Below, in pieces: positions 1 through 64,000 of a stretch of DNA of 64,000 bases. The stretch lies in contig NZ_QEKQ01000004.1 of the NCBI RefSeq assembly GCF_003096655.1, forward strand, positions 1 to 64,000, read 5' to 3'. Positions within the stretch are counted from its first letter, which is position 1, and every line of letters starts with the position of its first letter. Below the pieces are notes generated by a model that saw only the letters and a program-made list of their open reading frames with translations, was not told the DNA's origin and searched no databases. The position numbers and the translations under genes were made by a program. Source of the stretch: Tamilnaduibacter salinus. GTDB lineage: Bacteria > Pseudomonadota > Gammaproteobacteria > Pseudomonadales > Oleiphilaceae.

Positions 1-177
1 GATGGGCTGTTCGAGCACGTCCCCTGCGGCAACCGCCGCATCGGTACTGGCCAGCTCAACAACGCCCTCGAACAACTCGGAGAGCCCCTCGTGCACTGAG
101 AAGCCCACCACCGCGAAATGATCGTCCGGCAGTTGGCCCACCCGGACGGTGAATTGCAGTCCTTTGGCCTGTGGCAT
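1..177 (-). CDS. vgrG: Type VI secretion spike protein VgrG (TssI), N-terminal fragment
   Basis: This is the first 59 codons of a gene that continues past the window edge. The reading 'LQFTVRVGQLPDDHF' followed by 'VVGFSVHEGLSELFEG' and 'VELAS' matches the opening beta-barrel of VgrG, the trimeric spike that caps the Hcp tube of the type VI secretion system. In VgrG this region corresponds to phage gp27. The ATG at 177 is the only plausible start, since no in-frame start lies just upstream. The gene points the same way as hcp, 380 bp upstream, but a palindrome cluster and a terminator separate the two, so it probably has its own promoter. Cargo or effector domains would lie in the missing C-terminus. 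The family call rests on recognised sequence pattern only. Confidence 0.8.
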   Translation of the reverse strand, partial: MPQAKGLQFTVRVGQLPDDHFAVVGFSVHEGLSELFEGVVELASTDAAVAAGDVLEQPI

Positions 178-212
178 GATCTTCGGTCCGTGAAGATGAA
201 TCGATTGCTTGT

Positions 213-487
213 TCGCCGCGGAATCCGCGGAAGGACGCGGAAAAATAAAAAGACGTTTTTAGCCACGGAAAGACACAGAAAACACGGAAAAATATCGTGA
301 AGAGACTGTAGGAGCTTGCCTGCAAGCGACTCGTTTGATCGCAAACGCGATAGAACTCTCAAGTGCGTCGCGAGCAGGCTCGCTCCTACAACTTATTGTT
401 CACGCCCGAAGGGCGTTTCCGTGCTTTCCGTGTCTTTCTGTGGCTATTCAATCTCTTCCGCGTCTTTCCGCGGGTTCCGCGGCGATA
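213..487. repeat. Four-level nested inverted repeat between hcp and vgrG
   Basis: This 275-bp stretch fills most of the gene-free interval 178-559 and is built as hairpins inside hairpins. The outer arms (213-246 and 454-486) are rich in CCGCGGAA. The second arms (261-290 and 416-445) read AGCCACGGAAAGACAC and its complement with few mismatches. The third arms (306-330 and 367-389) are a REP-like TGTAGGAGC..GCAAGCGA palindrome. The innermost hairpin is CGTTTG-ATCG-CAAACG (332-347). A small hairpin, CGCCCGAAGGGCG, sits at 403-415. The same modules recur at 22567-22721 and 39747-40199. There is no coding sequence; the short open frames here read through the repeats. Confidence 0.85.
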
Positions 488-510
488 TTCTATTCGATGG
501 CTACCCAATC

Positions 511-538
511 CAAAACGGCCAGCATGGCTGGCCGTTTC
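511..538 (-). terminator. Rho-independent terminator of hcp
   Basis: An 11-bp perfect stem (513-523 with 527-537) with a 3-nt loop encloses ACGGCCAGC. On the minus strand it is followed by a short T run, GTTTTGG. It lies 22 bp beyond the hcp stop codon and should end the hcp transcript before the palindrome cluster and vgrG. Confidence 0.8.
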
Positions 539-559
539 AGGTTGCGCAACCGGTATGGT

Positions 560-1078
560 TTACGCTTCCATCGGTGAGCGCCAGTCGTCGCCACCGGAGG
601 TGCCGGCGATGGTGTGCTCCCAGGAGACTTTCCGGTAAGCCACGGACACTTCCACCAGCTGAGTGAACTCCGCGTTGGACGGATCCTGGCAGTGCGGCAT
701 CTTGCAGTCGATGTTGATGATGGTCGCATCTTCCAGGATGGTGGAGAAGAAGTGTTCCTGCTTGCCTTCCACAGACGTGCGGTACCACTTCAGCTCGACC
801 TTCGGCAGCATTTCGCCGGATGCGAGCGCGTTGTACATCAGCGGCGTGGCCTTGTTCAGTGCTGCCGTGAACTTGAACGGCTTGTGAACGCGCTGGCCGG
901 AGGGCTGACCGGACTGCGGGTCGGTCGGCACGGTGACGGTGTGGTCGAATTCCTGCACCAGCACTTCGTCTTCGTGACCTTCCACGTAGATGTTACCGAC
1001 GGAGTCGGAGGTGAATGCGCCGGCGGTGATGTTGCCCTGAGTCTGGCCTTCGATGCTGATATAACAAGGAGTTGGCAT
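560..1078 (-). CDS. hcp: Type VI secretion tube protein Hcp (TssD)
   Basis: The 172-residue protein matches the Hcp1 family in length and opening: 'MPTPCYISIEGQTQGNITAG', then 'EVLVQEFDHTVTVPTDPQSG' and 'GQRVHKPFKFTAALNKATP'. Hcp forms hexameric rings that stack into the tube pushed out of the cell by the contractile T6SS sheath. It also carries some effectors. The aromatic-rich C-terminus ('YRKVSWEHT') is usual for this group. The gene is monocistronic, with a strong terminator just downstream and vgrG further on in the same direction. No sheath (TssBC) or baseplate genes lie inside the window, so this may be an outlying hcp-vgrG pair or the edge of a main cluster beyond position 1. Confidence 0.95.
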   Translation of the reverse strand: MPTPCYISIEGQTQGNITAGAFTSDSVGNIYVEGHEDEVLVQEFDHTVTVPTDPQSGQPSGQRVHKPFKFTAALNKATPLMYNALASGEMLPKVELKWYRTSVEGKQEHFFSTILEDATIINIDCKMPHCQDPSNAEFTQLVEVSVAYRKVSWEHTIAGTSGGDDWRSPMEA

Positions 1079-1296
1079 GTGTCTGCTCCATGACGTGTGT
1101 GAATGAATGCCAGAGTCCTTTCCGCTCTGGTCATGCGTTTCATAACAAGGGCTGTGCCAGAATTAATAACCTGTTTTATATCAGCGAGATGAGATCACTT
1201 TCTTGTTTTCGGTGGGTTTGGAGGCAAGCAACTTGTTGCGTTCTTCGGGCAAATACTTGCTCGCCGGGCAAGTCCTGACTTGATGCGCCTGGCGCC

Positions 1297-2060
<764 letters not shown>

Positions 2061-2064
<4 letters not shown>

Positions 2065-2474
2065 GAGGCCGGCTCCGTGAGGACCGTGACGGTCTCGTAG
2101 CCGGCCTGCTCCAGGCGACGGAACAGGCGCTCCAGCGATGCCATGCTCAGATCCCGGTTTGCACCGATCCGCAGGGGACGTTCGCCGGGAGAGACCGCCA
2201 GGTGCTGGGTCAGCTGGTCGGCAGACACGGGGTCTCCGTTGATGCGCCACTGGTCGGGACCGGTCACGATCAGATCCACCGAAGGCTGCTCTCCGCCCTC
2301 GGTGCCCTGGCTCATTGGCAGGGGTGGCAGTGGGTCGTCCGTCAGGCGTCCCGCCAGGATGAAGAACATCAGCAATAGAAACACCAGGTTGATCAGGGGC
2401 AGCATGGCGTCTTCCACCCGATCCATGAGGGGCTTCTCGTGGCTGGCGATCGGTTCCTGCTTCAGTGGCGTCAT
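2061..2474 (-). CDS. exbD: ExbD-family protein lacking the membrane aspartate
   Basis: ExbD subunits sit in the pore of the ExbB pentamer and carry one membrane Asp whose protonation drives TonB. This 137-residue paralog has the family layout: a short cytoplasmic start, one membrane helix (about 25-45) and a periplasmic domain. However, the key position reads '[11 protein letters not shown]', with Asn29 (codon at 2388-2390) where ExbD has Asp; the neighbour exbD reads 'TPLIDVVFILL'. It starts 4 bp after the first exbD and overlaps tonB by four bases, so it is translated as part of the operon. It may be a regulatory or structural partner in a mixed ExbD dimer. The frame is intact and shows no sign of decay. 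Confidence 0.85.
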
Positions 2475-2478
2475 GGGG

Positions 2479-2874
2479 TCAGGCCTCGCCCGGCGCTGGC
2501 CGATCCCAGCTTACCGTGATGCCGGTTTGTTTCAGCGTGGTCAGAACCCGGGTGAATTCGCCCAGCGAGGCCTCGCCTTCCGTCGACAGATTGAGCTCGG
2601 TCACGGCGGCCTGCTCCAGCTCGTTCGTGAGTGCCGGCAGCGACCAGTCCTCGCCCCGCCAACGTACGTCGCCACTGCCCAGCAGGGTCAGCGACGGGAC
2701 CGGCTCGGCATCGCTGGGCGCACCGGCTTTCGTCACGTTCTCCAGCTCAATCTGGCTGGTTGGCAGTAGTCGGGACGTGAGCATGAAGAACACCAGCAGG
2801 ATGAACACCACGTCGATCAGTGGCGTCATCCGAATGGGCAGGCGTTTGGGTGGACGGGGCTCAACCAGCTGCAT
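2479..2874 (-). CDS. exbD: Biopolymer transport protein ExbD
   Basis: This is the canonical proton-carrying ExbD of the operon. From the ATG at 2874 it has 131 residues: a basic cytoplasmic start ('EPRPPKRLPIR'), then 'MTPLIDVVFILLVFFML' with the essential membrane Asp21, then a periplasmic domain. The start lies inside the end of exbB (14-bp overlap). A longer frame opens at 2943, but those extra residues only read through the exbB 3' end. It should form the energy-transducing complex with ExbB and TonB in the inner membrane. Confidence 0.9.
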   Translation of the reverse strand: MQLVEPRPPKRLPIRMTPLIDVVFILLVFFMLTSRLLPTSQIELENVTKAGAPSDAEPVPSLTLLGSGDVRWRGEDWSLPALTNELEQAAVTELNLSTEGEASLGEFTRVLTTLKQTGITVSWDRPAPGEA

Positions 2875-3634
2875 GGGCGAAGCGCTGGTCCTCCGGTATC
2901 GCCCGGGCCTCTGAGGGAACGGCCTGGTCCGACACGGCGGCATCCGGATCGTCGTTCTGGTTGTCCGTGCCTGTCGCCAGCGGAACCCTCAGGATCGCCA
3001 CAAGCGTCTCGTTCATCCCGGTATTGAGACGGCGCAGGCGGAATTCCAGCCAGGCCGCAATCGCAGCCATGGGAATGGCGACCACCAGGCCGGCGGCGGT
3101 GGTGGACAGGGCCTCGTAGATCCCGCCGCTCAGTTGACTGGCATTGGCCCGGCCCTCGGTGGCGGCCATGGCGTTGAAAGCGTCCATCATGCCCATCACG
3201 GTCCCGAGCAGGCCCAGTAGTGGGGCCAGCGCCGCGATCACTTCAATGATCTTGAGGGGCGCTTCAAATGGCTGGAGTGCGCGCTGGGCCTGTTGGGCCG
3301 CCTGTTCCCGGACCTGTGTCTCGCTGGTGTTGGCCAGGCGGGCCTTCATGGTGTCAGCCGTCAGCCGGACCAGTGGGTTCCAGCGGGCCAGGCGCCCCGT
3401 GCGGTTGTTCAGGGACTGGCTCACGTCCTGGCTGGGGCGGGCACGCCATTGATCGATGGCCGAGCGAACGGCCCGGGTCGTCCGTGGTGCGAACAGTGTG
3501 CCGACCATCACGGTGTACAGGAAGGTGGCAAAACCAATCACCGCCAGGACAAGCAGTACGATCATGACCGGGCCGCCGAAATCGATCAGTTGGTGCAGGG
3601 GGCCGGTGGTCATCGTTGTGGAAAGACTGGACAT
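2861..3634 (-). CDS. exbB: MotA/TolQ/ExbB proton channel protein
   Basis: The 257-residue inner-membrane protein has three predicted helices: one near residues 20-45, then two in the conserved TolQ/ExbB block. That block reads 'IEVIAALAPLLGLLGTVMGMM' (split by the loop to the next helix), then 'EALSTTAAGLVVAIPMAA'. ExbB forms the pentamer around the ExbD helices and conducts protons. The gene is first in a four-gene operon and has a probable Fur-controlled promoter directly upstream, so iron repression is expected. The tail after residue 225 is acidic and non-conserved. A GTP- or tail-fused TonB2-type TtpC partner is not present. Confidence 0.92.
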   Translation of the reverse strand: MSSLSTTMTTGPLHQLIDFGGPVMIVLLVLAVIGFATFLYTVMVGTLFAPRTTRAVRSAIDQWRARPSQDVSQSLNNRTGRLARWNPLVRLTADTMKARLANTSETQVREQAAQQAQRALQPFEAPLKIIEVIAALAPLLGLLGTVMGMMDAFNAMAATEGRANASQLSGGIYEALSTTAAGLVVAIPMAAIAAWLEFRLRRLNTGMNETLVAILRVPLATGTDNQNDDPDAAVSDQAVPSEARAIPEDQRFAHAAG

Positions 3635-3689
3635 CTTGGGCTCCGGTTCCCGGCGAAAGCGGGTGTCTGGGCTCGGACAGCAACCCGCA

Positions 3690-3719
3690 AATAGTAACGA
3701 TTCTTATTGAACTTTTCCA
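3690..3719 (-). promoter_or_regulatory. Probable Fur box and promoter of exbB operon
   Basis: On the minus strand AATAAGAATCGTTACTATT (3690-3708) matches the 19-bp Fur consensus at 11 positions and keeps its dyad. It overlaps a possible promoter with -35 TGGAAA (3714-3719) and -10 TACTAT (3691-3696) spaced by 17 bp. Iron repression of tonB/exbBD operons is well established; this particular site is an inference. Confidence 0.55.
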
Positions 3720-3833
3720 CTGCTATTCGCGGGGTATCACGGTTCGACGGATGCCGGCGTCTGCGGCGGATCGTAGAATGACGCGCCAACTTAACTAGAC
3801 TGACCGATAGCGAGGGTGAACCCCGGGAACGGT

Positions 3834-6188
3834 ATGCTTTGGAAACAGATTGCGCACTGGCTCGACAGCGTCCGGCATCAGGCTGTTGGCGTCATGGTAT
3901 TTGTTGTCGTGTTCACCGTTCTGACAGCCACCGTTGTGGGCACGATCACCGCCCGTGACGAATTGGCGTCCCAGGCCCGGGACGGCGCGCGAACCATGGC
4001 GGGGATGGTCGCCAACCGCATCGATGGCCTTCTGGATGAGCGCTACCGGGCCGTCACCCGAGCTGCCGACGGTCTGACCATGTCCTCAGAGGCGCTGGAA
4101 GGGCGCGCGCAGTTGCTGCTGAAGCGCCAGCAGGTGTTGTCCGAACTGATGGACAACCTCTATTTGGTGGATGAGCGTGGCGATCTGTTGGCGGCGCTGC
4201 CAGAGGACGCGAGGTTGGCCGGTGTTTCCATTGACGATCGGGAGTATTTCCAGCGTGCGACCGGTCAGATGACGACTGTGATTTCCCAGCCTATGGTCTC
4301 CCGCAACGGACAGACCCCGGTGGTGGTCATTGCCGCTCCGGTGTTCGACCACGTCCGGCGCCTGACCGGCGTGCTCCAGGGTTCCTTCGATCTGACGGGT
4401 AACAATTTCACCGGGCGGATCAACGAGCTGACGTTAGGTCGAACGGGGTATGTCACCGTCGGCACGCGCAGCGGCACCATGCTGGCCCATCCAAATCCGC
4501 AGCACATCAATCAGCCGGTGCCCGGGACGAACCCGGCGATCCGGTCGGCGCTTGCCGGTGAAGAAGGGGTTCGGCGGGCGAATAATCGCGATGGACAGAC
4601 CGTGCTGGTTGCGTACCGCCAGCTGAATGAAGCGCCCTGGTTCGTCACCGTCGCGATTCCCATCCGGGAAGCCTATGCCCCCGTTTATCGTCTTTACTGG
4701 ACGGTCTTCTGGGTCGTTCTGGTTACGGTGGTGGTGATTGTGCCGCTGACACTGCGGGTGTTCAGCCGGCTTCTGCGGCCTTTGGAGGATCTGGCGGGCC
4801 AGATCGTTGAACGCCATGCCGGCCGTCGAACCGAGCCCGTGCGCGTCGGGGGCGGACTCGAAATCCGGCGGGTGGCGACAACGTTCAACGATGTCATGGC
4901 CGAGCGCGAGGAAGCCGCCTGGCATCTCGAAGAGCGCGAGGCCTTCTTCCGGTCATTGTCCGAGCGGGCGCCAACGGGCATCGCCCAGGCCGATGTCGAG
5001 GGGCATCTGGCCTACACCAACGGCGCCTTTCAGGCGATTCTGGGGCTCCCCGCGGAGGAGATCCGGGGTTACCCGATGTCCCGATGGATTGACTCGCGCG
5101 ATCGTCCGGAAGTGGTTGACGAATGGCGGCGCGCGGTCGCTTCGGGGAATGTGTACTATGGCCGGCTCCGCCTCGTCCGTGACGACGGGCAAGTGGTTTG
5201 GGTGGAGGCGATGACCTCCGGTGTGGAAGCCCATGACCGTCAGCTGGGAACCGTGACGGTGGTGCGTGATATCACCCATGAGCATCAACTTGAGCAGCGC
5301 CTGCGAGCGGAGCGAAACCGGGCTGAGAGTACGTTGCGGGTTATGCAGGAAGGGGTGTTGCTCACGGATGCGTCGGGGGTCATTCGTTCGGCCAATCCGC
5401 CGGCTGCCCGTTTTCTTGGCCTGAATGAGCCGCTGGAGGGCACGGTCCTGTTTGAGGGCGTCCGGATCACGGCGGATGATCGCTCATGGACGCTGGAGGA
5501 TTTCCTGACGTCACCGGCACTGAACAGCCTGGATGCCATTCTTGAGAATGCCCGCAACGAGCGCTTCGAGGTCGAGCTGACGTTGATTCGCCCGGACCGG
5601 AGCGATGAGGACGAGCTGCTGGTGTTTGTCATTCGTGATGACAGTGAGCGCCGTCGGGAAGAGGAGCGCCTGTCCTGGCAGGCGACTCATGACAGTCTGA
5701 CGCGACTGGCAAACCGGCGTGCGTTCAACGATGTCCTGACGCGACTGGTGGCCGAGAACGTGCGCCCAACGGCCTTGATGCTCATTGATCTGGATCATTT
5801 CAAGCCAGTGAACGATACAGGCGGGCACCTGGTCGGCGACCATCTTCTGAAGCGTCTGGCCGAGGCCCTTCAGAATGGCGTGCGCCAGAGTGATCTGGTG
5901 GCCCGCCTGGGGGGCGATGAGTTTGCCGTGATTCTGACCGGATGTGATATGGAGCGTGCGTCGGTTATTGCCGAGAATCTCAGGGGCGCGATTGCGAATC
6001 TCGCCGTGGCAGACGGGAGCCGCACGTATGGGGTGACCGCCAGTATTGGTCTGACGGCACTGGGTGAGGATGATCACGCCATTCGTGATGTCGTCAATCG
6101 GGCCGATGAGGCAGCCTATGAGGCCAAGCGTCTGGGGCGGAACCGGGTGGTGATCGACCCTGATGAAATCGTGGTGCAAGAGCCGTGA
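3834..6188 (+). CDS. Membrane diguanylate cyclase (Cache-HAMP-PAS-PAS-GGDEF)
   Basis: This 784-residue sensor enzyme should make c-di-GMP from two GTP. Its order is: membrane helix (15-37), a periplasmic double-Cache-like sensor (about 38-283), second helix (284-308), HAMP (309-362), two PAS domains (about 370-485 and 500-600) and GGDEF (619-772). The active-site signature 'RLGGDEFAVIL' is intact near residue 693. An inhibitory I-site RQSD lies five residues before it, so product feedback is expected. A GTG at 3816 opens the frame, but the ATG at 3834 has better spacing to GGGAA and is preferred. The stop overlaps the next gene as GTGA, so the transporter gene is co-translated. The ligand of the sensor is unknown. 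Confidence 0.9.
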   Translation: MLWKQIAHWLDSVRHQAVGVMVFVVVFTVLTATVVGTITARDELASQARDGARTMAGMVANRIDGLLDERYRAVTRAADGLTMSSEALEGRAQLLLKRQQVLSELMDNLYLVDERGDLLAALPEDARLAGVSIDDREYFQRATGQMTTVISQPMVSRNGQTPVVVIAAPVFDHVRRLTGVLQGSFDLTGNNFTGRINELTLGRTGYVTVGTRSGTMLAHPNPQHINQPVPGTNPAIRSALAGEEGVRRANNRDGQTVLVAYRQLNEAPWFVTVAIPIREAYAPVYRLYWTVFWVVLVTVVVIVPLTLRVFSRLLRPLEDLAGQIVERHAGRRTEPVRVGGGLEIRRVATTFNDVMAEREEAAWHLEEREAFFRSLSERAPTGIAQADVEGHLAYTNGAFQAILGLPAEEIRGYPMSRWIDSRDRPEVVDEWRRAVASGNVYYGRLRLVRDDGQVVWVEAMTSGVEAHDRQLGTVTVVRDITHEHQLEQRLRAERNRAESTLRVMQEGVLLTDASGVIRSANPPAARFLGLNEPLEGTVLFEGVRITADDRSWTLEDFLTSPALNSLDAILENARNERFEVELTLIRPDRSDEDELLVFVIRDDSERRREEERLSWQATHDSLTRLANRRAFNDVLTRLVAENVRPTALMLIDLDHFKPVNDTGGHLVGDHLLKRLAEALQNGVRQSDLVARLGGDEFAVILTGCDMERASVIAENLRGAIANLAVADGSRTYGVTASIGLTALGEDDHAIRDVVNRADEAAYEAKRLGRNRVVIDPDEIVVQEP

Positions 6189-7069
6189 CATCGGCGCATT
6201 CCCTGCGCTGGCGTGGCTTCGTGATTGCCGGGCTTGGCGTCCTGTTTCTGTCTCCGGACTCGCTGCTGGTCAAAGCCACGAGCGTCACGCCCGTGGTCTT
6301 CCTGTTCTGGCGCGGTCTGCTGATCGGCCTGTCCTTTCTGGTCATCAATCACCTTCGGTATGGACGCGATCTGCCGATCCAGATGCGCCGTTGCGGCAAA
6401 CGGGGGCTCTACTGCGGCGTGGCGTTCGCCGGCAGTACCCTCGGTTTCGTCACCGGCGTGAAGTACACGGCGGCCGGGAATGTGCTGGTGATCCTCAACA
6501 CGGCGCCGGTTATTGCCGCCCTGATCGCCTGGCTGGTCTGGAAGGAACGTCTTCCGCTGCGCACCTGGATCCTGATCCTCATCTGTGTGGGTGGCGCCTC
6601 GCTCATGGCCGTCGGCGAGATGGGCGGTGGTGAGCCCATTGGGCTGGTCATGGCGGGGGTGGCGGCTTTCTCGCTGGCGTCCAACCTGGCCGTCGCCCGG
6701 TCCCGGCCCGAGGCCGATATGAGTGTGATGCTGATCATCGGCGCGGTGCTGGTGGCCGTCACAGCGGCGTTGTTTGGTGGCGCGCAGTGGCCGGGATGGC
6801 GGGATTTCGGTCTGATCGTTCTGCTGTGCGTGGGCTTTCTGCCGGTCGCCAGCATCCTGATCCAGACCGGGCCGCGCTACCTGCCTGCGGCGGAGGTCAG
6901 TCTGTTCCTGTTGCTGGAGACGGTGCTGGGCACGTTGCTGGTCTGGTTCTTTCTCGGTGAACTGCCGGGGCCGCTCGGATTCCTCGGCGGCAGCATCATC
7001 CTCGGGTCGCTGGCCGTCAATGGCGTGATCGAAGACTGGAAGGAGCGCCGGGCGCTGGGCCACCCCTAA
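6185..7069 (+). CDS. DMT-superfamily (EamA) transporter
   Basis: The 294-residue protein has about ten hydrophobic helices arranged as two EamA repeats. Typical patterns are 'SPDSLLVKATSVTPVVFLFW' in helices 1-2 and 'EVSLFLLLETVLGTLLVW' in the second repeat. EamA proteins export or exchange small metabolites such as amino acids; the substrate here is unknown. Translation starts at a GTG that overlaps the stop codon of the diguanylate cyclase gene. That coupling is unusual and might mean the two are used together. The gene is followed by a bidirectional terminator. Confidence 0.85.
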   Translation: MTSAHSLRWRGFVIAGLGVLFLSPDSLLVKATSVTPVVFLFWRGLLIGLSFLVINHLRYGRDLPIQMRRCGKRGLYCGVAFAGSTLGFVTGVKYTAAGNVLVILNTAPVIAALIAWLVWKERLPLRTWILILICVGGASLMAVGEMGGGEPIGLVMAGVAAFSLASNLAVARSRPEADMSVMLIIGAVLVAVTAALFGGAQWPGWRDFGLIVLLCVGFLPVASILIQTGPRYLPAAEVSLFLLLETVLGTLLVWFFLGELPGPLGFLGGSIILGSLAVNGVIEDWKERRALGHP

Positions 7070-7076
7070 TTAGGGC

Positions 7077-7121
7077 GCCGCCTCTGAAAAAGCTCCTGAG
7101 GCGGCTCACGGGCTTTTTCAG
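7077..7121. terminator. Bidirectional terminator with two alternative hairpins
   Basis: Two overlapping perfect inverted repeats lie between convergent genes. GCCGCCTC (7077-7084) pairs with GAGGCGGC (7098-7105). CTGAAAAAGC (7084-7093) pairs with GCTTTTTCAG (7112-7121). The two stems cannot form together over their full length. The A/T tracts suit termination from both sides. Confidence 0.7.
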
Positions 7122-7873
7122 AAGCTCCCAGCCGCTTGCCAGATCAGTCGCAGTGCCAGCACCGTCAGCAGGATGTTGAACCAGCGCTTGAAGCGCGAAT
7201 CACTGAGTTCGTTCAGAATGCGCAGGCCCAGCCAGGTGCCGAAAAAGCCGCACAGGATCATGACGGCAATGAATGGCAGCCACTCGGCCAGAGCGAACCC
7301 CGCCAGACCGAAGACCAGCGCTTTGGGCAGGTGTTGAAGGGTCATGGCCGTGGCGAAGGTCGACACCGTGCGGAACCGGTCCCGGTGAATCTGCTTCACA
7401 AATGCAGCCACCAACGGACCGGTGGCGCCAACAAACAGACTGACGAATGTGGTCACCGTCGCGGCGCAAAACGTGCCGACAGGGCCCAGAATGCCCTTGG
7501 GCAGAGGCGGTCCCCAGCATAGATAGAGAATGAAAAGCGCGATGGTGAGCTGCCAGATGGCCTCCGGCAGGTGCGCCAGTAGCATCGCCCCGACGCCAGC
7601 CCCCAGGATCACGCCAGGCAGGAACGCGCCGATGACCCGCCAGTCAATGTGGTGCCAGGTCATGCTGGCCCGGCCCGCATTCGAGCCCAACTGAATGACG
7701 CCGTGGACCGGAATGATGGCGGCCGGTGGCAGCCACAGGGCCATCAGTGCGAGCAGGAGGGCGCCGCCACCGGCACCGAGGCTCGCCGTGATCATGGAGG
7801 TCACAACGGACAGGCCGAAGAAAACCAGCGCGAGAGCGGGTGAGAGGGCATCAGGCAGCCATTCGGTGATCAA
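7118..7873 (-). CDS. TauE/SafE (sulfite exporter) family membrane protein
   Basis: The protein has about eight membrane helices and the family's glycine-rich first helix pair ('MITASLGAGGGALLLALMAL', then 'PVHGVIQLGSNAGRA'). TauE/SafE proteins are thought to move sulfite, sulfoacetate or other organic anions across the inner membrane. I choose a TTG start at 7873, with GGAG upstream, giving 251 residues. The longer frame from 7933 would make the first 20 residues come from the edge of the tandem repeat and has no ribosome site. It is divergent from the amidase gene across that repeat. The substrate is unknown. A second member of the family lies at 27132-27869. Confidence 0.85.
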   Translation of the reverse strand: MITEWLPDALSPALALVFFGLSVVTSMITASLGAGGGALLLALMALWLPPAAIIPVHGVIQLGSNAGRASMTWHHIDWRVIGAFLPGVILGAGVGAMLLAHLPEAIWQLTIALFILYLCWGPPLPKGILGPVGTFCAATVTTFVSLFVGATGPLVAAFVKQIHRDRFRTVSTFATAMTLQHLPKALVFGLAGFALAEWLPFIAVMILCGFFGTWLGLRILNELSDSRFKRWFNILLTVLALRLIWQAAGSF

Positions 7874-7920
7874 CGGGGACGACTCCGGTTGCCGGCAACA
7901 GGCTGGACCGTATGATAGGC

Positions 7921-8022
7921 AGTCACAAGTCACAAGTCACAAGTCACAAGTCACAAGTCACAAGTCACAAGTCACAAGTCACAAGTCACAAGTCACAAGT
8001 CACAAGTCACAAGTCACAAGTC
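7921..8022. repeat. Perfect 7-bp tandem repeat AGTCACA, about 14.6 copies
   Basis: The 102-bp run is perfect from end to end and lies between divergent genes (TauE family and amidase), only 50 bp before the amidase start. Short open frames translate it as repeats of SHKSQVT because 21 bases make seven codons, but these are not genes. Copy-number change by slippage would alter the spacing of any promoter elements around it. Confidence 0.98.
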
Positions 8023-8072
8023 CGGACTGCTCAGCAGATGATCCCGGAGAACAACAAGAATGAGGGCATACC

Positions 8073-9554
8073 ATGGACAGTCATGAATACCGTCAGTTTG
8101 ACGCCGTCGGTCTGGCACAGGCCATTCGCGCGGGTGATTTATCGGTGCGGGAGGTGACCGAAGCGGCCATTGAGCGGGCCGAAGCGGTCAACCCGACTCT
8201 GAACGCGATCTGTCACGAACGATTTGGCCGGGCACAGTCCCGGACAGAGGCCGGCGATGGCCCGTTTGCCGGGGTGCCGTTTCTCTGCAAGGATCTGGCT
8301 CAGGAAGAGGCGGGTGAGCCCTGCACCATGGGCAGTCGTGGGCTTCTCAAGCAGGTGGCGGATGTGGATTCGGCCTATGTCGCGCGGGCGAAAGCGGCGG
8401 GTCTCACGATTCTCGGCCGGACCACGACGCCTGAACTGGGCCTGAAAGCGGTTACCGAGTCCCGCCTTTGGGGACCAACCCGCAATCCGTGGGACACCGA
8501 CCGCACGCCGGGCGGTTCGAGTGGCGGTTCCGGGGCCGCCGTGGCTGCCGGTGTGGTCCCAATGGCGGGTGCCAATGACGGCGGTGGTTCGATCCGGATT
8601 CCGGCCGCCTATAACGGCCTGTTTGGTCTGAAACCATCCCGTGGCCGCCTGTCCGCAGGCCCTCAGAACGGTGAGTACTGGACCGGTGCCTCGGCCGACC
8701 TGGTGGTCAGTCGAACGGTCCGGGACAGTGCCGCTATGCTGGACGTGCTCGCCGGCCCGGAGCCCGGTGATCCGTTCGCCATTCCCATGCCGGAGACGTC
8801 CTGGTTTGATGCGCTCAGTGACGCACCACGACCGTTGCGGATCGGCGTTTTTACAGCGTCTCCTTATGGCACCGATGTGGCCCCGGAGTGTATCGACGCC
8901 GTTGAGAATACCGCCCGAACACTGGAAGCCCTGGGGCATCATGTGGAGTATGCCCAGCCCGAGATTGACGGACAGGCGCTGGCACGGTGTTATCTCGGGC
9001 TGTACTTCGGCGAGGTCTCGGCCATCATTGATCGGGCGGAAGAGCGGTTCGGAGCCAGTGACGCGGATTTCGAGCTGGATACCCGGCTGATCGGCATGCT
9101 CGGGCGAAGCCTGCCGCTGCCGGATTACGTCCGTATGCGCCAGCAATGGAACGATTTCGCCCGGGCACTGGGCCAGTTTTTCGGCACCCGGGATCTGTAT
9201 CTGTGTCCGACCACAGGGCAGGGGCCGGCCCGCATCGGTGAGCTGGACACCCCGGGCGCGCTGCGGTTCGCCGAGCGTCTGATGCTGATGCTTCGGGCCG
9301 GCAAGCTGGTGCATCGCAGTGGGTTGGTGGACCATATGGCGATGGACAGCCTCGCGCGCACACCGTTCACCCAATTGGCGAATCTGACCGGCACGCCGGC
9401 CATGTCGGTTCCGACTCACTGGACCGCCGACGGGTTGCCAGTCGGTGTTCAACTCGGTGCCGCCCATGGGCAGGAGACTGTGCTGTTGCAACTGGCAGCG
9501 CAACTGGAGCAGGCCATGCCCTGGTCCCATCGTTATGAGGCCATCGGGTTGTGA
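8073..9554 (+). CDS. Amidase-signature family hydrolase
   Basis: The 493-residue enzyme belongs to the Ser-cisSer-Lys amidases, which hydrolyse C-N bonds in amides. The triad is visible as Lys73 ('FLCKDL'), Ser149 in 'GGSSGGSG' and the nucleophile Ser173 in 'GGGSIRIPA'. Spacings of 76 and 24 match the family. It is not GatA: no gatB or gatC is near and the C-terminal half resembles catabolic amidases such as 6-aminohexanoate-cyclic-dimer hydrolase. The natural substrate cannot be told. The start ATG follows GAATGAGGG. Its promoter must lie close to or within the AGTCACA tandem repeat. Confidence 0.88.
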   Translation: MDSHEYRQFDAVGLAQAIRAGDLSVREVTEAAIERAEAVNPTLNAICHERFGRAQSRTEAGDGPFAGVPFLCKDLAQEEAGEPCTMGSRGLLKQVADVDSAYVARAKAAGLTILGRTTTPELGLKAVTESRLWGPTRNPWDTDRTPGGSSGGSGAAVAAGVVPMAGANDGGGSIRIPAAYNGLFGLKPSRGRLSAGPQNGEYWTGASADLVVSRTVRDSAAMLDVLAGPEPGDPFAIPMPETSWFDALSDAPRPLRIGVFTASPYGTDVAPECIDAVENTARTLEALGHHVEYAQPEIDGQALARCYLGLYFGEVSAIIDRAEERFGASDADFELDTRLIGMLGRSLPLPDYVRMRQQWNDFARALGQFFGTRDLYLCPTTGQGPARIGELDTPGALRFAERLMLMLRAGKLVHRSGLVDHMAMDSLARTPFTQLANLTGTPAMSVPTHWTADGLPVGVQLGAAHGQETVLLQLAAQLEQAMPWSHRYEAIGL

Positions 9555-9711
9555 TCCGTCCGTGTCGACACCACGTTTAACCCAGTAAAGAGACCGGCTA
9601 TGCTGTCGGTAGGCGTGGGCGATTTCGATGGCCCACCCTGGGCAGTCACTGAGGGGCAACCGCCGACCAGTGTCTCCCGACCCCGTTGTTGGCAGGAGGA
9701 GGCAAGCGATC

Positions 9712-10293
9712 ATGAAGCAGCAGATTGCGATTGATGAACTGGTATCCGTGGCCCAGGGCGAGGCCATGGGTGAGCTGGATGCCCCGATGATGGCCATCGT
9801 CCTGTCACCGGAGCAGAGCTACGATCTGCCGATCCAGTCCCTGGAGACGGACGCGGACAAGGCCCGCTGGGCCCTGATCCTGCGCGCGGCCCGGGAGCAT
9901 GTGTCGGCGGACGCTGTGGCGGTGCTCTACCCGGCTTGGACCACCATTAAAACCCGCCAGGAAACCGGCCAGGAGCCGGATGACGACACCATCGACCCGA
10001 TCGATACCCTGTTCGTCCAGCTCCACACCCGCGACCGGATTTACTGGCGTGGTTTCGAGCAGATTCGCGACCCGCGCCACCAGCGGATTGTTGGATTCCG
10101 CCGGATTGGAGCGCTGTCCACAGACTATGATCGGGGGGACGCCCCTTCCGTGGCCGCATGGCTGAACACCCTGTTCGAGCCGTTGCCGGAAGACGGCGAG
10201 GAAACCGAGGTGGACCGCGAGTTGGCCGATCTGCTTGAAGAACCCGAAGTCAGTGCCGCGCTTTATCCTCGCGAAATGCGCAGCCTGCACTGA
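9712..10293 (+). CDS. Conserved hypothetical protein
   Basis: I do not recognise a named family. From the ATG at 9712, directly after a strong AGGAGGAGG ribosome site, the protein has 193 residues; a longer frame to 9628 lacks such a site. It is acidic and soluble, without signal peptide or membrane helix. It contains an alpha/beta-looking core ('DAPMMAIVLSPEQ', 'HVSADAVAVLYPAW', 'RDRIYWRGFEQIRD') and a Glu-rich C-terminal segment ('DRELADLLEEPEVS'). It stands alone between the amidase gene and metNIQ, and a hairpin without a T run follows it. Confidence 0.7.
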   Translation: MKQQIAIDELVSVAQGEAMGELDAPMMAIVLSPEQSYDLPIQSLETDADKARWALILRAAREHVSADAVAVLYPAWTTIKTRQETGQEPDDDTIDPIDTLFVQLHTRDRIYWRGFEQIRDPRHQRIVGFRRIGALSTDYDRGDAPSVAAWLNTLFEPLPEDGEETEVDRELADLLEEPEVSAALYPREMRSLH

Positions 10294-10375
10294 CATCGGT
10301 TCGGACCCTGCCCGTCGGCCCGGTGTCGACCGGCAGGGTCTCGAGTGGTCTTGATCACTGCTGTGTCGCTGGTCA

Positions 10376-10445
10376 GAGCAGCACGGCGGTGTTGCGCTCA
10401 TTCGAACCGAACATGCCAGTCCCGCAATGGTGCGCCGTGCTGATC
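10376..10445. repeat. Long imperfect hairpin, unknown function
   Basis: A 13-position stem pairs GAGCAGCACGGCG (10376-10388) with CGCCGTGCTGATC (10433-10445) with one mismatch. Inside it TTGCG pairs with CGCAA across a 25-nt loop. The paired arms make this a candidate structured RNA element or protein-binding palindrome. It is upstream of the metN promoter, so it is not in the metN leader unless an earlier promoter exists. Confidence 0.55.
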
Positions 10446-10610
10446 AACCCAACCGACACGCGTTAAAGGCCAGTGACGCGTTTGCACACGCTCTGAATGC
10501 GCATCATTCATCACGGCCCGGACAGCAGGTGCAGACAAAGCCGAGCCTGCTTGACGAAGGGGCCCGACCCGTCAGGGGTTGCCGGTATTCGGGTGTTGCC
10601 TTCCCTCGGG

Positions 10611-10616
10611 TATAAT
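10611..10616 (+). promoter_or_regulatory. metN promoter -10 box
   Basis: A consensus TATAAT lies 35 bp before the metN start codon. A weak -35 candidate, TTCGGG, sits 17 bp upstream. Transcription would begin near 10623 and give a short leader of about 30 nt. Confidence 0.6.
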
Positions 10617-10651
10617 GCCCGGTTTTCGTCACAGAACCCCCGGGGACAACC

Positions 10652-11659
10652 GTGATTGAACTGATTGATGTGGAGAAGTCCTACGTGGTGGACGGTCGCG
10701 CGGTGCCAGCGCTGAAACCGACCCGGCTGGAGATCGCCAATGGCGAGGTATTTGGAATCGTGGGCCATTCCGGTGCCGGCAAGTCCACCCTCGTGCGACT
10801 GATCAACCGGCTGGAGGCGCCCAGCGGTGGCCGTGTCGTCATCGATGGTGAGGATGTCACCGGTTATGGCGATGAGGACCTGCGTGCCTTTCGACGAAAA
10901 GTCGGCATGATATTCCAGCACTTCAACCTGCTGTTTTCCAAGACGGTGGCCGACAATATTGCGTTTCCAATGAAGCTGGCGGGCATCTACAGCCGGGCGG
11001 AAATCCGCGAGCGGGTCGACGAGCTGCTGCAGCGCGTGGGCCTGACCGATCAGGCCCGCAAATATCCCGCGCAGCTTTCCGGTGGCCAGAAACAGCGGGT
11101 CGGTATCGCCCGCGCTCTCGCCTGCCGCCCCAGCATCCTGCTGTGTGATGAAGCCACGAGCGCCCTCGATCCCCAGACGACGCAGTCGGTCCTGCGCCTG
11201 CTGGCGGACATCAACCGGGAGCTGAACCTGACGATCGTACTGATCACTCACGAAATGGACGTGGTGCGCCGCGTCTGCGACCGGGTGGCGGTGATGGATG
11301 CCGGTGAGGTGGTGGAATCCGGACCCGTGACCGACGTGTTCCTGCATCCGCAGCACACCACATCGCGTGAATTCGTGTTCGAGAGCGAGCAGGTGGACGA
11401 AGACGAGATGCAGGAGGATTTTGCCCGCGCCCGGGGGCGTATCCTGCGACTGACATTTCAGGGGGAGTCCACCTATGAGCCACTGCTTGGCAGCGTGGCG
11501 CGTGAATCCGGAGTGGACTTCAGCATTCTTTCCGGTCGGATTGATCGCATCAAGGAGACGCCCTATGGGCAGTTGACCCTGTCGCTGGTGGGGGGGGATC
11601 TGAATGCGGCCCTCGCCGCGCTGGATCGGGCCGACGTGCATGTGGAGGTGCTGCGATGA
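10652..11659 (+). CDS. metN: Methionine ABC importer ATP-binding protein MetN
   Basis: MetN powers uptake of D- and L-methionine with MetI and MetQ. The 335-residue protein has Walker A 'GHSGAGKS', signature '[15 protein letters not shown]', Walker B '[12 protein letters not shown]' and the H-loop 'ITHEMD'. A C-terminal NIL domain (about 265-335) in this family binds methionine and shuts off transport, and its presence here predicts trans-inhibition. Translation starts at GTG, 36 bp after the -10 box. The stop overlaps metI as ATGA. The order metN-metI-metQ is the standard operon. The window also carries metE and metR at 40-43 kb, but no S-box or MetJ site is visible here. Confidence 0.96.
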
Positions 11660-12324
11660 TTGAAAGTCTGCTGACCGGGGTGGATTGGCCCCAGATTGGG
11701 ATGGCGAGCTGGGACACGCTCATTATGGTGGGTGTGTCACTGTTTTTCAGTGTGCTGCTGGGGCTGCCCGCAGGCGTATTACTGTTTCTGACTGGTAAGG
11801 GGCAGTTGCTGGAACAGCCTGTGGCCTACGCCATTCTGTCCTTCGTCGTGAACGTACTGCGCTCGATTCCGTTCATCATTCTGCTGATCGTGATGATTCC
11901 CGTGACGGTGATGCTGATCGGCACCTCGCTGGGGGTGGCCGGTGCGATTCCCCCGCTGGTGGCCGGTGGCGCACCATTTTTTGCACGTCTGGTTGAGACC
12001 TCCATGCGGGAAGTCGACCGGGGCATCATCGAAGCCACCCGCGCCATGGGCGCGAGTGTGCGCCAGGTGATTTTCGGGGCGCTGCTGCCGGAAGCCTTGC
12101 CGGGCCTCATTGCCGGTATTACCGTAACGGCCATTACGCTGGTTTCCTACGCGGCCATGTCCGGCGTCGTCGGCGGTGGCGGTCTGGGGGATCTGGCGAT
12201 ACGCTACGGGTACCAGCGGTTCCAGACCGATGTCATGATCATCACCGTGTCGTTGCTGGTGGTGTTCGTTCAGCTGCTGCAGATGCTGGGCGATCGGCTG
12301 GTGCTGTACTTCAGCCATCGATAA
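11656..12324 (+). CDS. metI: Methionine ABC importer permease MetI
   Basis: The 222-residue inner-membrane permease has five helices. Its coupling segment has the EAA-type loop '[25 protein letters not shown]', cited here by its middle '[18 protein letters not shown]'. A '[14 protein letters not shown]'-like segment follows helix 2. It forms the methionine channel as a dimer together with two MetN subunits. It overlaps metN by four bases (ATGA), so the two are translationally coupled, and metQ follows after 27 bp. Length and motifs are normal for the family. Confidence 0.96.
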
Positions 12325-12351
12325 TCAATTCGGGAAAAACGAGGACAATCC

Positions 12352-13134
12352 ATGACTCTGAAAAAGACTCTGGTGGCACTGGCGTCTGTGCTGGCCTTTG
12401 CAACCGCTCAGGCGGATGAAACGCTCAAGGTGGCGGCGACGCCGGTGCCGCATGCCGAGATTCTCAAGTTCGTCAAACCCAAGCTGGCGGAACAGGGCAT
12501 CAATCTGGAAGTGAGCGTGTTCACCGACTACGTCCAACCCAACATCCAGGTGGATCAGAAGCAGTTGGATGCCAATTATTTCCAGCATCTGCCGTATCTG
12601 GAGGAGTTCAATGACGGGCGTGGCACCGAGCTTGAGAGTGTCATCGGCGTTCACATCGAGCCGTTCGGTGCCTATTCCCGAAAAATCGGTTCACTCGATG
12701 AGCTGTCCGACGGTGCCACCGTCGCGATCCCGAATGATCCGACCAATGGCGGTCGTGCGCTGCTGCTGCTCCAGCAACAGGGCCTGATCAAGCTGAGTGA
12801 TCAGGCGAAGATCACTGCGACGCCGCAGGACATCGCGAAGAACCCGAAAAATCTGGAGTTCTACGAGCTGGAAGCGGCGACGCTGCCGCGGGTTCTGGAT
12901 CAGGTGGAAATGGCGATGATCAACACCAACTACGCGCTGGAAGCCGGTCTCAAGCCGACCGAGGACGCGTTGGTGCTGGAGGGCAAGGACTCGCCCTATG
13001 TGAACATCCTGGTCGCCCGTCCGGACAATCGGGACGGCGAAGCGGTGCAGGCGTTGGCCGAGGCGCTGACGTCTCCGGCCGTCCGGGGGTTCATTGAGAA
13101 GGAATACGAGGGGGCTGTGGTACCGGCGTTCTGA
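12352..13134 (+). CDS. metQ: Methionine-binding protein MetQ (without lipobox)
   Basis: This is the substrate-binding protein of the MetNIQ importer. It has 260 residues and belongs to the NlpA/MetQ family: 'LKVAATPVPHAEIL', then 'VFTDYVQPNIQV' and 'NYFQHLPYLEEFN', are characteristic. Most gammaproteobacterial MetQ proteins are lipoproteins, but the leader here, 'MTLKKTLVALASVLAFATAQA', ends in an Ala-x-Ala type site and holds no Cys. The protein is therefore probably soluble in the periplasm. It is the last gene of metNIQ and ends at a strong terminator. Confidence 0.95.
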   Translation: MTLKKTLVALASVLAFATAQADETLKVAATPVPHAEILKFVKPKLAEQGINLEVSVFTDYVQPNIQVDQKQLDANYFQHLPYLEEFNDGRGTELESVIGVHIEPFGAYSRKIGSLDELSDGATVAIPNDPTNGGRALLLLQQQGLIKLSDQAKITATPQDIAKNPKNLEFYELEAATLPRVLDQVEMAMINTNYALEAGLKPTEDALVLEGKDSPYVNILVARPDNRDGEAVQALAEALTSPAVRGFIEKEYEGAVVPAF

Positions 13135-13160
13135 TGGCCGTTGCTGACAGGCTTGCGTTA

Positions 13161-13190
13161 AAAAACGGCCGGGTGACCCCGGCCGTTTTT
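13161..13190. terminator. Bidirectional rho-independent terminator
   Basis: AAAAACGGCCGGG and CCCGGCCGTTTTT form a 13-bp perfect stem around TGAC. With A and T tracts on both sides it serves metQ (plus strand) and the convergent peroxiredoxin gene (minus strand). Confidence 0.95.
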
Positions 13191-13201
13191 CGTTGCATGA
13201 G

Positions 13202-13855
13202 TTATTCGCCACTCCAGTTGGCCGTCGGATCCGGCGTCATGCGCAGGTATGGCCGGACCGCCTTGTAGCCTTTCGGGAAACGCTCCTGGATTTCGCCCTC
13301 GTCCTGCAGGGTTGGAACAATGACCACGTCATCGCCCTTCTCCCAGTTACCCGGCGTGGCGACCTTGTGGTTGTCCGTCATCTGCAGCGAATCGACGGCC
13401 CGCAGCACCTCGTTGAAGTTGCGACCCGTGCTGGCCGGGTAGGTAATGGTCAGCCGAACCTTCTTGTCCGAGTCGATCACGAACAGCGAGCGTACTGTCG
13501 CGGTGGCGTCGGCGTTCGGGTGGATCATGTCATACAGCTCGGACACCTTTCGGTCCTGATCCGCGATGATCGGGAAATTGACGGTGCAGCCCTGCGTGTC
13601 GTTGATGTCATCGATCCATTGTTTGTGGTCCTCCACCGGATCCACGCTCAGGGCGATCGCCTTGATATTGCGCTTGGCGAACTCGTCCTTCAGCTTCGCG
13701 GTCAGCCCCAGCTCGGTGGTGCAGACGGGGGTGAAATCCGCCGGGTGCGAGAACAGAATGCCCCAGCTGTCACCCAGCCATTCGTGGAACCGGATCGTGC
13801 CTTCGGTGGATTCCTGTTCAAAATCGGGTGCTGTGTCTCCAAGACGCAGGCTCAT
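13202..13855 (-). CDS. 1-Cys peroxiredoxin (Prx6 family)
   Basis: Peroxiredoxins reduce H2O2, alkyl hydroperoxides and peroxynitrite. This 217-residue protein has the peroxidatic motif 'HPADFTPVCTTEL' with Cys45, preceded by His37, as in the Prx6 group. A longer C-terminal domain ('VIVPTLQDEGEIQERFPKG') is also typical of Prx6. The other Cys (near residue 88, 'QGCTVNF') is not in the usual resolving position, so an outside thiol probably regenerates the enzyme. The ATG at 13855 follows an AAAGGAGG site; a longer frame to 13951 lacks support. It is a single gene ending at the terminator shared with metQ. Confidence 0.93.
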   Translation of the reverse strand: MSLRLGDTAPDFEQESTEGTIRFHEWLGDSWGILFSHPADFTPVCTTELGLTAKLKDEFAKRNIKAIALSVDPVEDHKQWIDDINDTQGCTVNFPIIADQDRKVSELYDMIHPNADATATVRSLFVIDSDKKVRLTITYPASTGRNFNEVLRAVDSLQMTDNHKVATPGNWEKGDDVVIVPTLQDEGEIQERFPKGYKAVRPYLRMTPDPTANWSGE

Positions 13856-13971
13856 AGGTGATCCTCCTTTCCATATTGCTGGCCCGACCACCGGGCCAGT
13901 CAAAATCAAGCCATTCCTGTCATCATATGAGGGTCGTTGCGCGACCTTCAAAAGATTGTTTTCTCCGGTTG

Positions 13972-15336
13972 TTATGGCTTCTCGTTATAACCGTCGCCAT
14001 TGCTGGCCATGAAATCCCGGGTCAAGCGGAATACCACCGGGCTGAGCAGGGCCAGTGCCACCAGGTTGGGAATCGCCATCATGGCGTTCAGTGTGTCGGC
14101 GACGAGCCACACGAAACCCAGGTTCAGCGTCGCCCCGACGGGAATGGCAACAATCCACAGGATACGATACGGCGTGATGGCTTTTACGCCAAACAGAAAC
14201 TCCACGCAGCGTTCGCCGTAGAACGACCAGCCGAGAGTGGTGGTGAAGGCGAACACGGCCAGCGCGATGGCCACCAGATAGTTACCCACACCCGGCAGCG
14301 CCTCGGCGAAGGCCATGGACGTCAGGGCCGCACCGGATTCGCCACTGCTCCAGACACCGGAGGTGATGATCACCAAGCCGGTGATGGTGCAGATGACGAT
14401 CGTGTCCAGGAAGGTGCCGAGCATGGCGACCATGCCCTGATGAATCGGGCTGCGGGTCTGGGCGGCGGCGTGGGCGATCGGGGCCGAACCAAGGCCGGCC
14501 TCATTGGAAAACACGCCGCGTGCGACGCCGAACTGGATGGCCGCCCAGACGGCGGCGCCGGCAAAACCGCCCTGGGCCGCAATCGGGCTGAAGGCGTGAC
14601 GGAATACCATCGCCATCGCCTCCGGCACGGCGGCGGCGTTCAGGCCGAGGATGATCAATCCCATCACCAGGTATGAAATCGCCATGAGTGGCACCAGTGA
14701 ACTGGCCACCTGGCCGATCCGGCGGATGCCGCCGATCAGGACCAGCCCCACGAGCGTGGCCAGAGTGATGCCGGTCACCCAGTGTGGGACGTCGAAGTTG
14801 GTTTCCAGGACATCAGCAACGGAATTGGCCTGCACCGTGTTCCCGATGCCGAAAGCCGCAATGGACGCAAACAGGGCGAACAGGACGCCCATCCAGGTCC
14901 AGCGGGCGCCCAGGCCATTGCGAATGTAGTACATCGGGCCGCCGACCCGGGCGCCGCGTTCATCCACTTCCCGGTAGTTTACCGCAAGCACCGCCTCGGA
15001 ATACTTTGTGGCCATGCCGACCAGAGCGGTCAGCCACATCCAGAACAGCGCCCCGGGGCCGCCCAGAAAGACTGCCGTAGCGACGCCGGCGATGTTGCCG
15101 GTGCCGACGGTGGCGGACAGTGCGGTCATCAGCGCCTGGAACGGGGGGATTTCCCCGTCCTCGGTCTGCGACGCCCGACCCTGCCACATCAGTCGGAAGC
15201 CGGTACCCAGTTTCAGAATAGGCATGAGCTTGAGACCGATGCTCAGGAACAGGCCGACCCCGAGAATCAGGATCAGCATGGGCGGGCCCCAGACCCAGCC
15301 GTTGATCGTTTCAATGAGTTGGGTCAGTGTTTCCAT
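13972..15336 (-). CDS. Na+/alanine (glycine) symporter, AGCS family
   Basis: The 454-residue membrane protein has about ten helices and the AGCS signature around 'GTGNIAGVATAVFLGGPGAL' (helix 2). A second family pattern is 'ARGVFSNEAGLGSAPIAHAA'. AGCS proteins import alanine or glycine with Na+ or H+. The start ATG at 15336 lies in 'METLTQLIETINGWVWGPP', the usual short periplasmic start. It is a single gene, divergent from the hydrolase at 15573. A second member of this family lies at 33987-35399 and differs clearly in sequence, so the two are not a recent duplication. Confidence 0.93.
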   Translation of the reverse strand: METLTQLIETINGWVWGPPMLILILGVGLFLSIGLKLMPILKLGTGFRLMWQGRASQTEDGEIPPFQALMTALSATVGTGNIAGVATAVFLGGPGALFWMWLTALVGMATKYSEAVLAVNYREVDERGARVGGPMYYIRNGLGARWTWMGVLFALFASIAAFGIGNTVQANSVADVLETNFDVPHWVTGITLATLVGLVLIGGIRRIGQVASSLVPLMAISYLVMGLIILGLNAAAVPEAMAMVFRHAFSPIAAQGGFAGAAVWAAIQFGVARGVFSNEAGLGSAPIAHAAAQTRSPIHQGMVAMLGTFLDTIVICTITGLVIITSGVWSSGESGAALTSMAFAEALPGVGNYLVAIALAVFAFTTTLGWSFYGERCVEFLFGVKAITPYRILWIVAIPVGATLNLGFVWLVADTLNAMMAIPNLVALALLSPVVFRLTRDFMASNGDGYNEKP

Positions 15337-15572
15337 GGTCGTGTCGTCCTGCGATCATGTTCGGTATGAATGCGATGCTAACTGTCTGCGAGTCAGTATA
15401 GCCGCTTTGCGTAAAAGCGGTGATAATACAATGGGGTAGATTGGTGCAACAGAGCGTCTGCAGGCGGGTTGCCGGAATGACAGTGCGGTCATGACAACCG
15501 GCGCATGGCGGTCCGGCCCGAATCCGGTAATCTGGTCGATATCTCCAAACCATCAACAGCAGGTAACCACGC

Positions 15573-16490
15573 GTGAGTGCAGCCGAATTCGAGACCAGTG
15601 AGACGCCGGTTCAGATGCCGGCCAACGGACTCCGGTTCTGTGTCGAAACCCGGGGCAATCCGGAGGGGGAACCGGTGATGTTCGTCATGGGCCTGGCGGG
15701 TCAGATGACGCTCTGGCCGGACAGCCTGATCGATCAGTACACCCGCGCGGGCTATCGGGTGATTCTCTTCGATAATCGTGACATCGGTCTGTCGAGCCGC
15801 CTCAAGGGGCATGTGAAGGGCCACCCGCTCAAGGCGATGGCCCGTTACCGGCTGGGGCTGTCGGTGCCGGCGCCCTACACCCTCTATGACATGGCCGACG
15901 ACCTGGTCGGTATTCTCGATGCGATGGCCATCGACTCGGTGCATCTGTTCGGTATTTCGATGGGCGGTATGATCAGTCAGCTCGTGGCAGGGCGGTACCC
16001 GGAGCGGGTGCGGTCCGCGACGCTGGTGATGACATCGGCCAACAGCCCGAGCCTGCCCATGCCCAAGCCGGCCCTGATCTGGAAGCTGTCCGGTGGTGGG
16101 ACCAATGGCCATGATGAGGCCTCGGTGGTGGAACGCTCCGTGCGCTTCTGGCAGGCGATTCAGAGTCCGGACTATCCGGCGGATCTGGATGAAGTCGCCG
16201 AACGGGTCCGCTCGGATTATCGCCGAAGCTATTATCCTGCCGGTATCCTGCGCCAGACACGGGCGATTCTTGGTGCGGGCAGTCTCGTTAACGTGACCCG
16301 CCAGATCCGGGTACCGACGACGATTATCCACGGCAAGGACGACCCGCTGGTGCGCCCGGTTGCGGCGGAGCAGCTGTCCCACCTGATTCCCCACGCACAC
16401 CGGCATATGATCCCGGGCATGGGGCACGATCTGCCGAACGCCCTGATGCCGACGCTGGCGGGTCACAGTCTGGACATGATTCGCGGGTAA
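15573..16490 (+). CDS. Alpha/beta-fold hydrolase
   Basis: The 305-residue soluble enzyme has an intact catalytic triad: Ser129 in 'GISMGG', an Asp in 'GKDDPLV' (256 or 257) and His285 in 'GMGHDLP'. The cap region (about 155-240) and the 'FVMGLAGQMTLWPDSL' start resemble the esterase/aclacinomycin methylesterase-like group that acts on small esters. The substrate is unknown. Translation starts at a GTG; no other start nearby has a better ribosome site. A palindrome, CGACACGA-TG-TCGTGTCG, follows at 16512-16529 and may serve as terminator or operator. The gene appears monocistronic. Confidence 0.85.
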   Translation: MSAAEFETSETPVQMPANGLRFCVETRGNPEGEPVMFVMGLAGQMTLWPDSLIDQYTRAGYRVILFDNRDIGLSSRLKGHVKGHPLKAMARYRLGLSVPAPYTLYDMADDLVGILDAMAIDSVHLFGISMGGMISQLVAGRYPERVRSATLVMTSANSPSLPMPKPALIWKLSGGGTNGHDEASVVERSVRFWQAIQSPDYPADLDEVAERVRSDYRRSYYPAGILRQTRAILGAGSLVNVTRQIRVPTTIIHGKDDPLVRPVAAEQLSHLIPHAHRHMIPGMGHDLPNALMPTLAGHSLDMIRG

Positions 16491-16511
16491 ATGGCCGGTT
16501 TTCCGGCTGGT

Positions 16512-16529
16512 CGACACGATGTCGTGTCG
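16512..16529. repeat. 18-bp palindrome CGACACGA-TG-TCGTGTCG
   Basis: A perfect 8-bp inverted repeat with a 2-bp centre lies 22 bp after the hydrolase stop and 150 bp before the CBS gene. With no T run it is a weak terminator candidate. It could equally be an operator for a dimeric regulator of the CBS gene. A GNRA-type hairpin, CCGGT-GAAA-ACCGG, lies further on at 16632-16645 in the CBS leader. Confidence 0.5.
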
Positions 16530-16677
16530 GCCCCGTCATGGCCCTGCCGCTGGCAACCGGGAGAACGCATCGGCGTTATCAGCCATTCGTATTTCCAATA
16601 GCGAACCATCTCGCCTAAATTAAGGGTAGAGCCGGTGAAAACCGGTGCGTCCAACCCTGGGAAGAGGGAGAGAGACC

Positions 16678-17112
16678 GTGTCCGTTCGTTCATTGAAAGC
16701 CAGTGATGTCATGTGGAACCACATTGAGCCGATCCGCTGCGGGACGCCGCTGACCAAGGTCGTCAAGTCCCTGTTGGCGAATCACGTCACGGGGCTTCCG
16801 GTCGTCGATGAGAAGCGGCATGTGATCGGTTTTGTGTCGGAGCAGGATTGTATCCACGCGTTGCTGGTGTCCAATTATCACAGCGAAGGCGATCCGATGG
16901 TGGATGACGTGATGGTGAGCACGCCTTACACGATCTCGCCGGAAACATCGGTGGTGGACCTGGCCCAGAAGCTGGAGAAGGAAAAACCCAAGGTGTACCC
17001 GGTGGTGGAGGGAGGTCGCCTTAAAGGCATCGTCACGCGCACGGCCATCCTGGCTGCCCTGGCCCGGAGTGGCTGCGGGATCGAAACGCCACGTTATGCC
17101 GCGGCCGAATAA
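16678..17112 (+). CDS. CBS-pair domain protein
   Basis: The 144-residue protein is made of two CBS motifs and nothing else: 'GTPLTKVVKSLLANHVTGLP' with 'HVIGFVSEQDCI', then 'PETSVVDLAQKLEKEKPKVY' with 'LKGIVTRTAILAAL'. CBS pairs bind adenine nucleotides such as AMP, ATP or SAM and act as energy or ion-strength sensors on partner proteins. The GTG at 16678 follows an AGAGGGAG site and starts the first CBS fold; the frame from 16645 adds unconserved residues. It is a lone gene facing a convergent HD-GYP-like gene. The partner is unknown. Confidence 0.85.
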   Translation: MSVRSLKASDVMWNHIEPIRCGTPLTKVVKSLLANHVTGLPVVDEKRHVIGFVSEQDCIHALLVSNYHSEGDPMVDDVMVSTPYTISPETSVVDLAQKLEKEKPKVYPVVEGGRLKGIVTRTAILAALARSGCGIETPRYAAAE

Positions 17113-17152
17113 GGGGGCGTTTGACGGGGCTGGCTGCTCTCGTCGGAGCCCT

Positions 17153-18292
17153 TCATTCGCCGTAACCCCATAGCACGGCGAAATCCATGGGCGGCAGGAT
17201 GTCCGGCATCTCGATGTTCATGACGGCGTACTCCTCGTGGCTGCAGTCCCGGTATGAGCTGCTCATGTACCAATAGCCGTCGGGGCTGATGATGGCCTGT
17301 GCTTCGGGGCCGGAGGTTCCGAGCGGGCGTTTTGTCACCACGGCGATTTCCTGGTTGGCCAGTCGAACCAGGGCGCCGGGAGGCGTATCGGTCAGCGCCT
17401 TGAGCAGGGCGTTAGGAGCGGCTTGGTCACTGTCAGCCTGAGCGGCGCTGGCCAGTAGCTCCCTTGCCTTGGTGATGCCCAGGCGTTCACGGTACGGACG
17501 TTTCGTGATCATCGCCATATACCGTTCGGCCAGAGCCAATGCACGGGCCTCCGGCCGTATTTGCTCCCCACGCAGGCCCTGCGGATGACCGCTGCCATCG
17601 GGCTCTTCATGATGCTGCATGACGATGGCCAGAAGCAGACGGTTATCCACACCGGCATTCTCGAGTGCCTGGGCACTGAGCTGGGGGTGTTTCCGAAGGA
17701 TGGCCCGTTGATCTTCTGATAGACGCCGGTTGGAGCGGTTCAGCTTGTCAAGAAAAGGCTGTAACGCGAGATTGCCCGTCAGAGCTGCCGCCACCATGAC
17801 CGTCTGGTGCTTTTCATCCATGGCCATATAGTCTCCCACGACGCTGCAGAGGATGGCGTAGAACAAAAGCTGTTCACGGGCGTCCGGTTGAACGGAATAC
17901 AGGTGAACCAGGGCCAGGCACGGGTCGGTCGCCTGGCGACACAGGCGAACAATGAAACGGGCAAGTCCGAGCAGTCGCTCCCGGGCGTCGGGAGAGCGCT
18001 CGTTGATGTGTGTGATGGTCGTGCTCAGGGTTTTGAGTAGTGGCCCGTAGTCGGCGAATGGGTTGCGCTCGCGCGGCTCTTCCTCCTGATCCTGATCGGC
18101 GCCAATGTCCACTTCGTAGTGGCGGGGGTGAAAAAGCCCTCGTTCAAACAACTGCTCAAGCTGGGTATCGTTCTGGATAACATATCCCTGCTTTAACAGA
18201 ACGTTGCCACGATCGTCGTAGACGGCCCATGGCAGGGGCTTGCCGACAACCAGTGCGCCGGGCGCAACGCGCATCAGGTGAGCGGAATTCAC
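17153..18292 (-). CDS. HD-GYP-like protein with degenerate active site
   Basis: The 379-residue protein has an N-terminal region like that of HD-GYP regulators ('VGKPLPWAVYDDRGNVLLKQGYVI', cited by 'RGNVLLKQGYVI') and a helical core. The core retains 'MQHHEEPDGSGHPQGLRG' (His227, His228). HD-GYP enzymes hydrolyse c-di-GMP. Here the metal-binding HD pair is gone: where 'HDIGK' is expected the sequence reads 'ALTGN' (within 'VAAALTGNLAL'). GYP reads GHP. It therefore should not be a working phosphodiesterase and may be a binding or scaffold protein. A C-terminal extension from about 300 is unassigned. It is divergent from the diguanylate cyclase gene at 18461. Confidence 0.75.
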   Translation of the reverse strand: MNSAHLMRVAPGALVVGKPLPWAVYDDRGNVLLKQGYVIQNDTQLEQLFERGLFHPRHYEVDIGADQDQEEEPRERNPFADYGPLLKTLSTTITHINERSPDARERLLGLARFIVRLCRQATDPCLALVHLYSVQPDAREQLLFYAILCSVVGDYMAMDEKHQTVMVAAALTGNLALQPFLDKLNRSNRRLSEDQRAILRKHPQLSAQALENAGVDNRLLLAIVMQHHEEPDGSGHPQGLRGEQIRPEARALALAERYMAMITKRPYRERLGITKARELLASAAQADSDQAAPNALLKALTDTPPGALVRLANQEIAVVTKRPLGTSGPEAQAIISPDGYWYMSSSYRDCSHEEYAVMNIEMPDILPPMDFAVLWGYGE

Positions 18293-18460
18293 ACGATCTT
18301 ACTCCTTAACCTATTTAGCCAGTCTGCTTGAATCGTGGTCTCGGATGCAATGAAAGGCCCACTGTAACCGTTTGTGTCATTGGGGACACACTGCAATGAA
18401 ATTGAGCTATTCTTCAAACTGGTAAAAATAGCGCCCTATCAATAACAGCGACATACATCC

Positions 18461-19507
18461 ATGTTCTACCGGTTTCGCAACGACTTTCAGTTGTCGATCA
18501 TCACGCTGCTTGGTGTCAGTGCGGTCACCGGTATTGTGCCGTTTGCCGTGTTCCGGTTCTGGAATGGCGAGGTATTAGCGGGTTTGCTGGATACCGCCAT
18601 CGTGACCTTGATTATTGCTGGCATGACGTACGCCTGGGTGACAGGCGATTCCCGTCGGGCGGGTGTGTTTATGTGTGTGTTGATCTCAGCCGGCGCGGCC
18701 GCCGTTGCGATTGTGATTGGTACCAAGGCGATTTTCTGGATTTATGTTGTGCTGGTCACCAGTTTTTTTCTGGCACCACCGGCGTTGGCGACGGTCTGCA
18801 ACCTGCTGATGCTGGGAGCCGTGGTGCTGGTTGGTGACCCATTCGATCAGAATCAGTCTCTGTATTCCTTTCTCGCGACTGGCATTATGGTTAGTTGCTG
18901 TGCCTATGTGTTCGGGCGCCGCAATGAAGACCAGCGTATCCGGCTGGAACGGCTCGCCACCCACGACCCACTGACGGGAGCCAAGAACCGTCGCGTCATG
19001 GAAGAGGAGATGCAGGCGGCGATCAGCACCTTCGAGCGCAATGACACGCCTCATGCTCTGGTGATTCTGGATCTCGACCATTTCAAGACCATCAACGACA
19101 ACCATGGCCACGGTGTTGGTGACGTGGTCCTGCGGGATGTCGCGGATCTGGTCAACCGCCATACCCGGCTCAGTGACACACTGTTCCGGTTCGGTGGTGA
19201 GGAGTTTGTGCTTCTGATGCCCGGAGTGCGCCCCGAAGCAACGGCGTCCGTGGCGGAAAACCTGCGCTACAAGATCATGACCGAGCTACGCGGTCCGCGC
19301 GGCAGCCGGATCACCGCGTCGTTTGGCGTGGCCTCACTGCGCGTCGGCGAGTCCGATGACCTGTGGCTGGAACGGGCCGACTCTGCCCTTTACGAAGCCA
19401 AGACGACTGGACGAAACAAGGTTGTTGTGGCTGAGCGGATGGAAGACGACATGAACGCACAAGCGATCGAGGATGATCGTTTAACCACTGCGGTACCCTC
19501 CTGTTAA
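18461..19507 (+). CDS. Membrane diguanylate cyclase (6TM-GGDEF)
   Basis: The 348-residue protein starts with about six hydrophobic helices (residues 10-150), followed by a GGDEF domain. The active-site signature is 'RFGGEEFVLL', with GGEEF near residue 245. The Mg/GTP segment 'LVILDLDHFKTINDNHGHGV' is complete. An I-site, RLSD, lies five residues before GGEEF. It should be an active c-di-GMP synthase with product inhibition, and the membrane part is probably the sensor. It is divergent from the degenerate HD-GYP gene and convergent with the chemoreceptor gene, 34 bp apart. Confidence 0.92.
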   Translation: MFYRFRNDFQLSIITLLGVSAVTGIVPFAVFRFWNGEVLAGLLDTAIVTLIIAGMTYAWVTGDSRRAGVFMCVLISAGAAAVAIVIGTKAIFWIYVVLVTSFFLAPPALATVCNLLMLGAVVLVGDPFDQNQSLYSFLATGIMVSCCAYVFGRRNEDQRIRLERLATHDPLTGAKNRRVMEEEMQAAISTFERNDTPHALVILDLDHFKTINDNHGHGVGDVVLRDVADLVNRHTRLSDTLFRFGGEEFVLLMPGVRPEATASVAENLRYKIMTELRGPRGSRITASFGVASLRVGESDDLWLERADSALYEAKTTGRNKVVVAERMEDDMNAQAIEDDRLTTAVPSC

Positions 19508-19541
19508 TCGTCCGGTGACCGTATCGAATGGGACGATCAAC

Positions 19542-21398
19542 TCACACTCTGAAACGGGACACTTGCTCGCGCAGATCCTCACCGAGCCGGGCGAGTTCGT
19601 CGCTGGCGGACGAGACCTGGTTGGCCGAGGCGGCGGATTGATCGGAGACGTCGCGGATCTGGGTGATGTTGCGGTTGATGTCCTCGGCGACCGAGGTCTG
19701 CTGCTCGGCGGCGGTGGCGATCTGGCTGTTGTACTGCTGGATGTTCTCCACGGCGCCGGCCATCTCGCGGATGGTCTCGCCGGTCGAGCGGGCGCTGTCC
19801 AGCGTCTGGTTGGCCAGTTTCGTGCCGGCTTCCATGGTCGTGACCGACTCGCCGGCGCTGGCGACCAGGTTCTCGATCAGCGTCTCGATTTCCGAGGTGG
19901 AGCTCTGGGTGCGCTGGGCCAGCGACCGCACTTCTTCGGCGACGACCGAGAAGCCACGGCCGTGCTCGCCGGCTCGGGCCGCCTCGATGGCGGCGTTTAA
20001 CGCCAGCAGGTTGGTCTGGTCGGCGACCGACTTGATGACATCGAGCACGGTGGAAATGTTCTCGGTGTCACTCTGCAGCCCCTGCAGGCGCTCCATGGTG
20101 GTTTCGGCCTGGCGGTTCAGGTCGGCGATGTAGGAAACGGTTTCCTCAACCGCCTTCTCGCCGGAGCCGGACTTTTCGCTTGCCTCATTGGCGGCGTTGA
20201 AGGCCTCCTCGGCGCTGCGGGCCACATCGTTGACGGTGGAGACCATCTGGTTCATGGCGGTGGCCACCTGGTCGGTCTGGTCCTTTTGCTGGTTTACCCC
20301 TTCGCTGGTCTGCTGGGTGATCGTGGACATCTCTTCGGAAGACGAGGCGATGCTGGTGGCGCTGGTATCGATGCGCCGAACCAGATCGCGCAGGCTGGTG
20401 ACCATGGTACCGAGCGCGGCGAGCAGTTGGCCGAGTTCATCGGTGCGGCCAGAGTCGACTTCCACGCGCAGATCGCCGGAAGCGACGCGGCTGGTCACAT
20501 CCACCGCTTGGCGGACAGGTCCCACGATGTTACGGGTGAGAACCCAGGCGATCAGCACGGCAGCGACCAGCACACCGATGGTCGTGGCGACAATTTGAGT
20601 GACGGCCATGCCGCGGTCGCGTTCAAGCTTTCCCATTTGGATCTCGCGCAGCTCGACGGCCGTCTCCAGAGCTGTTCGGGCCGAGGACACAATCCGATCC
20701 TCGATGTCGTGTGTGGCCCGGGTCGCACTGACCAGACTCTCGAAAGAGGACACATACGCTTCGAACGGATCGCTCAGTGTCTTGCGGGATTGCTCGTCGA
20801 CCTGGAGGCCGGCGATCTGATCGGCGGCTTTGCTGCTGGCGGTCTCGAACGCATTGATGGCTCCGTCGGCGTTGGTTGACGCGTAATCCTGGGCGGCGGA
20901 CCGCATCGCTTTGAAGGCGTCCGTCACTTTTCGGAACTGGAAGCGTGATTGCAGCGCACCCTCAAGCGCCGTGGCGTCACTCTGAACGGATTTGGCGGCT
21001 GTCTGGCGGTCCTGGACCGCCAGCTGGAGCTCACCGAGCTGCGCCTGATAGTCCGTTACGCTGGATTCGATCGTGTCCAGTCGTTCGAGACCCGCCGGCA
21101 CGACCAGCAGGTCGCGCAGTGACTGCACCTGCTGACTGGCGCTGTTGGCCTGATTGCGCGCGGTTTCCAGATACTGCTGGTCATTGCGCAACAGGAAGTT
21201 CTTCTCCGCGTTACGGGACTCAAGCAGGCTGGATTCCATATTGCTGACCATTGATACCACGGTCGAGCGTTGACTGAACATGTCGAGCGCGAACAGGCCA
21301 ATGCCGGCGATCAGCATCGACATCAGGATCAGCAACGCAAAGCCACTCCCCAGCTTGGCGACCAGTGGCAGGTTGGAATACGAACGGACCAGGTTCAT
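19542..21398 (-). CDS. Methyl-accepting chemotaxis protein with HBM-type sensor
   Basis: This 618-residue chemoreceptor has a membrane helix (about 14-36) and a long helical periplasmic sensor. The segment '[20 protein letters not shown]' is typical of HBM (helical bimodular) sensors such as those for TCA-cycle acids in Pseudomonas. The second helix is near 268-290 and a HAMP domain follows (about 291-345). The cytoplasmic hairpin has the conserved tip '[19 protein letters not shown]' and glutamine/glutamate sites for methylation. The ligand is not determined. No CheB/R pentapeptide tether is seen at the C-terminus ('EQVSRFRV'). It is a single gene. Confidence 0.93.
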
Positions 21399-21628
21399 GG
21401 TGTGCGACTCCTCAGGAACACTCGGGACGCGAGCGACTCCAGCGTCTCAGCCAGTGCCCATGGCTCAAAGAATGCGTTTCAACTGTATGATACAGCCTGC
21501 TCAAGAGCTTATCGGCGACGCTGCTGTAAAATTGAGTAAGCGTCCGTGAGCCGACGCGCGGTTTGGTTTACGATGCCCTGGACCGGGGCTGGAATCGTCG
21601 GCCACGCACCGTTTCGATACACTCCGGG

Positions 21629-21665
21629 CGCCACCAGGGCGCCCACTGAATGGCGGTTTTTATTT
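21629..21665 (+). promoter_or_regulatory. Attenuator-like hairpin directly before a DMT gene
   Basis: CGCCA (21629-21633) pairs with TGGCG (21651-21655) and a T-rich tract, GTTTTTATTT, follows. The inner sequence GGGCGCC/GGGCGCCC offers alternative pairing. The tract ends one base before the ATG at 21667, and no ribosome site is visible. This is the layout of an intrinsic terminator in the leader of the transporter gene, so transcription attenuation or a riboswitch-like switch is possible. I could not match the leader to a known riboswitch. Confidence 0.5.
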
Positions 21666-21666
21666 C

Positions 21667-22548
21667 ATGGCACTTCTCGTTTTCGTCACCATTCTCTGGG
21701 CGTTCTCCTTCAGCCTGATCGGCGAATTCCTGGCCGGTCAGGTGGACAGTGATTTTGCCGTGCTCAGCCGAGTGGTTCTGGCCGGTCTTGCCTTTCTGCC
21801 GCTGACGCGGTGGCGGGGGGTGCCAACGTCGCTCAAGCTGGGCGTTACCGTGGTCGGGGCCTTGCAGTTTGGCATCACCTACCTGTGCCTGTACCGGTCC
21901 TTCGCCTATCTCACTGTGCCCGAAGTACTCCTGTTCACGGTGTTTACACCGCTGTACGTGACGCTGATCGATGACGCCCTCAATCGGCGTTTCTCGCCGG
22001 TCGCGCTGCTGGCTGCGGCGGTGGCCACCGTGGGCGCGATGATCATCCGATACGACGGTCTGAGTAGTGACTATCTAACGGGGTTCTTGCTCCTGCAGGT
22101 GGCGAACGCGGCTTTTGCGGCCGGGCAGGTGGGTTACCGACATCTGATTCATCGCATTCCGACGGAGGTGCCTCTGTATCGTTTCTTCGGTTATTTCTAT
22201 GCCGGAGCCCTGGTCTTTGCGCTCCCATCGTTCCTGATTTTTGGCAATCACCAGATGCTACCCGCCAACGGCGTTCAGTGGGGTATTCTGGCATGGCTGG
22301 GGCTGGCCGCTTCAGGGCTGGGATTGTTCCTCTGGAACCGGGGGGCGTGCCTCGTCGACGCCGGCACACTGGGTGTGATGAACAACGCCCTGGTGCCGGC
22401 GGGTCTTGTCGTGAATCTGCTGATCTGGAATCAGGACGCGGATCTTCTGCGCCTCGCCCTGGGCGGCGGCGTCATCGCCTTCTCGCTGTGGCTCAACACC
22501 CGGTTCTCGAAGTATGCGTGGTGGGGGCGAGGTCGTGTGACGACCTGA
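21667..22548 (+). CDS. DMT-superfamily (EamA) transporter
   Basis: The 293-residue membrane protein has ten helices in two EamA halves. Features include the start 'MALLVFVTILWAFSFSLIGE' and the second-half pattern 'NNALVPAGLVVNLLIW'. It resembles the carboxylate/amino acid/amine exporters of this superfamily but the substrate is unknown. It is not closely similar to the EamA protein at 6185. Its ATG follows a terminator-like hairpin with almost no spacing and no clear Shine-Dalgarno sequence, suggesting a regulated leader. It faces the acyl-CoA dehydrogenase gene across a palindrome at 22567-22721. Confidence 0.85.
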   Translation: MALLVFVTILWAFSFSLIGEFLAGQVDSDFAVLSRVVLAGLAFLPLTRWRGVPTSLKLGVTVVGALQFGITYLCLYRSFAYLTVPEVLLFTVFTPLYVTLIDDALNRRFSPVALLAAAVATVGAMIIRYDGLSSDYLTGFLLLQVANAAFAAGQVGYRHLIHRIPTEVPLYRFFGYFYAGALVFALPSFLIFGNHQMLPANGVQWGILAWLGLAASGLGLFLWNRGACLVDAGTLGVMNNALVPAGLVVNLLIWNQDADLLRLALGGGVIAFSLWLNTRFSKYAWWGRGRVTT

Positions 22549-22566
22549 GTCGATGATAAGGATGTG

Positions 22567-22721
22567 TTTGCCACGGAAAGACACAGCAAAACACGGAAAG
22601 GTTTGAAAATAATGAAGGCTCAAGGTCTGAAATAGTCGCGATGTATGAGCTCGTTCCGACCTTAAAATACCCCTCCTCCGCCCGAAGGGCGTTTCCGTGC
22701 TTTCTGTGTCTTTCCGTGGCT
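22567..22721. repeat. Nested inverted repeat between convergent genes
   Basis: The arms TTGCCACGGAAAGACAC.. (22567-22600) and its complement (22690-22721) are the same module as at 261-290/416-445. The small hairpin CGCCCGAAGGGCG is at 22679-22691. A short inner pair, AAGGTC/GACCTT, lies in the 90-bp centre. There is no REP-like core here. Lying between convergent stop codons, it may act as a transcription barrier for both genes. Confidence 0.8.
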
Positions 22722-22726
22722 CCAAC

Positions 22727-23893
22727 TTAATAAAACGCCTGAATCCCCGTCTGCCCCCGGCCCAGAATCAACGCGTGAATGTCGTGAGTGCCTTCGTAGG
22801 TGTTCACCGATTCCAGGTTCATCACATGGCGGATGACGTCGTATTCATCGGAAATGCCGTTGCCACCATGCATGTCCCGGGCGGTTCGGGCGATGTCGAG
22901 GGCCTTGCCGGCGTTGTTGCGTTTGAGCAGTGAGACGGCATCCGGGGACGCCTCGCCTGCATCCATCAGCCGGCCAAGCTGAAGCGTGGCCTGAAGGCCC
23001 AGCGTGATCTCCGTCTGCATGTCGGCCAGTTTTTTCTGGACCAACTGATTGGCAGCCAGCGGGCGCCCGAACTGCTGCCGCTCCAGCGCGTACTGCCGGG
23101 CCGCGTGCCAGCAGAATTCCGCCGCGCCCAGCGCGCCCCAGCAGATGCCGTACCGGGCCTTGTTGAGACAACTGAAGGGGCCGCGGAGTCCACTGACCGT
23201 GAGTCGGTTCTCCTCGGGGACGAATACCTCATCCAGAAAGACAGACCCGGTTTCAGAGGCGCGGAGCGAAAACTTGCCTTCCAGGCGTGGCGTGTGGAGC
23301 CCCTGGCTGCCACGTTCGACCACGAAGCCGGTGATCTCGCCGTCCAGCTTGGCCCAGATCACCAGAACATCGGCAATCGGCGCGTTGGTGATCCAGGTCT
23401 TGCTGCCATTGAGCCGGTATCCGTTTTCCACGGCATGGGCGCGGGTCGCCATGCTGCCCGGGTCGGAGCCGTGATCGGGCTCGGTCAGGCCGAACGCGCC
23501 GACCAGTCGCCCAGCCGCCAGTTCCGGCAGCAGCCGCTGTTTCAGCGGTTCGGTGGCATAACGCTCAATGGGATGGATGACGAGCGAGGACTGGACGCTC
23601 AGACACGAGCGGTACGCCGAGTCCACCCGCTCCACCTCCCGGGCAATCAGCCCGTACGCCACATGACTCAGCTCCGGGCCGCCATAAGCAGCCGGCAATG
23701 TCGGACCGAGCAGTCCCTGGCTGCCCATCGCCCGGAACAGATCGCGGTCAAAGCGCTCATGACGGTTGGCTTCGCGAATGCCCGGTTGCAGTTCCGTCTC
23801 GCAGAATCGCCGGCTCGCATCTCGGATCTGGCGCTCGGTATCGCTGAGCTGGTGTTCCAGTTGCAGCAGGTCATTCCAGGCACTGGCGGTCAT
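22727..23893 (-). CDS. Acyl-CoA dehydrogenase, glutaryl-CoA dehydrogenase type
   Basis: The 388-residue flavoenzyme matches glutaryl-CoA dehydrogenase (GcdH), which oxidises and decarboxylates glutaryl-CoA to crotonyl-CoA in lysine and tryptophan catabolism. Diagnostic parts are '[19 protein letters not shown]', '[20 protein letters not shown]', '[19 protein letters not shown]' and the catalytic Glu367 in '[16 protein letters not shown]'. The ATG at 23893 has GGGAGGG before it; the frame to 23989 adds unconserved residues. No gcdR regulator or CoA transferase (gcdG) is adjacent, which is unusual, so the pathway role is inferred from sequence alone. Confidence 0.85.
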
Positions 23894-24016
23894 GAACCCT
23901 CCCGATATTAGACTTTCGTGGTGTTCCGGCACGTTAGCACGTCCAGGGACGGCCCTGTATCGTAGGATGCCAACAACAAGTCGGGACACTAAATTTCAAA
24001 CGAAGAGGTTGTTTCC

Positions 24017-25066
24017 ATGACTGTCGCTAAAGGATACGCCGCCGAAAGCAGTGACTCGGGGCTTGCCCCGTTTGAGTTTGAACGGCGCGAGCCGCGCCCG
24101 GACGATGTCTCGATCGACATTGACTACTGTGGGGTCTGTCACACGGACATTCACTTTGTCGAGAACGATTGGGGCGCCACCGTCTACCCGGTCATTCCCG
24201 GGCACGAGATTGTCGGCCGGGTGACGGCGGTTGGTCCGGAAGTCCGCAACTATCAGGTGGGCGATGTCGTCGGCGTTGGCTGTATGGTCGATTCCTGCCG
24301 GAGCTGCTCGGCCTGTGAGGCGGGCCTGGAGCAGTACTGCCTGGAAGGTATGACGGCCACTTACAATGGCAAGGATCGTCATGACGAGTCGGTGACCTAC
24401 GGTGGCTATTCCAACCACGTTGTCGTCAGCGAACGGTTTGTGGTCAAGGTGCCGGAGAAACTCGACTCGGCCACTGCCGCGCCGATTCTCTGTGCCGGCA
24501 TCACCACCTACTCGCCGCTGCGCCATTACGGCGTGCGGGCTGGCCACAAAGTGGGCGTCATTGGTATGGGCGGCCTGGGGCACATGGGCGTCAAATTCGC
24601 CAAGGCCCTGGGCGCGGAAGTCACCATCTTTACCCGCTCCGAGAGCAAAGTCGCCGAAGCGAAGAAGCAGGGCGCCGACCACGTGATCGTGTCCACCGAC
24701 CGGGAGCAAATGAAAGCGGCTGCGGAATCGTTTGATTTCCTGCTCGATACGGTTCCGGTCCAGCACGATCTCAACCCGTACCTGAACTGCCTGACGTTCG
24801 ACGGGACCCACATTCTGGTCGGGCTGCTGGAACCGGTTGAGCCTGCGCTGCAGGCCGGTGCCCTGGTGGGCAAGCGTCGCGTGCTGGCGGGGTCGCTGAT
24901 CGGTGGCATGCCGGAGACCCAGGAAGTGCTGGACTTCTGCGCGGAGCATGACATTGAGTGTGATATCGAGATGCTGGATATCCACAACATCAATGACGCC
25001 TATCAACGCATGAAGAAAGGCGATGTAAAGTACCGTTTTGTGATTGATATGAAATCACTGACCTGA
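24017..25066 (+). CDS. Zinc-dependent alcohol dehydrogenase (YahK/CAD type)
   Basis: The 349-residue enzyme reduces aldehydes with NAD(P)H, like YahK and cinnamyl alcohol dehydrogenases. Catalytic zinc ligands are visible in 'YCGVCHTDIHF' (Cys, His) and 'PGHEIVG'. The structural zinc has four Cys in 'SCRSCSACEAGLEQYC'. The Rossmann motif is 'GVIGMGGLGHMGVKFAKALG'. The residues after its first strand ('FTRSESK') lack the acidic end typical of strict NAD enzymes, which favours NADPH. It is a single gene divergent from the acyl-CoA dehydrogenase gene. The physiological aldehyde is unknown. Confidence 0.9.
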   Translation: MTVAKGYAAESSDSGLAPFEFERREPRPDDVSIDIDYCGVCHTDIHFVENDWGATVYPVIPGHEIVGRVTAVGPEVRNYQVGDVVGVGCMVDSCRSCSACEAGLEQYCLEGMTATYNGKDRHDESVTYGGYSNHVVVSERFVVKVPEKLDSATAAPILCAGITTYSPLRHYGVRAGHKVGVIGMGGLGHMGVKFAKALGAEVTIFTRSESKVAEAKKQGADHVIVSTDREQMKAAAESFDFLLDTVPVQHDLNPYLNCLTFDGTHILVGLLEPVEPALQAGALVGKRRVLAGSLIGGMPETQEVLDFCAEHDIECDIEMLDIHNINDAYQRMKKGDVKYRFVIDMKSLT

Positions 25067-25109
25067 GACCGCCTGCGGAGAGGTGAGCCCCTCCCCCGGT
25101 TATGGCATC

Positions 25110-25160
25110 AAAAAGCCCAGCGAGGCACCTTCAACACCAGCGTTATTGGCTGGGCCCTTT
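25110..25160. terminator. Probable bidirectional terminator
   Basis: GCCCAGC (25115-25121) pairs with GCTGGGC (25149-25155), with an A run before and a CCTTT after, between convergent genes. The loop is long (27 nt), which lowers confidence. Confidence 0.45.
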
Positions 25161-25214
25161 CAAGGCAGGTGACGACGGTACACGCTCCGTGTCGGGATCG
25201 GCCTGCGTTGGGGG

Positions 25215-26228
25215 TTACTCCTGGGCGGCCGCGCGGGCCTTTTCAAGCCATTGGTTGAAGGTTTCCCGGTGCGACTCGATCCATTCACTGGTGTGGCGGC
25301 GGATGTCCGCCAGTCGATTCTCGCCATTTCTCATCGCCAGATTCTGGTTCGAGATGTCGTTCGCGGACAGCTGAATGATCTCGAACAGCCTGGCCGCCGA
25401 CGGGTTCTCGTCGGCAAAAGCCTGATTCGCAATGATGCGCTGGTTGTTGGCCTGGAATCCGTAGTCGGTGCCATCCGGCAGCGAGGTATCCACATTGCTG
25501 CGCTTGCCGGGTAACGAGGAAAACGGGACCTCCAGCCAGAGGACGTCGTCGCCGGGTTCCATGACGGCGCTGACCCAGTAGGGCGTCCAGGTGTAATAGA
25601 GGACTGGTTGTCCGTCACGGAACCGCTCAATAGTGTCGTTGATCAGCTGTGAGTAGATACCCTGACGGTGGCTGACCGTGTCCCGCAGGTCGTAGGCATC
25701 CAGATGATGCTCGATGACCTGTTCACATCCCCAGCCCTCGGGGCACCCCACCAGATCGGCGCGACCGTCCCCGTTGTCGTCAAAAAGACGGGCGATCTTA
25801 GGATCCTTCAGCTGCTGAATGTTCGTGATGTCGTACTGTCTGGCGGTTTCCCGGTCGATCAGATAGCCCTGTAGCGCGCCGGGCGAATAGGTCCCCTTGC
25901 GGTACAGGGCGTCGTCCCCGCCTGCTGCCTCATAAAAATCCGTGTGCAGCGGATCCCAGTGGTTGGCCATGAAGGTGGCCTCGCCATTGGCGACCGCCAC
26001 ATGCCCCCTGTCGTACTCCAGGTCCATGATGGGTTTTACCTCGAATCCCAGGGCTTCGAGCGCCCGCGACACCAGCAGTGTCTGGAAGGTTTCCTCAGCA
26101 ATGGAGCTTTTGACGGGTTGTACCGTCACGCCCTGCCCGGGCTGTTCCTGGGCAAACGTGATCGGGCTGGCGACCAACAGGACGGCCAGGGTCACAAGGC
26201 CGCCGCGTCGAATCCACTGGCCAGGCAT
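25215..26228 (-). CDS. proX: Glycine betaine/proline-binding protein ProX, orphan
   Basis: The 337-residue protein resembles E. coli ProX, the periplasmic betaine receptor of the ProVWX importer. A signal peptide ends near 'SPITFA'. Trp-bearing segments of the binding cage are visible: 'ANHWDPLH', 'CPEGWGCE' and 'YYTWTPYWV'. The Cys pair in 'GCPEGWGCE' matches the known ProX disulfide. No proV or proW lies in the window, so it must serve a transporter encoded elsewhere. A separate OsmF-type betaine system is at 46.7-50.5 kb. Expected ligands are glycine betaine and proline betaine, used against osmotic stress. Confidence 0.88.
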   Translation of the reverse strand: MPGQWIRRGGLVTLAVLLVASPITFAQEQPGQGVTVQPVKSSIAEETFQTLLVSRALEALGFEVKPIMDLEYDRGHVAVANGEATFMANHWDPLHTDFYEAAGGDDALYRKGTYSPGALQGYLIDRETARQYDITNIQQLKDPKIARLFDDNGDGRADLVGCPEGWGCEQVIEHHLDAYDLRDTVSHRQGIYSQLINDTIERFRDGQPVLYYTWTPYWVSAVMEPGDDVLWLEVPFSSLPGKRSNVDTSLPDGTDYGFQANNQRIIANQAFADENPSAARLFEIIQLSANDISNQNLAMRNGENRLADIRRHTSEWIESHRETFNQWLEKARAAAQE

Positions 26229-26297
26229 GTCGAACTCCTCTGTGCTGCTTGAATATGGGGCCGGGTGCTGTCGGGCCTTTCCACTCAGTTTAGACGA

Positions 26298-27101
26298 CTA
26301 TCGCTCGTCAGGGCTGGTGGGTCCAAAGGCACCGTGCCGGCCCTGGCCATCCCGGAAACGGCCGGCGCCTTCGACGGTTTCGCCCGAGGCGAGCGTGGCC
26401 TGTCCCAGACGGAACTCTCCAGACAGCGCCTCGTTCTCATCGAGGGCCCATTGCTGGTGTGCGCTCACGAGGTCGTTACGCAGGCAGGTCTGGGGAAACA
26501 CGGCCAGTTCCCGGGCCAGGTCGATGGCCGTTTCCAGAGCGGCGCCGGCCTGTACCACCCGGTTGGCCAGACCGATGCGACCGGCCTCATCCGCATCAAC
26601 GGGCCGTCCGGTGAGGATCAGGTCCAGCGCGTGGCTCTGGCCGATCAACCGGGGCAGCCGCACTGTGCCGCCGTCGATCAGCGGCACGCCAAACCGTCGG
26701 CAGAACACCCCGAACACGGCCGATGTGTCCGCCACACGCAGATCACACCAGGCGGCCAGCTCCAGTCCCCCCGCCACGCAGTAGCCGCTTATCGCGGCAA
26801 TGACTGGCTTGGTCAGGCGCAGCCGTGAGGGTCCCATGGGACCGTCGCCGTCGGGCTCAAGCCGGTTGCGACGTTCGGGATCGCCGGACGCCACCGCCTT
26901 GAGATCCGCACCGGCACAGAAATGCGTGCCCGCTCCGGTCAGTACCGCCACCGACAGGTCAGTGTCGGACTCAAAGTCACGGAAAGTGTCCGCCAGTGCC
27001 TCGGCGGTGGGGCGGTCGACACAGTTACGCACGTCGGGTCGATTGATCGTGACAACCAGCACGGCGCCGTCGCGCCGGGTGGTGATCCTGGGTTCTGTCA
27101 T
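26298..27101 (-). CDS. Enoyl-CoA hydratase/isomerase family (crotonase fold)
   Basis: The 267-residue protein has the crotonase oxyanion-hole segments 'THFCAGADLKAVAS' and 'GYCVAGGLELAAWCDLRVAD'. Residues normally used for hydration in classic enoyl-CoA hydratase are not both evident: the second acidic position reads in 'GVPLIDGGTVRLPRLIG'. Activity may therefore be hydratase, isomerase or hydrolase. It sits upstream of, and in the same direction as, no obvious beta-oxidation gene. Its neighbours are ProX and a TauE/SafE protein, so pathway assignment is open. The ATG start at 27101 follows GGGAGAAACCC, a normal ribosome site. Confidence 0.8.
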   Translation of the reverse strand: MTEPRITTRRDGAVLVVTINRPDVRNCVDRPTAEALADTFRDFESDTDLSVAVLTGAGTHFCAGADLKAVASGDPERRNRLEPDGDGPMGPSRLRLTKPVIAAISGYCVAGGLELAAWCDLRVADTSAVFGVFCRRFGVPLIDGGTVRLPRLIGQSHALDLILTGRPVDADEAGRIGLANRVVQAGAALETAIDLARELAVFPQTCLRNDLVSAHQQWALDENEALSGEFRLGQATLASGETVEGAGRFRDGQGRHGAFGPTSPDER

Positions 27102-27131
27102 GGGTTTCTCCCGTTGGCTGTTGGAGGGCCA

Positions 27132-27869
27132 TCACCCCAGATAGGTCAGAAGGCCGCGGATCACGGCGGCCGTGCCGGACAGGGCCGCAATGCCCAGAAT
27201 GATGGGTTTGAGCGCCTCGAAAGGCAACCGTCGGACCAGCCGTCCGGAGAGCAGGAATCCGAGCAGCACACCGGGAAATGTGACCGCCAGAAGCCCCAGC
27301 TCGCGGAGGTGAATGTAGCCGGAGAATACCAGGGCGACGACACTGGCACAGCTGGCGAACAAAAAGAACGCTGACATGTTCGCCCGGACCAGCGGTCCCG
27401 CTTCGTTCTGGTAGATCAGGGCGATGGGTGGGCCCCCAACTGCCGTGATGGTACCCATATAACCGGACGCAGCCCCGGCGAACACGCTGTTTTGTGGCGT
27501 GAGCCTTGGACGCAGCCCGGCAACACTCAGGATGACGGCCGTGAGGATGAGTGCGCCGAAGGCCAGCTCAAAACCCTGCGCCGAGAGCACTGCCAGGGTG
27601 GCGCCAGCCAACGCTGTGCCGACCACGTCGCCGCCAATCGCGAACCGTACCTCGCGAAAACTCAGTCCGGAACGGTTCCGGACCAGCAGCATCACGGTGA
27701 GGATCACCGCGTTGAGCGTCAGGGGGCCAGGCACGAACACCGGGCTGATCAGGAACAGTAGCGGTGCCGACAGCGTTCCGATCCCATAGCCGGCCACGCC
27801 CTGAAGACCGGCACCGGCCATCAGCGCCAGGTTGGCAAGCAGGATCTGCAGCAGCGAGACGTCGCTCAT
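27132..27869 (-). CDS. TauE/SafE family membrane protein
   Basis: The 245-residue protein has about eight helices and the family pattern 'MAGAGLQGVAGYGIGTLSAP' near the start. A second pattern, 'SGYMGTITAVGGPPIALIYQ', opens the second half. It may export sulfite-like or organic anions; the substrate is unknown. The start ATG overlaps the stop of the upstream DUF1232 gene as ATGA, so the two are translated together. It differs strongly from the family member at 7118. Confidence 0.85.
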   Translation of the reverse strand: MSDVSLLQILLANLALMAGAGLQGVAGYGIGTLSAPLLFLISPVFVPGPLTLNAVILTVMLLVRNRSGLSFREVRFAIGGDVVGTALAGATLAVLSAQGFELAFGALILTAVILSVAGLRPRLTPQNSVFAGAASGYMGTITAVGGPPIALIYQNEAGPLVRANMSAFFLFASCASVVALVFSGYIHLRELGLLAVTFPGVLLGFLLSGRLVRRLPFEALKPIILGIAALSGTAAVIRGLLTYLG

Positions 27870-28270
27870 GAGGCGCGCTCGTCACGATGAGCGCGCCAGG
27901 CGGCGTAGCGGTGCAGATCGGACTCCACCAGCTTCAGGCAGGCAGCAACGACGCCCGCGTCATCAATGAAGCCAAAGCCGATAATGAGATCAGGGATCAG
28001 GTCCAACGGATTGAGTACGTACACCAGCGCACCGGCGACCGCCGCGATGCTTTTCCAGGGAATCTCCCGGTAATGGCCCTGCCAGTAGTCGCGCACCATG
28101 TCGAACATCAGCCGGATATCGCCGCTGAATCGCTCCAGCCGGCCGCTGTTCTGAACTTTGCGCTCGATGTCCGCCTGCTTCTCAAGCACCGCCCCGAGAT
28201 CATCGGGATGCACTTTGCCGGCCTCGCGGTCCAGTTCCGATTGCGCTCGCTGTCGGTTAAACCAACTCAT
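27866..28270 (-). CDS. YkvA/DUF1232 family small membrane protein
   Basis: The 134-residue protein carries the DUF1232 core 'YVLNPLDLIPDLIIGFGFID' followed by 'DAGVVAACLKLV'. Members are small membrane-associated proteins of unknown biochemical role. The N-terminal half is charged and helical. Its stop overlaps the TauE/SafE start (ATGA), a coupled pair. It is divergent from the fructosamine kinase-like gene with an 86-bp gap. The family call is good; no function can be given. Confidence 0.85.
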   Translation of the reverse strand: MSWFNRQRAQSELDREAGKVHPDDLGAVLEKQADIERKVQNSGRLERFSGDIRLMFDMVRDYWQGHYREIPWKSIAAVAGALVYVLNPLDLIPDLIIGFGFIDDAGVVAACLKLVESDLHRYAAWRAHRDERAS

Positions 28271-28356
28271 GATGACTCCTTCGTCGACGACTCATTATGA
28301 TCCCGGAAATGGCCGACTGTGCCAATGCGGCTTTGGCATCCGTTACACTTGGTACC

Positions 28357-29112
28357 ATGTCCATGTTTCGAAAGACCAATGACACGCCACACAGCGATGC
28401 CCTCCTCTGCGAAGCCGAGGGGCTGGAGGCATTGCGCCAGGCCCTGTCGCAGGCGGGCGAGTCGCGGCTGAAGGTTCCCCGGGTGTATGACGCAGACGAG
28501 CAGAGCATGACCCTGGATGCCATCGCCAGCCGACCGGGCAACGATGCGCAGATGCGAGCGTTTGGTGATGGACTGGCGGCGCTGCATTCGGTGACGGCCG
28601 AATCCTCTGGATGGCGTAACGATAACTACATCGGCCTCTCACCCCAGCCCAATCGCTGGAGCAATGACTGGGGCACCTTCTTCACGGTGGATCGCCTGGG
28701 CTTTCAGGTCGGACTGATCCGCGATGGCCGGGTGCGCCAGCGCTTCGAATCCGTGCTCAAGGAGCAGCACGCACGCCTGGTGGACTGGCTGAACGAGCGC
28801 TGTGAGCGGCCCAGCCTGCTGCATGGCGACCTCTGGCAGGGCAATGTGCTGTTCGACGGTGACTCGCCCTGGCTGATCGACCCGGCCGTCTACCAGGGTG
28901 ACCGCGAAGCCGATCTGGCCATGACCGAGATGTTCGGCGGCTTTTCGCCTGCGTTCTATGACGCCTACGACCGGGCCATTGGCATCACCCGCGATTACCG
29001 GACCAAGAAAGCCATCTACAACCTGTACCACTACCTCAATCACTACAACCTGTTTGGCGGGGGCTATCTGGGCGGTTGCGAGCGTGGGTTTGAGGTGATT
29101 AGAGCGCTTTAA
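28357..29112 (+). CDS. Fructosamine kinase family protein
   Basis: The 251-residue protein has a kinase-like fold with 'LLHGDLWQGNVLFDGDSPWL' and 'LIDPAVYQGDREADLAM', the hallmark of the fructosamine-3-kinase/ketosamine-3-kinase family. The Asp in HGDLW and that in IDPA are the catalytic and metal ligands. These kinases phosphorylate sugar adducts on protein lysines, allowing repair of glycation damage; some act on free ribulosamines. I choose the ATG at 28357 ('MSMFRKTND'); a frame from 28297 adds residues that look like upstream DNA. A TACACT box is only 7 bp before this ATG, so a very short or leaderless transcript is possible. Confidence 0.88.
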   Translation: MSMFRKTNDTPHSDALLCEAEGLEALRQALSQAGESRLKVPRVYDADEQSMTLDAIASRPGNDAQMRAFGDGLAALHSVTAESSGWRNDNYIGLSPQPNRWSNDWGTFFTVDRLGFQVGLIRDGRVRQRFESVLKEQHARLVDWLNERCERPSLLHGDLWQGNVLFDGDSPWLIDPAVYQGDREADLAMTEMFGGFSPAFYDAYDRAIGITRDYRTKKAIYNLYHYLNHYNLFGGGYLGGCERGFEVIRAL

Positions 29113-29177
29113 CGTCTGCAGGTTTGAAGGTTTTAAAGACGTGCTGGTCCACGTCCTCAGATCGAGAAACCATCGCT

Positions 29178-29226
29178 CTTCAGACCTTCAGACCTTCAGA
29201 CCTTCAGACCTTCAGACCTTCAGACC
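29178..29226. repeat. 8-bp tandem repeat CTTCAGAC, about 6 copies
   Basis: Six near-perfect copies of CTTCAGAC lie between convergent genes, 66 bp after the fructosamine kinase stop and 4 bp beyond the stop of the gene at 29230. No coding role. Copy number is likely to vary among strains. Confidence 0.95.
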
Positions 29227-29229
29227 GGC

Positions 29230-29703
29230 CTACCACCACGCCTTCCCCCACATCTCCGGATTGGCCCAGTAGTCCGGGTTGTTCCACGCGCGTCTGTGGT
29301 TGTACCGGTCGATGTTGTAGGTAAAAAGGGTAGCGGGCGGATCGGCCTCGACGGGGCCCTGGCGGAAAAAGCCCAGGCTGATGAAGTCGCGGAACGGCCA
29401 GTCGCTGTCATCGGTGACCACCACGGCAATCTGGTGGGTGCCGTAGTTGCGCAGTTGTCCCAGAAGCATCTCTCCGCTCTGGTGGTCGAGGGTTTCCAGC
29501 GTGTCACTGATCAATGCCAGTTCGGGTTTTGTGGGCAGCGGGAAGGCCTGATTGGGGGCATCGGGATCGAGCTGCTGCCAGCCGTGCGACGCATCGGCAC
29601 CGGCCCAGGACTGACCCACCGCATCCGCACGGGCGCCACAGGTCAGTAGCTGGCATGGTTGGCAACTCCGCAGTACCTGGCTTAACGCCTGTTCGGGAGT
29701 CAT
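29230..29703 (-). CDS. DUF6231-like conserved hypothetical protein
   Basis: From the ATG at 29703, preceded by AGGAG, the protein has 157 residues. The extended frame to 29892 only reads across chrA in another frame. It is soluble and acidic-neutral, with 'LLGQLRNYGTHQIAVVVTDD' in the middle. The end, 'YNIDRYNHRRAWNNPDYWAN', is rich in Trp, Tyr and Asn. I recall similar proteins in marine gammaproteobacteria filed under DUF6231, with no known function. The early segment ('VLRSCQPCQLLTCGA') resembles a methyltransferase-like strand ending in a glycine. It is downstream of chrA on the same strand. Confidence 0.6.
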   Translation of the reverse strand: MTPEQALSQVLRSCQPCQLLTCGARADAVGQSWAGADASHGWQQLDPDAPNQAFPLPTKPELALISDTLETLDHQSGEMLLGQLRNYGTHQIAVVVTDDSDWPFRDFISLGFFRQGPVEADPPATLFTYNIDRYNHRRAWNNPDYWANPEMWGKAWW

Positions 29704-29756
29704 GGGCGCTCCTGCTTGCTGAATGGGGATCGTGTCCATCATACGTGCCGTGCCTG

Positions 29757-30908
29757 TTAACCGACCAGCAGGCTGCCCGCCACGGCGGTGCCAAGCACCA
29801 CCTGCCAGGGCGGCACCTGCCAGCGCGTCAGGGCGACAAAGGCGCCGGCGGCGATGGCGACATCGAGTGGTCCGGACACCGTGCTCGTCCACACCGGATC
29901 ATACAGGGCGGAAGCCAGAAGGCCGACGACGGCTGCGTTGACGCCGGCCATGATGGCCCGGGCATGGGGCCGGTCGCGGAGCCAGCTCCAGAGTGGCAGG
30001 GTGCCAAGCAGAATCAGCAGGCCGGGCAGGAAGATGGCGATCAGGGCCAGTGCCGCCCCGGTGACGCCGTTGATCGCGGTACCGAGATAGGCGGACAGTG
30101 TGAAAAGCGGTCCGGGAATGGCCTGTGCCGCCCCATAGCCGGTCAGGAACGTGTCCTGATCGAGCCACCCGGGGGCAACCACGCTCGACTCCAGCATGGG
30201 CAGGACCACGTGGCCGCCGCCAAAAACGAGCGCGCCGGCCCGGTAGAAGGCATCCACCAGTGACAGCCCCGGGGAATGGATCAGGGCGGCAAGAATGGGG
30301 AGGCCGCCCAGCAGAGCGACAAAGGCGATCAGGCAACCGGTCGCCAATCGTCGGGAAACCGGGATCGAAAGTGCCGCCCCGGTGGACTGGCTGACAGGCC
30401 GGCACCACCGGTAACCGGCCAGGCCACCGGCGATCAGTGCCAGGATCTGGCCGGATGACCCCGGAACCCAGGCGAGCACCAGCAGGGCACCCACCGCGAT
30501 CGCCGCCCGCTCCCGGTCCGGGCAGAGCTTGTTGGCCATGCCCCAAAGTGCCTGGGCGACGACCGCGACAGCCACCAGTTTCAGGCCATGGAGGATGGAC
30601 GCGTCGATCATCGCGGCCCCGCTGGCTACGGCCATCAGGATCAGTGCGGAGGGCAGCGTAAAGGCAGTCCAGGCTGCCACAGCCCCGGGCAGACCGCCCC
30701 GGGCGAGCCCAAGCGCAAAGCCGACCTGGCTGGAGGCCGGTCCCGGCAGGAACTGGCACAGGGCAATGAGATCGGCATAGGCGGCCTCTTCGAGCCAGCC
30801 GCGGCGCCGTATCAACTCCTCCCTGAAATAGCCCAGATGCGCGACGGGGCCGCCGAATGCCGTCAGCCCGAGCTTGAGAAAGGTCAGGAATATCTCGCGT
30901 ACAATCAT
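29757..30908 (-). CDS. chrA: Chromate transporter family protein ChrA
   Basis: The 383-residue protein is a full-length, two-domain CHR transporter with about 12 helices. It shows both domain signatures: 'FGGPVAHLGYFREELI' with 'LCQFLPGPASSQVGFALG', and the second-half copy 'FGGGHVVLPMLES' with 'GYGAAQAIPGPLFTLSAYLG'. ChrA exports chromate and lowers its toxicity; some homologues may act on sulfate. No chrB regulator or chromate reductase is obvious, but a nitroreductase-family gene lies at 31283. The ATG at 30908 starts 'MIVREIFLTFLKLG', the usual N-terminus; a longer frame is not supported. Confidence 0.92.
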   Translation of the reverse strand: MIVREIFLTFLKLGLTAFGGPVAHLGYFREELIRRRGWLEEAAYADLIALCQFLPGPASSQVGFALGLARGGLPGAVAAWTAFTLPSALILMAVASGAAMIDASILHGLKLVAVAVVAQALWGMANKLCPDRERAAIAVGALLVLAWVPGSSGQILALIAGGLAGYRWCRPVSQSTGAALSIPVSRRLATGCLIAFVALLGGLPILAALIHSPGLSLVDAFYRAGALVFGGGHVVLPMLESSVVAPGWLDQDTFLTGYGAAQAIPGPLFTLSAYLGTAINGVTGAALALIAIFLPGLLILLGTLPLWSWLRDRPHARAIMAGVNAAVVGLLASALYDPVWTSTVSGPLDVAIAAGAFVALTRWQVPPWQVVLGTAVAGSLLVG

Positions 30909-30991
30909 GGTTATATCGCTTGATGGTGTCGTAGTAATGACGCTGCGATGCCTTGGTGACAATTCGATGACAGCCGGATGAGCGGGATACC

Positions 30992-31198
30992 ATGCAGCAA
31001 CCCATCGTCGGTTTCCATCAGGACGAGGAAAGGCACTGGGTCGCAGAACTGGCCTGTGGCCATAACCAGCACGTGCGTCACAAACCGCCGTGGGTCTGCC
31101 GGCCCTGGGTAACCACCGTTGCCGGGCGACAGGGGCGGTTGGGTATGGGGCTGGAATGTCTCAAATGCGATCGCGGGGAACCCGCCGACCGGCCTTAG
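30992..31198 (+). CDS. DUF3565 small protein
   Basis: The 68-residue protein matches the DUF3565 family: 'IVGFHQDEERHWVAELACGH' followed by 'QHVRHKPPWVCRPWV'. The C-terminal 'CLKCD' with the earlier Cys-Gly-His suggests a zinc-binding site. Function is unknown. It is divergent from chrA and lies just before the nitroreductase gene, 84 bp away. Its size and clear conservation argue that it is a real small gene. Confidence 0.85.
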   Translation: MQQPIVGFHQDEERHWVAELACGHNQHVRHKPPWVCRPWVTTVAGRQGRLGMGLECLKCDRGEPADRP

Positions 31199-31282
31199 TG
31201 GACCCGCGGGTGCATGCTCGCGTGTTTCCCTCAGCGCCGGATCGGTTATGCTGTGGCGCAAACCTGCTGGATGACCTGAGCC

Positions 31283-32017
31283 ATGAATACGCAAGCCCGA
31301 ATGACCACCGACATTGATGTGGACGAATTCCGCAAGATCGTGCGGAGTCGACGCTCGGTCCGTCGTTTTACCGACGAGCCGATCCCGGACGCCATTCTGG
31401 ATGAGTGCCTGGATCTGGCGATGCTGGCACCCAACTCCAGTAACCTGCAGCCGTGGGAGTTCCGTGTAGTCCGCACGCCCGCGCTGCGGGACCGGGTCGC
31501 CCATGCCTGTCTGGGCCAGAATGCGGCCAAGACGGCGCCGGTTCTGATTGGTATCGTTGCCCGCACCGGCACCTGGCGGGATCACAGCCGCCGGGCCGTC
31601 GATGAGTGGCCGGGCGAGAGCGTCCCGCCGATCGTCGAAAAGTACTACCGGAAGATCGCTCCGCTCCATTACAGTCAGGGGCCGCTGGGGGCGTTCGGGC
31701 TGGCGAAGAAAATGCTGGGTGCGGTGACCGGGCTGCGCAAGCCGGTGCCACGCGGGCCCTATTCGCCGTGTGCCATGCGGGTCTGGGCAGCCAAGTCGAC
31801 GGCCCTGGCCGCGGAAAACCTGATGCTGGCCCTGCGCGCCCACGGCTTTGATTCCTGCCCGATGGAAGGCTTCGACGCCTGGCGCATCAACCGCCTGCTC
31901 GATGTGCCGGACGACGGGGACGTCATTATGATGCTGGCGGCCGGTCGTTGCGGTGAGAAGGGTATCTACAGCCAGCAGTATCGGTTCAACCGGAACGAGT
32001 TTGTTCACTATCTCTGA
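31283..32017 (+). CDS. Nitroreductase family protein
   Basis: The 244-residue flavoprotein-type sequence has the FMN-binding start 'SRRSVRRFTDEPIPD' and 'LAPNSSNLQPWEFRVVRTP', typical of nitroreductases. A later segment ('GFDSCPMEGFDAWRINRLLD') contacts FMN at the dimer interface in this family. Such enzymes reduce nitro compounds, quinones or related substrates with NAD(P)H. The physiological substrate is not known. It leads a run of four genes on the plus strand (nitroreductase, cyclotransferase-like, NfeD, SPFH) with gaps of 11, 1 and 1 bp. Confidence 0.9.
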   Translation: MNTQARMTTDIDVDEFRKIVRSRRSVRRFTDEPIPDAILDECLDLAMLAPNSSNLQPWEFRVVRTPALRDRVAHACLGQNAAKTAPVLIGIVARTGTWRDHSRRAVDEWPGESVPPIVEKYYRKIAPLHYSQGPLGAFGLAKKMLGAVTGLRKPVPRGPYSPCAMRVWAAKSTALAAENLMLALRAHGFDSCPMEGFDAWRINRLLDVPDDGDVIMMLAAGRCGEKGIYSQQYRFNRNEFVHYL

Positions 32018-32028
32018 GGCAGGCTTAT

Positions 32029-32424
32029 ATGGGGGCGTATCGCATTGCCGTTTACGGCACTCTGAAAGCAGGTCGATCCAATCACCACTATATGGCGAAT
32101 GCCCGGTACCTGGGCGAGGATTGGTTCAGCGACATCGTCCTCTACGACCTGGGCCCCTATCCGGGGGCACGACGGGAACCGTCCAATGGCATCCGCGTTG
32201 AAGTCTACGCGGTGGATGACGCGACGTTCGGGGAGGTGGATGCGCTGGAGGGCTATCGCCCGGAAGCGCCGAACGACGGGTTGTATCACCGCCGGCTGGT
32301 ATCCACTCGCCATGGGATGGCCTGGCTCTACCTTTACAATCACTCCGTGGAAGGCTGCCCCCGCCTGGACGCTGGTGACTGGGGAGCGACGCCTGAGGAA
32401 CACTCAGTACAGGAACGATCGTGA
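32029..32424 (+). CDS. Gamma-glutamylcyclotransferase-like (AIG2/GGCT) protein
   Basis: The 131-residue protein has the GGCT-fold start 'YRIAVYGTLKAGRSNHHYM'. The family's catalytic Glu is in 'EVDALEGYRPEAP'. Members cleave gamma-glutamyl amines or peptides to give 5-oxoproline, or have unrelated small roles. Length and motif order are normal for bacterial AIG2-like proteins. It ends one base before nfeD, consistent with one operon. The exact substrate is unknown. Confidence 0.88.
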   Translation: MGAYRIAVYGTLKAGRSNHHYMANARYLGEDWFSDIVLYDLGPYPGARREPSNGIRVEVYAVDDATFGEVDALEGYRPEAPNDGLYHRRLVSTRHGMAWLYLYNHSVEGCPRLDAGDWGATPEEHSVQERS

Positions 32425-32425
32425 C

Positions 32426-32887
32426 ATGGAATGGACACTGACCCACCTCTGGCTGATCCTGGCGCTGGTGCTTGGTCTGGCCGAACTGACGTCCGGTGTA
32501 CTCGTGCTGCTGGCACTGGCCGTCGCTGCCGCACTGACGTCCATTGTCTCCGCTCTTGGAGGCAGTGTGACGGCTCAACTGGCCTGGATGGGCGTTTTTT
32601 CCGGCATTCTGGTGCCGATCACCATTCGATACATTCGCCCCTGGTTCTCGCCTCGGGGGGTGGCCTATGGCACGACGGGAACAGGGGCCGAACAGGGCCG
32701 GATCTTCATCGTGACTCAGCGCGACTTTGACGGCGCTGCCGGTATCAAGGTCAAAGGCGATTTTTACCGCATCGAGGATCTCGATACGGGGGCAACCGAA
32801 TTACCGGCGGGCACCCGTGTCTCGCTGGAGCGCTTTGAGGGCACTGTCGCCCTCGTTCACTCACAATCCTCCGACAGGGAGTCATAG
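32426..32887 (+). CDS. NfeD family membrane protein
   Basis: The 153-residue protein has an N-terminal hydrophobic region with two or three helices ('LWLILALVLGLAELTSGVLV'). A C-terminal OB-fold-like domain follows (about 85-145, 'IKVKGDFYRIEDLDTGATEL'). Short NfeD proteins pair with SPFH proteins in membrane microdomains, as with QmcA and YbbK, and this gene is directly followed by an SPFH gene one base later. The role is presumably in membrane organisation or quality control of membrane proteins. The start ATG at 32426 follows the cyclotransferase stop by one base, so translation is coupled. Confidence 0.9.
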   Translation: MEWTLTHLWLILALVLGLAELTSGVLVLLALAVAAALTSIVSALGGSVTAQLAWMGVFSGILVPITIRYIRPWFSPRGVAYGTTGTGAEQGRIFIVTQRDFDGAAGIKVKGDFYRIEDLDTGATELPAGTRVSLERFEGTVALVHSQSSDRES

Positions 32888-32888
32888 T

Positions 32889-33926
32889 ATGGAAACAATG
32901 GTGTCACCGGGGCTGATTCTCAGCCTGTTTGTCGTGGCCATGGGCATTATCGTGATCATCAAGGGGCTGGTGATCGTTCGTCAGTCCGAGGTGATGGTCA
33001 TCGAGCGTCTCGGGACCTTTCACCGGGTGCTGGAAAGCGGCATCAACCTGATCATCCCCTTCGTGGAAAAGCCCCGTGCCATCACGCTGATCCGTTACCA
33101 GCGAGCGGGTGACGATTATTACCCCGTCACCAGCGAGGAAACGCGGATCGACCGTCGCGAGACCGTCATGGATTTTCCGGGTCAGCCGGTGGTGACCACC
33201 GATAACGTGACGGTTCGCATCAACGGGGCTCTCTACTTCCAGATCATCGACCCGCGCCGGTCGGTGTATGAAGTGGCCAACATGAGTCAGGCCGTGGAGG
33301 TGCTGGCCAAGACCACGCTGCGTTCGGTGGTCGGTAAAATGGAACTCGACAAGCTGTTTGAGTCCCGCTCCGAGGTCAATAACGACATCCAGGCGGCCAT
33401 GGAAGAGCCGGCCTCCAAGTGGGGTGTCAAAATCAATCGCGTGGAAGTTCAGGACATCAATATGCCTGAAGAAGTCGAAGAAGCCATGCGATTGCAGATG
33501 GCGGCCGAGCGCAAACGACGCGCGACAGTCACCGAAGCGGAGGGTGAAAAATCTGCGGCCATTGCCCAGGCACAGGGCCAGAAGGAATCAGCGGTCCTCA
33601 ATGCACAGGGTGATAAAGAGGCCGCGATACTGCGTGCCGAGGGTGAGCAGGAATCGATCCGGCTGGTTCTGAACGCCCTTGGTGAAGGCGAGGATGACAA
33701 ACAGACCGTCGTGGGGTATCTGCTGGGTCAGAGCTACATCAAGGCACTGCCAACCATGGCTCAGGACGGCGAACGGGTCTTCGTGCCCTATGAGTCCTCT
33801 GCCCTGTTGGGCTCCATGGGCATGTTCCGGGACCTGGCCGGTTCCCCTGAGGGGGCGCCACTGGCTAACGAGGCTCTGCGCACGGGTGCCGTCAGCGGTG
33901 CTGCAGCCGGCTCGGCGTCTTCCTGA
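32889..33926 (+). CDS. SPFH/Band 7 (stomatin-like, QmcA type) protein
   Basis: The 345-residue protein has one N-terminal membrane helix (about 6-27). The Band 7 domain follows: 'SEVMVIERLGTFHRVLESGI', 'DNVTVRINGALYFQIIDPRR' and 'TLRSVVGKMELDKLF'. A long Ala/Glu-rich helical segment ('AEGEKSAAIAQAQGQKES') comes next. This is the QmcA/stomatin group that forms large rings and works with NfeD partners, often with proteases such as FtsH. The inserted 'DDYYPVTSEETRIDRRETVM' stretch after strand 2 is longer than in E. coli QmcA. The ATG at 32889 is the only start that avoids overlapping nfeD. A strong hairpin follows at 33944. Confidence 0.92.
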   Translation: METMVSPGLILSLFVVAMGIIVIIKGLVIVRQSEVMVIERLGTFHRVLESGINLIIPFVEKPRAITLIRYQRAGDDYYPVTSEETRIDRRETVMDFPGQPVVTTDNVTVRINGALYFQIIDPRRSVYEVANMSQAVEVLAKTTLRSVVGKMELDKLFESRSEVNNDIQAAMEEPASKWGVKINRVEVQDINMPEEVEEAMRLQMAAERKRRATVTEAEGEKSAAIAQAQGQKESAVLNAQGDKEAAILRAEGEQESIRLVLNALGEGEDDKQTVVGYLLGQSYIKALPTMAQDGERVFVPYESSALLGSMGMFRDLAGSPEGAPLANEALRTGAVSGAAAGSASS

Positions 33927-33943
33927 GCCAGTGACCGTCCCGG

Positions 33944-33980
33944 GAGCAGGTGCCGCCGCCAGGCGACGGCGGGCCTGCTC
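33944..33980. terminator. Hairpin between convergent genes
   Basis: GAGCAGG (33944-33950) pairs with CCTGCTC (33974-33980), and CCGCCG pairs with CGGCGG inside, giving a 13-bp interrupted stem. There is no T run, so it is a terminator candidate that would need help, or a general pause site between the convergent SPFH and AGCS genes. Confidence 0.5.
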
Positions 33981-33986
33981 GCTTGA

Positions 33987-35399
33987 TCAGTGCCAGATCG
34001 ACGTGTCGATCTTTTGGGCCAGTTCGGGATAGTCGTTGGCCCGGAAGTGCGGCACTTTCCCTTCCTTTCTCTGCGACAGATAGTCCCGAGTCAGCTTGAC
34101 GACGGTGCCGGAGAGAAGAACGATACCGATCAGGTTGATCGTGGCCATCAGTCCCATGGACGCATCCGCCGTGTTGAAAACGGTGACGACCGCCTGATAG
34201 CCACCCCAGATCACCATTCCCAGCGCCGCAAGGCGCAGCAGCGTAATGGCCTTTCGGTTGCCACCGCCAAGATAGATCAGGGCGTTTTCGGCATAGGTAT
34301 AGTTGGCAACGATCGACGTGAAGGCGAAAAACAGGATGGCGATGGCAATGAAATACCCACCGGCCGGGCCGATGTGGCTCTCCATAGCTTCTTGAGTCAG
34401 CTGTGTGCCGGTCACGCCGGAGCCGGGTTCCATGACTCCGGAAAGCAGAATCATCACCGCCGTCGCGGTACAGACAATCAGCGTGTCCACGAAGACGCCG
34501 AAAGCCTGAACCAGACCCTGAGAGGAGGGATGGTGAGGTGCGGGTGTGGCCGTGGCGGCAATATTCGGCGCTGAACCCATGCCGGCCTCATTCGAGAACA
34601 GCCCCCGCTTGATGCCATTGAGCATGGCGGCGGTGACCGAACCGGCAGCCCCGCCGGCGGCCTCCTCAAGCCCGAAAGCGCTTTTGACGATGGTCATCAG
34701 GACCTCTGGCACCTGGTCGATGTGCATGGCCATGATGGCCAGGGCAATCAGGACATAGGCCCCGGCCATGAATGGCACAACAATCTCGGCAAACCGCACG
34801 ATGGAGCGCAGACCGCCGAAAATGACGATGCCGGCAAAGACAGCAATGACGATGCCGACCCAGCCCTTGGGAACGCCGAAGGCGCCTTCCACGGCGTCCG
34901 CGATCGAGTTGGCCTGAACGGCGTTGAAAACAAGCCCGAATGACAGGATCAGGCAGACCGCGAAGATGGCTCCGGCCCAGGGAGCGTTCAGTCCGCGGGA
35001 GAGATAGACCGCCGGTCCGCCCCGGTACTGTCCCTGGCCATCGCGGACCTTGTAGAGCTGCGCGAGCGTGCTTTCGGCATAGCCTGTGGCCATGCCAACC
35101 AGAGCTACCAGCCACATCCAGAAAATGGCGCCGGCGCCACCGAGATACAGCGCGACCGCAACGCCCGCCAGATTACCGGTGCCGACCCGGGAGGCCAGGC
35201 TGGTGCACAGCGCCTGGAAGGGAGAGATGCCATGGCGGTCGCTGTCCCGGGAACCGCGAATGGCGTGAATCATTTCTCCGAAATGAAGGAACTGCAGGAA
35301 TCCCAGGCGGATTGAGAAGAACAGTCCAACGATAAGCAGGCCGTACACAAGCACATAGCCCCATAGCACGTTGTTCAGAAAATCCACGACAACTGACAT
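33987..35399 (-). CDS. Na+/alanine symporter, AGCS family
   Basis: The 470-residue transporter has about ten helices and the AGCS markers 'RVGTGNLAGVAVALYLGGAG' and 'KRGLFSNEAGMGSAPNIAAT'. It should import alanine and perhaps glycine with Na+, as expected in salty water. The start ATG at 35399 gives 'MSVVVDFLNNVLWGYVLVYG'. It is divergent from the REC-CheC gene at 35573 and faces the SPFH gene. It is the second AGCS gene in the window; it ends in a longer cytosolic tail than the one at 13972. Confidence 0.93.
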   Translation of the reverse strand: MSVVVDFLNNVLWGYVLVYGLLIVGLFFSIRLGFLQFLHFGEMIHAIRGSRDSDRHGISPFQALCTSLASRVGTGNLAGVAVALYLGGAGAIFWMWLVALVGMATGYAESTLAQLYKVRDGQGQYRGGPAVYLSRGLNAPWAGAIFAVCLILSFGLVFNAVQANSIADAVEGAFGVPKGWVGIVIAVFAGIVIFGGLRSIVRFAEIVVPFMAGAYVLIALAIMAMHIDQVPEVLMTIVKSAFGLEEAAGGAAGSVTAAMLNGIKRGLFSNEAGMGSAPNIAATATPAPHHPSSQGLVQAFGVFVDTLIVCTATAVMILLSGVMEPGSGVTGTQLTQEAMESHIGPAGGYFIAIAILFFAFTSIVANYTYAENALIYLGGGNRKAITLLRLAALGMVIWGGYQAVVTVFNTADASMGLMATINLIGIVLLSGTVVKLTRDYLSQRKEGKVPHFRANDYPELAQKIDTSIWH

Positions 35400-35572
35400 G
35401 GCGATGACTCCATCAGGGGGTCAGAATTTCGCCGGAAACTAACAGTGCTGACCGCCTCCGGGGCATCCGCGCAGTCCCTGATTGACGGGCAGGGATGCCA
35501 CTGAGCTGCTAGACTCAAAATTCGGTCGGCTGTCCGGTGCCGTCGGCACTCATTCATTTTTGAACATGTCCA

Positions 35573-36589
35573 ATGACTACCACTTCCGTTCTTGTATGTG
35601 ACGACTCCGGGATGGCCCGTAAGCAGATGGCGCGGGCCTTGCCAGAGGATTGGGAGATCACTGTTCAGTACGCCGCCGACGGCGAAGAGTGTCTGGAGCA
35701 GGTTCGCCAGGGGCAGGCCGATCTGCTCTTTCTTGATCTCAATATGCCAGGGCTGGATGGTTACGGCGTTCTGGAGAGGATCCGTTATGAGGAGCTTCCG
35801 ACGATCGTCATTGTCGTCTCCGGTGATATTCAACCGGACGCCCATGAGCGGGTGATGGCGTTCGGAGCGCTGGCGTTCATCGAGAAGCCCACCTCCGCTG
35901 AGAAAGTGCGAACGCTCCTGACCGAGTATGGTTTGTACCGCCCCTCGGAAAGTGACAGCGCCGCCTCTGTGTATTCGCCCGAATCGCCCTCCACCGGCTC
36001 TGACCAGTGGCTTGATGTGCTGCGGGAGCTGTCCAATGTGGCCATGGGGCGGGCGGGGGACCTGCTGGCGCGATTGCTCAATGTCTTCATTCGCTTGCCG
36101 GTCCCGCGTGTCAATGAGCTGACTCCCAACGAGTTGCGCATGGCTCTGACGGCAACAAAGGACGGCGGTTCCTGGTCCGGAGCCTGCCAGGGGTTCATCG
36201 GCTCGGGGCTTTGTGGAGAGGCTCTACTGATGTTCTCGGAGAGCCGTTTTGCGGACATGGCAAACCTGCTGGGCTATCCGGATGCTGGCGAGCCCGGTCT
36301 TGAGACAGAAGTGCTGATGGACATCTCCAGCATCCTGACCGGCGCTTTTCTGAAAGGACTCGGCGACCAGTTGGACGTCAATTTTGGCATCAGTCATCCA
36401 GTCGTGCTGGGTACTCATTTGCGGGTGGATGACCTGCTGGAGCAGAACACCGATCGTTGGCAGAACATGCTGGCGATTGAACTGAACTACGCGGTCGAAG
36501 CCCCGGACATTCGCTGTCACTTTCTGCTGCTGTTTGCAGAGGAGGCGATTCCCCTGCTTCGAGAACGCCTTAGCTACCTGTTGGACTGA
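35573..36589 (+). CDS. Response regulator with CheC/CheX-type phosphatase domain
   Basis: The 338-residue protein joins a receiver domain (1-125) to a CheC-like domain (about 140-335). The receiver has the acidic pocket 'VCDDSG', the phospho-acceptor Asp55 ('FLDLNMPGLDG') and 'VVSGD', 'IEKP'. The CheC part keeps one full phosphatase motif, D148-x3-E152-x2-N155 with a Pro 22 residues later. The second motif is weak ('LMDISSILTG'). CheC/CheX proteins remove phosphate from CheY. Here it may act on its own receiver or on another one. Its stop codon overlaps the next gene by one base, so it is paired with a PAS-GGDEF protein. Confidence 0.85.
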   Translation: MTTTSVLVCDDSGMARKQMARALPEDWEITVQYAADGEECLEQVRQGQADLLFLDLNMPGLDGYGVLERIRYEELPTIVIVVSGDIQPDAHERVMAFGALAFIEKPTSAEKVRTLLTEYGLYRPSESDSAASVYSPESPSTGSDQWLDVLRELSNVAMGRAGDLLARLLNVFIRLPVPRVNELTPNELRMALTATKDGGSWSGACQGFIGSGLCGEALLMFSESRFADMANLLGYPDAGEPGLETEVLMDISSILTGAFLKGLGDQLDVNFGISHPVVLGTHLRVDDLLEQNTDRWQNMLAIELNYAVEAPDIRCHFLLLFAEEAIPLLRERLSYLLD

Positions 36590-37560
36590 TGAGCCCTGAT
36601 AACACGAGCAACATTGCGGACTTTCACTGGCTGATCGACATGATCGACACCATCGAGGTGGGCATGATCGTGCTGGATAATCAGGACCGGGTTCAGGTCT
36701 GGAACGATTTCATGGAAAACCACAGCGGCATGACGGCCACTCGCGTTCGCGGTCGCTCATTGTTCGACGTGTTTCCGGATCTGCCTGCCGACTGGCTGCG
36801 TCGCAAGATGGCCTCCGCCCGACTTCTCAATACCCGCATGTTTTCTTCCTGGGAGCAGCGACCTTACCTGTTCCGGTTTCGTAACAGCCGTCCTGTCACC
36901 GGAACCGAACGGTTCATGTACCAGAACATTACGATCTCGCCACTGACTAATGCACAGGGTGACGTTCAGCATGTCTGTCTGCTGATCTACGACGTCACCG
37001 ATGCCGCCTCGGGCCGTCAGGCCCTGGAGCGGGCCAACCGGCAGTTGGAAGCTCTGAGTCAGGTGGATCGCCTGACCGGACTGCTCAATCGGGGCACCTG
37101 GGAAACCATTCTGATTGAAGAGCTGGAGCGCCATCGGCGCTACGGCCAAGACTGCGCATTGGTGATGATGGACATCGACCACTTCAAGCAGGTGAACGAT
37201 GTGCACGGTCATCTGGCTGGCGATGAGGTGCTCCGGATGGTCGCGAATGTCTTCAGGGAGTGTCTGAGGCAGGTGGATATTGCCGGGCGTTATGGCGGTG
37301 AGGAGTTTGCGCTGATGCTGCCGGAAACAGGAAACGATGGTGCCCTTCTGGTCTGCGAGCGCCTCCGCGAAGCGATAGAAGCCCGTTCTGTCACAACGCT
37401 CGGTGGAGAGACCCTTTCCGTTACCGTCAGCCTGGGTGTTGCCACTGTGAAAGCCTCTGATCGCCATCAGGAGGAATGGCTTGAGAGGGCCGACAAGGCG
37501 CTCTACGAGGCGAAAAACACTGGCCGCAACAGGGTGGTCGTTTCGTCCTTGGAATGCTGA
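36589..37560 (+). CDS. Diguanylate cyclase (PAS-GGDEF), soluble
   Basis: The 323-residue cytosolic protein has a PAS domain (about 20-140, opening 'GMIVLDNQDRVQVWNDFM') and a GGDEF domain (165-320). The active site 'RYGGEEFALMLPE' at residue 236 is intact, as is 'LVMMDIDHFKQVNDVHGHLA'. An I-site, RQVD, lies five residues before GGEEF. It should make c-di-GMP in response to a small ligand or redox state sensed by PAS. The ATG shares its first base with the stop codon of the REC-CheC gene, so the two are co-translated, which points to a two-component pathway using receiver phosphorylation and c-di-GMP. Confidence 0.92.
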   Translation: MSPDNTSNIADFHWLIDMIDTIEVGMIVLDNQDRVQVWNDFMENHSGMTATRVRGRSLFDVFPDLPADWLRRKMASARLLNTRMFSSWEQRPYLFRFRNSRPVTGTERFMYQNITISPLTNAQGDVQHVCLLIYDVTDAASGRQALERANRQLEALSQVDRLTGLLNRGTWETILIEELERHRRYGQDCALVMMDIDHFKQVNDVHGHLAGDEVLRMVANVFRECLRQVDIAGRYGGEEFALMLPETGNDGALLVCERLREAIEARSVTTLGGETLSVTVSLGVATVKASDRHQEEWLERADKALYEAKNTGRNRVVVSSLEC

Positions 37561-37584
37561 CCCAGGTCCGGTCGCGCCCTTCGG

Positions 37585-38196
37585 CTATGCGCCCCCCAGA
37601 ACCTGGGTCCAGTAATTGTCATAATCAGTCTGTTTGCCGTCCACCCGTTTGACGGCCATATCGTCAAAATCAGGATTCATCAGGTTCTTGCAGTGACCTG
37701 TGCTTTCCCCCCAGGCCTTAACCATTGCCTGTGGATCGCTGAACCCGGCCGCAATGTTCTCCCCGAGCAGGGACCACTGGTAGTCTGTCTGTTCGCTGAC
37801 TCGTTGCGCGACTTTCAGGCCATCGGACCCCGTATGGCTGAAGAAATTGTTGCTTGCCATATCGTTGGAATGACGGTCCGCTGCGGGTTGAAGTGCGCAG
37901 CTGTAGGAAACAGCCGGTGCCGAGTTGAAGGACTTGTCGCCGCAGGACTGTGGCTGCGATCGGAATTCGTTGACCGCTTTCAGCACCCGGGCCTGTTGCC
38001 TGGAGATTTCGCACCCATCCACAACCACCGTCGTGGTTTTGTCGGTGCCTGTGTCATCGCTGGACTGATCCGATGCCACCGCCTCTGACGGTGCTTCTTC
38101 TGGGGCGTTTGCGTCGCCTCCGCCCCCACCCCCGCAGGCAGTGAGGGCCAGCGCGCTCAGGGCTGTGATCAAACGCTGTTTTGTCGGTGTCATCAT
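37585..38196 (-). CDS. CAP/SCP-domain lipoprotein
   Basis: The 203-residue protein has a type II signal ('RLITALSALALTAC') with the lipobox Cys21, then a Gly-rich and acidic linker and a CAP (cysteine-rich secretory/PR-1) domain of about 150 residues. Key CAP patterns are 'DRHSNDMASNNFFSHTGSDG', 'LLGENIAAG' and 'HCKNLMNPDFDDMAVKRV'. CAP proteins in bacteria are often secreted or lipid-anchored; roles are not firmly known and range from surface binding to hydrolysis. The Met at 38196 starts a normal lipoprotein leader; the much longer frame to 39051 only reads across phzF on the other strand. It stands alone between two plus-strand genes. Confidence 0.85.
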   Translation of the reverse strand: MMTPTKQRLITALSALALTACGGGGGGDANAPEEAPSEAVASDQSSDDTGTDKTTTVVVDGCEISRQQARVLKAVNEFRSQPQSCGDKSFNSAPAVSYSCALQPAADRHSNDMASNNFFSHTGSDGLKVAQRVSEQTDYQWSLLGENIAAGFSDPQAMVKAWGESTGHCKNLMNPDFDDMAVKRVDGKQTDYDNYWTQVLGGA

Positions 38197-38409
38197 ATTG
38201 GCTCCATTGTCGATGTCGCCATAATGACGAGTAACCGGCACAAAAAACGTAAAAACCTCGTCAAAATACAATCGGTAACCGTTCGTGATGGAACGCAACA
38301 CGGCTCGGGATCGCTGACCGTCTGCCATTGGGGGGGACGCTAGGAAATTGATCAGCACGTCCCCAGGAGTCGTTACAATTGCTGGGTGCTCAATGACGAT
38401 GGAGGTTCT

Positions 38410-39219
38410 ATGCCAACGGTTCGCCTTTACCAGGTGGATGCTTTTTCCGCGCAACTGTTCTCTGGCAACCCCGCCGCCGTTGTTCCTCTCGAAGGCTGGC
38501 TGGACGATGCCGTCCTGCAGGCCATAGCGGCGGAAAATAATGTGTCGGAAACGGCCTTTCTTGTGCCTTCGAGCGTTCGTGATGCCGATTTCGAGTTGCG
38601 GTGGATGACACCGGCGGCGGAGGTGCCGCTCTGCGGTCATGCGACCCTCGCCACGGCGTGGGTGCTGTTCAACCGGCTGGGCTGGGAGGCGGATCAGGTG
38701 CGTTTCCACTCCCGGAGCGGCCCATTGGGCGTGACGCGCCGGGCCGATGGCTGGCTCGAGATGGATTTCCCCAATCTGGGCTTCGAGTCGGTCGAGACGC
38801 CTGATCTCATCCGGGAGGCTTTCGGTGTGGTGCCTGACCGGGCTTTTTTCGTTCCCAATGACACCAACTACATGCTGGTGCTCGATAGTGAGGCGGATGT
38901 GCGTCAAGCGGATCCGGACCTGCGGTCCCTCAAGGCGCTTGGCAATCAGGGAGTGATCGTGACTGCGCCCGGCGACGAGGCGGATTTTGTCAGCCGGTAC
39001 TTTGCCCCTGGCGTCGACGTGGATGAAGACCCGGTGACGGGCTCCATTCACAGTGTGCTGACCCCCTACTGGGCGGAACGCCTGGGCAAGTCGGCACTCG
39101 ATGCGCGTCAGTTGTCGTCTCGCGGTGGCCGTCTGCAGTGTGAACTGCGCGGTGATCGGGTCGCCATTGCCGGGCAGTGCGCGTTTTACATGGCCGGAGA
39201 GATTGCGTTACCGGACTGA
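38410..39219 (+). CDS. PhzF family isomerase/epimerase-like protein
   Basis: The 269-residue protein matches the PhzF/diaminopimelate-epimerase fold family: 'VDAFSAQLFSGNPAAVVPLE' at the start, and catalytic Glu in 'NNVSETAFLV'. The second half contains 'YFAPGVDVDEDPVTGSIHSV' with the acid/His pair. PhzF itself works in phenazine synthesis, but most genome members are uncharacterised and no phenazine genes lie nearby. The ATG at 38410 has GGAGG six bases before it; an upstream frame from 38386 is not needed. Function is best described as a putative isomerase of unknown substrate. Confidence 0.88.
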   Translation: MPTVRLYQVDAFSAQLFSGNPAAVVPLEGWLDDAVLQAIAAENNVSETAFLVPSSVRDADFELRWMTPAAEVPLCGHATLATAWVLFNRLGWEADQVRFHSRSGPLGVTRRADGWLEMDFPNLGFESVETPDLIREAFGVVPDRAFFVPNDTNYMLVLDSEADVRQADPDLRSLKALGNQGVIVTAPGDEADFVSRYFAPGVDVDEDPVTGSIHSVLTPYWAERLGKSALDARQLSSRGGRLQCELRGDRVAIAGQCAFYMAGEIALPD

Positions 39220-39307
39220 ATGGTGCTGATGTCGTGACTGCGGTTAGACTGCGGCCTGGTTTGCATCCTCATCAGGAGGGTGTGTTGTTGCATGAGAGGA
39301 AAAGGCA

Positions 39308-39736
39308 ATGAGCGCAATCTGGAGCCGACGCCCGGACCTGGCGGGTATGGTCGAACACAGCCGCAATACCGCGGTGGAAGCCATGGGTATCGAATACACG
39401 GAAGTGGGGGATGACTTCGTCCGCGGGCGGATGCCGGTTGATCACCGCACGCATCAGCCGTTTGGCATTCTCCACGGTGGCGCGTCGGTCCTGCTGGCGG
39501 AAACGCTGGGCAGCATGGCCGCCAACCACTGCCTGCGCAGCGAGAATCAGGTGGCCGTCGGGCTGGACATCAACGCCAACCACTTGCGGTCGGTCACCTC
39601 CGGCTGGGTCACCGGTACCGCCCGCCCCATCCACCTGGGCAGCAGCACCCAGGTGTGGGAGATCATCATCGAGAACGAGCAGGGCAAAAAGACCTGTATT
39701 TCGCGGCTGACGATGGCGGTGGTGGATCGGCGGTAA
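39308..39736 (+). CDS. Hotdog-fold thioesterase (PaaI/MenI type)
   Basis: The 142-residue protein has the hotdog motif 'QPFGILHGGASVLLAETLGS' with the catalytic Glu in 'AETLG', and 'NANHLRSVTSGWVTGTARPI' in the central helix/strand. It resembles 1,4-dihydroxy-2-naphthoyl-CoA hydrolase (MenI/YdiI) and general acyl-CoA thioesterases. No menaquinone genes are near, so a housekeeping thioesterase is more likely. It has a normal start (ATG 39308 in AAAGGCA context). The end of the gene meets the composite repeat at 39747. Confidence 0.9.
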   Translation: MSAIWSRRPDLAGMVEHSRNTAVEAMGIEYTEVGDDFVRGRMPVDHRTHQPFGILHGGASVLLAETLGSMAANHCLRSENQVAVGLDINANHLRSVTSGWVTGTARPIHLGSSTQVWEIIIENEQGKKTCISRLTMAVVDRR

Positions 39737-39746
39737 CGATCGGGTT

Positions 39747-40199
39747 TGCCGCGGAAAAACGCGGAACGACGCGGAATAGGGCTGCGGGATAACTGTAGGA
39801 GCTTGCTTGCAAGCGACCTATGTCGCTAGTGTCTCGTCTGGTTAATTCGCTGACTTACTGCGTGCCCCTGACGGTTCTGGGCAAGGCGTCAGCTCGCAGG
39901 CGGGGTCACTCCCCGTCAAGGGCTGACAACGCCGCTCCAGAGCCGTCAGCGGCGCGCCCTTCGGGAGCCCCTGAAAGGTCTGATAGCCGCGTTGCGCTGA
40001 CTCGATTTGGAACCACCAAACCGTCGCCATCGCGCCTTGCTCTCAGACCTTTCAATGGCTCAGTAAGTCAGCGAATTAACCAGACGAGACACTAGAGCCC
40101 CACGAATACCTCCGAAGAGGTCGCGAGCAAGCTCGCTCCTACAGTGAGTCAGCCACGTCCGAAGGACGGCGTCCGTGCTTTCCGTGTTTTTCCGTGGCG
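39747..40199. repeat. Nested palindrome interrupted by an inserted element
   Basis: The outer arms (39747-39776 and 40171-40199) are GCCGCGGAAAAACGCGG and its imperfect complement. The REP-like inner arms (39792-39818 and 40119-40145) are ACTGTAGGAGCTTGCTTGCA and its complement. A small hairpin CGTCCGAAGGACG is at 40156-40168. These correspond to the outer/second and third arms of the nested repeat at 213-487 and to the repeat at 22567. The arms are now 310 bp apart because element 39826-40095 lies between them. Confidence 0.8.
39826..40095. mobile_element. MITE-like element, 35-bp perfect terminal inverted repeats
   Basis: CTAGTGTCTCGTCTGG.. at 39826-39860 and its exact complement at 40061-40095 are 35-bp perfect terminal repeats. 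The outer CTAG at each end may be a target-site copy, leaving ends TGTC...GACA. The 200-bp centre is a series of hairpins: CTGACGG../..CCGTCAG, GGCGTCAGC/GCTGACAACGCC and a 12-bp pair, TGAAAGGTCTGA (39972-39983) with TCAGACCTTTCA (40043-40054). No ORF for a transposase exists, so it would need one in trans. CTAG targets and TGT ends recall the IS481 group, but this is only a suggestion. Related sequence occurs at 54093-54213 and 50538-50560. Confidence 0.7.
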
Positions 40200-40207
40200 A
40201 TAAACGA

Positions 40208-42478
40208 TCACTGATTCTGTCGAAGCTGCTTTGCCGCGTTGACCATGTTCGCCAGCGCGGGCCGGACTTCCTCCCACTGCCGCGTTTTCAGGCCGCAATC
40301 CGGGTTGATCCAGAGCCGTTCGCGGGGAATCCGTTCGGCTGCCTTCGCCATCAGCTCGACGATGTGACCCTCGCTCGGCGTGTTGGGCGAGTGGATGTCG
40401 TAGACACCGGGGCCGATCTCGTTCGGGTACTGGAAGTGGTCGAAGGCATCCAGCAGCTCCATGTCCGAGCGGGACGTCTCGATGGTGATCACGTCCGCGT
40501 CCATGTCGGCGATGGACTCGATGATGTCGTTGAACTCCGAATAGCACATGTGGGTGTGGATCTGTGTCTCGTCCTGAACGCCGTTGGCCGCGATCCGGAA
40601 CGCGGTGACCGCCCAGTCCAGATAGGTCTGCCAGTCCGACCGGCGCAGGGGCAGGCCTTCGCGCAGAGCCGCCTCGTCGATCTGGATGATCCGCACACCG
40701 GCCTTCTCCAGATCCAGCACCTCTTCACGGATCGCCAGGGCGATCTGGTAGCAGGTGTCGCTTCGTGGCTGGTCGTCCCGGACGAAGGACCAGTTCAGGA
40801 TGGTCACCGGCCCGGTCAGCATGCCCTTGAGCGGTTGCCGGGTCAGCGACTGGGCGTAGCGGATCCAGTCGACCGTCATCGCCCGCGGGCGAGTGATGTC
40901 ACCGTAGAGGATCGGTGGTTTGACGCAGCGTGAGCCGTAGGACTGGACCCAGCCGAACTGGCTGAAGGCGTAGCCGTCCAGCTGTTCGCCGAAGTACTCC
41001 ACCATATCGTTACGCTCGGCCTCGCCATGGACCAGCACGTCCAGGCCCAACTTCTCCTGTTCGGTCACCGCGTAGGCAATGTTCTCACGCATCAGGTTCA
41101 GGTAGGTGCCCTCGTTCAGCTCCCCCTTGCGGAACTTCAGACGCGTCTGGCGGATGTCCTTCGTCTGCGGGAAAGAGCCGATGGTGGTGGTCGGGTAGTC
41201 TGGCAGTTTCAGGAATGCGGACTGCTTCTTCGCGCGCTCGGCGTATGGGCTCTGGCGCTGACCCAGTGCCGGCGTGATGTTGGCCACGGCATCGCGGACG
41301 CTCGGTTGCCGGACCCGGTCGGACTGGCGGCGACTGTCGATTGCCTGCGCATTCTCGGCCAGTTCGGTCCCGACACTTTCGCGGCCCTCATTCAGCGCCC
41401 GCGCCAGTACCCGCAGCTCCTCCAGCTTCTGCAGTGCGAAGGACAGCCAGGAACGGATCTCCGGGTCCAGTTTCCTCTCATTGGTGACATCCACCGGCAC
41501 ATGCAGCAGCGAGCAGGATGGCGCCAGCCAGAGACGGTCACCGAGCCGGTGGTGAAGCGGTTCCAGCCAGTCCAGACGGTCGCCGAGATCCGCTTTCCAG
41601 ATGTTACGACCGTCCACGACCCCGAGCGACAGCACCCGGTCGTCCGGCAGCCGGGCGATGGCGTCGTCCGCCTCGACACGACTCTGGGTGGTGTCCAGGT
41701 GCAGGCCGGCAACCGGCAGCTCACAGGCCAGTGGCAGGTTGTCTCCGAGGCGCCCGAAGTAGGTGGTGAGCAGCAGTCGGGCGGTGGACTGCCCCAGTGT
41801 GGCGTAGGCGGTGCGCAGCGCGTCCTGCCAGCGCTCGTCCAGATCGGTGACCAGCACCGGCTCGTCAATCTGGACCCAGTCGGCTCCGGCGGCAACCAGC
41901 TGATCCAGCAGTGCCGAGTACGCCGGCAGCAGCCGTTCCAGAAGCTGCAGTGGGTCGGAGTCGTCTTTGGCCTTGCCCAGCGAGAGGTACGTGACCGGAC
42001 CGATGATCACCGGTTTAGCGCGGACCGACGCGGCCTTGGCTTCTTCCAGCTGCGTCAGCAGTCGTTCCGGGTTCAATTCGAAGTCCGTATCGGCCGTGAA
42101 CTCCGGCACGATGTAGTGGTAATTGGTGTCGAACCACTTGGTCATTTCCCCGGCCGCCACCCCGTTGCTGTCGCCAGCTGACCGCCCCCGGGCCACCCGG
42201 AAGTAGGTGTCGAGCTCGGACCCACCGAGACGGGCGGCCCGCTGCGGAACATGGCCGAGGGTCATGCTCATGTCGAGCACCTGGTCGTAGAGCGAGAAGT
42301 CGCCCACCGGAACGCGATCGAGAACCGACTGCTGACGCCAGTGCCGCTGGCGCAGCTCGCGCCCGGTGGTCAGCAGGCTCTCGGCCGCTTCCAGGCCTTT
42401 CCAGAAGTTTTCCAGGCTGAACTTGAGCTCGCGCTTCGCGCCAATGCGCGGGAAGCCAAGGTTGTGCGTGATGGTCAT
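40208..42478 (-). CDS. metE: Cobalamin-independent methionine synthase MetE
   Basis: MetE transfers the methyl group of 5-methyltetrahydropteroyl-triglutamate to homocysteine, making methionine without B12. The 756-residue protein has both TIM-barrel halves. The zinc ligands show in '[12 protein letters not shown]' (His, Cys) and '[13 protein letters not shown]' (second Cys). The N-terminus '[16 protein letters not shown]' is standard. The ATG at 42478 follows AGGAGAC; the extended frame to 42535 is not supported. It is divergent from metR, with a MetR-like box in the 110-bp spacer, so MetR activation with homocysteine is expected. It ends at the composite repeat. No metH is in the window. 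Confidence 0.97.
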
Positions 42479-42565
42479 GGTGGGTGTCTCCTGACAGTGA
42501 AAAAGCGACTGAAAGGATACGAGTGACGAACCCATGATATAAAATGGTATTATTTCAATAAATCA

Positions 42566-42578
42566 TGAAAAAATGTCA
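42566..42578. promoter_or_regulatory. MetR-binding site in metE-metR spacer
   Basis: TGAAAAAATGTCA matches the MetR dyad consensus TGAA-N5-TTCA at seven of eight defining positions. It lies 10 bp before the metR start and 88 bp before metE. MetR control of this divergent pair is well known in enteric bacteria; the site itself is inferred. Confidence 0.55.
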
Positions 42579-42588
42579 TGGAGTCGTC

Positions 42589-43479
42589 ATGATTGAACGT
42601 CATCATCTGACCCTGATTCGTGAAGTGGACCGTCAGGGGTCGTTGACCGCGGCTGCCGACACGCTGTGCCTTTCCCAGTCGGCCCTGAGTCATACTGTCC
42701 GCCGGCTGGAAGAGCAGATGGGCACGCCGGTCTGGCGCCGGGAAGGCCGTCGCCTGATTCCCACTCAGGCCGGTCGCTACCTGCTGTCGCTGGCCGAGCG
42801 GCTGTTGCCGCAACTGGCCCATGCGGAGGATGTCATCGAACAGATTGCCCGGGGGCAGCGCGGGACGCTGCGTATTGGCATGGAATGCCACCCCTGCTAT
42901 CAGTGGTTATTGAAAGTGGTGGACCCCTATCTCGCCATCTGGCCGGGTGTGGATGTGGATGTGCGGCAGCGGTTCCAGTTTGGTGGACTCGGGGCATTGC
43001 TGGGCCATGAGATTGATGTGCTGGTCACACCGGACCCGGTCCGCAGGCCCGGACTGTGCTACGAGCCGGTGTTCGATTACGAGCAGGTGCTGGTGGTGAG
43101 CAACGACCATCGCCTGGCGCAGCGCGACTGGGTGACGCCCCGGGACGTGGCGGAGGAAACGCTGATCACCTATCCCGTTGCGATGGAGCGGCTGGACGTT
43201 TACAGCCAGTTCCTCATGCCCGCGCAGCGACTACCGCGCCGGCACAAGACCATTGAGACCACGGACATCATGCTGCAGATGGTGGCGGCGGGTCGTGGCG
43301 TGGCGGCGCTGCCGCGCTGGCTGGTTAATGAATACGCCGACCGTATGGCGATTGCTCCCCTGAGTCTCGGTTCAACGGGTATTCAAAAGCAGATTTATCT
43401 GGGGGTGCGCGAGAGGGATGCGGAGGTCGACTACCTGAAAGGATTTCTGGCGTTGTGCAAGAGCGGTGGCACCCAGTAG
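42589..43479 (+). CDS. metR: LysR-type regulator MetR
   Basis: The 296-residue LysR-family protein has its helix-turn-helix at about 15-40 ('GSLTAAADTLCLSQSALSHT'). A C-terminal effector domain resembles MetR, which activates metE and related genes with homocysteine as co-activator. Features shared with MetR include 'GTLRIGMECHPCYQWLL' and 'IYLGVRERDAEVDYLK'. It is divergent from metE, the classic MetR arrangement. The ATG at 42589 ('MIERHHLTLIREV') is preferred over an earlier in-frame ATG at 42565, which overlaps the proposed MetR site. Confidence 0.95.
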   Translation: MIERHHLTLIREVDRQGSLTAAADTLCLSQSALSHTVRRLEEQMGTPVWRREGRRLIPTQAGRYLLSLAERLLPQLAHAEDVIEQIARGQRGTLRIGMECHPCYQWLLKVVDPYLAIWPGVDVDVRQRFQFGGLGALLGHEIDVLVTPDPVRRPGLCYEPVFDYEQVLVVSNDHRLAQRDWVTPRDVAEETLITYPVAMERLDVYSQFLMPAQRLPRRHKTIETTDIMLQMVAAGRGVAALPRWLVNEYADRMAIAPLSLGSTGIQKQIYLGVRERDAEVDYLKGFLALCKSGGTQ

Positions 43480-43575
43480 TCATCACCATTCCCTGAACGG
43501 ACGCTACGCAAGAGCAGTCGAATCGGCTACCTTTTTTACAGGTCGTCGAATTTCACCATTGCGGGGGGACTGAGT

Positions 43576-45378
43576 TTGTTATTCGGGTTGGGGCGAAGTA
43601 ATCAACAGATGCAGGCATTGGAGCAGGCGCTGGATGCGGTTGTCACAATCGACGATCAAAACCGCGTCACCTTCTTTAACGGCGCCGCAGAGCGGCTTTG
43701 GGGCTACCGACGAGAGGAAGTGCTTGGCCAGAATGTCAAGATGTTGGTGCCTGCCGAACACCGCAGCGCCCATGACGAGTACATCAATCACAATCGCCAG
43801 ACCGGCGAGAACCGGATCGTCGGTACCAGTCGCGAGGTCGAGCTGGAGCGCAAGGACGGCGCTCGGGTGTGGGTGAGCCTGGCGCTGACCAAAGTGTTGG
43901 TTGGCAACAAGCACTACTACACGGCCTTCGTTCGGGATATTCGAGAAGAGCGTGAAAGCCGTCAGGTGATCAATCAGACGCTTGAGCAGGCACTGGATGC
44001 GGTGATCACGATTGACGAAAACAACGAAATTATCTTCGCGAACGCGTCGGCGGAGGAGCTCTGGGGGTATTCCCGGGACGAAATGCTGGGTGAAAACGTT
44101 AAGATGTTGGTGCCGCCTGACATCCGGGACGAGCATGATGAGCTTGTCGATCGAAATCGCCGTACTGGCGAGGACAAGATTGTTGGGACCACCCGCGAGG
44201 TTCCGATCCATCGGCGTGATGGCGATCGGCGCTGGGCCTCCCTTGCTCTATCGAAGATCGAGCTGGCGGACCGTATTCTTTACACCGCGTTCCTCAAGGA
44301 TGTGACGGAGGCGGTGGAGCGCCGGGAAGAGTTTGAGATGCTCTCGATGGTGGCTGATGAGACCGACAATGCGGTGATCATCACCAACCCAGGCGGTCGT
44401 GTCGAGTATGTGAACCAGGGTTTCGTTAAGCTGACGAAATACACACTGGACGATGTTCGAGGCAAAAAACCAGGGGAGGTACTGCAGGGCGAACATACGG
44501 ATCCCGAAACAGTGGAGAGGATACGGGCCACGCTCAAGGCTCGGGAGCCGTTTTATGATGAGATTCTGAACTACGACCGAGACGGGCAGCCCTACTGGGT
44601 CTCTCTGGCGATCAACCCCGTATTCGATGACCAGAACCGCCTGACCCACTTCATATCCATCCAGGCCAATGTCACAGACACCAAAGAGCGCGCTCTGGAG
44701 TATTCGAAGCGCTTCGAGGCTGTCAGTACCAGTAACGCGGTCGCGGAATGGTCCGTTGGCGGTGATTTGCTCAGTATCAATGAGTATTTTGCGGAAAGCT
44801 TCTCACTGGAACGGGTTGGCGACAGTGATTCATTGGGCCTGAACCTGCGGACAGTGATTGGTGCTGAGGCGTTTGACCGGGTTAAATCCGGTCAGCAGGT
44901 TCAGGGGGCATACCAGTTAAAGAGTCATCACAACGGGGCGCGCTGGTTTGATCTGACGGTATGTCCCATCAGCGACTTTTCCGGAGAGGTTCGGTACATC
45001 GTCACGTACGGCATCGATATCAGTGACCGGGCTGAGGCCGCGCAAGTCGCCGATCGTGAGATGGAGCGAGTGCAGAGTTCCAGCGATGAGATTCAGTCCA
45101 TTATCAGAGTCATTGACGATATATCCGACCAGACCAATCTTCTCGCGTTGAACGCCGCGATTGAGGCCGCACGGGCCGGCGAGGCGGGGCGAGGGTTTGC
45201 CGTCGTGGCGGATGAAGTGCGTCAGTTGGCAAGAAAGTCCTCCGAGTCGGCCTCGGAGATCCAGCGTCTGGTTCGCGAAACCAATAGCCGTGTGGAAAAA
45301 CTGGCAGATGCCCTGAGGGCACTCATTGTCGAAGAAAGTGATCACTCTGAGTCTGATATGGATCGTCATGGCGAGTAA
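43576..45378 (+). CDS. Soluble chemoreceptor with four PAS domains and short signalling hairpin
   Basis: The 600-residue protein has no membrane helix. It contains four PAS-type domains: about 10-125, 130-245 (the first two are near copies: '[15 protein letters not shown]' and '[15 protein letters not shown]'), 255-370 (PAS/PAC, flavin-type '[19 protein letters not shown]') and 375-485. The C-terminal methyl-accepting domain is only about 100 residues. It holds the conserved tip '[20 protein letters not shown]' at residue 518 and short flanks, so it has far fewer heptads than standard receptors. Aer/BdlA-like redox or flavin sensing, or control of dispersal, is possible. Translation starts at TTG after GCGGGGGGA. 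Confidence 0.85.
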
Positions 45379-45423
45379 GGACGGGGTATCGTGTTTACTC
45401 ACACCGCCACAAAGGAGGGCGTC

Positions 45424-46734
45424 TTGAAAGACCTCACACTGCACAACCGTCGTCATCAGCTCCTCGCACAGATTCGTGAGGCGAATGCGGACCTGGACGA
45501 CGTGGCCCGCGCCCGCAAGTACGCGGCCATGGCCGAGTCCCCGTATCGTTTTTTTCGGGGTACCAGTCACCTGTTCTGGGCGGATCTCTACCGGGACTGG
45601 CGTTTTGCGTTCTACGGCGGGGTGCCGGGTACCCAGACCTGGATTCAGGGCGACGCCCATGTCTACAACTTCGGCGCCTTCGCCAACCATGAGGGCGAGG
45701 TGATTTTCGGGCTGGACGACTTCGACGATGGCATTGTCAGCGATTATCAGTATGACCTCTGGCGCCTGGCGGTGAGCATGGTGCTGGATGCCCGTGAGAA
45801 CGATCAGCTGGATGCCGACGCCATCGACGAGGGGTTGGCGGAGATGGTGTCCGCCTACCGCAAGACCGCCACGCACTATCAGCCGGACGATCCTGACCGG
45901 GAAGTGCACTTCACCGCCGGAACGACCGGCAAACCCCTGCGACCGTTTCTGGAAAAGGTAGGCAGCAAGAAAACCCGGTCGAAAATGCTGGGTAAGTGGA
46001 CCCGGCTCCAGAAAAACGGCCGTCGCGTTTTCGATACGGAGCATCACAAGCTCAAGCGCCTGTCTCCCCAGCAGCGCAAAGCATTCATGACGGCGTTCGA
46101 GGCCTATCGTCAAAGGATTGTCGACGCCGAAGCCGCACCGGATGACACCAGCTTTTTCAAGGTCAAAGACGTGGTGCGGCGGATCAAGGCGGGCACCGGG
46201 TCGCTGGGCACGCCTCGCTACTACGTGTTGATTGAAGGGGACCACGAGGGCCAGAACGACGACGTGATACTCGACGTCAAACGCCAGGACGGGCCGGCGG
46301 CACTGGCTGCCATGACGGCGGAGGAACGCGCGGCGTATGACAGTGTGTTCGAGCATGAAGGCCAGCGCCACGCGGAGGCGTTCCATGCGATGGCCGAACA
46401 CCCCGATCGGTATCTGGGGTGGCTGCTGCTGGACGACGGGGCCTATTCGGTTCGCGAGCGTTCCCCGTTCAAGAAAGACTTCCCGACCGACAGCCTCGAC
46501 AAGCCCAAGCGGTACCGCAAGATGGCTGCCACCTGGGGGCACATTCTTGCCACCGAGCACAAGCGTGCCAGCCGGGCGTTGAATCCGGACGTCCCTTTTC
46601 GTTTTGAAGACACGCTGGCCGAAGTGATTGGCAGCGACAAGAAGGGCTTTGTCCGGCTGACCACGACCATTGCCCGCCAGTACGCTGACTGCGTGACGCA
46701 GGATTATCAGTGGTTCTGCGACGCGGGTGAGTGA
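45424..46734 (+). CDS. DUF2252 family protein
   Basis: The 436-residue protein belongs to DUF2252, a kinase-like family of unknown role. Clear marks are 'YRFFRGTSHLFWADL', 'QGDAHVYNFGAFANHEG' and 'FGLDDFDDGIVSDYQYDLWR', which resemble the HxN and DFD metal-binding segments of aminoglycoside/choline kinase folds. I choose the TTG at 45424 because AAAGGAGG lies just before it; a GTG at 45391 has no such site. It is 45 bp after the PAS-receptor gene and might be co-transcribed. It ends next to the convergent osmF-type operon with only 1 bp between stop codons. Confidence 0.88.
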   Translation: MKDLTLHNRRHQLLAQIREANADLDDVARARKYAAMAESPYRFFRGTSHLFWADLYRDWRFAFYGGVPGTQTWIQGDAHVYNFGAFANHEGEVIFGLDDFDDGIVSDYQYDLWRLAVSMVLDARENDQLDADAIDEGLAEMVSAYRKTATHYQPDDPDREVHFTAGTTGKPLRPFLEKVGSKKTRSKMLGKWTRLQKNGRRVFDTEHHKLKRLSPQQRKAFMTAFEAYRQRIVDAEAAPDDTSFFKVKDVVRRIKAGTGSLGTPRYYVLIEGDHEGQNDDVILDVKRQDGPAALAAMTAEERAAYDSVFEHEGQRHAEAFHAMAEHPDRYLGWLLLDDGAYSVRERSPFKKDFPTDSLDKPKRYRKMAATWGHILATEHKRASRALNPDVPFRFEDTLAEVIGSDKKGFVRLTTTIARQYADCVTQDYQWFCDAGE

Positions 46735-46735
46735 G

Positions 46736-47458
46736 TCAGGCGATGGCCCAACGGCGTTCTAGCGTTTCGAACAGACTGTCGGTAAACAACGCCAGCACCG
46801 CAATGAGAAGGGCGCCCTGTAGGACGTAGGCCGTATTGCCATTGACCAGTCCGGCGATCACCGGATCGCCCAGGGTCTGGGTGCCGACGGTCGAGCCGAT
46901 GGCCGCCGTCGCCATATTGATGGTCATGGACGTGCGGATGCCGGCGAGAATCACCCGCTTCGACAACGGTAACTCGACCTGCAGGAGCAGCGCGGGTCGG
47001 GAGAGTCCCATGCCGGTGCCGGCTTCCTTCACGGCAGGGGCGACGCCATCGAGTCCGGTCAGTGTGTTCCGGAGAATCGGCAGCAACCCGTACAGCATCA
47101 GGGCGAGCAGTGTGGGGCCGTTGCCGAAACCGATCATGGGCACGGCCAGTGCCAGTACCGCGACGGGCGGGAATGTCTGGCCGATGGAGGCCAGGCGGCT
47201 GGCCAGTGGCAGAAAGTCGCGGCCGCCGGGTCGGGTGACGGCAATGCCGGCTCCGATGCCGACCAGGGCCGCTACCAGCGTGGCGCCGACGACCAGCATG
47301 GAATGATTCAACAACAGGGCCGCCAGACTCTCACGCTGATAGAGCACCGATTGGCGGTCGGGTTCGATCCAGGCCAGCAATGGCTCCAGTAGGGGCATGG
47401 CGAACGTCAGACCGGCCAGCAGGGCCAACCAGAGGGTGGGCGCCAGGGCATTACGCAT
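46736..47458 (-). CDS. Osmoprotectant ABC permease (YehW type)
   Basis: The 240-residue permease has about five helices and the EAA-like loop 'VKEAGTGMGLSRPALLLQVE', typical of OpuC/YehW/YehY importers for glycine betaine, choline or similar solutes. The ATG at 47458 overlaps the end of the ATPase gene by 8 bp; a longer frame to 47500 is not needed. It is last in the operon osmF-yehY-yehX-yehW. It pairs with the larger YehY-type permease to form the channel. Confidence 0.92.
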   Translation of the reverse strand: MRNALAPTLWLALLAGLTFAMPLLEPLLAWIEPDRQSVLYQRESLAALLLNHSMLVVGATLVAALVGIGAGIAVTRPGGRDFLPLASRLASIGQTFPPVAVLALAVPMIGFGNGPTLLALMLYGLLPILRNTLTGLDGVAPAVKEAGTGMGLSRPALLLQVELPLSKRVILAGIRTSMTINMATAAIGSTVGTQTLGDPVIAGLVNGNTAYVLQGALLIAVLALFTDSLFETLERRWAIA

Positions 47459-48395
47459 TCCGATCGCCCCCGGCAAGCTGATCCCAGCGGACCACACCAA
47501 TTGGTTCCCGGCGGTCGTCCATCACCGTCAGAGCGTGCGTGTCGTGCCACACCATCAGCGACAGAGCCTGTCGGACCGATTCGTCGTGGGGAATGGTGGT
47601 CATTGACGTCGAGACAGCGTCTTTCGTGGGTGTCATCACCGTCGATACCGGATACAGACTCGCCAGCTTCAGCCCTCGGTCCCCAGTGCCAAACAGCCGG
47701 TCGACAAACTCCGAGGCGGGTTCACGCAGCAGGGTCGACGGCGTGTCGTGCTGCAGAATCTGGCCCTGGTCCATGACCGCGATCCGGTCGCCGAGCTTGA
47801 GTGCCTCGTCGATGTCGTGGGTCACGAAGACGACGGTCTTACGAAGCGTCGACTGGATGCGCAGCATTTCGTTCTGAAGTGCTTCCCGTGTGATGGCATC
47901 CAGCGCGCCGAAGGGCTCATCCATCAGCAGGATCGGCGGGTCGGCAGCCAGCGACCGGGCGACCCCGACGCGCTGGGCCTGTCCTCCGGAGAGCTGGTGG
48001 GGATAACGCGCCGCCGTTGCTGGATCGAGATCGAACAGCTCCAGAAGCTCCCGGATACGCGTGTCGATGCGCTGCCGTGACCAGCCCAGCAACCGGGGCA
48101 CCATGGCGATGTTGCGGGCCACCGTCCAGTGAGGAAACAAGCCAGTACCCTGAATGGCGTACCCCATACCGAGTCGCAGCTGGCGGGCATCGAACTGCTC
48201 GACGTCCTGATCGTCGATGCGGATCTGGCCACTGCTGCGGGGAATCAGACGATTTATGAGCCGCAGTGTGGTGGACTTGCCGCAACCGGAGCGACCAACA
48301 AGGACACAGAGTTCGCCGGTGTTGATGGTCAGGTTGATCCGATCCACGGCCCGGCTTTCGCCAAACTGGCAGGACAGATCCTGTAACTCAATCAT
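47451..48395 (-). CDS. Osmoprotectant ABC ATPase (YehX type) with CBS-like tail
   Basis: The 314-residue ATPase has Walker A 'GRSGCGKS', signature 'LSGGQAQRVGVARSL' and Walker B 'ILLMDEPFGALD'. After the nucleotide-binding domain a C-terminal segment (about 250-314, 'HDTHALTVMDDRREPIG') resembles a CBS repeat that senses ionic strength in OpuA/OpuC transporters. It overlaps the YehY-type permease gene by ATGA. Together with the two permeases and the OsmF-like receptor it forms a full importer. The longer frame reading to 49220 only crosses the permease gene. Confidence 0.94.
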   Translation of the reverse strand: MIELQDLSCQFGESRAVDRINLTINTGELCVLVGRSGCGKSTTLRLINRLIPRSSGQIRIDDQDVEQFDARQLRLGMGYAIQGTGLFPHWTVARNIAMVPRLLGWSRQRIDTRIRELLELFDLDPATAARYPHQLSGGQAQRVGVARSLAADPPILLMDEPFGALDAITREALQNEMLRIQSTLRKTVVFVTHDIDEALKLGDRIAVMDQGQILQHDTPSTLLREPASEFVDRLFGTGDRGLKLASLYPVSTVMTPTKDAVSTSMTTIPHDESVRQALSLMVWHDTHALTVMDDRREPIGVVRWDQLAGGDRNA

Positions 48396-49570
48396 CGGGT
48401 CGGCTCCTGTCCGGGAGGGGCGAGCCAGCGGGTCAGACCGCCGAAAACGGTATCGGCGATCAGCGCCAGAGCGATGGTCGGCAGGGCGCCGAGCATTACC
48501 AGATCCATCGCGGCCTGGCCGAGCCCCTGAAAGATGAAGGTCCCAAAGCCGCCAGCGCCGACCAGAGCGGCCACAGCGGTCAGGCCGATGGCCTGAATGG
48601 TGGTGATGCGAATGCCCTCCAGAACCACCGGCATCGCCAGCGGCAGGCGGACCTGAACAAAACGCTGCCAGCCGTTCATGCCCATGGCCTGGGCGGCGTC
48701 CAGCACGTCGCTGGCGACGCCGGTGAGCGCGACATGGGTGTTCCGGACCATGGGCAGGAGGCTGTAGGCCACCAGGGCAAGAAACGCCGGCGCCCAGCCG
48801 ATGCCGCTGATACCGAATGCTTTGAGAGCGGGCACGGCGTCGACCAGCAGGCTCAATGGCGCAATCAGCAGGCCGAATAGCGCCAGGCTGGGTATGGTCT
48901 GAAGGAAACTGACGGTATTGAGCACCAGTGAACGCCATCGCGGACGGTGGAGTCCGCTGACCGCCAGCAGGAAGCCGATCAGCAGGCTGACCAGCACCGA
49001 GCCGATGGCGAGCAGCAGATGCGCTGACAGCGCCTCCATGAAGGGCCCCGGTCGTGCCTGGAATTCCCGGACCAGTGCCAGGGCATCCAGTCGACCCTGG
49101 CTGACGGCCAGGCCCCAGGCACCGAGGGTGATGACGAGGATAAGCGGCTGCCAGAGGCGCCGCCAGCGGGCATACTTCAGTGACTCGCCCAGCATCAGCA
49201 CCAGCAGAAACAGCAGACACCAGAGCCCCGCGCCAATGCCTGCCCTGGCGTAGGGTCCGGCGTCCGCCATTTTCCGGGTGATGAAATGGTCCAACAGGAA
49301 CGGGACGGACACGAGCAACGCCGTGAGAAGCACCGTGATGAACGCGTCCCGGGGCGCTGAGGGCAGCAGTGCCAGTAAGGCCACACCGGCCAGGCCCAGG
49401 CTGATTGCGAGCGCCAGACCGATACCGATGCCGTCTACCGGACCGTGGCCGGTACCGGGCATGATCCGGTTGGGTACGACGGTCCCTGTGTCCAGCCCCC
49501 AGAGTAATGCCAGCGCCAGCAGCGAGAGACTGAACAGAACCCGGTTGACCGGACGTCGACTGGACGGCAC
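48392..49570 (-). CDS. Osmoprotectant ABC permease (YehY type)
   Basis: The 392-residue permease is larger than YehW because it carries an extra hydrophobic N-terminal half before the standard BPD-transporter domain. The coupling loop 'DAAQAMGMNGWQRFVQVRLP' is clear. In E. coli YehY has the same extended form. It overlaps the ATPase gene by four bases and follows the osmF gene by 3 bp. It should move glycine betaine or a related solute in response to stress. Confidence 0.92.
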   Translation of the reverse strand: MPSSRRPVNRVLFSLSLLALALLWGLDTGTVVPNRIMPGTGHGPVDGIGIGLALAISLGLAGVALLALLPSAPRDAFITVLLTALLVSVPFLLDHFITRKMADAGPYARAGIGAGLWCLLFLLVLMLGESLKYARWRRLWQPLILVITLGAWGLAVSQGRLDALALVREFQARPGPFMEALSAHLLLAIGSVLVSLLIGFLLAVSGLHRPRWRSLVLNTVSFLQTIPSLALFGLLIAPLSLLVDAVPALKAFGISGIGWAPAFLALVAYSLLPMVRNTHVALTGVASDVLDAAQAMGMNGWQRFVQVRLPLAMPVVLEGIRITTIQAIGLTAVAALVGAGGFGTFIFQGLGQAAMDLVMLGALPTIALALIADTVFGGLTRWLAPPGQEPTR

Positions 49571-49573
49571 GGG

Positions 49574-50494
49574 TCAGTCAGCGGGCAGCGTTTCCAGGAA
49601 ATCGGCGGCGACTGTCGCCGGCGGCGCCCCCTGCACAGCGACCTTGCCATTGAGCGTCTGGAGGGTCTCCAGATCCAGCGCCTTGAAGACCGGCGTCAAC
49701 AGAGACCGGATCTGTGGATAGGCTTCGAGGGTGGTGCGACGAATGATCGGGGCCGGTTGATAGACAGGCTGAACCCCTTTCGTGTCCGCAAGAACCCGCA
49801 GGCCCATGGATTGAAGGCCGCCGTCGGTGCCGTAGGTCATGGCCCCATTGACGTCGTTGCTGTTCAGCGCGGCCGCACGCATGGTCGCCGCCGTGTTGCC
49901 CCCGGACAGGACCAGCAGCTGGCTTTCCGTCAGGTCAAACCCGTAGGCGGACTCGAACGCCGGTAGGGCGCTGGCGGATTCGACGAACTCCGCGCTGGCG
50001 GCGAACCGGAATCGACCGCCCTTGTTGAGGTAGCGGGCCAGATCCTCCAGCGTCTTCAGCCCCTGTTGTTGCGCCAGCTCCTGTCGAACGCTCATCGCCC
50101 AGGTGTTGTTGGCGTCGGCTGGCGTCAGCCAGGCAATGTCGTGCGCTTTCCGGTCGAGCTTGGCGGCCATTTCATAGGCGGTATCGGCGGATTGCCAGGT
50201 ATCGCTGCCTGCCCGGTCATGGAAGAATGCGGCGTTGCCCGTGTATTCGGGGTAGATGTCGATCTCGCCGGCAATCAGCGCATTGCGTACGATGCTGGTG
50301 CCGCCGAGCTGCAAGCGGTTTTCCACGGGAATCCCTGCGTTCTCCAGACGCTGGAGAATCATCTGTCCGAGTACTGATCCCTCGGTATCAATCTTGGAGG
50401 AGACAACGACCGGCTCGCTGGCCTGGCTGGCAGTCAGCGGGAGCAGGGTCAGCAGCAGTGTCTGGACGACGCGGCGCAAAGTGGTGGCAATCAC
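49574..50494 (-). CDS. osmF: Osmoprotectant-binding protein OsmF (YehZ type)
   Basis: The 306-residue periplasmic protein is the receptor of the operon. It has a signal peptide ('LLLTLLPLTASQA', cleaved after SQA). The OpuAC/OsmF pattern is 'SKIDTEGSVLGQMILQRLEN' and 'EIDIYPEYTGNAAFFHD'. E. coli OsmF binds glycine betaine weakly and is induced by RpoS and salt. It is the first gene of the four-gene operon. A partial MITE end lies in the intergenic region upstream (50538-50560). Confidence 0.92.
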   Translation of the reverse strand: MIATTLRRVVQTLLLTLLPLTASQASEPVVVSSKIDTEGSVLGQMILQRLENAGIPVENRLQLGGTSIVRNALIAGEIDIYPEYTGNAAFFHDRAGSDTWQSADTAYEMAAKLDRKAHDIAWLTPADANNTWAMSVRQELAQQQGLKTLEDLARYLNKGGRFRFAASAEFVESASALPAFESAYGFDLTESQLLVLSGGNTAATMRAAALNSNDVNGAMTYGTDGGLQSMGLRVLADTKGVQPVYQPAPIIRRTTLEAYPQIRSLLTPVFKALDLETLQTLNGKVAVQGAPPATVAADFLETLPAD

Positions 50495-50537
50495 GATGTT
50501 GGTTCCTTTGTCGTGGTTGGGGACCTCCAGTCAGTCT

Positions 50538-50560
50538 AGGCGGAGAGTGTCCCGTCTGGC
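50538..50560. mobile_element. Solo terminal sequence of the TGTC-end element
   Basis: TGTCCCGTCTGGCTAATTC resembles the terminal repeat of the element at 39826-40095 (TGTCTCGTCTGGTTAATTC), differing at two positions, and continues ATTCGCC. No second end is present before the EAL gene at 50726, so this looks like a remnant. Confidence 0.5.
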
Positions 50561-50725
50561 TAATTCATTCGCCAATCAGTACGTGCTGAAGACCGGGCTG
50601 GTTTTGCGACACTTCCGGTTATCGAACGCGTCAAGGCGCTGTCACATTCCCGCGTTACAGTCATGGGGTCATTCTGATAGACAGGCTCGGTGGTGCGTTA
50701 GCACTGCCAGCAAGAGAGAATCCCG

Positions 50726-52480
50726 ATGTATGATGACCTCGCCCGTGACCTCGCGCGCATTCTGGAGACCGGCACGGTTCGAACCCTGTTTCAGCCGATC
50801 GTGGACACCCGGCAACAGCAGGTGTTTGGCTACGAGGCACTGAGTCGCGGACCATCCGACAGCCTCCTGCACGCGGCACCACTGCTTTTCGAAACAGCGG
50901 AGCGGTGTGAGCGGACCGTGGAGCTGGAACGGGCCTGTCTGCGGATGGCGGCGGCCACCTGGGCCAGCCACGGCATTCCCCACAAGCTGTTCGTCAATGT
51001 CAGCCCGGCACTGTTGATGCCGCCGGTATTTCAGAAGGTTCGTCTCAGACACCTATTGGAGCAGCATGGACTGAATCCGTCGGACATCGTCGTTGAACTG
51101 TCCGAACGCTACCCAGCCATTGATCTCTCCACGCTCCGGGGAAGCCTGTCCTGGCTGCAGGAGCAGGGCTTTGCGGTCGCCATCGATGACCTCGGCAGCG
51201 GGTACTCCGGCCTGAAGCTCTGGGCCGAGCTGAAGCCGGATTTCGTCAAGATCGATCGCCACTTCATCCGGGGCATCGATGCCGATCTGGTCAAGAAAGA
51301 GTTCGTGCGTTCGGTCGTGGATCTCTCCCGGAGGCTGGGGTGCCAGCTCATCGCAGAAGGCGTGGAAACCGAGGCCGAGCAGCGGGTGATGACCGCTCTG
51401 GGGATCACCTATATTCAGGGGTTTCTCTATGGCCGGCCAGCGGCCATTCCGGGAGCCGATCTGGCGCCGCTGGTCCGAGCCCGCCCGCCAGCGCCAAAGA
51501 GTCCGGGTCGGGAAACCGCGCGGCACCTGACCGAGTCTGTCCCGCCTGCAAGCCCCTCGACGACGCTAGCCGAGGCGTGGGAACGGCTCCAGGCGGAACC
51601 TGGGGTGTACGCTCTGCCGGTGGTTGAAGACGGCCGACCATTGGGGCTGCTGCACAAGTGGCGCGTGCTGGAAACGTTCAGCTCACCCTACGGACGCTCT
51701 CTCAATGAGCGCCACTCGGTGACGACGATGCTGTCGACAGACGCGCTGGTCGTCGACCGCGACACCCCACTTGAATCGGTCAGCCGGCTGTTGGTGGATG
51801 AGGACGTCCATTACCTGAAGCAGCACTTCATCGTGACCGAGAACCAGCGGTATGTGGGACTGGGGTCCACCCGTTCCGTGCTCCAGCGCATTACCGAAGA
51901 GAAGGTGGCTCGTGCTCGCCATGCCAATCCGCTCTCCGGGTTGCCAGGCAATGTCCCCATTCAGCAGGAAATGGAGCGCCGGGTCACCGCCAGCGAGGCC
52001 TTTGACCTGATCTATTTCGACATCAACCACTTCAAACCACTCAACGATGTACTGGGTTACCGGACCGGGGATCAGGTGATTGTGCAACTGGCGGACATCC
52101 TCACCAGCCTGTTCCGGGCGGACGAGGCGTTCGTTGGACACATTGGCGGAGACGATTTCGTCGTGATGACCGATGGCCCTGGCAGTGTGCGACTGTGCGA
52201 GCGGGCCCAGGTCCTGTTTGCGCGCGACTGCCAGGGGCACTACCCGGCGTCGATGCGACAGGCCGGACGCGTACAGAGCCTGGACCGCACTGGCGCCCAG
52301 TCCACGTTCCCGTTAGTTAGCCTGTCGGCCGGGATTGTCCGGGTACCGACGGGTGACGAGCGGACCCCGGCACAGCTGGCGGATACCGCCTCGTTGGCCA
52401 AGACCCGGGCCAAGGGCGCGGCCGGTGGTCTCTATATTGAGACCACCGAACCGCGGCCATCAGCGCGGGCGGTCAGTTAA
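50726..52480 (+). CDS. c-di-GMP phosphodiesterase (EAL-CBS-degenerate GGDEF)
   Basis: The 584-residue soluble protein starts with an EAL domain (20-250). The catalytic residues are present: 'YEALSRG' (Glu37), 'VVELSERY', 'IDDLGSGYSGLKLW', 'DFVKIDRHFI' and 'AEGVETEAE'. A CBS-like region follows (about 285-400). A C-terminal GGDEF domain has the signature 'HIGGDDFVVM' (GGDDF, residue 474) with no I-site and a damaged 'LSGLPGN' start. It should therefore degrade c-di-GMP, with the GGDEF-like part acting as a GTP-binding or inert regulatory module. The order EAL first, GGDEF last is less common than GGDEF-EAL. The gene is convergent with the beta-helix gene, 11 bp apart. Confidence 0.88.
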   Translation: MYDDLARDLARILETGTVRTLFQPIVDTRQQQVFGYEALSRGPSDSLLHAAPLLFETAERCERTVELERACLRMAAATWASHGIPHKLFVNVSPALLMPPVFQKVRLRHLLEQHGLNPSDIVVELSERYPAIDLSTLRGSLSWLQEQGFAVAIDDLGSGYSGLKLWAELKPDFVKIDRHFIRGIDADLVKKEFVRSVVDLSRRLGCQLIAEGVETEAEQRVMTALGITYIQGFLYGRPAAIPGADLAPLVRARPPAPKSPGRETARHLTESVPPASPSTTLAEAWERLQAEPGVYALPVVEDGRPLGLLHKWRVLETFSSPYGRSLNERHSVTTMLSTDALVVDRDTPLESVSRLLVDEDVHYLKQHFIVTENQRYVGLGSTRSVLQRITEEKVARARHANPLSGLPGNVPIQQEMERRVTASEAFDLIYFDINHFKPLNDVLGYRTGDQVIVQLADILTSLFRADEAFVGHIGGDDFVVMTDGPGSVRLCERAQVLFARDCQGHYPASMRQAGRVQSLDRTGAQSTFPLVSLSAGIVRVPTGDERTPAQLADTASLAKTRAKGAAGGLYIETTEPRPSARAVS

Positions 52481-52491
52481 GGACGTGCTGA

Positions 52492-54072
52492 TCAATCCAC
52501 GGGAAAGGCGGTCCAGCCTTCTATCCAGGAGTCCCGCGTCAGTGGATTCAGAGCGCCTTGGAACGTGGCGGATTCCTCGAAGAACTCGCTCTGCGGTGGT
52601 GTCGTCGCCGTCATCTGGCGCATGGGAATGGACGACTCGAACGCCGGATGCCGGACATTCCGGGCGGCGGGCTGGAGCGCGCTGCCGATCTCGAAGAAGT
52701 TGTCGGACGACGGTGTCTTGATCCATGCCTGTTCATCGAAGCCGAAGTCATCGTCCCGGTCGCCGCGCTCCTGTTTCCGGACGCCGATCCGGCCGGTGTT
52801 GGCGATCAGGTTGTTGGTGAAGGTCAACCGGTCATTGCCGACCAGAGCGGAGACTTCATCACGGGTGTCCAGCGCGCCGATACCGTAGCTGTCGATGATC
52901 ATGTTGTGGAAATGGCCGCCTGTGCCTTCGCGCAGGACCATGCCTCGGTGCTGGGTCGCGCCCTGGCCGGAGCCGGCGAGCGTGACGTTGTAGAACGTCG
53001 GTTCGGAGCGTGGCGTGGCTTGATGACTGTCGCCGTTGTTGTCGCCCTCGAACGCATTGTCGCCGGCATCCGGATGCTGCTGAATGACTGCGAACTGGAC
53101 CCGGCCATTCCAGCCCCAGTCCCAGTCGATGCCGTCGTCACCGGCGCCGGTGATCAGGACCTTCTTGAGATCGACCGTGCCGCCGAACATTTCGATGCCA
53201 TCGTCCAGGGCCCGGTGGACCTGCACATTGCGGATAATGGTGTTGCGGCCGCAGCCCCCCAGCGTCAGACCGTTCAACTCATTGTCCTTGGACACCTCGT
53301 AGCCCGCGAACTCGATCCGGGTGTATTCGACGACGCCACAGCTTGAATCGGCGTCGCTGCCGCCGAACTGACCCGCCCGTGTGCCCGCGTGCAGGCCCTC
53401 GATGGAGGCGTTGGGCTGGTTGACCGGCGCATTGCCGAGCAGCACGACACCGCCCCAGTCGCCACGGCTGCGCTGTCCCTCGGCTTTATGACTGGTGAAC
53501 ACCACCGGGTTGCCGGCCTGCCCGCGGGAGTAAAGCTGACTGTCCGGCAGCACGACCAGCGCGGCCCCATTGGTGCCCTCGACTCGCGCGCCCGGCTGAA
53601 TGGTCAGGCGGGTATTCCGCACGAATACAATGTCGTCAAGAATATAGGTACGTCCCGACTCCCAGGTGGTGACGCTCGTGATGTCACTGTCGATCCGTTC
53701 GGCCCGGTTTTCGAACGCGGTGAACCCCACCGAAATGGCCAGAGCCGTCCCCATGGCCGGCAGAAGCCAGAGCGCCCGACGGCGCCAGGGGTGTCTTTTC
53801 GACGTGGCGGTGGTCCGTTGAGTGTGTTGGACAGGTTGGGGCGAGCGGGCCAGCAACGGCTCGCCTTGATCCATCGCCTGGATTTCCCGTGCCAGTGCCC
53901 GCAGTTCGTCCGTGCCCTGACGGGCAACCTGTTCGAGGACCTCGTCCCGGTAGACGGGGTCGCGAAGCAGGTTGTTGAGGTGGACAAAGGCCAGTCCCTG
54001 GCAGTCACCGTTATCAACGCCCCGCTTGAGGCGCCAGAGTCTTTCAACGATCAGCGAGGACGCTTCCGACAT
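52492..54072 (-). CDS. Membrane-anchored right-handed beta-helix protein
   Basis: The 526-residue protein has three parts. Residues 1-90 are a soluble helical domain on the cytosolic side, without a recognised family. A basic patch, KRHPWRRR (92-99), and one membrane helix (100-120) follow. Residues 125-526 form a periplasmic region of beta-helix type, with many Gly/Asn/Asp turns ('GDWGGVVLLGNAPVN', 'RALDDGIEMFGGTVDLKKVL', 'GDDGIDWDWGWNGRVQ'). Similar beta-helix regions occur in secreted bacterial proteins of unknown role. The ATG at 54072 follows AGGAG; a frame to 54183 is not supported. The N-terminal domain recalls anti-sigma or zinc-finger-like domains in position, but no ligand set is seen. 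The role is unknown. Confidence 0.75.
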   Translation of the reverse strand: MSEASSLIVERLWRLKRGVDNGDCQGLAFVHLNNLLRDPVYRDEVLEQVARQGTDELRALAREIQAMDQGEPLLARSPQPVQHTQRTTATSKRHPWRRRALWLLPAMGTALAISVGFTAFENRAERIDSDITSVTTWESGRTYILDDIVFVRNTRLTIQPGARVEGTNGAALVVLPDSQLYSRGQAGNPVVFTSHKAEGQRSRGDWGGVVLLGNAPVNQPNASIEGLHAGTRAGQFGGSDADSSCGVVEYTRIEFAGYEVSKDNELNGLTLGGCGRNTIIRNVQVHRALDDGIEMFGGTVDLKKVLITGAGDDGIDWDWGWNGRVQFAVIQQHPDAGDNAFEGDNNGDSHQATPRSEPTFYNVTLAGSGQGATQHRGMVLREGTGGHFHNMIIDSYGIGALDTRDEVSALVGNDRLTFTNNLIANTGRIGVRKQERGDRDDDFGFDEQAWIKTPSSDNFFEIGSALQPAARNVRHPAFESSIPMRQMTATTPPQSEFFEESATFQGALNPLTRDSWIEGWTAFPVD

Positions 54073-54092
54073 ACTGCTACTCCTGAGGAAAA

Positions 54093-54213
54093 TGTCTCGT
54101 GTCCGGTCGGGTTCTTTTGCTGACTGAGCCACTGCTGAACGGTCTGTGGGCAAGGCGCGATAGCGACGGCTTGGTCGTTCCAAACCGGGTCAGCGAATGA
54201 ATCAGACAGGACA
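54093..54213. mobile_element. Degenerate short copy of the TGTC...GACA element
   Basis: A 121-bp sequence starts TGTCTCGTGTCCGG and ends CAGACAGGACA. Its interior, GGCAAGGCGCGATAGCGACGG, closely matches the right half of the 39826-40095 element read in reverse (GCAAGGCGCGATGGCGACGG). It lies between the beta-helix gene start and the GMC oxidoreductase gene, close to the 5' end of the beta-helix gene (20 bp upstream of its ATG). It may carry part of that promoter. Confidence 0.6.
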
Positions 54214-54330
54214 CCAGGGAGTCTCCACACAAGCGATGACGATATGATGACGTGTGGACGGTGGCCTGTGGCCCGTGCTTTGATACCGTTCAGTGATTAA
54301 CTACCCCCAAAACAACAACAAGGGCAATCC

Positions 54331-55923
54331 ATGTACGACTACATCATTGTTGGTGGTGGCTCCGCAGGCTGTGTTCTGGCGAACCGTCTGTCCGCTGATG
54401 GACAGAACCGCGTGTGCCTGCTGGAAGCCGGTCCGACCGACAAGAGCCGGATGATCCATGCGCCTGCCGGCTGCGTGGCGATTCTCCCGAACAAACTGTA
54501 TCGCTCGCTGAACTGGGGGTTTGACACCGTGCCCCAGCCCGGTCTCAATGGCCGTCGTGGATACCAGCCACGCGGGCGCACGCTGGGGGGCAGCAGCGCC
54601 ATCAACGCCATGATCTACACACGCGGTCACCGCTCTGATTACGACGCGTGGGCCGAGTCGGGCTGTCCGGGCTGGTCCTGGGACGACGTGCTGCCTTGGT
54701 TTCGCTACTGTGAGAATCAGGAGCGGGGTGAGGATGCGTTTCACGGGGTCGGTGGTCCACTGAACGTCGCGGACCTGCGCTCGCCCCACCCCATCGACGA
54801 GGCCTTTATCGAGGCCGGCGAGTCCTGTGGCTACCCCCGAAATGAGGATTTCAATGGCGCGACCTTCGAGGGCGTTGGACGCTTTCAGGTCACGCAGAAA
54901 GACGGAGAGCGCTGGAGCACCGCCAGTGCCTATCTCGATCCGGTGCGCGAGCGTTCCAATCTCACCATCCTGACCGATGCCCATGTGGAAAAAGTGCGCT
55001 TTGAGGGGCACCGGGCGGTCGGCGTGACGGTGCATCGCAACGGCCAGACCGAGTCCCTGGATGCCCGGCGCGAGGTGATCCTCAGTGCCGGCGCATTCCA
55101 GTCCCCACAACTGCTGATGCTCTCCGGGGTGGGCCCTCGGGAGGAAATGGAACGTCAGGGACTGGCGGTTCATCACGAGCTGCCCGGCGTGGGGCAGAAT
55201 CTACAGGATCACATTGATTACATCGCCGGGTACAAGTCGCCGGACCCGACACTGTTCGGCTTCTCGCTACGGGGCAGTGTGCACATGCTCAAGGCCTTCC
55301 GGGCGTACCAGAGCCAGCGCCGTGGCATGCTCACCACCAACTTTGCCGAAGCGGGCGGGTTCATCAGAAGCCGTCCGGACATGGAGATACCGGACCTGCA
55401 GCTGCACTTTGTCGTCAGCATCGTCGATGATCATGCCCGCAAACTGCACCCGGGGCATGGCTTCAGTTGCCACGTCTGTGTCCTTCGTCCCAAGAGCCGG
55501 GGCACTGTGGGCCTGAATAGTGCCAGGGCGATGGATGCACCGCGCATCGACCCCAACTTTCTGGGCGAGGATGAGGATCTGGAAACCCTGCTGCGCGGGG
55601 TCAAGGCCATGCGTGAGATTCTCGAAGCGCCGCCCCTGGCGCCTTACCGGGGTAAGGACCTGTTCAGCGAGGGCGTCACTGAGGACGATGCCCTGCGCCA
55701 GCTGATTCGCCAGCGGGCCGACACCGTCTACCACCCGGTTGGGACCTGTCGCATGGGTCAGGACGACCAGGCGGTCGTCGATACGGATCTGCGTGTGCGC
55801 GGTCTCGAGGGCCTGCGCGTCGTGGACGCGTCGATCATGCCGAATGTGGTCAGCGCCAACACCAACGCGCCGACGGTCATGATCGCCGAGAAGGCCGCCG
55901 ATGCCATCCTGAAGGGGCAATGA
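54331..55923 (+). CDS. GMC-family flavin oxidoreductase (choline dehydrogenase-like)
   Basis: The 530-residue protein has the FAD-binding start 'YDYIIVGGGSAGCVLANRLS' and the GMC signature 'RGRTLGGSSAINAMIYTRGH'. The second signature is 'SAGAFQSPQLLMLSGVGP'. Its end ('RMGQDDQAVVDTDLRVRG', 'NVVSANTNAPTVMIAEKAAD') matches BetA/AlkJ-type alcohol dehydrogenases. Substrate could be choline, a longer alcohol or polyethylene glycol. No betB or betI is nearby, so a betaine-synthesis role is unsupported. A 7-bp inverted repeat, TCCACAC/GTGTGGA (54224-54258), lies upstream and could bind a regulator. The start ATG is at 54331. Confidence 0.88.
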   Translation: MYDYIIVGGGSAGCVLANRLSADGQNRVCLLEAGPTDKSRMIHAPAGCVAILPNKLYRSLNWGFDTVPQPGLNGRRGYQPRGRTLGGSSAINAMIYTRGHRSDYDAWAESGCPGWSWDDVLPWFRYCENQERGEDAFHGVGGPLNVADLRSPHPIDEAFIEAGESCGYPRNEDFNGATFEGVGRFQVTQKDGERWSTASAYLDPVRERSNLTILTDAHVEKVRFEGHRAVGVTVHRNGQTESLDARREVILSAGAFQSPQLLMLSGVGPREEMERQGLAVHHELPGVGQNLQDHIDYIAGYKSPDPTLFGFSLRGSVHMLKAFRAYQSQRRGMLTTNFAEAGGFIRSRPDMEIPDLQLHFVVSIVDDHARKLHPGHGFSCHVCVLRPKSRGTVGLNSARAMDAPRIDPNFLGEDEDLETLLRGVKAMREILEAPPLAPYRGKDLFSEGVTEDDALRQLIRQRADTVYHPVGTCRMGQDDQAVVDTDLRVRGLEGLRVVDASIMPNVVSANTNAPTVMIAEKAADAILKGQ

Positions 55924-55959
55924 TAGGAACAATGATTCGGGCCGGGTAAACGGACCGGA

Positions 55960-56706
55960 TCAGCGCCAGATCATGCCCTGGATCTCAGACCAGAGATCGC
56001 GATAGGCGCCTGCGGCCGCTGAGCGGCGGCTGACCTGCTCCACGGGCAATCGTTCCTCTCCCATGCGCTCAATGGCGCTGGCGTTCGGGATCGTCGTGTG
56101 CATGCCTTCAGGCAGGTGCAGGTCTTTATTGGCAACCAGGTCCCGGTGCAGCGACTTGCGTCGATCCACCATGGAGAAGAAGGGGTGGAGGCGGTTGGTT
56201 TTGATTTTCCGGTCTTTGGCAAAGGCAGTCAGCTGTTCCCAGCTGTTCAATGACAGCCAGGTCGGGATCAGGGGTACGAAAATGCCATCGGCTGTCCGCA
56301 GTATCTGCTCGGCGAGACGTGACAATGACGGCGGGCAGTCGAGAACCACCAGACTGGTTTCTTCCGACAGCGGCTTGAGCCACTGCTTGAGCATTCGATC
56401 GTTGTCCGCATCGTCGAGTTTGATGTCGATGTTGCGGAAGCTGTGATGCGCAGGAATCAGATCCAGCTTCGGAAAAGGGGTGCTTCGGATGAACGATCCG
56501 ATGGGTGATTTGCCTTTTACCAGTTGGCCCAGCTTTCTGGCATCAGGCTCCTCATCATCCGACAGAAGCCATGAGGCGGCGCCCTGGGGGTCGAGGTCCC
56601 ACAGCAGTGTCGATATGCCGGCCTGGCTGGCGAGATAGGCCGTGTTCACGGCAGCGGCCGTCTTTCCGACGCCGCCTTTGAGGTTGTGGAAAGCAATGAC
56701 CCGCAT
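55960..56706 (-). CDS. ParA-family ATPase, orphan
   Basis: The 248-residue ATPase has the deviant Walker A 'LKGGVGKT' (Lys10, Lys15), 'LLWDLDPQGAASWLL' and the Walker B-like 'LVVLDCPPSLS'. ParA/MinD proteins position DNA, chemotaxis clusters, flagella or other cargo. Here no parB, parS-like repeat or clear cargo gene is adjacent, and a chromosomal parAB would normally be near the origin with rsmG/gidB. It may place a protein such as a chemoreceptor array or a carboxysome-like cargo. The ATG at 56706 follows AAGGAGA; longer frames are not supported. It is divergent from the GAF-GGDEF-EAL gene. Confidence 0.85.
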   Translation of the reverse strand: MRVIAFHNLKGGVGKTAAAVNTAYLASQAGISTLLWDLDPQGAASWLLSDDEEPDARKLGQLVKGKSPIGSFIRSTPFPKLDLIPAHHSFRNIDIKLDDADNDRMLKQWLKPLSEETSLVVLDCPPSLSRLAEQILRTADGIFVPLIPTWLSLNSWEQLTAFAKDRKIKTNRLHPFFSMVDRRKSLHRDLVANKDLHLPEGMHTTIPNASAIERMGEERLPVEQVSRRSAAAGAYRDLWSEIQGMIWR

Positions 56707-56954
56707 GGCATCTCCTTGTTGGGGGCGTAGCAAATGGCCGGACATCATACCTTTGTCTCGGCGCGTGATGATTGCAAAATGATGACAGTGCAGAAGGCTG
56801 CGGGAAATCATAACAGTCTGTCATCTCCATAGGCAGAACCACCCAACCTGTTCTATTGTGGTAGGTGGATGCCGACTGTGGGGTCGACCGGCAATGGATA
56901 GATAGACTGGAGCGCACAGCGGAAATCGCCATTGTTCTCACAGAAGGATAGGGG

Positions 56955-59306
56955 ATGACAACGGCGGCACAGGAACAACAGCGTTACAGTGCGCTGCACA
57001 GGCTCAACCTGCTGGACACCCTGCCTGAAGAGCGCTTTGATCGCCTGACCCGGATTGCCAAGCAGTCCTATGGGGTCCGTATTGCCCTGTTTTCACTGAT
57101 CGATGCCAAGCGTCAGTGGTTCAAGTCGAAGCAGGGCACCACCCTGTCAGAAACGCCCCGTGCCATCTCTTTCTGTGACCACACGATCCGGGAGAATCGC
57201 CTGTTTGTTGTACCGGACACCTGGCAGGACAAGCGCTTCCGGGACAACCCTCTGGTGGTCGGTGAGCCCTACATCCGGTTCTATGCGGGCGTGCCGATTC
57301 GTGAGCCAACCGGTTCCCGTATCGGCACGCTTTGCTTGCTGGACTCCCATCCGAGGGACCCCGACACCCTGGCGTTTGACGTACTCCGGAATCTGGGTGC
57401 GCTCATGGAGGAAGAGGTGTCTCGGGTCTTCCATGAGACACACGCCCCGCAATACATTGACACCGCCGAACTCAACCTGGCAATTCAGAAAGCCCAGAAC
57501 CTGTTCCTGACGAACGACACCGAATACCCGGCGTTTGAGGCGTTACTGGAGGAAGTGCTGACGATGACCGACAGCCAGTTTGGCCTCATCGGTGAAGCAC
57601 GGTATGACGCGGATGGCGCGCCGTACCTGAAGGTGGAAGCAATCAGCAACATTGCCTGGAACCCGGAAATGGCCGCGCTGTATCAGCAGGTGGAGCGCCG
57701 GGGGATGGTCTTTGACCGTTTGGACAGCCTGCTGTGCCGGCCGCTTCTCGACCAACAGATGGTCCTTTCGGATTCGGTCATGGACGACGATCGGGGTGCC
57801 GGATTGCCGGACGGGCATCCGCGGGTCGGGGCGTATATCGGTATTCCAATCCATTCGGGCGATCAGTTGATCGGTCTGGTCGGTCTGGCAAACCGGCGCG
57901 GTGGCTATGATCCCAGGCTGGCTATGGAACTCGAGCCCCTGCTGCAGACCATGGGGACGCTGATTGAGCGCAAGCGGCTGAGGGAAGAGCGAAAGCGACA
58001 TGAACAGGCCCTGGAAAAGGCAGCCAACTACGATTCATTGACCGGGCTGCCCAACCGTCGGCTGATGCATGCGCTTTTCGAGCGGGAGCTCTGTGAAGCG
58101 GACGAGCGCCGCGGCGTGGTCTCGGTGTGCTATCTGGATCTGGATCACTTCAAGGACATTAATGATGCCCACGGCCACGTGGTGGGCGATGCCGTTCTGA
58201 AGAACATCGCACAAAGCCTCCAGAATGTGCTGAGAGAACATGATGTCATCGCCCGCCTGGGAGGCGACGAGTTTGTCGCGATTCTCCGTGATGTGGAGTC
58301 TCCGTCCGTCTACCAGCGGATGCTTGAGGCGGTGGGCCGTCCCGTCAATTATCAGCAGGGAGTGATTCGGGTCTCCGCCAGTATGGGGGTGACCATTTAC
58401 CCGGATGATTGCTCGGACAGCGACCAGCTCATGCGCCACGCCGATCAGGCCATGTACGCGGCGAAAGAGTTCGGCAAGAACTGTTACAAGCTGTTTGATC
58501 TGGAAATGCACCACTCACGTCGTGAACGGGTGCGAGTACTCGAGCAAATGAACCTGGCGCTGGCCCGGCGTGAACTGGTCCTGTTCTACCAGCCCAAGGT
58601 CAACTTCCGGGTCGGTCGAGTCGAAGGTTTTGAGGCTCTGATCCGCTGGCGACACTCCGAGCGGGGCTTGCTGATGCCAGACCAGTTCCTGCCTCATGTG
58701 GAGTATTCTGAGTTCGACGCCGCCATCGGTCGGTATGTGCTGGAAACGGCCGTCGAGACCCTGCGGGATTTCGAACGGCTCGGTCATGACTATACGCTGA
58801 GTGTGAACCTCAGCCCCTCCCATTTTCTGAATGACACCTTCATTCCGGACCTCGGTGACGCTCTAAAGGGGTGTTCGCTGGCGCTGCGGCGTCGTTTGGT
58901 GCTTGAAATCCTGGAAACGACGGCCCTGACGGATCTGGATACCATCATCCGGACCATCAACACCTGCCGGGAGATGGGTGTATCGGTATCACTGGACGAT
59001 TTCGGAACCGGTTATTCGTCGCTGGACTACTTCCGGCGCCTGCCCGTAAACGAGATCAAGATCGACAAATCGTTCGTGATCGACCTGCTGAACGACCCAG
59101 ACAACGAAATGATCGTGGATGCGATCAGCAGTCTCTCCCGAAGCTTCCGGCGTCATGTGGTGGTGGAGGGCGTCGAATCCGCTGAGGTAGCGGAGCGCCT
59201 GATAGCGATGGGGTGTGACGTGGGGCAGGGGTTCTATTTCAGCCGGCCGGTTCACCTGAAAGAGGCTCTGGCCTGGGCGGCGGCCTATCCTGATGGTCAG
59301 GGATAA
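56955..59306 (+). CDS. Dual GAF-GGDEF-EAL c-di-GMP protein
   Basis: The 783-residue soluble protein has two GAF domains (about 25-165 and 190-345), then GGDEF (360-515) and EAL (530-775). Both active sites look intact: 'RLGGDEFVAIL' at residue 436, with an I-site REHD five residues before it; and 'GFEALIRW' (EAL 560-562), 'NLSPSHFLN', 'LDDFGTGYSSLDYFRRLP', 'IKIDKSFV' and 'EGVESAEVAE'. It may therefore switch between making and breaking c-di-GMP depending on small molecules bound by GAF. The second GAF begins 'FEALLEEVLTMTDSQFGLIG'. The start ATG at 56955 is normal. A terminator overlaps its stop. Confidence 0.92.
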   Translation: MTTAAQEQQRYSALHRLNLLDTLPEERFDRLTRIAKQSYGVRIALFSLIDAKRQWFKSKQGTTLSETPRAISFCDHTIRENRLFVVPDTWQDKRFRDNPLVVGEPYIRFYAGVPIREPTGSRIGTLCLLDSHPRDPDTLAFDVLRNLGALMEEEVSRVFHETHAPQYIDTAELNLAIQKAQNLFLTNDTEYPAFEALLEEVLTMTDSQFGLIGEARYDADGAPYLKVEAISNIAWNPEMAALYQQVERRGMVFDRLDSLLCRPLLDQQMVLSDSVMDDDRGAGLPDGHPRVGAYIGIPIHSGDQLIGLVGLANRRGGYDPRLAMELEPLLQTMGTLIERKRLREERKRHEQALEKAANYDSLTGLPNRRLMHALFERELCEADERRGVVSVCYLDLDHFKDINDAHGHVVGDAVLKNIAQSLQNVLREHDVIARLGGDEFVAILRDVESPSVYQRMLEAVGRPVNYQQGVIRVSASMGVTIYPDDCSDSDQLMRHADQAMYAAKEFGKNCYKLFDLEMHHSRRERVRVLEQMNLALARRELVLFYQPKVNFRVGRVEGFEALIRWRHSERGLLMPDQFLPHVEYSEFDAAIGRYVLETAVETLRDFERLGHDYTLSVNLSPSHFLNDTFIPDLGDALKGCSLALRRRLVLEILETTALTDLDTIIRTINTCREMGVSVSLDDFGTGYSSLDYFRRLPVNEIKIDKSFVIDLLNDPDNEMIVDAISSLSRSFRRHVVVEGVESAEVAERLIAMGCDVGQGFYFSRPVHLKEALAWAAAYPDGQG

Positions 59307-59336
59307 ACGCCCCCGCGGGTCATGGCGGAGGCGTTT
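59305..59336. terminator. Bidirectional terminator after GAF-GGDEF-EAL gene
   Basis: AAACGCC (59305-59311) pairs with GGCGTTT (59330-59336) around a GC-rich loop, and it starts inside the TAA stop codon. It lies between convergent genes and its A/T ends suit both directions. Confidence 0.7.
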
Positions 59337-59342
59337 CGCCGA

Positions 59343-59696
59343 TCAGACGCTGGCAACGTCGGCCTTGCGGGCCTCCTGGAGCCGATGCTTGATGTCCGCT
59401 TCCAGGGCATCGGCATCCACCCGGTAATCCGGTTCTTCCTCGATGCCCAGCACCTTCTTGAGCCAGGGTGTCTCGGTGACATTGACCTGGAAAGTGAGCA
59501 TGGGCACGAACCGGCGGGTCTCGCCGTTCTCCTGCCAGCTGACGACCGGCGCCCGGTGCTGATGACCGCTCGGGTCGATCTGGCGCTGTTCGGCGAACTG
59601 GTTCTGGAACCCGATGTGCAGGTTCTCCACACCCGTTTCCGTTTCAATGCGTTTTTCCTGCGTCAGGCCGATGATGCGATTGATATCGATGCTCAT
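59343..59696 (-). CDS. Conserved hypothetical protein
   Basis: The 117-residue protein has a normal start (ATG at 59696 with GAGGCTC before it) but I do not recognise its family. It is soluble and charged. The middle, 'APVVSWQENGETRRFVPMLT', is beta-rich, and the end, 'ADALEADIKHRLQEARKADV', is helical. It stands alone between the GAF-GGDEF-EAL gene and the Nmad3 gene. Its even codon composition and ribosome site support a real gene. Confidence 0.65.
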   Translation of the reverse strand: MSIDINRIIGLTQEKRIETETGVENLHIGFQNQFAEQRQIDPSGHQHRAPVVSWQENGETRRFVPMLTFQVNVTETPWLKKVLGIEEEPDYRVDADALEADIKHRLQEARKADVASV

Positions 59697-59914
59697 GGTG
59701 AGAGCCTCCTCGTTTGTCCGGTTCTGTTGTGGAGCCTGTGCTCATTCGAAAGATCCTCTCCACAACCTGTGTGTACAACCGTACACATTGATCACCCCGA
59801 GTGCCAATTGCGGATGCTACCTATGGCCTGAAATGACAATCTCGGCGCGGCATCGTCTGCCCGGCGCCGCGCCGTTATACTGCGAGCCGACCGATGCCGA
59901 CGAAAGGACCGACC

Positions 59915-60769
59915 ATGCGCCTGATCCTGAGCCGCAAAGGCTTTGATTCGTCCGCCGGCGGTTGCCCGAGCCCCGTGTTCCCCGATGGCACCCGCTTCGC
60001 CCTGCCGATTCCCGATGCCCGTTCGCGCATCCGTTATCGCCACATTCGGGTTAAGGGCCGGTCGCCCGGCCCATGGGTCCGGGATCTGACCGGGGGGCGC
60101 ATCAGTCCGTCAGACCGGGCTCACCTCGATCCGGATCTGGCGATGGAGAGCTATCCGCGCCAGGCCGGCTGGCGACCGGTCCTGGGGCAGACCGGATCGG
60201 CGCAGGGTCACCTGACCAACCAGGGTGTTCAGGCGGGTGATCTGTTTCTGTTTTTTGGACTGTTCCGCCCGGTGGAACGGCATCAGCGTCGGTGGCGGTT
60301 CGTGCCCGGTACACGCCCCTACCACGCCCTCTGGGGATGGCTGCAGGCGGGGGCAGTCCACCGCGTGGACGATCTGGGGGATGATCGTTTGCCGTGGGCC
60401 CGGTACCACCCGCATTTCGAACTCGGCCCCGACTCCCGAAACACCCTGTATGTGGCCCGGGATGAGCTGTCTCTGCCCGGCGTTGACGCGTGTCTCCCCG
60501 GTGCTGGCGTTTGGCCCCTGGACGCGGCCCGGTTCCGGCTGACGGCGCCCGATGCCCGGTTGCCGACCCAGTGGCGTTTGCCGGCAGACTTCCTGCCCGG
60601 CGCGGACCGACCGCCGTTGAGTTATCACTCACAGCCGGACCGGTGGACGACCGGTGAAGCGGATTGCCGGCTGCGATGCGCCGCGCGTGGCCAGGAGTTT
60701 GTGCTGGATCTGGATGACTATCCCGGCGTGCTCGATTGGGTGCGTTCGTTGCTGACTCAGCCGTCCTGA
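59915..60769 (+). CDS. Nmad3-type (nucleotide modification associated) protein
   Basis: From the ATG at 59915 (AAAGGAC before it) the protein has 284 residues. It opens 'MRLILSRKGFDSSAGGCPSP', followed by 'PDGTRFALPIPD', which matches the Nmad3 domain. That family was named from computational surveys linking it to modified-DNA systems in phages and bacteria; a biochemical activity has not been shown to my knowledge. Here it is not next to other modification or restriction genes. It has no membrane or signal segment. Its 3' end overlaps tatC by 13 bp in convergent orientation. Confidence 0.7.
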   Translation: MRLILSRKGFDSSAGGCPSPVFPDGTRFALPIPDARSRIRYRHIRVKGRSPGPWVRDLTGGRISPSDRAHLDPDLAMESYPRQAGWRPVLGQTGSAQGHLTNQGVQAGDLFLFFGLFRPVERHQRRWRFVPGTRPYHALWGWLQAGAVHRVDDLGDDRLPWARYHPHFELGPDSRNTLYVARDELSLPGVDACLPGAGVWPLDAARFRLTAPDARLPTQWRLPADFLPGADRPPLSYHSQPDRWTTGEADCRLRCAARGQEFVLDLDDYPGVLDWVRSLLTQPS

Positions 60770-61521
60770 GTGTCTTGCGGCGCCGGCCTGTGCACGAGTC
60801 GCGCGCACACCACGCCGGCCTCAAACAACAACCACATCGGCACCGCCAGCAGGGACTGGGAGATCAGGTCCGGAGGTGTCAGCAGCATGCCCACGACGAA
60901 ACACCCCACCACCACGTAGGGACGCTTGGCCGACAGGCGGGCCGGCGTCGTCGCGCCGGCAAGTACCAGCAGCACCGTGGCGACTGGAATCTCAAAGGAC
61001 AGCCCGAACGCGAACAGCAGTTTGAGGATGAAGTCCAGGTACTGGCTCATGTCGGGCATCTCCTCAACGCCGGCCGGGCCGACTGAGGTGAAAAAGCCGA
61101 ATACCAGTGGCAGCACGACGAAGTAGGCGAAGGCCGCCCCGGCGTAGAACAGGGCAATGGCGCTGGTCAGCAGGGGAAAAGCGAGGCGTTTTTCATGCTG
61201 GTGGAGCGCCGGCGCGACAAATCGCCAGATCTGGTGAAGGACCAATGGCATGGCGGCGAACACGGCAACCACCAGCGCCAGTTTCAGCGGTACGAAGAAT
61301 GGCGCGGTCACATCGGTGGCGATCATGGTCTGCCCGGCCGGCAGCAGACGCCGCAGCGGTTCGGACAGCCACTGATACAGCGTGTTGGCAAACGGATAGA
61401 TGCCAGCGAAGAGGATCAGAACCGCCAGCGTGGCGCGCAGCAGCCGGTCCCTCAGTTCCAGCAGATGGCCGAGCAGGGGCATGGACGCCTGATCCATCGG
61501 CGTCCCATCGGATTGGCTCAT
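60757..61521 (-). CDS. tatC: Sec-independent translocase subunit TatC
   Basis: TatC recognises twin-arginine signal peptides and forms the core of the Tat complex in the inner membrane. The 254-residue protein has six helices and the conserved start 'MPLLGHLLELRDRLLRA'. The conserved Glu in 'HEKRLAFPLL' region and 'FGLSFEIPVATVLLVLAG' are as in other TatC proteins. It overlaps tatB by four bases. Its C-terminus overlaps the convergent Nmad3 gene by 13 bp. It is downstream of tatA and tatB, the standard order, and the divergent phoX encodes a likely substrate. Confidence 0.96.
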   Translation of the reverse strand: MSQSDGTPMDQASMPLLGHLLELRDRLLRATLAVLILFAGIYPFANTLYQWLSEPLRRLLPAGQTMIATDVTAPFFVPLKLALVVAVFAAMPLVLHQIWRFVAPALHQHEKRLAFPLLTSAIALFYAGAAFAYFVVLPLVFGFFTSVGPAGVEEMPDMSQYLDFILKLLFAFGLSFEIPVATVLLVLAGATTPARLSAKRPYVVVGCFVVGMLLTPPDLISQSLLAVPMWLLFEAGVVCARLVHRPAPQDTQDG

Positions 61522-61811
61522 GTGGGCGGCTCCTGCCGGTTGGCCGGATCGGTCTGCCCCGCGGTTCGTAGTTGCTGATCGGTTTCCCGGAGGTCCCGCC
61601 GGAGGGCGTCCAGCTCGTCACCGCCGTGATCGCGCAGTCCCTGGCGAAGCGGTTCCCCGTCGATCTCCCTCATGAACTGTTGCGTGAGCCGACGACCGCG
61701 CCCCACCCAACGACCGGCGGTACGGGCGACCATGGGCAGGCGTTCCGGGCCCAGGACCAGCAGACCGATCAGGGCGCAGATCAGCAGTTCAATGAATCCG
61801 ATGTCGACCAT
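61518..61811 (-). CDS. tatB: Sec-independent translocase subunit TatB
   Basis: The 97-residue protein has the TatB start 'MVDIGFIELLICALIGLLVL' with one membrane helix. A 'GPERLP' hinge and an amphipathic helix ('ARTAGRWVGRGRRLTQQFMR') follow. TatB works with TatC to bind twin-arginine substrates. It overlaps tatC by four bases and follows tatA by 14 bp. The length is short but normal for the family. Confidence 0.95.
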   Translation of the reverse strand: MVDIGFIELLICALIGLLVLGPERLPMVARTAGRWVGRGRRLTQQFMREIDGEPLRQGLRDHGGDELDALRRDLRETDQQLRTAGQTDPANRQEPPT

Positions 61812-61825
61812 GGCTTGGGCCCGCC

Positions 61826-62092
61826 TCAGTGCTTCTGATCGGCGGTGGTCCCGGCCTGGGCGGATGACGTTTGGGCGGTGACGGACTCATCGGTCAGCGA
61901 TGAGAGGGGCTCCGTCGTGTCTTCCGATTCGTCCCGGTCATTCATGGACTGGCGAAAGCCGCGGATGGCACCACCGAGATCCGAGCCGATGCCACGCAGT
62001 TTCTTGGTTCCAAACAAAAGGATCACGATCCCAAGGACGATCAGTAGTTGCCAGATGCTGATACCCACAGTGTTTCCTCCGAATTGACTCAT
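61826..62092 (-). CDS. tatA: Sec-independent translocase subunit TatA
   Basis: TatA forms the variable-size pore of the Tat system. The 88-residue protein has '[19 protein letters not shown]' as its membrane helix, then '[19 protein letters not shown]' as the amphipathic helix, and an acidic tail. It is first in tatABC. The start '[10 protein letters not shown]' is a little longer than E. coli TatA. It is divergent from phoX with 219 bp between them. Confidence 0.96.
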
Positions 62093-62311
62093 GCGGCGCC
62101 GCGGTCCTGCGGCGGAAAACAGGCCCCATTCCGGAACCCGGTATGTCCAGAGCGTGGCATGGCGTTATGACAAACCGGTGTCAGCGAGGGGTCGTCAAAC
62201 TGCAACGAAACCGTCAACCCCGTGACATGTGGAGGCACTAGCGTTCGAACGGACTTGGGCGCGTCTTCTGAGCGAGCCTGCCAACGATAAGCACTGAATG
62301 AGGGAGAATTC

Positions 62312-64000
62312 ATGGGACATCATGATGTCGAGGACAGTAATCCAACGAACAATGAAACGCTTGGCGAGGTCACCGAGTCGCGTTTCTCGCGCCGTGCCCT
62401 ATTGAGGGGCAGTGCTTCCGTCGCCGCGGTCGGGACGCTGGCGTCGCTTGGCCTTGCCGGGTGCTCGGACGATGACGATCCGGTCGCTGGTAATCCGGAT
62501 CAACCCGGCAAGAACCCCACAGAGCCGCCCAATAACACGGTCAGCAGCCTGACGTTCGAACCAGTGGGTTACTCGAAGGCAGACCGGGTCGTCCTGCCCG
62601 CCGGCTACAGCGCTGCGGTTCTCTATGCGACAGGGGATGCGATCTACCCAGGTGTCAGTGAATATCGCAACGATGGCACGAACACGGATTTTGACAAACG
62701 GGCCGGTGATCAGCATGACGGCATGAATATCTTCGGTCTCAGTGACTCCGGCACCTATGATCCGGAACGTTCCGACCGCATGATCCTGTGGATGAATCAC
62801 GAGCAGATCGTTGCGGACCCGCTCCACGAGAATGGCGCGACGGCAGCGGCCGATAATGGCGGTGCCCGCCCCAAAGTTCAGGTGGACCGGGAGATGAACG
62901 CCCATGGTGTGTCTGTGATTGAGATCCAGCGGCGCAATGGTGACTGGTCCGTCAACAAGAACTCCATCTTCAACCGTCGGCTGACCGCCTTTACGGAAAT
63001 GGAGCTGCAGGGGCCGGTTGCCGGCCACGAGCTCACCAAAACCAAGGCATCGCCCGATGGCACCCGTCGGTTCGGCACGCTGAACAACTGCGCCACCGGC
63101 AAGACCCCCTGGGGCACCGCAGTCACCTGTGAAGAGAACTGGTACGCCTACTTCGTTCGGGGTGATGATCAGAGCGCCCGCAGCGCTTCGGAGAACGATC
63201 TCCTGAGCCGTTACGGCATCCGTAACGACTCCGGTGGCTGGTCCTACCGGGAGTGGGATACAGTGGAAGGCGGTGGCGACCTGTACAAGCGCTTCGACAT
63301 TACGGCGAGCGGCGCCACCCAGCTGGACGATTTCCGCAACGAGCCCAATCTGTTTGGTTACGTGGTCGAAGCCGACCCGTTCCGCCCGGGCCAGGCCCCG
63401 CGTGCGCGGACCGCGCTGGGCCGTTTCTCCCATGAAACCGCCTCGTTCGCACCGGCTCAGGCTGGCAAGCCGATCGTGGTCTACTCCGGCGACGATGCGC
63501 GCGGCGAGTATATTTACAAGTTCGTCAGTGACGAGAACTGGGATCCGGCCGACGAAGGTCAGGGCCTGGCTGCCGGCGACAAGTACCTGAACAAGGGCAC
63601 TTTGTATGCGGCCCGCTTCAAGGAAGACGGCACTGGTGAGTGGCTGCCGCTGACGCCGCAGAACGTTCAGGCGAACGGCGGCGATGCCCAGCTTTTCGGG
63701 ACGACGGCCGATGTCCTGCTGCGGACCCGCCTGGCGGCCGACGCGGTGGGTGCGACCCGTATGGACCGTCCGGAATGGGGCACCATCCACCCGAAAACCG
63801 GCGAGGTCTACTTCACACTGACCAATAATGAAATCAATGATCAGGGTCTTGAAAACGTCACCCAGGTCGACCCGGCCAACCCCCGCTTCTATCGTGATCC
63901 GGGCTCACCGGACAAGGATGAGGGGAACCCCAATGGTCACATCATCCGCTGGAAAGAACAGGGCAGTCGCGCAGGGACGACGTTTGAATGGGATATCTTC
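62312..64000 (+). CDS. phoX: PhoX family alkaline phosphatase with Tat signal (5' part)
   Basis: This runs off the window end; 563 codons are present. PhoX is a calcium/iron-dependent phosphatase that releases phosphate from organic esters in seawater and other phosphate-poor waters. The leader has the twin-arginine motif SRRALL (Arg27, Arg28) and a hydrophobic stretch ending 'LASLGLAGC', so Cys51 could also be a lipobox. PhoX-type marks follow: 'GYSAAVLYATGDAIYPGVSE', 'QHDGMNIFGL', 'RMILWMNHEQI', 'GTLNNCATGKTPWGTAVTCE' and 'AYFVRGDDQ'. It lies divergent from tatABC, its exporter. The ATG at 62312 follows GAGGGAG. I see no clear Pho box in the 219-bp spacer. Confidence 0.9.
   Translation, partial: MGHHDVEDSNPTNNETLGEVTESRFSRRALLRGSASVAAVGTLASLGLAGCSDDDDPVAGNPDQPGKNPTEPPNNTVSSLTFEPVGYSKADRVVLPAGYSAAVLYATGDAIYPGVSEYRNDGTNTDFDKRAGDQHDGMNIFGLSDSGTYDPERSDRMILWMNHEQIVADPLHENGATAAADNGGARPKVQVDREMNAHGVSVIEIQRRNGDWSVNKNSIFNRRLTAFTEMELQGPVAGHELTKTKASPDGTRRFGTLNNCATGKTPWGTAVTCEENWYAYFVRGDDQSARSASENDLLSRYGIRNDSGGWSYREWDTVEGGGDLYKRFDITASGATQLDDFRNEPNLFGYVVEADPFRPGQAPRARTALGRFSHETASFAPAQAGKPIVVYSGDDARGEYIYKFVSDENWDPADEGQGLAAGDKYLNKGTLYAARFKEDGTGEWLPLTPQNVQANGGDAQLFGTTADVLLRTRLAADAVGATRMDRPEWGTIHPKTGEVYFTLTNNEINDQGLENVTQVDPANPRFYRDPGSPDKDEGNPNGHIIRWKEQGSRAGTTFEWDIF

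Follow-up and report, generated by a model that had tools for sequence, protein, structure and literature searches.

Within the window, by which we mean the whole 64-kb stretch of DNA analysed, the locus considered here lies between a 4HBT thioesterase gene (39308-39736, + strand) and the 3' end of a gene for cobalamin-independent methionine synthase (40208-42535, - strand). It consists of nested inverted repeats around a 262-bp element. Its features, and those of an empty paralogue elsewhere in the window, are as follows.

39748..39766, + strand: left arm of the outer palindrome, GCGGAAAAACGCGGAA type (inverted repeat I4, 89%; a similar arm lies at 227-242)
39792..39819, + strand: left REP-like arm of the doublet (inverted repeat I2, 86%; motif at 39794-39814)
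39826..39829, no strand: CTAG, left copy of the 4-bp target duplication (flank counts in 64 copies; empty sites with one copy)
39830..40091, no strand: MITE, 262 bp, TGTC...GACA (length 261 or 262 bp in 62 of the 64 distinct full-length copies)
39830..39860, + strand: left terminal inverted repeat (inverted repeat I1, 100%; helix 1 of the consensus fold)
39860..39957, + strand: hairpin A in sense orientation, with its CAAGGCG ... GCAACGC core (helices 2-4; match to hairpin model R2 at 100.4 bits, the window copy being one of the 24 in that model)
39957..39965, no strand: CCC-TTC-GGG linker joining hairpins A and B (its consensus pairs 130/136 and 131/135 form in all 27 rows)
39965..40061, - strand: hairpin B, homologous to A and inverted (minus-strand match to R2 at 62.2 bits, E 4.5e-14)
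40061..40091, - strand: right terminal inverted repeat (I1)
40092..40095, no strand: CTAG, right copy of the 4-bp target duplication (flank counts in 64 copies; empty sites)
40118..40145, - strand: right REP-like arm of the doublet (I2; motif at 40123-40143)
40180..40198, - strand: right arm of the outer palindrome (I4)
307..390, no strand: empty paralogue of the REP doublet, 84 bp (outer arms at 227-242 / 456-471)

An earlier sequence-only reading had described a 270-bp element bounded by perfect 35-bp terminal repeats with CTAG at both ends. The repeats and the CTAG words stand, while the size needs correction: the perfect 35-nt inverted repeat (39826-39860 / 40061-40095) comprises 31 nt of element and 4 nt of palindromic CTAG target, so that, CTAG being the target duplication, the element measures 262 bp and its repeats 31 bp, with ends of the TGTCYCGTCTGG type beside CTAG. 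The same reading had placed arms of a palindrome family on either side, a chain of hairpins in the centre and no transposase ORF in the element, and all of this holds: the REP-like arms (86%) and outer arms (89%) flank the element, its centre is two hairpins joined by the linker, and the 91-aa ORF across it (39820-40095) has no Pfam or NCBIfam match at E <= 0.001. What had been missed is the homology of the inner hairpins, their covariation and their conservation across the order. Hairpin A and the reversed hairpin B have in common the core CAAGGCG, a mostly TGGTT apical loop and GCAACRC; since the reversed B is homologous to A, the whole element is an inverted pair.

Folding tests rule out a chance palindrome. 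As RNA, the whole 453-nt nest reaches a z of -21.5 with 0 of 100 shuffles as good, and 270 nt folded as DNA reach -104.5 kcal/mol (z -15.9, a value equalled by 0 of 200 shuffles). Rfam 15 at gathering score returned nothing in window 39700-40250 (best sub-threshold E 0.017) and only tRNAs over 15 element loci; attC sites and small ribozymes were also considered and set aside.

The flanking palindrome, which resembles a REPIN or REP doublet, has a counterpart in the window. REP-like motifs occur 4 times in the window against 0.14 expected, and at 220-480 the nested doublet is present in full but unoccupied, its outer arms being of the CGGAAA type. The filled doublet spans 350 bp (39794-40143) and the empty one 84 bp; 350 minus 266 (262 + 4) is exactly 84, which indicates that the element entered a pre-existing doublet loop holding CTAG. 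That word is scarce in the window (9 occurrences versus 223 expected from base composition). Its presence in the doublet loop is chance, and the palindrome is an accidental target. An orthologous empty allele was sought at the metE loci of 29 relatives (1.5 kb flanks), where the thioesterase neighbour and the terminal repeat were both absent; the host genus is represented by one genome.

The element is present in many copies. With up to 3 mismatches, the terminal repeat has 65 sites in the host's own genome (3.4 Mb, 23 contigs), and a reversed control pattern has 0. In the host family 58 of 151 genomes match, the own genome included; exact matching across the genome collection returned 59 stretches, every one of them titled Marinobacter. 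The loci retrieved yielded 64 distinct full-length copies, of which the own genome supplied 18; as GenBank and GTDB copies overlap, duplicates were removed on the basis of element and flank together. The search match counts of 73 and 75 are not copy numbers, as each copy matches on both strands and the 73-match query included the REP arms. Besides the 62 copies of 261 or 262 bp, one is 268 bp and one 276 bp long. CTAG stands on both sides in 39 of the 64, on one side in 17 and on neither in 8. Among the 39, the next base outward is identical in 9, about the chance level, and the target duplication is thus 4 bp. Five loci (L044, L045, L047, L048 and L049) carry solitary element ends with CTAG outside and no partner end in the 6 kb covered, and two diverged own-genome copies with TGCCCCGTTTGG ends (L021, L024) lie in similar flanking sequence, a duplicated site. 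In M. persicus (L118, L126) a copy interrupts, as judged by eye, a phospholipase-D-like frame, the 135-aa piece having no Pfam match; an IS5 transposase fragment lies about 0.5-0.9 kb from that copy.

Empty sites, which the sequence-only reading had proposed to look for in relatives, were found at other loci when the joined flanks of 12 copies were compared with 163 genomes of the host family, two candidates being scored per genome, and 30 loci were read among the matches listed. At the site of a Marinobacter pelagius copy (L134), the matches listed include 6 empty alleles, 2 of them with exactly one CTAG and 96-97% flank identity; a second site (L107) has 8 empty alleles among the matches listed, 3 with CTAG, so that 5 of these 14 alleles carry the exact word. 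At the site of an M. persicus copy (L097), all 10 empty alleles among the matches listed have CCAG in place of CTAG. No empty allele of the L132 site appeared among the loci read. Across the 24 empty alleles of the three sites, again among the matches listed, inverted-repeat scores are 5-9, with random cuts at a median of 7 and a 99th percentile of 11. Empty alleles that have CTAG and no inverted repeat indicate that CTAG is the duplicated target and that the arms are unnecessary. These results support the earlier identification of a MITE, that is, a multi-copy element with terminal repeats, a 4-bp duplication, empty sites in relatives and no ORF of a known family. It has terminal inverted repeats, lacks a transposase gene and is shorter than 500 bp, and we class it as a MITE by its anatomy and target duplication.

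The reading had further held that the element used a palindrome loop as its target. This is correct for the window copy, which did insert into such a loop, and fails as a rule. Were REP loops targeted specifically, other insertions should resemble the one in the window, the single case that favours the idea; among 63 insertions, the REP motif occurs within 150 bp in 3 and on both sides only at the window copy (1/63), and inverted-repeat scores of 15 or more occur at 2 (the window copy and L024) versus 0 of 140 random cuts. An empty site lacking the palindrome arms had been named as the observation that would count against the proposal, and such alleles are what the three other sites provided. 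With the 1/63 count and the arm-free empty sites, targeting of REP loops as a rule is refuted, and we assign specific targeting almost no probability.

We then consider the hairpins. The alignment within the host family holds 27 non-redundant copies, none more than 93% identical to another (lowest pair 52%, median 75%), which align nearly gap-free; three copies (L026, L085, L132) were left out of alignments A2 and A3. The consensus fold has 100 pairs, comprising a 30-bp terminal stem, hairpin A, the linker and hairpin B. Double-sided, compensatory changes occur at 62 of the 100 pairs across the 27 copies, and 96.9% of cells are paired versus 85.4% after shuffling and 34-41% after sliding, cells that are not independent of one another. 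The terminal repeats covary also, at 20 of 30 pairs, and need no RNA role to do so.

This last observation favours an ordinary IS-derived MITE whose hairpins are functionless, their arms being complementary because replication templates one arm on the other. In long quasi-palindromes one arm can serve to correct the other, and a hairpin template can homogenise arms without selection. The near-equal conservation of unpaired and paired columns within the family (0.853 and 0.856) fits this explanation as well. Arm correction accounts, however, neither for the loop core common to A and B nor for the one-sense excess of G.T mismatches described next, and beyond the family conservation is higher at unpaired than at paired positions. 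On balance we think it unlikely that the hairpins are without function.

Were it the double-stranded form of the hairpins that is preserved, a given strand should show as many G.T as A.C mismatches. We counted them in the sense orientation, which had been set beforehand by hairpin homology, leaving out one copy (L026) because its B half is inverted and four pair columns with fewer than 60% Watson-Crick pairs. The hairpins show 55 G.T and 11 A.C mismatches (over 27 versus 9 pair columns), counts whose cells are likewise non-independent; G.T prevails in 21 of 26 rows, with 2 rows the other way and 3 ties. The bias is strong in hairpin A (39:3) and weaker in B (16:8), and the terminal stem is unbiased (G.T 8, A.C 10). 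With the four dropped columns kept, the ratios are 93:37 in the hairpins and 18:13 in the stem, the latter over all 27 rows. An excess of G.T over A.C in one sense points to selection on a single strand, perhaps RNA, and suggests that the hairpins may be selected as a folded single strand, most simply RNA.

The same counts bear on the idea that the hairpins act as DNA, either as extruded cruciforms or as single-stranded hairpins at the replication fork, and that binding of the transposase or of some host protein to them makes the element a better substrate. A need for double-stranded hairpins predicts equal G.T and A.C, which is true of the terminal stem and not of the hairpins, while single-stranded DNA of one sense would still fit the wobble bias. 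The fixed length of the element, at 261-262 bp in 62 of 64 copies and 257-266 bp at 20 of 27 distinct YTAR-bounded loci outside the family, speaks for such a role. Also relevant to it are three shorter, CTAG-flanked copies (L110, L129, L025) in which one hairpin has collapsed to a small palindrome. We hold a DNA-level role to be a somewhat unlikely alternative.

Beyond the host family, the hairpin was sought with model R2, built from A hairpins alone (98 positions, 39 pairs); a joint model, R1, set the basal stems out of register and was excluded. Of the 390 genomes of the order that were searched, 55 have R2 matches; they belong to 33 of 143 genera and to 20 families, 19 besides the host's own. 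Outside the family it finds 52 matches in 33 loci. There, 93.4% of cells are paired in a highly diverged alignment (A4) that was fitted to the hairpin model, which biases the pairing counts in its favour. No shuffle attains the observed value in three of five covariation measures; of the remaining two, the number of double-change pairs was reached by 12 of 500 shuffles and the number of pair types by 98 of 500. The share of the commonest base is 0.52 at paired and 0.72 at unpaired positions, and the best-kept positions lie in and adjoining the internal loop, the core CAAGGCG / GCAACGC being retained while paired bases change.

Two features that are not in the model also recur. A second, inverted hairpin stands beside the first in 17 of the 33 outside-family loci, and a CCC-NNN-GGG-like linker is present at 26 of 32 outside-family hairpins, always on the 3' side, versus 21 of 1600 random placements, with search patterns that were written after inspecting the sequences. 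The 58 outside-family loci include 6 duplicates, 3 of them among the 30 loci with YTAR on both sides, which leaves 52 and 27 distinct loci; identical YTAR words thus flank 27 of 52 (CTAG 19, TTAA 7, CTAA 1). The terminal repeats of these relatives fall, by reading, into at least nine types. Those of the window, with TCTGGTTAATTCG, and of one outside genome (G474), with TCTGATTAATTCG, look related; ends may have been exchanged or may have diverged step by step.

As to what moved the element, a sister lineage (G244) has GGAACCTCTGAACAAG ends. These agree with the ends of plasmid IS5-family elements over 15-19 bases plus CTAG, one match being one base off. The IS5-family element of Achromobacter pA81 has CTAG on both sides, and in those of Xanthomonas and P. 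avellanae the left end matched. Within the host family, one genome (G080) has an IS5 element (L178) bounded on either side by a CTAG word; its ends are imperfect, with GGAGACTCTGAATAA on the left. The IS5 group inserts at YTAR (CTAG or YTAA in PMC3189936), and the words observed, CTAG at the window and CTAG, TTAA or CTAA outside the family, are those expected of an IS5-group derivative.

An autonomous IS with TGTCTCGTCTGG ends, which the sequence-only reading had proposed as a partner, was sought and not found. The window's TGTC ends have no match in plasmids. In other searches 31 plasmid records gave weak partial matches up to E 10, none of them convincing, and phages and viral contigs gave none. 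No autonomous TGTC-ended element appeared among IS1182, IS701 and IS481-model loci, in plasmids or at the one far pair of ends in the own genome, and a scan of 306 loci for a transposase between TGTC ends returned one chance-looking match. Among the own genome's 65 end sites there is one + / - pair 0.6-4 kb apart (window 50548-54213, 3.67 kb), rejected as an autonomous element because what lies inside is an EAL/GGDEF gene and a gene whose protein has no Pfam match. The lone end at 50548 faces, across the EAL/GGDEF gene, a 114-bp mini copy (54100-54213) that has both terminal repeats, a single degenerate hairpin and the flanks CTCG and CCAG. In another genome, ends 763 bp apart (G088 contig 63, L380 777-1539) bracket an ORF without a Pfam match and were likewise rejected; the pair is a possible capture or two eroded copies. 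IS481 and IS701 were discarded as movers: above cut-off they match 0 of 14 and 0 of 15 element-rich genomes respectively, with weaker matches in all 14 and in 1.

The mover might instead be an IS1182-family element. A second CTAG-bounded palindrome family, with GAGTCTGCGCGG ends, is present in the own genome (L156 1059-2650; L066, L002, L013, L047, L051); its autonomous partner is an IS1182 element in G133 and other genomes, and some of its copies abut copies of the window's family with one CTAG in common. By analogy, the CTAG-flanked IS1182 copies of several genomes, which bear GAGTCTGCGCGG ends and have the word on either side, would suit an IS1182 mover, as would the cross-matches, below cut-off, of IS1182 transposases to the NCBIfam models of IS5 and the reverse. 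No scanned IS1182 locus, however, has paired TGTC ends with CTAG outside, and one genome (G108) with 29 + 29 end matches has no match to the IS1182 model, one that in other genomes detects IS5 transposases as well. The absence of a match in that genome argues against an IS5/IS1182 reading there, or means that the mover was lost. We judge an IS1182 mover improbable.

Overall, the data above establish the insertion, the 4-bp duplication, the spread through the host family, the homology and covariation of the two inverted hairpins, and the conservation of their core across the order beside differing ends. We consider it probable that the 262-bp MITE was moved in trans into the CTAG within the loop of an older REP-like doublet, duplicating that word, and that its hairpins are kept by way of a single strand, likely RNA. 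The putative mover would be a DDE transposase of the IS5/IS1182 clade cutting at YTAR; the proposal draws on the sister lineage with GGAACCTCTGAACAAG ends, which has the ends and the CTAG target of IS5-family elements. What would maintain the hairpins is the folding of the single strand and its binding or processing, most likely in the form of RNA, as part of transcripts crossing the element. As the two hairpins are inverted, every such transcript, whatever the direction of insertion, would carry one hairpin in sense form.

A bolder extension, to which we give tentative credence at best, is that the hairpin itself is a mobile RNA motif. Conserved, and nearly invariant in its internal loop, it would be carried through the order as an inverted pair in 262-bp elements, function in transcripts of either direction, and keep its fold while the ends around it are swapped for those of whichever YTAR-cutting transposase is available. 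If true, this would make it a parasite of structured RNA able to switch vehicles, in a way loosely comparable to SINEs in eukaryotes. The fold and loop extend over 20 families with at least nine terminal repeat types, and if the motif is mobile in this way, selection would act on the interior and success would not be tied to one transposase. The hairpin model makes this group of elements findable, and the conserved loop offers a concrete target for pull-down or mutagenesis.

Among known systems, REPINs resemble the element in being an inverted pair of hairpins; unlike a REPIN, the element shows terminal repeats and duplicates its target. Both features are in line with a DDE transposase rather than with the mechanism of RAYT. 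Among IS5-family elements, those whose ends are GGAACCTCTGAACAAG-like (Achromobacter pA81; IS1646 of Xanthomonas) agree with one lineage of the present elements in their first 15-19 bases plus CTAG; they carry a transposase, and the window's lineage has other ends. ERIC and Correia elements are MITEs able to set RNase cleavage of mRNA, according to a review (PMC10969869), and the likeness to the window element is one between MITEs, by description. Coxiella QMITE1 and QMITE2 are reported to be self-folding MITEs with small RNAs from some copies, direct repeats of 2-4 bp and 7-9 bp, and, per the authors, no QMITE1 orthologues in other genomes (PMC5896051); self-folding is common to them and the window element, again by description, and the direct repeats differ.

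The nearest precedent found is MITEPsy1 / ISPsy2 of Pseudomonas syringae, presented as small and without an ORF, with a 4-bp duplication of CTAG or YTAA and the family assignment 'IS5?' (PMC3189936). Its authors saw MITEPsy1-like sequences in Marinobacter aquaeolei, and its terminal repeat, GGAAGGTCTGAAAAAGCC, resembles one end type of the present element family, GGAAGCTCTGAAAAATACCC. Compared by description, MITEPsy1 is 100 bp long versus 262 bp, the window's ends begin with TGTC, and the available text of that paper makes no mention of a double-hairpin core (PMC3189936). The literature found, mostly as titles and abstract beginnings with few subscription journals (PMC3189936, PMC8024623, PMC10969869 and PMC5896051 among the sources), holds no description of the element family. 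The MITE itself is of a known kind; what is new is the conserved inverted double hairpin combined with differing ends.
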